Below, one piece after another: positions 1-22,211 of a stretch of DNA of 22,211 nt. Position numbers and translations under genes: made by a program. Source of the DNA: a virus; the IMG/VR virus record IMGVR_UViG_3300002460_000088, positions 356-22,566 of that record; one strand, 5' to 3'. A model generated the notes under the pieces. That model saw only the letters and a program-made list of their open reading frames with translations, was not told the DNA's origin and did no database searches. The stretch's first letter is position 1. The number at the start of each line of letters is the position of its first letter.

Positions 1-84
1 GGGACGGTCGCTTGGGACGTTGATTATATTTATATCTGCACGGCTACTAATGCGTGGGAGAGGGTGGCTATAGCAACATGGTAA
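1..84 (+). CDS. Tail fibre protein, C-terminal end (5' partial)
   Basis: Frame 1 is open from the first base to a TAA at 82-84 and encodes 27 residues, including AWDVDYIYICTATNAWERVA and ending in IATW. This is almost the same as the end of the fibre-like gene that stops at 2215, so it is the tail end of a paralogous fibre gene whose body lies left of the window. The Trp/Tyr-rich end is a recurring C-terminus of metagenomic phage fibre proteins, probably a trimerisation or tip element. The DNA repeat continues past the stop into the next gene. Confidence 0.75.
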   Translation, partial: GTVAWDVDYIYICTATNAWERVAIATW

Positions 85-169
85 ATAAGAGGGTGATAAC
101 ATGATTTTTTCTATTAAAGACAGGTTATTGATTGGTAATTTTTTTCCAAAAAATGGTAACTTACTTGAA
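1..169 (+). repeat. Direct repeat A, copy 1
   Basis: Positions 1-169 match 2132-2300 at a constant offset of 2131. Bases 70-169 are identical; 1-69 carry a few mostly silent changes. The repeat spans the fibre C-terminus, the spacer with its ribosome site, and the first 23 codons of the following small gene. Similarity stops abruptly after 169, which marks a recombination joint. Confidence 0.95.
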
Positions 170-190
170 CGAATATCGCTGGGCGTATAA
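101..190 (+). pseudogene. Truncated copy of the 102-aa small gene at 2232
   Basis: The ATG at 101 follows a good ribosome site (GAGGGTGAT). The first 23 residues (starting MIFSIKDRLLIGN) are identical to those of the intact gene at 2232. After base 169 the sequence switches to unrelated DNA and the frame ends at a TAA (188-190), leaving 29 residues instead of 102. It is a remnant from recombination within the fibre locus and probably not functional, although it may still be translated as a short peptide. Confidence 0.8.
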
Positions 191-294
191 CATGGGAATG
201 GGATACAACTACGAGCAGTCGTGATTTTTGGGTCATCGGTCAAACCCATTCTTACGAAAATGCTTATACAGACTTAATATTGAGAGAAATATAA
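169..294 (+). pseudogene. C-terminal remnant of another structural (tail?) gene
   Basis: Starting exactly at the repeat joint, one frame runs open for 41 codons to a TAA at 292-294. It reads like the end of a folded protein, with segments ITWEWDTTTSSRDFW and GQTHSYENAYTDLILREI. There is no start codon or ribosome site, and the codon just before the joint is TGA. It is most simply the surviving 3' end of the gene that once sat directly upstream of the fibre gene at 310, with its 5' part replaced by repeat A DNA. That it was a tail gene is inferred only from position. Confidence 0.55.
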
Positions 295-309
295 CAAGGG
301 AGGGATGAA

Positions 310-1332
310 ATGGTTTTTCAGAATTTAAATAATTTCACTAAGGTTTACAATAATGTTTTGCAAGAGAATTTCGATACCATGCTGGCTGGGACGAAGACGT
401 TTACGGTGCTGTCAACCATTTCTTTATCAGCTGTTTCGGCTTCGATAGGGTCTCTAGTAGTCGGTAGTCTTTCTGCATTAAAACCGATTAGCGGGATAAA
501 TGGGGCGACGAGTTCAGCTGTCCATATTTTTACGGGTGTTGACAACCAAATAGCGATCGCCGATTCAGTTAGCACTGGGTTAGAAATTGGTTACAGTGGT
601 GTGGCATCCACTATTTTAGGCTACCGCAGAGGAGCAGCTACATATACAAGTGTAAATTATAATGGTCTTTATCACTCTTTTCAGATAGGTGGCTCAGTAA
701 CCGCTATGATGAGCGGGACAGGGATGGTCGTAAATGGTGTTGGTGGTATAGGGGCTACTACGGCTTCATTTACAACAATGAACACGGCAAGTTTAGGAGC
801 CACTACAGCTTCGATTGGTACATTGAATTTACTATCCTTATCAGCTGTTTCAGCTTCGATTGGAGCGTTATTTGTAGGATTAACAATCACGGCTTCAAAT
901 CAATTATTAATTACACACACAAATTTGAACGAACCTATTGATTTATATAGAAACAGCGGGGCTGTCAATGATTTAAACGGTATTAATTTTTCATTTCGTA
1001 ATGCCGACAGCGCGAAAACGACTTATGCAGGGGTTTACTCTCAACTTGTTAGTAATACTACACTGTCTGAAAGCGGAAGATTATTATTTTTTACACGAAA
1101 CGCAGGGACCAATGCAGAGCGAGCACAAATAACACACGATGGTAAATTTGGAGCTTCTGCAGCCACTTTTACTACGCTAAATACTGCTAGCCTTGGGTCT
1201 GCTACTGCATCAATCGGTTCGTTAGCTATTGGAAATGCTGTTTCTGTTACGGCTAATATAGCTAATACTCATCGTGCCACAATCTCAATTGGTGGGTCAA
1301 CTTATTTTATCTTACTAACCAATGTTGCCTAA
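310..1332 (+). CDS. Tail fibre-like protein with Ser/Ala/Thr-rich repeats
   Basis: 340 residues, preceded by a strong ribosome site (AAGGGAGGG, 296-304). No membrane segment is apparent. The protein is built from a recurring unit of the type T-L-N-T-A-S-L-G-x-x-T-A-S-I-G-S-L, seen near residues 30-55, 150-195 and 295-315. Between them lies a globular stretch with LLFFTRNAGTNAERAQITHDGKFG, a pattern common in phage side-fibre proteins. Such low-complexity beta-rich repeats usually form intertwined trimeric shafts. The C-terminus (ISIGGSTYFILLTNVA) looks natural, so this is not an obvious frameshifted half of the next gene, which it overlaps by 11 bp. The receptor is unknown. Confidence 0.75.
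   Translation: MVFQNLNNFTKVYNNVLQENFDTMLAGTKTFTVLSTISLSAVSASIGSLVVGSLSALKPISGINGATSSAVHIFTGVDNQIAIADSVSTGLEIGYSGVASTILGYRRGAATYTSVNYNGLYHSFQIGGSVTAMMSGTGMVVNGVGGIGATTASFTTMNTASLGATTASIGTLNLLSLSAVSASIGALFVGLTITASNQLLITHTNLNEPIDLYRNSGAVNDLNGINFSFRNADSAKTTYAGVYSQLVSNTTLSESGRLLFFTRNAGTNAERAQITHDGKFGASAATFTTLNTASLGSATASIGSLAIGNAVSVTANIANTHRATISIGGSTYFILLTNVA
421..867 (+). repeat. Internal direct repeats in the fibre gene
   Basis: A roughly 32-bp stretch at 421-452, encoding SLSAVSASIG, recurs almost exactly at 836-867. A related but more diverged unit (TASLGxxTASIG) occurs near 784-825 and 1185-1222. The repeats lie in the shaft of the fibre and could support in-frame expansion or contraction by recombination. 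Confidence 0.8.
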
Positions 1333-2215
1333 ACTATTCTTTTTATCTTTTCTAGCGGTTTCCTATACTATGTATACCTCTTTCCATACATCTTTAGGAG
1401 TTATCTCTATTCTCCCTTGGCCATCAGCTGTGGCCCCATCATCGAAACCAAGCTTACTTACAACTGATGCATTTACAATATATACAAGTAACGCGTTAGC
1501 TTTAACTATCGGATCTAACCAATCTGTCACTTTTGTCGGGGCAGTTTCTGGGATAACCTCCCTGATTGTAGATGATATTACAATCGATGGAAACGACATT
1601 ACAAGTTCTGGTACTTTGTCATTAGAAGGAACAATATCGATTATTGGTGGGGCGATTAGTGGTGTTACTACGTTGTCAATGTCTGGGACTTTAACTTCCA
1701 CAGGATCGTTAATTGACATGACAAAAAACTCTGCCGGGTCAGTTAACACGATACAAGTTTATAATTCGAACAACGCCAATGCGACATCTCATGCCAGGCT
1801 CCAAGCGGTTGTCGGCGGGGCATCTGGTGGTGATCCAAATATAAAATTTACGGTGTCTGCCGCTACAGATTGGTCGATTGGTATTGACAATAGTGATAGT
1901 GACTCTTTAAAAATAGATACATCTGACACGCCAGGTGGATCAACTAAAATAACTATAAATACGACAGGAGATACATCTTTCGCCAGTGCCACGGATTCAA
2001 CTTCAGGCACGACAGGCAGTATAAATACTGCTGGTGGGATTGGGGTTGTAAAAAATATAGTCATCTCAACTGGGGATTTAATAATAACGACCGCCACAAC
2101 ACCAGCGACGGCTGGGGCGACTGGGCAGGTTGGAACTATTGCTTGGGACGTTGATTATATTTATATTTGTACAGCGACAAATGCGTGGGAAAGAGTGGCG
2201 ATAGCAACATGGTAA
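1322..2215 (+). CDS. Second tail fibre-like protein with the IATW C-terminal tip
   Basis: 297 residues. The ATG at 1322 overlaps the stop of the upstream fibre gene by 11 bp, and there is no clear ribosome site, so re-initiation is likely. The first ~18 residues are hydrophobic, followed by MYTSFHTSLGVIS (residues 17-29), which recurs in the gene at 2530. The rest is fibre-like: beta-repeat stretches (ALTIGSNQSVTF; ITSSGTLSLEGTISIIGG), a globular stretch (DWSIGIDNSDSDSLKIDTSD), a Thr/Gly-rich segment and the tip AWDVDYIYICTATNAWERVA. A hydrophobic leader is odd on a fibre and suggests that recombination swapped its N-terminus; translation may really start later, at 1370. The fibre assignment is firm, the exact start is not. 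Confidence 0.65.
   Translation: MLPKLFFLSFLAVSYTMYTSFHTSLGVISILPWPSAVAPSSKPSLLTTDAFTIYTSNALALTIGSNQSVTFVGAVSGITSLIVDDITIDGNDITSSGTLSLEGTISIIGGAISGVTTLSMSGTLTSTGSLIDMTKNSAGSVNTIQVYNSNNANATSHARLQAVVGGASGGDPNIKFTVSAATDWSIGIDNSDSDSLKIDTSDTPGGSTKITINTTGDTSFASATDSTSGTTGSINTAGGIGVVKNIVISTGDLIITTATTPATAGATGQVGTIAWDVDYIYICTATNAWERVAIATW
1370..1408 (+). repeat. Direct repeat B, copy 1
   Basis: A 39-bp sequence that recurs at 2593-2631 with one difference (T/C at the sixth base). It is in frame in both genes and encodes MYTSFHTSLGVIS each time. It contains TTTAGGAG, which resembles a ribosome site, but no start codon is suitably placed after it. Confidence 0.9.
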
Positions 2216-2300
2216 ATAAGAGGGTGATAACATGATTTTTTCTATTAAAGACAGGTTATTGATTGGTAATTTTTTTCCAAAAAATGGTAACTTACTTGAA
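2132..2300 (+). repeat. Direct repeat A, copy 2
   Basis: The intact-context copy of the repeat at 1-169. It covers the last 28 codons of the fibre gene, including its stop (TAA, 2213-2215), the ribosome site and the first 23 codons of the gene at 2232. Confidence 0.95.
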
Positions 2301-2540
2301 ATGACGGTTGTTAATGAGTTGAAAGAAAAATTTAAAATAACAAGCGATGAACTTATTACTATTGGCTTTAAACAAGAAGGTAACCAAATGAAATGGGACG
2401 AAAAAAAAGAGCAGGAATTAATTATTGAATTGAGACCTGTAGAATTAGAATTGCTAAAAAAAGAACTAAAAATAATGGATTCCGCCAACCAGATCTCTTT
2501 GGAATCAATAGATTTAGCCATAAAGATAAATGAAGCATAA
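2232..2540 (+). CDS. Small conserved phage protein downstream of the fibre
   Basis: 102 residues, 16 bp after the fibre stop and preceded by GAGGGTGAT. It is charged and probably helical, with no membrane segment: an N-terminal part (SIKDRLLIGNFFPKNGNLLE), a middle with EGNQMKWDEKKEQELIIEL, and a helical C-terminus (VELELLKKELKIM). The pattern recalls small proteins that recur next to structural genes in many metagenomic phages; their role is unknown. The position right after a fibre gene would suit a fibre assembly chaperone, but nothing in the sequence proves it. A truncated duplicate starts at 101. Confidence 0.7.
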   Translation: MIFSIKDRLLIGNFFPKNGNLLEMTVVNELKEKFKITSDELITIGFKQEGNQMKWDEKKEQELIIELRPVELELLKKELKIMDSANQISLESIDLAIKINEA

Positions 2541-3042
2541 AATCTGTTTGTTTAAACCAATCTTATTATGTTGCTTTTCTTTTTCATTCGCAATGTACAC
2601 CTCTTTCCATACATCTTTAGGAGTTATCTCTTACCAACTAGCCCCTGAACCTTTCAAAGCAACTATCGCTATTCTAAGCCACCCTGTAGGTGATCTGTTG
2701 GGCGAGGCTTACATGGGTGGTGATTGGTGGGTAAAGGAGATAGGGATTACGGCCCTGCAATTAGAGATCGGTCGAGAGACAGGGAAGCTGAAAGAAGTCC
2801 GAAACGGGATGCTATACGGCAACTTATTTGACGGGCTTGATAAGTGGCTATTCGGTGGTTCTGCGTCAAGCATCTTAGCGGCTCTCCCGTTCGCTGATTA
2901 TCTCAGCCCCCTAATGTTCAACTTGGCTGGTCAGGAGATCATCCATAATTTCTTCCATGTCCCAGTCTTAATTCAATTAACAGCTGAAGAAACCTTTATG
3001 GTTAACATCTTATCTGTTTTTGTTATGCGGGAATTTTTATGA
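2530..3042 (+). CDS. Hydrophobic membrane protein with the repeat-B leader
   Basis: 170 residues, family not recognised. The start overlaps the upstream stop by 11 bp, the same geometry as at 1322. Residues 1-21 are hydrophobic and end in SFSFA, like a signal peptide or first membrane helix, followed by MYTSFHTSLGVIS (22-34). The middle is amphipathic and Gly/Trp-containing (GEAYMGGDWWVKEIG). Further hydrophobic stretches lie around residues 112-130 and at the C-terminus. It ends in an ATGA overlap with the M15 peptidase gene, so it may be the first gene of the lysis cassette. A holin-like or inner-membrane role is possible. Confidence 0.6.
   Translation: MKHKICLFKPILLCCFSFSFAMYTSFHTSLGVISYQLAPEPFKATIAILSHPVGDLLGEAYMGGDWWVKEIGITALQLEIGRETGKLKEVRNGMLYGNLFDGLDKWLFGGSASSILAALPFADYLSPLMFNLAGQEIIHNFFHVPVLIQLTAEETFMVNILSVFVMREFL
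2593..2631 (+). repeat. Direct repeat B, copy 2
   Basis: 38 of 39 bases match 1370-1408, in the same reading frame. The two copies bracket the fibre-like gene plus the 102-aa gene, so recombination between them would excise or duplicate exactly that cassette. Confidence 0.9.
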
Positions 3043-3479
3043 AATTAACCCCTAATTTTTCCTTAGAAGAATTCAAGGTTTCAGATAAATACGCTGAAAT
3101 AGCTGGTCGTATGGTGTTTGCTCTATTCGAGCAAGACCGAATCAAACTTCTCTGTGAATCGATTCTGGAACCTATTAGAGCGAAATGGGGACTTGTTCAA
3201 ATCCTTTCTGGGAAACGTAGCGACGAATTAAATGCTATGGTGGCAGGGTCAAAGGACAGCGATCATCTCAAATGCATCGCCGCTGATTTTACTTGCCCAG
3301 CTTACCCTAAGCACGAACCAATATTTAACTGGATACGATCAGAAAATCTCCCCTATCGCCAAGTCATCTTTTACCCAGAACAACGATTTATCCATGTTTC
3401 AATCAATATCCCCGGTCATCAATATAAACATGAGGCGTTAAAGAAGCAAGACGGCGTTTATGAGGTGATACATGGTTGA
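3039..3479 (+). CDS. M15-family peptidase (endolysin-like)
   Basis: 146 residues. It opens with LTPNFSLEEFKVSDKYAE, the usual start of Peptidase_M15_3 proteins. The zinc-site motifs follow: SDHLKCIAADF (around residues 73-83), matching S-x-H-x-x-G-x-A-x-D with a Cys-Ile in place of the usual residues near the Gly, and RFIHVSI (near residue 123) carrying the last His ligand. Family members cut D-Ala-containing peptide bonds in peptidoglycan. It is single-domain with no signal peptide, as expected for a holin-released endolysin. The start overlaps the previous stop (ATGA), and the two downstream genes look holin-related. A virion-associated hydrolase is the alternative. Confidence 0.85.
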   Translation: MKLTPNFSLEEFKVSDKYAEIAGRMVFALFEQDRIKLLCESILEPIRAKWGLVQILSGKRSDELNAMVAGSKDSDHLKCIAADFTCPAYPKHEPIFNWIRSENLPYRQVIFYPEQRFIHVSINIPGHQYKHEALKKQDGVYEVIHG

Positions 3480-3720
3480 CACATGGGAATCTGAAGGGAA
3501 ATGGATTGTAGAGGAGCTGAAGGGGCTTAGAGTAGATAATAAGAGTATCTTAGATGAAATTAAGTCGATTAATCATAATGTGGGTGATAGTTTCAAAAAT
3601 ATCAGTCGTGTAGAATCGAAGATGGAAGTTGAGATTGCAAAGATAAAGACAATGGGTGTGATTATTGTGTTCATTTGGTCTACTATTTTGATGCCATTAG
3701 TGTTGAGAGTCTTTTTTTAA
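3472..3720 (+). CDS. XhlA-like coiled-coil/TM lysis protein
   Basis: 82 residues, overlapping the peptidase stop by 8 bp. Residues 1-57 are charged and likely coiled coil (EELKGLRVDNKSILDEIKSI; ISRVESKMEVEIAKIK), and residues 60-82 form one C-terminal membrane helix (MGVIIVFIWSTILMPLVLRV). This is the arrangement of haemolysin XhlA-type proteins found beside phage holins and endolysins, where they assist lysis at the inner membrane. The family call rests on architecture and context. Confidence 0.6.
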   Translation: MVDTWESEGKWIVEELKGLRVDNKSILDEIKSINHNVGDSFKNISRVESKMEVEIAKIKTMGVIIVFIWSTILMPLVLRVFF

Positions 3721-3734
3721 AAAAGGAGGGAAGA

Positions 3735-4061
3735 ATGGATGTAATCTTTGAAGCAATCGTTGGGTTTGTGGCAGGGACAATAGCGGGGCCGTTTATTGTT
3801 CATTACAGTAAAAAGATCTACGGCTGGTGTTGGGATACCTTAATGGGCACGATAGATCGTTACATCACCGATCCAGAATTAAAGTCTATGGTTCTAGCTG
3901 AGATTATGAAAGCTGAGAAGGCGTTGAAATCTAACGAAGGTAAGCGTAAGCTGGATATGGTGGTTCGGGCTGTTGCTATCGCAATCCCTGGAAAGTTCGA
4001 TGATGTGTTGTTAACCCAAATAGTTCAAGGGATATATAATAAAGAAGTCAAACTCAAGTAG
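3735..4061 (+). CDS. Holin, LL-H (superfamily 6) type
   Basis: 108 residues from the ATG at 3735, chosen because AAAGGAGGG (3722-3730) sits just upstream; an in-frame ATG at 3675 lacks this and would overlap the previous gene. One N-terminal membrane segment (residues ~4-24, IFEAIVGFVAGTIAGPFIV) is followed by a helical cytoplasmic tail. The tail contains EIMKAEKALKSNEGKRKLDM and a later LLTQIVQGIYN, a pattern resembling the C-terminus of LL-H-type holins. It would form the inner-membrane lesion that releases the upstream peptidase. It stops directly against the convergent gene with no gap. Confidence 0.6.
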   Translation: MDVIFEAIVGFVAGTIAGPFIVHYSKKIYGWCWDTLMGTIDRYITDPELKSMVLAEIMKAEKALKSNEGKRKLDMVVRAVAIAIPGKFDDVLLTQIVQGIYNKEVKLK

Positions 4062-4472
4062 TCAGCGGTTACCGATCCAGGCTTCACATAGGTCATATAT
4101 AGTTGATTCATTTAATTTTACCAAAGAAGCGTTTTTACGCATCAATTGTCTGATAATAATCAACTTATAATAATAGGATATCGGTTGATCTGGTTTATTG
4201 CGCCAAAGGCCATCCATATTTGAAGCTACAATCGCTTCTAATATTAACTTATCTCTGATAGGTCCAGCAGGAGTGCTGTATTCCCGGTTCTTGTTTTTGT
4301 CGGATTCTTTTCTAAAAACAAACCGTTCAACATAGGTAGATTTACTCTTTTTTTTACCAACACGTTTAAACTTAGGATATTCCGTCATCTCTTCGACAAT
4401 TTCCCCAGTTAAACTATCAACTACTTTATATCGTTTATCCATTGTTAACTCAAATTCATTAACCAAATACAT
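4062..4472 (-). CDS. Hypothetical protein, charged
   Basis: 136 residues, family not recognised. The sequence is soluble and basic, with YKVVDSLTGEIVEEMTEY near the N-terminus, a Lys-rich stretch (RVGKKKSKS) and an Arg/Lys-rich middle around FVFRKESDKNKNREY. The C-terminal half looks helical (YYYKLIIIRQLMRKNASLVK), so nucleic-acid binding is conceivable. An internal Met at residue 11 (4442) is an equally plausible start, and neither has a strong ribosome site. It runs against all its neighbours and its stop abuts the holin stop. I see no convincing promoter. Confidence 0.5.
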   Translation of the reverse strand: MYLVNEFELTMDKRYKVVDSLTGEIVEEMTEYPKFKRVGKKKSKSTYVERFVFRKESDKNKNREYSTPAGPIRDKLILEAIVASNMDGLWRNKPDQPISYYYKLIIIRQLMRKNASLVKLNESTIYDLCEAWIGNR

Positions 4473-4529
4473 TAACTCAATACATTGAAGCTTTACTCAA
4501 TAGCTTTACAAATAATCTTAAAACACCCC

Positions 4530-4785
4530 CTACCCCAGGTTATCCTGAGTTTTGGAGTGAACGGCCCATGCGTTGTTTCTGTTCCCTTTTTCGCATCCAC
4601 AGAGGGCTCTAAATCACCCCGAATCTGGGCCTAAGGAACCTTGCCAACATTTGGACCGAACTTATGGCTTTATCACAGCCTTTCGATCCCGAGTATCCCG
4701 CGGCTTGTTGCAGGCGACGGGGTTTGGCAAGCTAGTTTAACGTGATTGCACACTATGCCTCTTTTTTTGTTAGGAGGAAGCATAA
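4530..4785. ncRNA. GC-rich gene-free block with multiple potential RNA helices
   Basis: The interval 4473-4903 has no plausible gene. Its core is markedly richer in G and C than the flanks and has several pairings: CAGG 4536-4539 with CCTG 4544-4547 (TTAT loop); GGCCCA 4563-4568 with TGGGCC 4626-4631, enclosing TGCG 4569-4572 with CGCA 4592-4595; CTTGCCAA 4640-4647 with TTGGCAAG 4724-4731, enclosing GGCT/AGCC (4666-4680) and TCCCG/CGGGG (4696-4722); and TATGCCTC 4754-4761 with GAGGAAGCATA 4774-4784. This suggests a compact structured RNA, strand undetermined. I compared it by eye with tmRNA, RNase P, 6S and common riboswitches and found no match. A packaging or other DNA-level site is the alternative. 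Confidence 0.4.
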
Positions 4786-4815
4786 CTATCCAGAACTAAT
4801 TTAATAAATCAAACA

Positions 4816-4842
4816 ATAATATTGTAATCATAACAATATTAT
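4816..4842. promoter_or_regulatory. AT-rich palindrome, possible operator
   Basis: ATAATATTGT (4816-4825) and ACAATATTAT (4833-4842) form a perfect 10-bp inverted repeat with a 7-bp spacer, 26 bp upstream of the -35 box at 4868. The arms contain only one G/C pair each, so it suits a protein-binding site better than a stable terminator. The cognate regulator is unknown. Confidence 0.4.
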
Positions 4843-4867
4843 AAGTCCATTATCTTTGTTAATTAAT

Positions 4868-4894
4868 TTGACATATCTGAAATAATGCTATAAA
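4868..4894 (+). promoter_or_regulatory. Promoter of the glycan operon (extended -10)
   Basis: A perfect TTGACA (4868-4873) is followed after 15 bp by TATAAA (4889-4894), with an extended -10 TG at 4886-4887 (TGCTATAAA). The spacing is short, which the extended -10 may offset. The predicted transcript starts around 4900-4903, almost at the GTG of the first gene. Confidence 0.5.
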
Positions 4895-4903
4895 ACAAAT
4901 AAA

Positions 4904-5242
4904 GTGGTTCTACAAAGTCCGATTACTGTTATCATCCTTGTCTTTTCTTTTTATGCTTTTTCCACTATTTACGTTCTAGCTTCGCTATGGTTTGAGAATA
5001 AACGACAGGACGAGGATCATCTACGGCAGGAAGCTAAGTTAAATAAGATTTCAGCGACAGATGAGCGTCAGGATTCTGAATCAAAATTATTCAATCAGCA
5101 ACTTGAAGAAAATGAAATCGTTGATAATGACCAAGAAAAACAAATAAAAAAATTATTAGCAGATAATGAAAAACAACAATCTCAAATAGATTTATTATTG
5201 AGTTTAATAAAAAATGAACAAAAAAGAAAAAACAACGCTTGA
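4904..5242 (+). CDS. Small membrane protein with coiled-coil tail
   Basis: 112 residues with a GTG start. Residues ~4-29 form one membrane helix (PITVIILVFSFYAFSTIYVL). The rest is highly charged, Gln/Glu/Lys-rich and strongly coiled-coil (LRQEAKLNKISATDERQD; KQIKKLLADNEKQQSQIDL). It resembles a type II membrane anchor or spanin-like architecture, but its family is not recognised. It is the first gene after the 4868 promoter, has no ribosome site and almost no leader, and no other in-frame start exists within the membrane helix. Its end overlaps the next small membrane gene by 29 bp. Confidence 0.55.
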   Translation: MVLQSPITVIILVFSFYAFSTIYVLASLWFENKRQDEDHLRQEAKLNKISATDERQDSESKLFNQQLEENEIVDNDQEKQIKKLLADNEKQQSQIDLLLSLIKNEQKRKNNA

Positions 5243-5336
5243 AATATTGGTTGAAGTCGGATCTGTCACCAATACTATTTTAATCATAGTTATTGTTTTG
5301 CAAGTAGTTTCAATCCTATTCATTTGGTTTAAATGA
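5214..5336 (+). CDS. 40-aa single-TM protein
   Basis: Forty residues: a charged N-terminus (MNKKEKTTLEILVEVG) and one membrane helix (residues ~20-39, including TILIIVIVLQVVSILFIW). The ATG at 5214 lies inside the end of the upstream gene, and the stop overlaps the next ATG as ATGA (5333-5336). This coupling, together with similar tiny membrane genes at 8867 and 11046, supports it being real. Function unknown; a membrane anchor or adaptor for the following glycosyltransferase-like protein is one possibility. Confidence 0.6.
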   Translation: MNKKEKTTLEILVEVGSVTNTILIIVIVLQVVSILFIWFK

Positions 5337-6646
5337 ACGACGCTTATTTAGCTTATTGCAACGGCGACTATAGCCAAACTATTCAGCTGTTATTGCAATC
5401 ACCACCCCCAACTCCATCCCCCCAATGGGATATGTTACTAGCTAATACTTATTTAAAGATGAATCATACGGAAGCGGCTATAGAACGATTGCGCGGGATG
5501 TTACTAACCGCTATCTATGATGCGTCTAGTCAGGAGATAGGTAAAGAATACCAGCAAGTGTTGTCCGGTTTAGATACCCTAGCTAGACTTTCTATGATTG
5601 ATGCCCAATTCACAAAGCTTGCCCTTAGTGGTCAGCGGTTTGCTAGTCGAATCCAGGTTAAGGTAGAAAAAGAGGATGTCCTTGTTTTCCCGGCACTATG
5701 GCCAGTCGCTTTTGGGGACATCATTGTTTTTTTACAGTTGATTAAAAAATATGAAGAGGATTCCGGTAAGAAAGCGATCGTCATTATGCCACTTAATCGG
5801 CCCGAACTAAAATCATTAGCGGATCTATCGGGATTTATCGTTTTTGATGTCACTAGATTACCTGAAGAATCAAACCGTTTAAAAACAATTCGGCTGATCG
5901 ATCCTGAGTTAAAGGTATTTAATCTAGCGATTCAGGAGTGTATGATTCGTGAGATTTTGGAAATGCTTTCCAAACAAGTTAACTCTATGACTATCATCAA
6001 ATTACGTTATCTGCCTATCTTACGCGGGGTTTCTGTAACGGTTGGTAGTCGCCTTTGGGAAACCCGTGCCAAGTTGTGGCTGGCGGGGGAAGAGTTGCCA
6101 AAACTAGTGGCGCAAAAAGAAAAGAAGAAAAAAAAGATCACCCTGCATTTTAGAGAAGCGGATTACGCAGATCCATCACGAGATATTAACCCGAATTATC
6201 AACTTGATTTAGTTAAATCAATTAAAGATAAATACCCTGAGTACGAACTGGTTAAATTGGGTGACAAGAACATGACCACCATCCCCGGTACAACAGCCGC
6301 TCATAACCAAGACCTTAACCTGACTGAACAGATAAAGCATATCCAGGAATCCAGGCTCTTTATCGGCTCGCATTCCGCCGTTAAGGACTTGGCGGCCGCT
6401 TGCTCTGATACCCCTATCATAGTCCTCCAGCAAGCCCTCCAAGAAACAGCGACCCATAACGATCAGAGCATCGCCGCGCTGAGTTATCAGTGTTTGTCCA
6501 AACAATTAGTTAAAACGTTCTTTGTGAGGCAGTTTGATGCCTTAAACCAGCCGTTGTTGCCAACCCAAATGAATACAAAAAGGGTACGTTTTGAACCGGA
6601 ACCAATAGAAAACGTAATGGAGGCTATGGGGAGTGTCTTGGGATAA
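5333..6646 (+). CDS. TPR protein with GT9-like glycosyltransferase domain
   Basis: 437 residues. The N-terminal ~90 residues are TPR-like (AYLAYCNGDYSQTIQLLLQS; MLLANTYLKMNHTEAAIERL). From about residue 118 it looks like a GT-B glycosyltransferase of the ADP-heptose:LPS heptosyltransferase (GT9) type: ALWPVAFGDIIVFLQLIKKY at the first Rossmann half, then, after a Lys-rich linker, ITLHFREADY. The segment LNLTEQIKHIQESRLFIGSH with SAVKDLAAAC matches the conserved nucleotide-sugar end (residues ~330-365). Such proteins move an activated sugar onto a glycan acceptor. Similarity is by pattern only, so donor and acceptor are unknown and it could be non-catalytic. Confidence 0.6.
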   Translation: MNDAYLAYCNGDYSQTIQLLLQSPPPTPSPQWDMLLANTYLKMNHTEAAIERLRGMLLTAIYDASSQEIGKEYQQVLSGLDTLARLSMIDAQFTKLALSGQRFASRIQVKVEKEDVLVFPALWPVAFGDIIVFLQLIKKYEEDSGKKAIVIMPLNRPELKSLADLSGFIVFDVTRLPEESNRLKTIRLIDPELKVFNLAIQECMIREILEMLSKQVNSMTIIKLRYLPILRGVSVTVGSRLWETRAKLWLAGEELPKLVAQKEKKKKKITLHFREADYADPSRDINPNYQLDLVKSIKDKYPEYELVKLGDKNMTTIPGTTAAHNQDLNLTEQIKHIQESRLFIGSHSAVKDLAAACSDTPIIVLQQALQETATHNDQSIAALSYQCLSKQLVKTFFVRQFDALNQPLLPTQMNTKRVRFEPEPIENVMEAMGSVLG

Positions 6647-6861
6647 TGTTAATTCCTAACTATAATGATGCCGCTTGCTTGATTGATCGGCTTACAGTGG
6701 AGGGGGTGAAGTCGGCTCAGTTCGCTTTCGCCGAGGAAACCACTAAAGTGTCGTTCCAACAAAAGTTTTATCGTCAAGTGTTAGCCTCTAAATTGGAAGA
6801 AAAAATAAAGGAGTGGAAGAGTGGTTACAGGCCCTCCCTTGAGTACCGCACGTTTAGGTGA
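6646..6861 (+). CDS. Small helical protein, DUF4254-like pattern
   Basis: 71 residues starting in a TAATG overlap with the previous stop. The core ACLIDRLTVEGVKSAQFAF with a charged helical tail (SKLEEKIKEWKSGY) resembles small helical proteins found beside phage and bacterial glycosyltransferases, whose hallmark is an I-D-(R/K)-L-(T/S) segment followed by an acidic/basic helix pair. The DUF4254 link is a recollection of that pattern, not a search result. The next gene appears to be a distant relative. Function unknown. Confidence 0.45.
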   Translation: MLIPNYNDAACLIDRLTVEGVKSAQFAFAEETTKVSFQQKFYRQVLASKLEEKIKEWKSGYRPSLEYRTFR

Positions 6862-7069
6862 CGTGATCTTCGATCTAGCCGAAGCTAACGCCTTGGTGGG
6901 GTTATGGGATAACCTACGGCACGATCTTTGTAAAAAACCTTATCATGAACTTACGGAAAAAGAAAAAAATAAACTATATGAATCAGAAAAGAATAGCCGG
7001 TTTAATGTTGAGAAAAGAGCGAGATGCCGTTCTGAAATCAATCAACTTTTGGAGAAACTTTTTGGGTAA
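6821..7069 (+). CDS. Small helical protein, possible paralogue of its neighbour
   Basis: 82 residues from GTG at 6821, chosen because AAGGAG (6808-6813) sits 7 bp upstream; it overlaps the previous gene by 41 bp. The N-terminus STARLGDVIFDLAEANALVG resembles the I-D-R-L region of the protein before it, followed by charged helices (ELTEKEKNKLYESEKNSRF; CRSEINQLLEKLF). The DUF4254-like assignment is tentative. Two such proteins in tandem suggest a pair acting together with the surrounding glycosyltransferases. Confidence 0.5.
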   Translation: MVTGPPLSTARLGDVIFDLAEANALVGLWDNLRHDLCKKPYHELTEKEKNKLYESEKNSRFNVEKRARCRSEINQLLEKLFG

Positions 7070-7229
7070 ACGAGGGAGGCCAAAATTACCAGATGATAGG
7101 CATGTCCCGAAGATCATTTTATTTTCAAAGGCTGAGTTTGATTATATTAAAAAAGCCGCCAGTAATCACGGGTTCGTCAGTTTATCCGCTTATATTAGGG
7201 ATGTGCTGATGGGTCGGATACGGATATGA
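7062..7229 (+). CDS. Ribbon-helix-helix (CopG/Arc-type) protein, 55 aa
   Basis: The TTG at 7062 is chosen because GGAGA (7051-7055) sits at ideal distance and it overlaps the upstream stop by 8 bp, a spacing common here; longer in-frame ATG starts (6945, 7005) lack ribosome sites. The 55 residues start with a basic KRGRPKLPDD arm, then KIILFSKAEFDYIKKAA (beta-strand and helix A) and FVSLSAYIRDVLMGRI (helix B), the classic RHH layout of DNA-binding dimers. It could autoregulate the operon, perhaps through the palindrome at 4816. Its position in the middle of a biosynthetic operon is unusual. Confidence 0.6.
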   Translation: MGKRGRPKLPDDRHVPKIILFSKAEFDYIKKAASNHGFVSLSAYIRDVLMGRIRI

Positions 7230-8542
7230 ACGCTGGTATAGTTATCCAATGTCGTTACGACTCAGCCCGCCTCCCTGGCAAGATACTTAAATACATTGAT
7301 AAATACAATAAAAAGACCTGTTTAGAATATCTCATTGAGCGTTGTGGCGCAACAAAATACAACGTCATAATCGCCACGTCAGACAGAACCGTGGATGATC
7401 CTATAAGCGATGAGGTCGAAAAATTAAAAAGTAAGTATAAATGGCTTATTGGTTGTTACCGGGGCGAGTACCGCAACGTCGCCAAAAGGCTTTACATGGC
7501 TTCAGCAAAATATGATTGGGATACTATCATCAGGGTGACTGGTGATGATGTCTTTGTTGATCCTGATTTGATTAATTCTTTAGCCAAAGAAAAAGACTGT
7601 GATTATGCTTATTACCCGAATTTAATCCGAGGTGTTGACAGCGATTTAATCCGAGTCTCAGCTTTGGAAAGACTCATTCTCGAATACCCATCAGCAAACG
7701 AGCACTTGGACCATTTTTTTAGAGGCGGGGACTATAAAGTAAAAGGGGTAGAAACTCTTGGTAGTTTTCAGAAAAATATATCGTTATCCATAGATTATCC
7801 CATGGATTTAAAACTATGTCGGATTATTTTTGAAAATTTATATAATTACAATCCAGTGTTCAATACTTTTGATATACTTTTGTTTTTAACTAGAAATAAC
7901 GGTCTTTTGGATTTGAATCGAAAACCACGGGTGGGGGTCTATTTGGTATATAAGGATTACCCCTATTTTATAAAAGACAGCCTGCTCTCTCTCCAAGCTC
8001 AGACGGTTCAAACGGAGGTTGTTATATTGGATTATGGTTCGACTCTGGAAAATTATGGTTTACTCTGTTCACTGGCTGATAATTTTTCTGTAGTGAGAAA
8101 AGAATTGCCATCGTTTTTAGCTGCGGTTGAAGAGGCCCAGACCATGATCCATGGGGATTATGTCTTGCGCCTCGACGCTGATGATGTGCTGCGGCCAAGG
8201 CTTATTGAATTTATGGTTAAATATTTAGACGCAAACCCTCAATATTCGGCCGTAAGGTCGGGTTATTTTGTTAACGGGTCTACCGTTTTGGCTAAAAACA
8301 ATAATCTTTCTTGTCAAATGCTGGTTCGTCGTAAAGTCCTTGATTTTTTACGCTATTATGACGGCCAAAGTTATCGGGATGGAGTGACGTTCGAGGAAAC
8401 TTGCAAGAAATATGGTTTTAAAATTGGTGAAACGAATGAGATCCTTTTTCATCACAGAATACACGAAGGGAGCCTAACGCATGACAAACCTGATCTTGCT
8501 GAAACGGACGCCAGCATCCGCTCATTTGTATCTAACTCATGA
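7226..8542 (+). CDS. SpsF-like cytidylyltransferase fused to family-2 glycosyltransferase
   Basis: 438 residues, ATGA-coupled to the gene before it. Residues 1-~220 are a CMP-sugar-synthetase-type domain of the SpsF group: IVIQCRYDSARLPGKILKYI (nucleotide loop), IIATSDRTVDDPISDEVEKL, and TIIRVTGDDVFVDPDLI. Residues ~228-435 are a GT-A/GT2-like domain: PRVGVYLVYKDYPYFIKDSL, then VVILDYGST, and the DxD-type motif YVLRLDADDVLRPRLIEFM, with later HHRIHEGSLTHD. The fusion would make a nucleotide-activated sugar and transfer a sugar in one polypeptide. The second half lacks some canonical GT2 signatures at its start, so its donor is uncertain. Confidence 0.75.
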   Translation: MNAGIVIQCRYDSARLPGKILKYIDKYNKKTCLEYLIERCGATKYNVIIATSDRTVDDPISDEVEKLKSKYKWLIGCYRGEYRNVAKRLYMASAKYDWDTIIRVTGDDVFVDPDLINSLAKEKDCDYAYYPNLIRGVDSDLIRVSALERLILEYPSANEHLDHFFRGGDYKVKGVETLGSFQKNISLSIDYPMDLKLCRIIFENLYNYNPVFNTFDILLFLTRNNGLLDLNRKPRVGVYLVYKDYPYFIKDSLLSLQAQTVQTEVVILDYGSTLENYGLLCSLADNFSVVRKELPSFLAAVEEAQTMIHGDYVLRLDADDVLRPRLIEFMVKYLDANPQYSAVRSGYFVNGSTVLAKNNNLSCQMLVRRKVLDFLRYYDGQSYRDGVTFEETCKKYGFKIGETNEILFHHRIHEGSLTHDKPDLAETDASIRSFVSNS

Positions 8543-8888
8543 AAGCTACTTTGCGCTTGCCGCTAGAAATTCAATCAAAACGAACCAGCAACTTCTACTG
8601 GATTTTGAGGATGTGTTTACGGCTTTTGACGACTGGAAACCACAAAATGAGATTGAGAAAGAGGATATGATTACGGTTTGTGCGTCGTATGTGAATGAAG
8701 TCAGAGTCCGGATTTGGGACAGCCCAAACTTCCAAAACGTAGTTGAGTTAGCTGATTTATTGAAAAAGAAACTTAAAACAGTTCAGGCGATGTATGCCGT
8801 AACCAGCTTATTACGGCTGTTTGTTATCGCTCTAAAAGAAATAGAGAAGAGAGGAGCAACCCGGAAATGGCTCAAGCATTATCTGTAA
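8481..8888 (+). CDS. Hypothetical helical protein
   Basis: 135 residues, family not recognised. The start lies 62 bp inside the preceding gene; AAGGGA (8466-8471) is suitably placed and there is no later ATG before the protein core. The sequence looks helical: QLLLDFEDVFTAFDDWKPQN, then VVELADLLKKKLKTVQAMYA, and a hydrophobic stretch SLLRLFVIALKEIEKRG near the C-terminus. There are no catalytic motifs. It overlaps the next tiny membrane gene. Confidence 0.5.
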   Translation: MTNLILLKRTPASAHLYLTHESYFALAARNSIKTNQQLLLDFEDVFTAFDDWKPQNEIEKEDMITVCASYVNEVRVRIWDSPNFQNVVELADLLKKKLKTVQAMYAVTSLLRLFVIALKEIEKRGATRKWLKHYL

Positions 8889-8974
8889 TTGACTCTTTGT
8901 CGGTTTTCCAAGTCCTTGTTCCCGTGATTGTTTTTATGGTTATATTCGCTATTGCGATCCATAAAATAAAATGA
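8867..8974 (+). CDS. 35-aa single-TM protein
   Basis: Residues: a short N-terminus (MAQALSVIDSLS), one membrane helix (FQVLVPVIVFMVIFAIAI) and a basic end (HKIK). GAGGAG (8851-8856) serves as ribosome site, and the stop overlaps the next ATG as ATGA (8971-8974). Too small to recognise, but coupling and hydrophobicity match the tiny genes at 5214 and 11046. Confidence 0.6.
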   Translation: MAQALSVIDSLSVFQVLVPVIVFMVIFAIAIHKIK

Positions 8975-9576
8975 ATCTCGGATACCAGTTAGACGCCGAC
9001 GACCCTGACTTTGAGCGGTTAATCCACCTCATGGTTGGGCTGGGTTATGATTGTGTGGAGGTCTCAACTTCCAATCCAGTAAATTCTTTTAGCCATATCT
9101 GTCATGCGTCTGACATCATTAAAATAGCGGCACTTGGAACAGGGAGTTATTTTAGAAAACATGGCGATCATGATTTTTATAACAAGATGCTTCCCAAATA
9201 TATCACGATTTGCGATTTTGTGGACTGCCCGCTTATTTTCGGGGAAGCTTTAAGATTCCCGCTGATACTCAAACAACCAAAAGGAATTGATGTTTATTTA
9301 GAGTCTGGAATCGTTGAGAATTTTGAGAAAATAAAATCTGAATATATCTGGGCAAAAACACTATATGATACTTTTCATCAAAAAGGTGTAATCCCTGCTG
9401 ACGCCGAGTATGTTCAGATTTCGTCTTCAAAACGTGGCTTACCCTATAGTGAGCATCACGATTTTATTAAATCATACGAAGGGATTTTGGTTGGTGAAAT
9501 ATTCAATGAGCCAAATTTATCAGAAATGGAAAAAATTATTGAATTCAAAAAGATTGTGGATAATGCTAAAAAATAA
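8971..9576 (+). CDS. Possible TIM-barrel sugar enzyme
   Basis: 201 residues, family not firmly recognised. The start (LGYQLDADDPDFERLIHLMV followed by GLGYDCVEVSTSNP) looks like the first beta-alpha units of a TIM barrel such as NeuB-type synthases or sugar isomerases. HASDIIKIAALGTG resembles a later barrel strand (compare the K-I-A/G-S-G strand of NeuB proteins), and ILVGEIFNEPNLSEMEKIIE closes the protein. It is shorter than those families (usually 270-350 residues). It sits directly before the IolB-like and DAHPS-like genes, so a role in the same sugar pathway is inferred. Confidence 0.5.
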   Translation: MNLGYQLDADDPDFERLIHLMVGLGYDCVEVSTSNPVNSFSHICHASDIIKIAALGTGSYFRKHGDHDFYNKMLPKYITICDFVDCPLIFGEALRFPLILKQPKGIDVYLESGIVENFEKIKSEYIWAKTLYDTFHQKGVIPADAEYVQISSSKRGLPYSEHHDFIKSYEGILVGEIFNEPNLSEMEKIIEFKKIVDNAKK

Positions 9577-10246
9577 CATCGAGATCAAAAATATCTCTAA
9601 CCCAGGTCTAAAAATAAAGCCCAGGCGTTTGCTCAGCTCGACACATGAGATGGTTATCGTGCCGGTTCGTGGCAAAACAGAAGTCAAAACCGCCTCGGGT
9701 TTGCTGTTTATGTTGCGGCGGAATATATTAACAGAGGGGTCTGACGCTCTTTTCTTACCTATTTCGACTGATTTTGTTTTAAACATTTATCCCTTAGCGG
9801 AAGTAGCTATCGTTTTTGGTCGGACAGATAAAAAAAGCGAGATAAAGGTTATAAAACTATCTGAATCAACTTCTGTTGGAAAAGGTAATTATAGTCGCTC
9901 GGTGCGAATGATCTGCGGATCGGATGGACCAACAGATAGGCTGATTGTGGGTGAAACCATGAGCCCAGCAGGTAACTGGTCAAGCTGGCCCCCTCACCGT
10001 CATGACAATGAGACGGTGGACGAATCAGACCATGAAGAAGTGTACCTGTTTTACACCAAAAGCTGGGGGTTGATGCGTATCTACGACGGCAACGCTCAGC
10101 GTTTTGAGGCGGTTTATGACGGCAAGAAAGTGCGGATTGAGAAGGGCTACCACCCCGTTGTTGCCTCGCCTTTTTCTGATCTTTATTATTTATTTGCTCT
10201 GTATGGTAATCATAAAAATCTCAAACAGAAATTTTCTGAGATATGA
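9563..10246 (+). CDS. IolB/KduI-family isomerase (5-deoxy-glucuronate isomerase-like)
   Basis: 227 residues from the ATG at 9563 (14-bp overlap with the previous gene), somewhat shorter than typical IolB (about 270). The two-cupin signature is clear: GNWSSWPPHRHD (residues 138-148), HEEVYLFY (157-164), RIYDGNAQRFEAVYDGKKV, and KGYHPVVASPFSDLYYLFAL (194-213). H145, H147, E158/E159 and H197 are the likely metal ligands. IolB converts 5-deoxy-D-glucuronate to 5-dehydro-2-deoxy-D-gluconate in inositol catabolism; KduI acts on a related keto-uronate. No other inositol genes are here. Between a barrel-like protein and a DAHPS-like synthase it more likely isomerises a sugar acid or aldose precursor for glycan synthesis. 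Confidence 0.85.
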   Translation: MLKNNIEIKNISNPGLKIKPRRLLSSTHEMVIVPVRGKTEVKTASGLLFMLRRNILTEGSDALFLPISTDFVLNIYPLAEVAIVFGRTDKKSEIKVIKLSESTSVGKGNYSRSVRMICGSDGPTDRLIVGETMSPAGNWSSWPPHRHDNETVDESDHEEVYLFYTKSWGLMRIYDGNAQRFEAVYDGKKVRIEKGYHPVVASPFSDLYYLFALYGNHKNLKQKFSEI

Positions 10247-11049
10247 AAGAAATCACTAAAAAAGATCTAGCCGAGAATTTAAAACGTTGTGTAGCCTACG
10301 ACGGGAGTTGGTTTGATCGTTCCAAACCCTGGATCGCCGCCGGCCCCTGCGTGGTTGAATCCGAGGAAATGATTGATAAGATAGGGAAAGCGGTCATAAC
10401 GCTTGGAGCTACTGCTGTTCGTGGGGGATGTTTCAAGCCGTTAACCTTCCCAGATAAAAATATGACCAGGGCTGTGATTATCAACCGATTAAATTGGCTT
10501 AGAAAGCTAGCTTTTCCTGTTGTCACAGAAATCGGTCAATCGGTTGATATTAAGTTAATGGACAGGGTTGCGGTAGTCCAGATCGGCTATCGGCATATGT
10601 TCAACACTGATTTTATAGCGACGAATTTCCGTGAAAAAACTATACTAATTAAACGCCATCCTGGGGCTTCGCTGCGAGATCTGGCTGGCGTCTGCGAACA
10701 TTATCTTTCGAAATGGGTTAGAAAGATCATGGTCTGCGAGCGTGGCATCGTCGCCCCACACACCCATAACCCTAATGCTAGAGCGTTACCGGATATAACC
10801 GCTATCGCTTATTGGAAACGCTGGTTCCCACAGATCCCAATCATCTTTGATCCCTCGCATTCCACATTTAATCGAGACATTGTTATTGATATGGCCTTGG
10901 CCGCTATCGCCGCTGGTGCCGATGGGTTACTTGTTGATGTTCACCACCGGCGTACAGAGCCAGAAGTTGACCCGTTAAACGCTCTGGATTATTTTGAGTT
11001 TGAGTTATTGATGCAAAAAATTAATAAACTTTGGTCGGCGATACGATGA
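10243..11049 (+). CDS. DAHP/KDO8P synthase-family aldol synthase with altered aldose site
   Basis: 268 residues, ATGA-coupled to the IolB-like gene. It covers the core barrel of the type I-beta DAHPS/KDO8PS family: AAGPCVVES (32-40, with C36), VRGGCFKPLTFP (59-70), VVTEIGQ, QIGYRHMFN (113-121), ILIKRHPG (134-141), CERGI (165-169), DPSHST (203-208) and GADGLLVDVH (225-234). PEP contacts (K65, R117, K137, R167) appear kept. Two changes stand out: K-P-R-T of DAHPS is K-P-L-T here, removing the Arg that grips the erythrose-4-phosphate phosphate, and the metal-ligand Glu of I-E-V-H is Asp (D232). The usual KDO8PS A-N-R-S motif is also absent. It should condense PEP with a different aldose. Confidence 0.85.
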   Translation: MKEITKKDLAENLKRCVAYDGSWFDRSKPWIAAGPCVVESEEMIDKIGKAVITLGATAVRGGCFKPLTFPDKNMTRAVIINRLNWLRKLAFPVVTEIGQSVDIKLMDRVAVVQIGYRHMFNTDFIATNFREKTILIKRHPGASLRDLAGVCEHYLSKWVRKIMVCERGIVAPHTHNPNARALPDITAIAYWKRWFPQIPIIFDPSHSTFNRDIVIDMALAAIAAGADGLLVDVHHRRTEPEVDPLNALDYFEFELLMQKINKLWSAIR

Positions 11050-11204
11050 TTAAGGTGTTGGTTTATCTGCTTGTTTTGATTGTTTTTTTGGTGGGGGTTA
11101 AACTAAGCGAGGAATCTGACGGCGTACAAAACGCCTTTGTAATACTGGCCCTATTATGGCTTATTGCCGGGCTTTTAAAAGTCTTGAGCTGGATTGTATT
11201 TTGA
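11046..11204 (+). CDS. 52-aa two-TM protein
   Basis: ATGA overlap with the synthase stop (11046-11049). Residues ~3-18 (KVLVYLLVLIVFLVGV) and ~31-50 (FVILALLWLIAGLLKVLSWI) are hydrophobic helices joined by an acidic loop (SEESDG), so it is a small hairpin membrane protein. Function unknown. It is the third tiny membrane protein placed just before an enzyme gene in this operon. Confidence 0.65.
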   Translation: MIKVLVYLLVLIVFLVGVKLSEESDGVQNAFVILALLWLIAGLLKVLSWIVF

Positions 11205-11986
11205 GCGAATTCGCTTATAAGTACAAGTATGCCGTGATTATCCTAGCCCGAGGCGGGAGCAAGGAACTCCCACGTAAAAACCTGGCTCTTTTAGCTGGCA
11301 AACCGTTGTTGCAATGGGCTATTGATGACGCCAAGATGGCTGGTTTGAAAAAGATTTATGTGTCTACAGATGACGACGAGATCGCTTCTTTCGCAAAGTC
11401 TTGCGGGAGCAAGGTGATTAGAAGGCTCCCTCGCGAGGCTAATGATACTGCCACGACAGAGGATAGTATAAGGGTCACGGTTGATAGAATTGAGGGGATT
11501 AAAGGCTCACCGGATTACAAGTGGGATGAAATTGTGGAAGAGTTCACCATTGAAAATGAGTTATTGACTAATGAACTCATGACTTCGCCATATGATGGTT
11601 ACGTATTTTTGCAATGCACGGACCTTTTCCGAACCGAACAGATCATTGAGAGATGTATTCAGCATTTTGAATTAGACCCATACGTTGATTCCGTATTCGC
11701 GGTTAAACCGGTGTTCAAAAACTATTGGAGAGCCAAGGAGGAAGGTGCAATAAGTTCTCACAAGAGGCTTGCGTCAGACATCCCTTATGGGCCCAGGCAA
11801 ACCAGAGAACCTCTTTTTGAAGAATATACTGGTTTGTGTCTAGTTAGTAAGCCTTGGGTGTTTAAGCAAAGGCAACGGGTTGGGCACACTGTTGGGGTGG
11901 AGGTGGTTAAAAATAAATGTTTTGACATCCATAATCAGGATGACCTGGAAGAAGCGGAGAGGTGGTGGAGTAAAAATGGCAATTGA
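11201..11986 (+). CDS. CMP-sugar synthetase (NeuA/KdsB-like)
   Basis: About 261 residues. The nucleotide-binding loop ILARGGSKELPRKN stands at the N-terminus, followed by LLAGKPLLQWAIDDAK, YVSTDDDEIASFAKSCG, VFLQCTDLFRTEQII (family norm is L-Q-P-T-S-P-L-R), RQTREPLFEEYTGLCL and DIHNQDDLEEAERWW at the end. The enzyme activates a sugar acid with CTP, releasing pyrophosphate. I place the start at TTG 11201, which overlaps the previous stop; an in-frame ATG at 11156 would add 15 residues unlike the family and overlap the small membrane gene by 49 bp. With the synthase two genes upstream it makes a coherent make-then-activate pair. The changed L-Q-x-T-x-x-x-R loop suggests an unusual substrate. 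Confidence 0.8.
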   Translation: MSEFAYKYKYAVIILARGGSKELPRKNLALLAGKPLLQWAIDDAKMAGLKKIYVSTDDDEIASFAKSCGSKVIRRLPREANDTATTEDSIRVTVDRIEGIKGSPDYKWDEIVEEFTIENELLTNELMTSPYDGYVFLQCTDLFRTEQIIERCIQHFELDPYVDSVFAVKPVFKNYWRAKEEGAISSHKRLASDIPYGPRQTREPLFEEYTGLCLVSKPWVFKQRQRVGHTVGVEVVKNKCFDIHNQDDLEEAERWWSKNGN

Positions 11987-12602
11987 CATGACTCCAGATG
12001 AGTTGTTTTATTTCAATGATATATTGCAAAAGGGGATATATTTAAAAGAGAATGAAAAAAAATTATATCCGATTGAATTTCACCAATATATTGGCGGCTG
12101 GAATATTTACCAGCATCCTTTGCAGTTTGCGAAATTTTGCTCGTTTATGTCTGAGATTTTCATTAAATCATATGTTGAAATTGGTATCAAAATGGCCGGG
12201 ACATTTCGTTATATATCACAAGTGTTAAGAAGCAGAAATAACCAAAATTTAAAATGTTTTGGTATCGATATAAATATTCCTTTTTCTATAAGAGAGATTT
12301 TTGCAAACACCAATTCAAAATTAATTGAGCTTGATAGTCGCAAAGCTGGCGGATGCGTACCAGAAAATATTGGACTGGTCTTTATCGATGGGTCGCATAC
12401 TTATGAGTCCGTAAAATCAGATTGGGATATTTATGGCAAACGCTCTGAATGGGCTGCTTTCCATGATATAGTTAACCCTATGACACCAGGAGTGGTCCAA
12501 TTCTGGAACGAAATAAAACAGGATTATCTCTTTACTGAATTTATTGAGCAGTTCCCAGAGCATGAGCCCACGATGGGGATAGGGTTGTTGAAAATTGCTT
12601 GA
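11976..12602 (+). CDS. Class I SAM methyltransferase (Methyltransf_24-like)
   Basis: 208 residues from ATG 11976, with GGAG 5 bp upstream and an 11-bp overlap with the CMP-sugar synthetase. The motif I region SYVEIGIKMAGTFRYISQVL (a degenerate E-x-G-x-x-x-G) is followed by FGIDINIPFSIREIF, then VFIDGSHTYESVKSDWDIYG and AAFHDIV, the Asp/His arrangement of metal-dependent O-methyltransferase relatives that act on sugars or hydroxylated substrates. It probably methylates the glycan made here. Substrate unknown; similar in build to the next gene. Confidence 0.75.
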   Translation: MAIDMTPDELFYFNDILQKGIYLKENEKKLYPIEFHQYIGGWNIYQHPLQFAKFCSFMSEIFIKSYVEIGIKMAGTFRYISQVLRSRNNQNLKCFGIDINIPFSIREIFANTNSKLIELDSRKAGGCVPENIGLVFIDGSHTYESVKSDWDIYGKRSEWAAFHDIVNPMTPGVVQFWNEIKQDYLFTEFIEQFPEHEPTMGIGLLKIA

Positions 12603-13146
12603 AGTTATTGAGAAGATAAAACAGGGTCAGATGTTCGCCAAGAACGACCGTTGGGGTATGCTGGAATTTGCCTTGTCGCTGGTTAAAATTCCAGGGAATT
12701 ATATCGAGCTGGGAGTGTATAAAGGCGAGAGCCTAACCTGGATTGCTGAACGGATATTCCCTAATTTGGTTTGGGGGTTTGATTGGTATAAGGGTTTGCC
12801 TGAAGATTTGAAAGATAGTTGTCCCCAAGGGATGTTTTCACTTAACTACATCCCCAGTTTTCGGGCCCACAATATCCGTACCATTTCTGGTCCGATTGAG
12901 AAGACGACTCGTGAAATCTCTTTCCTCGATCCGATAATCTTTATCCACGTCGACTGTGACCTGTATAGCCCAACCAAAGCGGCTCTGGAACAACTTGAGT
13001 TAGGCAAAGGTGTTGTGATTATGTTTGACGAGCTGTACGGCTCAGAAGCCTACGATAAAAACGAGCTAAAAGCTTTGTCTGAATTTGATAAAGAATGGGA
13101 GCCAATGGCTTACTCAGACTCAAAAGCCGTGATTCGGTTAACATGA
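12595..13146 (+). CDS. TylF-like O-methyltransferase
   Basis: 183 residues. A TTG at 12595 overlaps the preceding stop by 8 bp and follows AGGG; an in-frame ATG at 12631 is an alternative. Motifs: NYIELGVYKGESLTWIAERI (motif I, E-x-G-x-x-x-G), WGFDWYKGLPEDL, then IFIHVDCDLYSPTKAALEQL and GVVIMFDELYG. This is the macrocin-O-methyltransferase (TylF) pattern, a Mg-dependent group that methylates deoxysugar hydroxyls. It shares fold and order with the previous gene, so the two may methylate different hydroxyls of one sugar. Confidence 0.8.
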   Translation: MLEVIEKIKQGQMFAKNDRWGMLEFALSLVKIPGNYIELGVYKGESLTWIAERIFPNLVWGFDWYKGLPEDLKDSCPQGMFSLNYIPSFRAHNIRTISGPIEKTTREISFLDPIIFIHVDCDLYSPTKAALEQLELGKGVVIMFDELYGSEAYDKNELKALSEFDKEWEPMAYSDSKAVIRLT

Positions 13147-14417
13147 TTCATCCTTCAGTTAAACCTCTAAAAGATTCCATTGAATCGATGCTGGTTTGGC
13201 GCAAAGAACGCATTCCTACGGTTTGTATTTGTGGTTGCGCTAGATGGGAGATCCTGGATCACATCCGACGGCCCTTGGTTGACTGCCATCTGGTCATCTG
13301 CCCAGACTGCGGGTTTGTTACCTATAGCCCACAGTTCCCTGATCTAGCAAGCTGGTATCGTGACCAAGTGCGTAGCCAATCGATTCATTTTCTGGAGACA
13401 AAAACCAATAAAGAATATAAACACGAGCGATTGTTGTTTAAGTGGCTCAAAGAGCTTGGCGTAAAGCCATTAGAGGTTTTGGATATTGGTTGCTCGGACG
13501 GTTATCTGCTAAAGATGATCCGGGAAAGATACAAAAGTCAGGTGACTGGAATTGAGGTTAATCCAGGGCATCGCAATTGGGGGAAGTATATGGATTGCTT
13601 AAACATCGTCCCAGACTTGAAGGAGCAGAAAGTCTTTGATTTGATCTGTTGCTACCATGTGTTTGAACACGTCCAGAGTCCGCTTGATTTTTTGATGTGG
13701 ATTACCAGATCGCTGACCGATGGTGGTTATCTGTATCTGGCTCTTCCTACCCTTAATCGAGTGCTGGATAACCCGGTTATTGAAGTGTTTTTCAAAGATG
13801 AACATATCAATTGGTTTACAGACGATTATCTAGTCGCATTACTGACATCTGTAGGCTTCAAGGTTGAGTTTATTGATAAGAAGCTATACGGCACAGCCAT
13901 GTTGATTAAAAAAGTGAACTGTGAAGGCGTAAGGCCCAAACTGTACACCCAGAACAGAGAGTTAATCGAGCGGCTAGGGCAAGCTTATGCGGTGAAGCGT
14001 CAAGCGGATTCGGTAGGAAATGACCGGGATAAGGTAAGGCAAATGTTGCAAGGGTCTTATAATTTATTCCCGAGGTTCCCGCATCTCATTATTCAGTATG
14101 CGGAAACGCTGGATTCGGTTGATAAAGAAGATTTGTTAATTGAATATCATAAAAACAACCCCGATATGTGGGAAATCAAGAACCAGCTGGCTCATCATTA
14201 TTATAAACAGAATAGTTTGGACAAGGCCAAACAGTTGTTCCTTGAACTTATTGACGAATTAGGGCCGCTGGAGGGAACTGTAACCAACCTGGCTTTTATC
14301 GATTACCGGGAGGGGCGGAAGATGGAGGCTATCCAGCGGTTATCACCAATAATTGACTCCATGCCCTGGAAGGTGAACCTGTTCAATATCCTCGCTAGCT
14401 GGGTTGCTGAACTCTAA
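13143..14417 (+). CDS. Zn-ribbon/SAM methyltransferase with C-terminal TPR
   Basis: 424 residues from the ATG at 13143 (ATGA overlap). Residues ~18-60 hold CICGC and CPDCGFVTYSP, a four-cysteine zinc ribbon seen at the start of C-methyltransferase-type proteins. The SAM domain has VLDIGCSDGYLLKMIRERY (motif I), VTGIEVNPGHRN, DLICCYHVFEHVQSPLDFLM and GGYLYLALPTL. The C-terminal ~130 residues are TPR-like (NQLAHHYYKQNSLDKAKQLF; NLAFIDYREGRKMEAIQRL), echoing the TPR of the protein at 5333. It is the last gene of the operon, just before the terminator, and probably methylates the glycan or its precursor. Confidence 0.8.
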   Translation: MIHPSVKPLKDSIESMLVWRKERIPTVCICGCARWEILDHIRRPLVDCHLVICPDCGFVTYSPQFPDLASWYRDQVRSQSIHFLETKTNKEYKHERLLFKWLKELGVKPLEVLDIGCSDGYLLKMIRERYKSQVTGIEVNPGHRNWGKYMDCLNIVPDLKEQKVFDLICCYHVFEHVQSPLDFLMWITRSLTDGGYLYLALPTLNRVLDNPVIEVFFKDEHINWFTDDYLVALLTSVGFKVEFIDKKLYGTAMLIKKVNCEGVRPKLYTQNRELIERLGQAYAVKRQADSVGNDRDKVRQMLQGSYNLFPRFPHLIIQYAETLDSVDKEDLLIEYHKNNPDMWEIKNQLAHHYYKQNSLDKAKQLFLELIDELGPLEGTVTNLAFIDYREGRKMEAIQRLSPIIDSMPWKVNLFNILASWVAEL

Positions 14418-14420
14418 AAA

Positions 14421-14469
14421 GAAGGGCACCATTGTTTTTGGGGGAAAAGGGGAATGATGCCCTTTTTTT
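14421..14469 (+). terminator. Bidirectional terminator ending the glycan operon
   Basis: GGGCACCATT (14424-14433) pairs with AATGATGCCC (14453-14462), apart from a mismatch near the middle, and is followed by TTTTTTT (14463-14469). On the other strand the hairpin is followed by TTCTTTTTAG, so it can also stop leftward transcription from the KilA-N operon. Confidence 0.85.
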
Positions 14470-14483
14470 ATCATAACATAGGA

Positions 14484-14758
14484 TTAAAGCAACACCAATT
14501 CAAACCGTTTATTTTTATCTTTGAATTGCAACAATTCTATTTTTTCGATGTATTTAGGACTATCGTCTGGGATAATCCCACTCCATATCAGATAGTCTAA
14601 CGGATATTTGAGACCCATGGCAAGTAGGTTGGTTTTTTATTTATTTTGACTCTCTGTATAGCCATCTCGTCCCATATCCTCGCCTTGACCTTGCTACGCT
14701 CCGCCCAATGCATTCTAAGCCAGACATTAGCCGTCGGTATTGCATCGAAGGGGATGAC
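14484..14758 (-). pseudogene. Broken RusA-like Holliday-junction resolvase
   Basis: Two adjacent frames carry the halves of a RusA-type protein. The N-terminal half (14758 down to a TAG at 14597-14599) contains IPFDAIPTANVWLRMHWAER, like the P-x-x-N-x-x-x-R-M-H-W-A region of RusA relatives, but has no start codon. The C-terminal half (14618 down to 14484) contains LDYLIWSGIIPDDSPKYIEK, matching the family's G-(I/V)-I-x-D-D-S-P end. They are offset by -1, and the middle segment with the catalytic D-x-D-N is missing. A deletion plus frameshift is the simplest reading. It lies at the end of the KilA-N operon. Confidence 0.65.
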
Positions 14759-14766
14759 GTAGGTGT

Positions 14767-14850
14767 TTAAGGGATTAGCATGTCATTGATCTTGAAAAAA
14801 ATGATATTATCTATCACGACAAATGCAGCAATAATGATTAACCATTTCAT
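14767..14850 (-). CDS. 27-aa membrane peptide
   Basis: MKWLIIIAAFVVIDNIIFF followed by a short polar end. One membrane helix; the start overlaps the upstream stop as ATGA (14847-14850). The coupling supports translation, but the length makes this tentative. Function unknown. Confidence 0.4.
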   Translation of the reverse strand: MKWLIIIAAFVVIDNIIFFKINDMLIP

Positions 14851-15005
14851 TTAAAATCGCCGTTTCGTCGGTCTTTGTAAAATTCTATAATTCTGTCTAT
14901 TTCCTTTAAAAAGTCGTCGTTGAACGCAATACCGGATTCGCCGAATCCTTTTCTCAGATGTGATATAACTTTTTCACGCATACTTAGCGCTATTATTTTA
15001 TTCAT
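14847..15005 (-). CDS. Small hypothetical protein
   Basis: 52 residues from the ATG at 15005, which has GGAG 6 bp upstream; a longer in-frame start at 15050 would add a Lys/Arg-rich stretch lying wholly inside the upstream gene. The protein is helical and charged (ALSMREKVISHLRKGFGESG; FLKEIDRIIEFYKDRRNG). It overlaps the KilA-N gene by 8 bp. Family not recognised. Confidence 0.5.
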   Translation of the reverse strand: MNKIIALSMREKVISHLRKGFGESGIAFNDDFLKEIDRIIEFYKDRRNGDFK

Positions 15006-15639
15006 TTTTTCTCCTTTTTTCTTCTTTCGCCTTCCCGATCCCAACTTCAATTGCTGTTTCTAAATTGGTTGTTAAATCAGCGGCGATGGCAATATATTGG
15101 TGCATTCTATCTCGCAACATTAGTTGTTGTTCATCGGCAGTTTGCCACCTATCATCGTCTGGCTCAACGCCGCATTCACACGCAACACGTTTTGCAACTA
15201 CAGAAATAATGTTGCAAAAATCATATTTCGCATAGTTAGGATTATTATAGATTGAGCCTGCCATTATCTTAAAACTGTCTCCGCTAGAATTCCTGTATTT
15301 AAGCAAATTGTCTTTTAGCCATTGGTATACTTTTAATTTCAAACCAGGGTGCATCCACAACGCAATATCCATAAATAATATTGGATGTACCCAGGTATTG
15401 CCGTATCGTCCCATTGACGATCTTTTAATAACTCCAAATTCTTTCTCCATTTCGGTAATAAATTCTTTGGTTTTTTCATGGTTGAAATATTCAGTTAACG
15501 TAACTTCTCTTAATCCAGATTCTTTTCGATATTTATTACCAATTTTTATCAAATCTGTTGCAGATATAAATTCGCTTTTACTTTTTTGTCTCACTTCCAT
15601 GCCGAACAGCTCACGCTTCATTACTACTTCAGTATTCAT
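14998..15639 (-). CDS. KilA-N domain protein (phage antirepressor type)
   Basis: 213 residues. The N-terminal ~115 residues match the KilA-N fold: FISATDLIKIGNKYRKESG, then TLTEYFNHEKTKEFITEME, and the hallmark WVHPILFMDIALWMHPGLKL with VYQWLKDNLL. KilA-N proteins bind DNA and in many temperate phages act as antirepressors or host-toxic early regulators. The C-terminus (residues ~120-213) is not recognised; it is partly helical with a Lys/Arg-rich end. The gene has its own promoter (15669-15697) and an AGGTGAT ribosome site, and it heads a short operon. Regulation of the lysis/lysogeny or early/late switch is likely but inferred. Confidence 0.85.
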   Translation of the reverse strand: MNTEVVMKRELFGMEVRQKSKSEFISATDLIKIGNKYRKESGLREVTLTEYFNHEKTKEFITEMEKEFGVIKRSSMGRYGNTWVHPILFMDIALWMHPGLKLKVYQWLKDNLLKYRNSSGDSFKIMAGSIYNNPNYAKYDFCNIISVVAKRVACECGVEPDDDRWQTADEQQLMLRDRMHQYIAIAADLTTNLETAIEVGIGKAKEEKRRKNE

Positions 15640-15655
15640 ATATAATCACCTATAT

Positions 15656-15701
15656 CCTGTTTTGGTTTATTATAAATAAAAAAAGAATTATTGTAAACAG
15701 G
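15656..15701. promoter_or_regulatory. Inverted repeat flanking the KilA-N promoter
   Basis: CCTGTTT (15656-15662) and AAACAGG (15695-15701) form a 7-bp inverted repeat. One arm sits at the predicted transcription start and the other over the -35 box, a layout suited to a repressor that bridges the promoter. Short, so tentative. Confidence 0.3.
15669..15697 (-). promoter_or_regulatory. Promoter of the KilA-N operon
   Basis: On the minus strand TTTACA (15697-15692), a 17-bp spacer, and a perfect TATAAT (15674-15669). The start would fall near 15662, about 23 bases before the ATG at 15639. It uses the same boxes and spacing as the replication promoter at 19244-19272. Confidence 0.75.
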
Positions 15702-15715
15702 AATTTGGTTATCAT

Positions 15716-16093
15716 TTAACCAAACCTTTCCCCCTCCCGGTCATAACGCATTAAACTTTGCAAAAAGATACTCCGCCCTTTCCAGGCTTCGGCTTCCAAA
15801 GCAAACGACGGCTCGATCTTTTTCCAATACTCGTACTTATCGAAGGTATCGATAAACTCGTCACGTTGCTCGAAGTCAGGGTCGGTCATGGCGGTTAGGA
15901 TACACATTTCCATACCGATATTCTTTTTAAAAGATTTATACGTCGCAATCCGTTGGGCCAATAGTTTCATGTATTTGACCTTATAAATAGCATGATTCCT
16001 ACACGCTTCTTTGTAAGCCTCCACGGCTGTCATGAGGCAACCGTGGATCTTTTCAAGCTCCGTTCTGATGGTGATAGAATCTATTTCCCCCAT
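15716..16093 (-). CDS. Hypothetical protein of the replication operon
   Basis: 125 residues, family not recognised. Largely helical and charged: TELEKIHGCLMTAVEAYKEA, then VKYMKLLAQRIATYKSFKKN, and an acidic stretch DPDFEQRDEFIDTFDKYEYW near the middle. It overlaps the previous gene by 13 bp and is the last gene of the replication operon before the KilA-N promoter. No catalytic motif seen. Confidence 0.6.
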   Translation of the reverse strand: MGEIDSITIRTELEKIHGCLMTAVEAYKEACRNHAIYKVKYMKLLAQRIATYKSFKKNIGMEMCILTAMTDPDFEQRDEFIDTFDKYEYWKKIEPSFALEAEAWKGRSIFLQSLMRYDREGERFG

Positions 16094-16359
16094 CCAAAAC
16101 TCTTAGAGGTACCTATAGTACCAGTTGTGGATTCAACTTCTTTTTCTGAGACTTCTTTACCGATAATATGATTGATAACATGGGCCAATGCCCGTAGTTC
16201 GGCTAGTGTAAAAAAGTCACTGTTGGTCCATTTACCATCTTGACCCTTGGTGCTTTTCTGAAACTTAACAGAATAGGACTTCCCCCCTTGATAGTCCCCC
16301 TCAAATAGAGTCGCTTCAACGTTCCCTAATTTGTATCTTTTTACTGGTTTGCTTGCCAT
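16081..16359 (-). CDS. Small PC4-like/ssDNA-binding-like protein
   Basis: 92 residues from the ATG at 16359, which is preceded by AAGGAGGAAG; a longer in-frame start at 16401 overlaps the upstream gene. The core YKLGNVEATLFEGDYQGGKS and YSVKFQKS followed by FFTLAELRALAHVINHIIG (strands then a helix) matches a widespread small protein with PC4-like strand-strand-helix character, suggesting single-strand DNA binding. The C-terminal ~20 residues are Thr/Ser/Gly-rich and end in FGWGK, reminiscent of flexible partner-binding tails. The call is by pattern only. Confidence 0.5.
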   Translation of the reverse strand: MASKPVKRYKLGNVEATLFEGDYQGGKSYSVKFQKSTKGQDGKWTNSDFFTLAELRALAHVINHIIGKEVSEKEVESTTGTIGTSKSFGWGK

Positions 16360-16382
16360 TTCTTCCTCCTTATTTTTACTAC

Positions 16383-17120
16383 TTATGTCCCAATTCTCCA
16401 TTCAGGTTCTGCCCAATCCGATGCCCAGTCCAATGGCTCTGACATTGCGGCTATTTGTCCGTACTCATTGAAATATGCCTTTACTATTCCCGGGATAGTA
16501 ATAAAAAGAGCATTTTCTAATGAGAAGGTTGCGTTACAGGTAAAATTAAAAGAACCTGTCCATACAGCATATGGCTTTATTTCTGTGGTACATTCATTAT
16601 GTTGTATTTTGGCGAATACTACAAATTTATTATGCATCCTTGGAAACGCGGGGGCTTTATCTCTATTATTATTCCCCACGCATCGAACCGATTCAAATGT
16701 GGGATCACTTAAACTTGACATATATTTTAGAATATTAGGAAATAAATACCTTTCTATATTTAATTTTAACTTTGAATATTTTTTTCTTAACAGTTGTTTC
16801 CATTCCAATTTGTTCCAATGTTTGCCAATATCAGGGCGCAAAAAGTCTTCTTTTTGGATGATTATTGATACGTTAGATAATTTCCCCAGGGCGTCGAGGA
16901 TGTCATATTCAGTAAACCAGGCAATTGCCCCGAATACAGCGTCCGCCTCGGCAATATGTGATAATAGTTTGCTTTTAATATCTCTAAAATAAACCGATAC
17001 ACCTTTAGTTGACGACGTGCTGTTGTCTGAAAACTCTACACCAAAAGTCTCGTCTTTCTCTATTTTTAAATGTAATTTATTCATGTCTTCAGGCACATAT
17101 TGGCGCGTTGTTACTACCAT
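16383..17120 (-). CDS. Phospholipase D-like domain protein
   Basis: 245 residues with GGAG 8 bp before the start. Around residues 50-95 it has LLSHIAEADAVFGAIAWFTE and LGKLSNVSIIIQKED, the usual first half of a PLDc_2 domain. The active segment is MHNKFVVFAKI (H-x-K, residues ~157-167), followed by AVWTGSFNFTCNATFSLENA, the G-S-x-N partner motif. The canonical H-x-K-x4-D has Ala where Asp is expected. A single motif implies a dimer. PLD-type proteins include nucleases; here, directly after the helicase gene, a DNA-processing or host-targeting role is possible. It overlaps the small downstream gene only in that gene's non-preferred start. Confidence 0.7.
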   Translation of the reverse strand: MVVTTRQYVPEDMNKLHLKIEKDETFGVEFSDNSTSSTKGVSVYFRDIKSKLLSHIAEADAVFGAIAWFTEYDILDALGKLSNVSIIIQKEDFLRPDIGKHWNKLEWKQLLRKKYSKLKLNIERYLFPNILKYMSSLSDPTFESVRCVGNNNRDKAPAFPRMHNKFVVFAKIQHNECTTEIKPYAVWTGSFNFTCNATFSLENALFITIPGIVKAYFNEYGQIAAMSEPLDWASDWAEPEWRIGT

Positions 17121-17135
17121 CTTTTTATCTCCTTT

Positions 17136-18275
17136 TTATTTTTCGTTAAATTGGTTTATATCCGAGTTATATTCTAATTTAATCGTTTTCAAAAAGTTAT
17201 TTTTTGATCTATTTTTTGCAACCTCGCAATGTGTTAATTCTTTTTGCCCTGTCATGGGTCTTGATAAAAGAAAAATAACATCAGCTTCCTCCTCAAGTGA
17301 ACCAGAACCCTTTAAATTATACGTTTTTGGGGATTTATCATCGGTTGTTCTGTTCAGTTGGGCGTTGCAAAAGATGGGGGTTTGGTGTTCTATACAAAGC
17401 AATTTAAGTTTCCTGGCGACATGAGTAAATCTGGAATACTCAGTGTCACCCTCATCACTGGTTATTTTATTAAATTGATCAATATAAATCGCCTTATATT
17501 TATTCGATGCCATTGTTCTGGAGAGCATATTGAGTGTTAGTTTTCTAGGCGTAGAGATAAATAAATTGTCATGGTTAAAAAATGGGCCGTAGTGAGTTAG
17601 TTTGCGTTTTATTTGAGAAGCAGACATTTCCATGCTCAAATATAATATTTTACCAACTCTCGAATTATTCATTGCAAGCTGGCATGAAAAAGTAGTCTTT
17701 CCAACAAATGCTCTGGCAGCAATAATAATTAACATATTTGGCTCTACAACAACTGAATTATCAATCGATTGGAACCCTGTTCTTAACCCAACATCCTGAA
17801 TTTTATCTAAACTTATTTCAGAGACGGCTAACCCGGAAATCGCGTCAGTAAACTGATCTTCATTTTTTGTAACGATTCGTTTCATTTCCTCTATTTTTGA
17901 TTCCAGAGTTAACAAAGCCTGATTATGTCCTAAGTTGTTTAAATCATGTATAAATTCACGTTCTAGTTTTTTTTGTTTGATACTCTGGTACATATACAGG
18001 GCCTGTGAAAGTTGCCAAGGAATGATGGTGTCACAAATAATATCTAATAGATGGTCCAGGTTTTCTTTACCCATGGATAACCGATACTTATTCCAAATAT
18101 TTAAACCAGCTGTATCTCGCAATTCATCATAATCGATTGTCCGCATCGCGTTGATAATCATCCAGGCATCATCCGTAAAATCCTGATTTGTTAAATCATC
18201 AAACAGATGAACGTAAGACGGGTTTCTAAATAAACAGTTCATAAAATATTCTTCATCAACCGTTGTTTTAAGCAT
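17136..18275 (-). CDS. dnaB: DnaB-like replicative helicase
   Basis: 379 residues from the ATG at 18275, which overlaps the upstream stop by 8 bp; an earlier in-frame start at 18341 lies inside the previous gene. The N-terminal part (YFMNCLFRNPSYVHLFDDL) resembles the DnaB N-domain. The RecA-like core has Walker A ARAFVGKTTFSCQLAMN, Walker B YKAIYIDQFNKI, and IFCNAQLNRTTDDK with GSGSLEEEADVIFLLSRP, the helicase motif 3/4 region. It would unwind DNA at the phage fork as a hexamer. The upstream initiator gene probably loads it. The Walker A loop is A-x-x-x-V-G-K-T rather than the common S-M-G-K-T, a minor variation. Confidence 0.9.
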   Translation of the reverse strand: MLKTTVDEEYFMNCLFRNPSYVHLFDDLTNQDFTDDAWMIINAMRTIDYDELRDTAGLNIWNKYRLSMGKENLDHLLDIICDTIIPWQLSQALYMYQSIKQKKLEREFIHDLNNLGHNQALLTLESKIEEMKRIVTKNEDQFTDAISGLAVSEISLDKIQDVGLRTGFQSIDNSVVVEPNMLIIIAARAFVGKTTFSCQLAMNNSRVGKILYLSMEMSASQIKRKLTHYGPFFNHDNLFISTPRKLTLNMLSRTMASNKYKAIYIDQFNKITSDEGDTEYSRFTHVARKLKLLCIEHQTPIFCNAQLNRTTDDKSPKTYNLKGSGSLEEEADVIFLLSRPMTGQKELTHCEVAKNRSKNNFLKTIKLEYNSDINQFNEK

Positions 18276-19038
18276 CTTCCGGCTCCACAGCGTTAAGGTT
18301 ACGATAACCCATGCGCTCATCGTAAGCTTTTTCCGAATCATACTCTAGCCAAGTATCCCAATCTTTGAACCAGCGACTGGATAATTGAATAAAACCGTTG
18401 GTGTAACGTTCAGAACTTTTATAGTTTTTCAGCGCAACAACTATATCTCCGGCAGAATGCCCATTGTTGGTAATCTTGGAAAATAATTCTTGGCACCATT
18501 GTTTTTTATCTCGGCGCTCCGCCGGATATTGGGACCATAAGTCAAGAAACTCCGTTGTATAGTTTATTTGTTTTCCCTTACTTGCTGGTTTTTTCTTTTG
18601 GTTTGATTCTAAATTAGTTTTTTGATCATCCACCTCCCCCACTTGTTGGGGGAATATAGGGGGTGTATTTTCTTTTTCTTTTTGGTTTACTTTTTCTTTT
18701 ATATTATCTAATATAATATTATCTAATATAATATAATCTGCTCCGTCAGAATGACTGTCGGTTTTACTATCTGGTCTGTCCTCTGGTCTGTCCTCAGACT
18801 TTTTAGATGTATAATGAGTACGAGCTGTTTTTCTATGGGTTTTTACAGAATTTATATCCGCCTGAATAAACTCTAATTCGTTTAAAGGATCAATATTATA
18901 ATCATTTTTTGTTGTAAAAATTGGGGGCAATTGTTCATACTGGGCGCATAACGCCCTGATTCTCAATCGAGCAATCAATTCAGAATCCGCGCAACCCGGA
19001 AACAACAACTCATTGATATCCACCTTAAACCAATTCAT
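18268..19038 (-). CDS. Phage replication initiator/helicase loader
   Basis: 256 residues from the ATG at 19038, ATGA-coupled to the HTH gene. The N-terminus (MNWFKVDINELLFP) and helical part to residue ~70 suit a DNA-binding replisome organiser. A long polar linker (residues ~80-160) is rich in Asp/Lys/Arg and contains the DNA repeats of the candidate origin. The C-terminal FLDLWSQYPAERRDKKQWCQ and FIQLSSRWFKDWDTWLEY match the conserved end of phage helicase-loader proteins. It likely binds the repeats in its own gene and brings in the downstream helicase, as lambda O does. The exact family is not certain. Confidence 0.7.
   Translation of the reverse strand: MNWFKVDINELLFPGCADSELIARLRIRALCAQYEQLPPIFTTKNDYNIDPLNELEFIQADINSVKTHRKTARTHYTSKKSEDRPEDRPDSKTDSHSDGADYIILDNIILDNIKEKVNQKEKENTPPIFPQQVGEVDDQKTNLESNQKKKPASKGKQINYTTEFLDLWSQYPAERRDKKQWCQELFSKITNNGHSAGDIVVALKNYKSSERYTNGFIQLSSRWFKDWDTWLEYDSEKAYDERMGYRNLNAVEPEDA
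18660..18793. repeat. Candidate replication origin (tandem repeats inside the initiator gene)
   Basis: Within the linker-coding part of the initiator gene lie two exact 15-bp tandem copies of ATATTATCTAATATA (18701-18715, 18716-18730) with a degenerate third, flanked on the left by a T/C-rich tract (18666-18700) and on the right by two exact 12-bp copies of TCTGGTCTGTCC (18770-18781, 18782-18793). An AT-rich melting element beside iteron-like repeats in the initiator gene is the lambda-type origin layout. The 15- and 12-bp periods keep the reading frame, so simple coding repeats are the alternative. Confidence 0.45.
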
Positions 19039-19226
19039 GATTCCTTGCTCCACATTTTTCGATTAACAAAATTTACCTTTTTTTGATAAAATCCTTTCCC
19101 TTTACTCAACCCTAATTTTTTGGCGTAATAGTTAATACATGTTCGGGACACTCCTAATTTATCGCCTAAAGACTGAGCCGTATTTTTAAAAAACATCTCT
19201 TCAAATTCTTTCGTTGTAATCTTCAT
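19035..19226 (-). CDS. Small HTH DNA-binding protein
   Basis: 63 residues with AAAGGAGG just before the ATG. A helix-turn-helix is visible at residues ~17-40: AQSLGDKLGVSRTCINYYAK, ending in KLGLSKGKG. The C-terminus is basic. It is the first gene after the promoter at 19244 and is ATGA-coupled to the initiator, so it may autoregulate the replication operon. Similar small HTH proteins act as Cro-like or excisionase-like regulators; which of these applies cannot be told. Confidence 0.7.
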   Translation of the reverse strand: MKITTKEFEEMFFKNTAQSLGDKLGVSRTCINYYAKKLGLSKGKGFYQKKVNFVNRKMWSKES

Positions 19227-19243
19227 TTTAACCTCCTTTCATG

Positions 19244-19272
19244 ATTATATCTGATCTTTTCTATTCTGTAAA
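19244..19272 (-). promoter_or_regulatory. Promoter of the replication operon
   Basis: On the minus strand TTTACA (19272-19267), a 17-bp spacer, and a perfect TATAAT (19249-19244). Transcription would start near 19237, leaving a very short leader that contains the GGAGG ribosome site (19232-19239 region). The terminator of the preceding operon ends directly upstream. Confidence 0.75.
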
Positions 19273-19368
19273 AAACAAAACATAGAGCCGGGGACTGTTG
19301 TGACTTGGTTAGAGTTATCCCCGGCTGTATATTCCCATAAATAATAAATTGAAACCCAGGTCACAACA
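19273..19368 (-). terminator. Terminator with a possible pseudoknot at the end of the recombination operon
   Basis: On the minus strand AGCCGGGGA (19326-19318) pairs with TCCCCGGCT (19294-19286) and is followed by CTATGTTTTGTTTTTT, a plausible terminator although the loop is long (23 nt). The loop contains CCAAGTCACAACA (19308-19296), which can pair over 13 bp (one G-U) with TGTTGTGACCTGG (19368-19356) upstream of the hairpin. The order A, B, A', B' is that of a pseudoknot. The stop of the upstream small gene (19315-19317) lies in the loop, so ribosomes could influence folding. Confidence 0.6.
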
Positions 19369-19531
19369 ATCCCATCCTACATCATAATCCAATCGTTGTA
19401 AATAGCGTTTCACCTTTTCAGTTATTCGATATTTTCGAATATCTGTTCTTGATTTTTCGTCGTAAACGAATATTAGTAAATATCCCCCTCCCCCCTAGTT
19501 GCTTCGCCTCAAGACCGAACGTACCAAACAT
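19315..19531 (-). pseudogene. Small gene with a frame break at a G-run
   Basis: An ATG at 19531, 3 bp after the previous stop, opens a frame (MFGTFGLEAKQLGG) that runs into a G-rich tract (GGGGGGAGGGGG on the minus strand, 19495-19484). Continuing in the frame shifted by +1 gives a protein-like sequence (YLLIFVYDEKSRTDIRKYRI; KVKRYLQRLDYDVGWDCC; LLFMGIYSRG) to a TAA at 19315-19317, about 72 residues in all. Without the shift the frame ends after ~37 residues. Possible causes are a sequencing error in the run, a real mutation, or frameshifting/slippage. Family not recognised. Confidence 0.5.
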
Positions 19532-19534
19532 TGG

Positions 19535-19642
19535 CTATATTTTCCTTTGTAGGATCGTGTTTAAAAAATTAGAATTATCTATTGGTCTCATACTATCAAT
19601 TAATATTTCTAACTCATGTCTACAATCTGGTGACTTGTTCAT
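19535..19642 (-). CDS. 35-aa hypothetical protein
   Basis: ATGA overlap with the preceding stop (19639-19642). Residues: MNKSPDCRHELEILIDSMRP followed by a polar/hydrophobic end with TILQRKI. The coupling supports translation. No function can be suggested. Confidence 0.4.
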   Translation of the reverse strand: MNKSPDCRHELEILIDSMRPIDNSNFLNTILQRKI

Positions 19643-19920
19643 AAAACCTTAGAAGCGATTCTAGCACGTAACGCATCCCTTCTTATTCGTTTTTGCTCAT
19701 CGGTCAGATTCGATTGTCTTTTTTTACCCCATCTGAAGATTTTTTTATCAACCAAAAAACTCCAACTGGATTCAACGCCTTTGTTATTTATAGCTACTTT
19801 ATCCAGCTTCCAGCCATATCTTTTGCAACGATTAGCGACGGTGCCATCTCGTGTAAATATAGAAACGGATTGTTCGCCGCAATTAAAGTTTATCGTGGTC
19901 TCTTTTTCAAATAAATTCAT
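19639..19920 (-). CDS. Conserved small phage protein
   Basis: 93 residues with a ribosome site near its start. The opening KETTINFNCGEQSVSIFTRD and the end KKRQSNLTDEQKRIRRDAL follow the pattern of a small protein common in phages of Firmicutes, with an E-T-T-I-x-F-N start, a strand-rich middle and a Lys/Arg-rich tail after W-x-x-x-x-x-x-K. Its function there is unknown. It overlaps the YqaJ gene by 4 bp. Confidence 0.6.
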   Translation of the reverse strand: MNLFEKETTINFNCGEQSVSIFTRDGTVANRCKRYGWKLDKVAINNKGVESSWSFLVDKKIFRWGKKRQSNLTDEQKRIRRDALRARIASKVL

Positions 19921-20519
19921 AATTTTGACTCCTTTTTGATCTTTTTCGGTTCACGTTTTCCCTGCACACACTCCCAAAACTCCCGTAGGATTGGCAACGC
20001 CCAAACCCACCATTCTTTGTCCCGTCTAACCCTAATCTTAAAAAACCAATCCGTGCCAACGATCTGATTCCTGGCATTGATTTCAGGGGACCAGGCAAAG
20101 AAGTCACACCATCCCCTGCCCATCACCTCCATCTGCCCTTGCATCTGAGCAAAATACATCGGTTTAACCAAATCAATCTCAATCATAGGACACTTAATTT
20201 CAACCAATCCTTTACCGCTATAATCTTCTACAAGGCCATCAGGGGAGGCACCAAGCCATTTTTCTACAGAATGGATATGAAACCCTGTATCTTCTATCAA
20301 AATTCCGCTTTGGACTTCGTAGGATTGTTTAGCGAATGATTCTAACTTCTCCCCTCTTTTGGTAAACTCGTTACCTTCAAACGCTGGCTCAAGGCCTGTT
20401 AGTTGTCTCCATAACTTTTGCCTCGACTGATAGGGGTTGAGGCCGAGAGCGGTGCCGAAGTTGGAAGCGGTTAGACAGGTCTTGCGTGACTCAAACCACT
20501 CTTCGGTGCGTTGCTTCAT
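19917..20519 (-). CDS. YqaJ-family exonuclease (viral recombinase)
   Basis: 200 residues. The N-terminus RTEEWFESRKTCLTASNFGT and ALGLNPYQS is the YqaJ/lambda-exonuclease signature. The catalytic core follows with LGASPDGLVEDYSGKGLVEI and the metal-binding V-E-I-K-C-P, then MYFAQMQGQMEVMG. These proteins degrade the 5' strand at DNA ends, giving 3' tails for an annealing protein. The partner is probably the DUF1071-type protein encoded in the same operon (21987), giving a Red-alpha/beta-like pair. It is ATGA-coupled to the membrane gene before it, unlike the usual direct adjacency of the pair. Confidence 0.88.
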   Translation of the reverse strand: MKQRTEEWFESRKTCLTASNFGTALGLNPYQSRQKLWRQLTGLEPAFEGNEFTKRGEKLESFAKQSYEVQSGILIEDTGFHIHSVEKWLGASPDGLVEDYSGKGLVEIKCPMIEIDLVKPMYFAQMQGQMEVMGRGWCDFFAWSPEINARNQIVGTDWFFKIRVRRDKEWWVWALPILREFWECVQGKREPKKIKKESKL

Positions 20520-20785
20520 CGATTTAGCTCCTCTTTAACATGCCTATAAAACTGACAAACACTATATTTACTTTTAGCATAAAGACGTGGCATAAGAGTT
20601 AAGTAAAGTCCTATAAAAATGATTAAATTAACAAATGGCATAAAGCTGCATAGATAAAGCGCACATTCCTCGTGATGGGGTTTAAACTCATCGTATTTTT
20701 TACCAATGAAAATAAGAAAATATAAATTATTTAATAAAACAATAAAATGAATAACTATCATCCAAAGTATCGTTGATACCGTCAT
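20516..20785 (-). CDS. Two-TM membrane protein
   Basis: 89 residues, family not recognised. Hydrophobic helices at about 4-28 (STILWMIVIHFIVLLNNLYF) and 43-66 (YLCSFMPFVNLIIFIGLYL) are separated by a charged loop with two His (KPHHEEC), and followed by a basic tail. The stop overlaps the start of the YqaJ gene as ATGA. A membrane protein between an annealing protein and an exonuclease is unexpected. Confidence 0.6.
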   Translation of the reverse strand: MTVSTILWMIVIHFIVLLNNLYFLIFIGKKYDEFKPHHEECALYLCSFMPFVNLIIFIGLYLTLMPRLYAKSKYSVCQFYRHVKEELNR

Positions 20786-20798
20786 TATTACCCCTTTT

Positions 20799-21200
20799 CT
20801 ATTTTACTAATTTTGAAAAAAACTCAATCAAATAAATTTTGGGCGCAATCAAAACGTACAAAAAATCAACCATATTCGCATAAGCAATAACACATATCTT
20901 AACCATACTAAATCCATAACCGGCGCTAATCATAAGAAAAACAATCCATAATGCGACTGATATATCTTTATTTTCTGTTTTATATCTATTAACAAACGTG
21001 TAAAGCTTCAATAACAACAAAGACAAAACAATACCAAGAACAATAAACAGTAGAGCAGTAAACCCAAATATGACCGCTTTAAACCGAAGGAACTGGAAGG
21101 CTATATCTGGGACCTCTTTTAGCAACAACTCAACTCCTTTTGTCACACCATTAGACGCTACATCCATAACGTTTGCCATTGATTTGGTTAGTTCGTCCAT
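20799..21200 (-). CDS. Multi-TM membrane protein
   Basis: 133 residues with AAGGAA near the start. The N-terminal ~35 residues are amphipathic (KSMANVMDVASNGVTKGVEL), followed by membrane helices at about 42-68 (VIFGFTALLFIVLGIVLSLL), 80-100 (ISVALWIVFLMISAGYG) and a third at 103-125 (VKICVIAYANMVDFLYVLI). Family not recognised. It overlaps the 68-aa gene before it by 13 bp; the two may form one membrane complex. Confidence 0.6.
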   Translation of the reverse strand: MDELTKSMANVMDVASNGVTKGVELLLKEVPDIAFQFLRFKAVIFGFTALLFIVLGIVLSLLLLKLYTFVNRYKTENKDISVALWIVFLMISAGYGFSMVKICVIAYANMVDFLYVLIAPKIYLIEFFSKLVK

Positions 21201-21394
21201 ATTTTTGATTCCTTCATTTTTTTATTAAATAGACTTTTTATATCTCTCACAATTTCCGGTGTATACTTGACAACCAATGCCGTCCCTAAAATAACCGTAG
21301 CGATTTGAATCACCGAATCAACCGCTGGTTTTTGTTGCGGAACAGCAAAAGTAAAACTAAAAACCAATAGTCCCATAATGATATATTTATTCAT
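21188..21394 (-). CDS. Small exported/membrane protein
   Basis: 68 residues, GGAG 8 bp before the ATG. The N-terminus MNKYIIMGLLVFSFTFAVPQ looks like a signal peptide or membrane helix with a possible cleavage after FAV, and a second hydrophobic stretch lies at ~28-44 (VIQIATVILGTALVVKY). The C-terminus is basic (IKSLFNKKMKESK). The layout suits a small phage membrane protein. Function unknown. Confidence 0.6.
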   Translation of the reverse strand: MNKYIIMGLLVFSFTFAVPQQKPAVDSVIQIATVILGTALVVKYTPEIVRDIKSLFNKKMKESKIWTN

Positions 21395-21396
21395 TT

Positions 21397-21987
21397 TTAA
21401 CTCTCCTTTTTATTCTGTTCGCCGTTGGCTTTTTTCTTTAAACCGTCCAACAAGCTAGCGGCGACCTGACGTTCCTTAACGCTCAACCCTTCCCATACCT
21501 TCCGCAGGGTGTCTATACCATTTTTAGCGGCTTCTTCTAATACCAATTTCAAGCTATTAGGTATAGGTTCTAGAGGTTCTACGGGGTCAGGGTCGCTGTA
21601 CTGAGCGGTGTCTTCGCCAATATACAACCCGAGTCCCAAGCCGTGCAGGGCGATTGCTTTGGTTAAGCAACGCTGGATTGCCGTGTTGATCTGGAAAGTA
21701 GTTGGGTTGTCGATGGGTTTATGGCGGTTGTCGAGGACGGGATGGACTTGGGACATGGGTAATCCATCCACGGTAACGGTGACTTCAACGAACACACCGT
21801 ATTTTGTTTCAATAAAGGGTTCGCCGGAAGGACCTTTGGTGACGGTCCAGGTAGCTGTTGGGCAGACTTTACGGAGTTCACGAACAGCGTAGGCCCAGGA
21901 GAGGTAATCAAAACCGCCTTTCTTTTCAACATACTTAGAAACGTCTATCTCAAGTAGTTTTTCAAATACAGATTTATTTTTTTCCAT
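21397..21987 (-). CDS. DUF1071/Sak-type single-strand annealing protein
   Basis: 196 residues from ATG 21987 with AAGGAA 6 bp upstream. The start FEKLLEIDVSKYVEKKGGFD and YLSWAYAVRELRKVCP match the DUF1071 phage recombinase family, whose members promote annealing of single strands (Rad52/Red-beta-like superfamily). The core ends with PTTFQINTAIQRCLTKAIAL and HGLGLGLYIGEDT, followed by a Pro/Asp-rich linker and a helical C-terminus probably used for partner binding. It would act with the YqaJ exonuclease in phage recombination. Confidence 0.85.
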   Translation of the reverse strand: MEKNKSVFEKLLEIDVSKYVEKKGGFDYLSWAYAVRELRKVCPTATWTVTKGPSGEPFIETKYGVFVEVTVTVDGLPMSQVHPVLDNRHKPIDNPTTFQINTAIQRCLTKAIALHGLGLGLYIGEDTAQYSDPDPVEPLEPIPNSLKLVLEEAAKNGIDTLRKVWEGLSVKERQVAASLLDGLKKKANGEQNKKES

Positions 21988-22117
21988 TTTCAGTTCCTTT
22001 CATAAAAAACTCCATCAATAACCGATGAACCAATGAGCCAAGTACCATGGAGTTTTCTTTTAGTTTTGTTTTAATAAACAACCTTTCTTTTTCGGTTAAC
22101 GGGCAATTAATCATCAT
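21974..22117 (-). CDS. Small RHH-like protein
   Basis: 47 residues from the first of two adjacent ATGs, with AAGGAGG 8 bp upstream. CPLTEKERLFIKTKLKENSM and VLGSLVHRLLMEFFMKG give the strand-helix-helix outline of a ribbon-helix-helix DNA-binding dimer. It overlaps the annealing-protein gene by 14 bp and is the first gene of this operon inside the window, so it may regulate it. Confidence 0.5.
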   Translation of the reverse strand: MMINCPLTEKERLFIKTKLKENSMVLGSLVHRLLMEFFMKGTENGKK

Positions 22118-22171
22118 TTTTCACACCTCCTTAAAATTAAACTAACGGCCAAGTAGTGACCAGCCGCAGAC

Positions 22172-22209
22172 CAAAAAATCAATCGGGAGATTGACTACTA
22201 TATCTCCCT
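22172..22209. terminator. Hairpin at the right edge, probable terminator
   Basis: GGGAGAT (22185-22191) and ATCTCCC (22202-22208) form a perfect 7-bp stem with a 10-nt loop. On the minus strand it is followed by GATTGATTTTTTGG, so it probably ends a leftward operon whose genes lie beyond the window. On the plus strand it is followed only by TTT before the window ends. No clear promoter for the 22117 gene is visible between it and the ribosome site. Confidence 0.55.
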
Positions 22210-22211
22210 TT

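Follow-up and report, generated by a model that had tools for sequence, protein, structure and literature searches.

The DNA analysed here, a stretch of 22,211 nt that we call the window, is part of a virus record of 38,556 bases. Its minus-strand genes run in the order Sak annealing protein, three small hydrophobic ORFs, YqaJ exonuclease, a 93-residue orphan, the junction discussed below, an HTH-like protein, an initiator-like protein and DnaB (Table 1). The junction, with both of its inverted repeats, is a gap of 412 nt (19227-19638) between the gene that ends at 19639 and the one that starts at 19226. The three hydrophobic ORFs (20516-21394, minus strand) separate the annealing protein from the exonuclease, an odd location for membrane proteins. 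On the plus strand, positions 5333-14417 form a large block that by eye resembles what we take to be sugar-nucleotide, glycosyl- and methyltransferase genes. No tRNA genes were found.

Table 1. Features of the junction and its surroundings, listed along the minus strand.
Feature	Coordinates	Strand	Remarks
Sak SSAP (annealing protein) gene		minus	recombination gene group, first in minus-strand gene order
YqaJ-type exonuclease	19917-20519	minus	PF09588, E 9.3e-23
93-aa orphan protein	19639-19920	minus	last clear gene ahead of the junction
59-codon stop-to-stop frame	19315-19494	minus	ends in the putative terminator loop; unlikely to be a gene in its present form
Hairpin P0	19419-19445	minus	10 pairs; z -5.07, 0/200 shuffles
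Strand C	19391-19412	minus	pairs with 19371-19350 as hairpin P1; rival of B for B'
Weak promoter-like match TTTACA-17-TAGGAT	19374-19402	minus	9/12; would start RNA near B', without C
Strand B'	19356-19368	minus	upstream partner of B; extended form reaches 19373
Putative terminator 5' arm, A'	19318-19326	minus	AGCCGGGGA; extends to 19333
Putative terminator loop	19295-19317	minus	23 nt, or 21 nt if U-G pair 19317:19295 forms; holds strand B and TAA 19317-19315
Strand B	19296-19308	minus	within the loop; extended form reaches 19291, inside the 3' arm
Putative terminator 3' arm, A	19286-19294	minus	UCCCCGGCU; extends to 19279
U-tract	19270-19280	minus	TTTTGTTTTTT; 3' of the stem
Promoter-like match TTTACA-17-TATAAT	19244-19272	minus	11/12; ahead of HTH/replication genes; -35 overlaps the U-tract
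63-aa HTH-like protein	19035-19226	minus	first gene past the junction; weak match, E 0.019
Replication initiation-like protein	18268-19053	minus	phrog_270, E 1.5e-4
DnaB-type helicase	17136-18341	minus	PF03796, E 1.9e-30
Promoter-like match TTTACA-17-TATAAT	15669-15697	minus	11/12; ahead of the KilA-N gene at 15697
Second terminator-like hairpin (control)	14423-14463	minus	11 bp, 19-nt C-rich loop, U-rich tail

The recombination genes very probably end, on the minus strand, in an intrinsic terminator at an operon boundary. Such an element fits between the recombination and replication groups, since there is a GC-rich stem of 9 bp that can lengthen to 15 pairs, a U-tract and a promoter match behind it. 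The arms of the 9-bp core are exact (9/9 paired), and in full the stem is a 16-nt inverted repeat (19279-19294/19318-19333, 88%) in which 15 of the 16 positions pair on minus-strand RNA. The hairpin (19279-19333, minus strand) has a computed stability of -21.4 kcal/mol and a z-score of -5.76, which none of 200 shuffles matched. The U-tract begins five nt past the core, and its first two bases are taken up by the extended stem. Long stems with a U-rich tail are scarce: a census of both strands of the 22 kb found three places, all on the minus strand, namely this hairpin, one that closes the same leftward gene block (14463-14423) and one among the rightward genes (2112-2090), and eight of ten one-strand shuffles gave none. 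The downstream match TTTACA-17-TATAAT is, as a consensus match alone, likely to be the promoter of the HTH and replication genes, and together with the identical match ahead of the KilA-N gene it perhaps represents the early promoters of the phage; consensus matches of at least 9/12 are no commoner in the window than in its shuffles (22 versus 22.7).

With intrinsic (Rho-independent) terminators the hairpin shares the GC-rich stem, the U-tract and the position at an operon boundary. It differs from them in that its loop is complementary to upstream RNA and has 21-23 nt instead of the usual 3-8 nt, and a scan for short-loop terminators had no match here. Intrinsic terminators tolerate large loops, a short loop being the usual rather than a strict criterion. 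The second terminator-like hairpin, which closes the leftward early block and faces the end of the rightward block, serves as a control in this respect: complementarity of its loop to upstream RNA was equalled by 389 of 1000 shuffles with 74 nt of upstream sequence and by 299 of 1000 with 150 nt. Its 19-nt loop is thus without an upstream partner, indicating that a large loop occurs in this phage without a pseudoknot.

Strand B, in the loop of the putative terminator, pairs with the upstream strand B'. As DNA, 12 of the 13 positions of the B core pair (19296-19308/19356-19368), and the full form is an 18-nt inverted repeat (19291-19308/19356-19373, 89%) with 47 nt between its arms and 17 of 18 positions paired on minus-strand RNA. 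An earlier note on this DNA had described a 13-bp and a 9-bp pair, the former with one G-U. Both pairs are present and both prove longer, at 18 and 16 nt; the G-U exists on plus-strand RNA, whereas on RNA of the minus strand, the one with the U-tract, the same position is a C-A mismatch, which leaves 12 pairs in the core and 17 in the 18-nt form. Its A-B-A'-B' order of arms is borne out by their coordinates, and we also find the U-rich run it placed on the minus strand (19280-19270), the stop codon in the loop, and the replication promoter that it saw as adjoining, whose -35 TTTACA runs from 19272 inside the U-tract. The arms of the two repeats overlap at 19291-19294, so that the full-length stems compete over 4 nt and the cores (9 and 13) can coexist. 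The same note held that such interleaved stems are unlikely by chance. This is upheld within the gap, where none of 1000 shuffles of 19227-19638 contained stems of 9/9 and at least 12/13 interleaved within 100 nt, and it is weakened by the whole window, 50 of whose 2000 dinucleotide shuffles (3 of 200 in a smaller run) did contain such a pair. In 89 other loci (862 kb; median GC 0.55 versus 0.40 in the window, and one of them, L004, from the same phage) there was no real match, compared with four in 5 x 89 shuffles, and a looser criterion (9+9 exact, 110 nt) was satisfied in 25 of 200 window shuffles. Interleaved stems by chance are therefore rare, not impossible. The duplex between loop and upstream strand (-18.4 kcal/mol) was equalled in 8 of 2000 upstream shuffles and, when the test was repeated, in 6 of 1000 with 74 nt and 1 of 1000 with 150 nt. 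These shuffle figures favour a real feature, though the site was chosen because it looked odd.

New beyond the earlier note is a third strand, C, that competes for B'. The target of C, 19371-19350, takes in most of B' and gives the junction a three-way layout. Hairpin P1, formed by this pairing, has a z-score of -3.15 (2/200 shuffles), and 6 of 2000 shuffles of the 60 nt upstream gave a C:B' duplex as good, the test range (19349-19373) having been set after the fold was seen. P1 is far stabler on minus-strand than on plus-strand RNA (-18.2 versus -6.5 kcal/mol), which fits transcription in the same direction as the genes. Hairpin P0, further upstream, is also a DNA palindrome, TATTCGA-TATTT-TCGAATA (19423-19441), present as a single copy in the window, and it is possible that it serves as an operator as well as an RNA hairpin.

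It is a substantial, if on balance doubtful, possibility that the terminator is simply a constitutive one with a large loop and that its upstream complementarity is a coincidence without a role. The interleaved pairs found somewhere in 50 of the 2000 window shuffles allow for this, as do the other early-block terminator, whose 19-nt loop has no upstream partner, and the consensus promoter match that the replication genes have of their own. However, two separate matches, B:B' (8/2000) and C:B' (6/2000), converge on one strand, which speaks against it. A role at the level of DNA rather than RNA, as an operator pair, a recombination site or a small insertion, is suggested by the 18-nt inverted repeat with its 47 nt between the arms, and we regard it as close to negligible. 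The arm has no other exact copy in the window or in L004 and a single match with one mismatch (L004:9824-9836), its matches at up to three mismatches are near chance (12 versus 8.2 expected and 5 versus 6.4), no flanking direct duplication is visible by eye, and the U-tract and the strand asymmetry of P1 point to RNA.

How the three pairings would share the RNA was predicted by nested folding, which is unable to show stems A and B at once. For RNAs starting at 19445, 19410 and 19640 the terminator forms, with P(A) of 1.00, 0.84 and 0.95, and in the read-through RNA it does so together with C:B'. For six starts from 19402 to 19373 it is B:B' that forms, with P(B) of 0.96-1.00, and for starts at 19369 and 19366 the terminator returns (P(A) 1.00). 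A pseudoknot is thus not required by the model, since the read-through RNA is predicted to hold B' by means of C, outside the terminator. In the RNA starting at 19373 the nested B fold amounts to -30.0 kcal/mol, and a pseudoknot, estimated from helix energies of the same parameters and an assumed penalty of 7-12, to -30.6 to -35.6 kcal/mol with A extended or -26.1 to -31.1 kcal/mol with the A core. Since the range with A extended overlaps the nested value, B:B' may be no obstacle to the terminator; it might replace the terminator or join it as a pseudoknot of comparable estimated stability. The A and B cores do not overlap, and the linkers of 29, 9 and 1 nt should permit both, since B and A would together make up an unbroken strand of 23 nt facing B' and A'. 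For the region as a whole, the fold of 19445-19272 has a z-score of -4.09 (0/200 shuffles), its end point having been picked after the P0 palindrome was seen; that of 19272-19420 has -2.59 (3/200) and that of 19265-19400 has -1.66 (11/200), and among 436 fixed-grid windows of 150 nt the region comes only 14th by fold z-score.

The predicted behaviour of the shorter RNAs would also suit a small phage RNA in its own right, about 95-100 nt long, that starts from the weak promoter at 19402-19374, is ended by the terminator and has its 5' B' folded into the loop. The promoter-like match is placed to start an RNA near B', and for the 19373 start the pseudoknot estimate equals or betters the nested fold. 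We nevertheless consider this quite unlikely, as the match is only 9/12, a quality frequent by chance (5 found versus a mean of 3.7 in shuffles), and as the window contains no Rfam family at the gathering score and chance-level matches alone below it. As identities for such an RNA we considered, from presumed likeness, a P4-type immunity RNA, on which nothing specific was found in the literature searched, and a CRISPR-repeat mimic, since the junction may resemble type II CRISPR repeats; no match to such a mimic was found in Rfam. With the RNA anti-CRISPRs (Racr), as described in PMC10651486, the junction shares a predicted promoter that may be followed by a short phage RNA, and it differs from that description in that no solitary CRISPR repeat was recognised.

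Another reading links the stems to translation, in that a small gene running through C, B' and A' would stop in the loop and its ribosomes would choose the stem. The 59-codon frame that spans these strands, with its TAA in the loop, is what recommends it. However, the only internal ATG lies 7 codons ahead of the end and none lies near the start, and the codon score of the frame (0.011, from training on 21 ORFs hand-picked as likely genes) falls at the 2nd percentile for in-frame pieces (n = 153) and amid the bulk of the out-of-frame ones (n = 765), 45% of which score as high or higher. No clear homologue was found in phages (best E 5), plasmids or Pfam, and matches in PHROG are weak (E 0.035 and 0.21). 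A small gene ending in the loop was rejected as the main explanation for want of codon signal and homologues, and control by its translation is very unlikely. Two more small frames precede this one (19418-19534 and 19535-19648). A G-rich stretch, GGGGGGAGGGGG (19484-19496, minus strand), lies between two overlapping small open frames and may mark a shift site, stem from a sequencing slip or be there by chance; a frame shift in it would join the two.

Relatives of the junction were absent from the viral-contig, genome-contig, phage and plasmid collections searched, which may leave out records close to that of the window. In the viral contigs, the exonuclease query retrieved two distant loci, the DNA pattern 64, Sak 13 and the terminase 5, and queries with the initiator, the helicase, the 93-residue protein and the HTH protein retrieved none; the genome contigs had no locus with the DNA pattern and none with the terminase. 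In the 80 nt that follow the pattern at its 64 loci, CCCCGG occurs in three and GTCACAA in none. A tblastn comparison of 14 window proteins with 84 loci found, besides Sak (15 loci, counted apart from the other 13 proteins), YqaJ alone, in two loci (L002 and L003). Megablast and blastn against phages gave no match, and against plasmids one 27-nt chance match (E 0.8). Four annotated phages, chosen among 12 listed of 144 records that match the exonuclease, have differing gene orders. No title or abstract opening found in the literature names an interleaved terminator/antiterminator layout, and we do not claim that it is absent from print.

The layout has partial counterparts among known attenuators. 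In trp-type leader attenuators, strands pair as 1:2, 2:3 or 3:4. Alternative pairings also operate in PyrR/TRAP-type leaders, according to PMC7430163. The junction shares with leader attenuators three alternative pairings that have one strand in common, and it differs in two ways: its strand order is interleaved, the 2:3 loop enclosing the terminator 5' arm, and it is located between gene groups. The pT181 attenuator, as described in PMC4878617 and PMC5703833, combines a 5' hairpin containing an antiterminator strand with a terminator and precedes replication genes, and the repC/repR attenuators of pT181 and pIP501 have in common with the junction a predicted 5' hairpin (here C:B') that holds the antiterminator strand, a competing terminator and downstream replication genes. 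These likenesses speak for an attenuator of that kind, in which an antisense RNA acting on the 5' hairpin would determine whether a terminator or an antiterminator forms before the replication genes. Yet the partner of B' is the loop plus four nt of the 3' arm rather than, as in the pT181 type, the terminator 5' arm, the 11/12 promoter match of the replication genes comes after the terminator, and the plus strand facing P1 offers no convincing antisense promoter, its 9/12 match at 19360-19388 being at chance level. Such an attenuator is thus highly improbable here, and since one defining pairing, antiterminator with 5' arm, was tested and not found, we do not place the junction in the pT181 family.

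The best explanation, to which we give a probability of about 0.43, is a terminator with three competing pairings that may be switchable. From complementarities present in the sequence and preferred folds that are computed, we infer termination, switching and any signal for it. Pairing of A' with A, followed by the U-tract, would stop transcripts of the recombination genes just ahead of the promoter of the replication genes. The terminator loop would carry B, whose complement B' lies some 50 nt upstream, and B' would double as the 3' arm of the C hairpin. Pairing of C with B' would leave the terminator free, whereas the extended form of B':B would invade four nt of its 3' arm. In the read-through RNA the default would be C:B' together with the terminator, and according to the folding model termination is the likely outcome. 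If C:B' were opened, or if the RNA began after C, B' could pair with B and either weaken the terminator or form a pseudoknot with it.

That the alternative fold works and affects termination is, on the model, somewhat short of an even chance, and a switch under regulation is possible. What makes a switch plausible is that nested folding sets B:B' against both the terminator and the C strand, yet little would be gained by regulated read-through, as the downstream genes seem to own a promoter. The idea in the earlier note of a regulated terminator or RNA switch between the operons accordingly keeps the anatomy of a terminator and competing folds on its side and is weakened by a pseudoknot that is not required and by the promoter match of the replication genes. 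A more specific scheme, in which the antiterminator captures the terminator loop and interleaves with it as a pseudoknot, and in which the upstream hairpin arms or disarms it according to the transcript start, so that recombination-gene RNA would terminate and local RNA would read into the replication genes, appears unlikely. If the terminator alone is real, the junction is an ordinary operon boundary. If the switch works, RNA folding would by itself couple expression of the recombination and replication genes, the signal being where the transcript starts.
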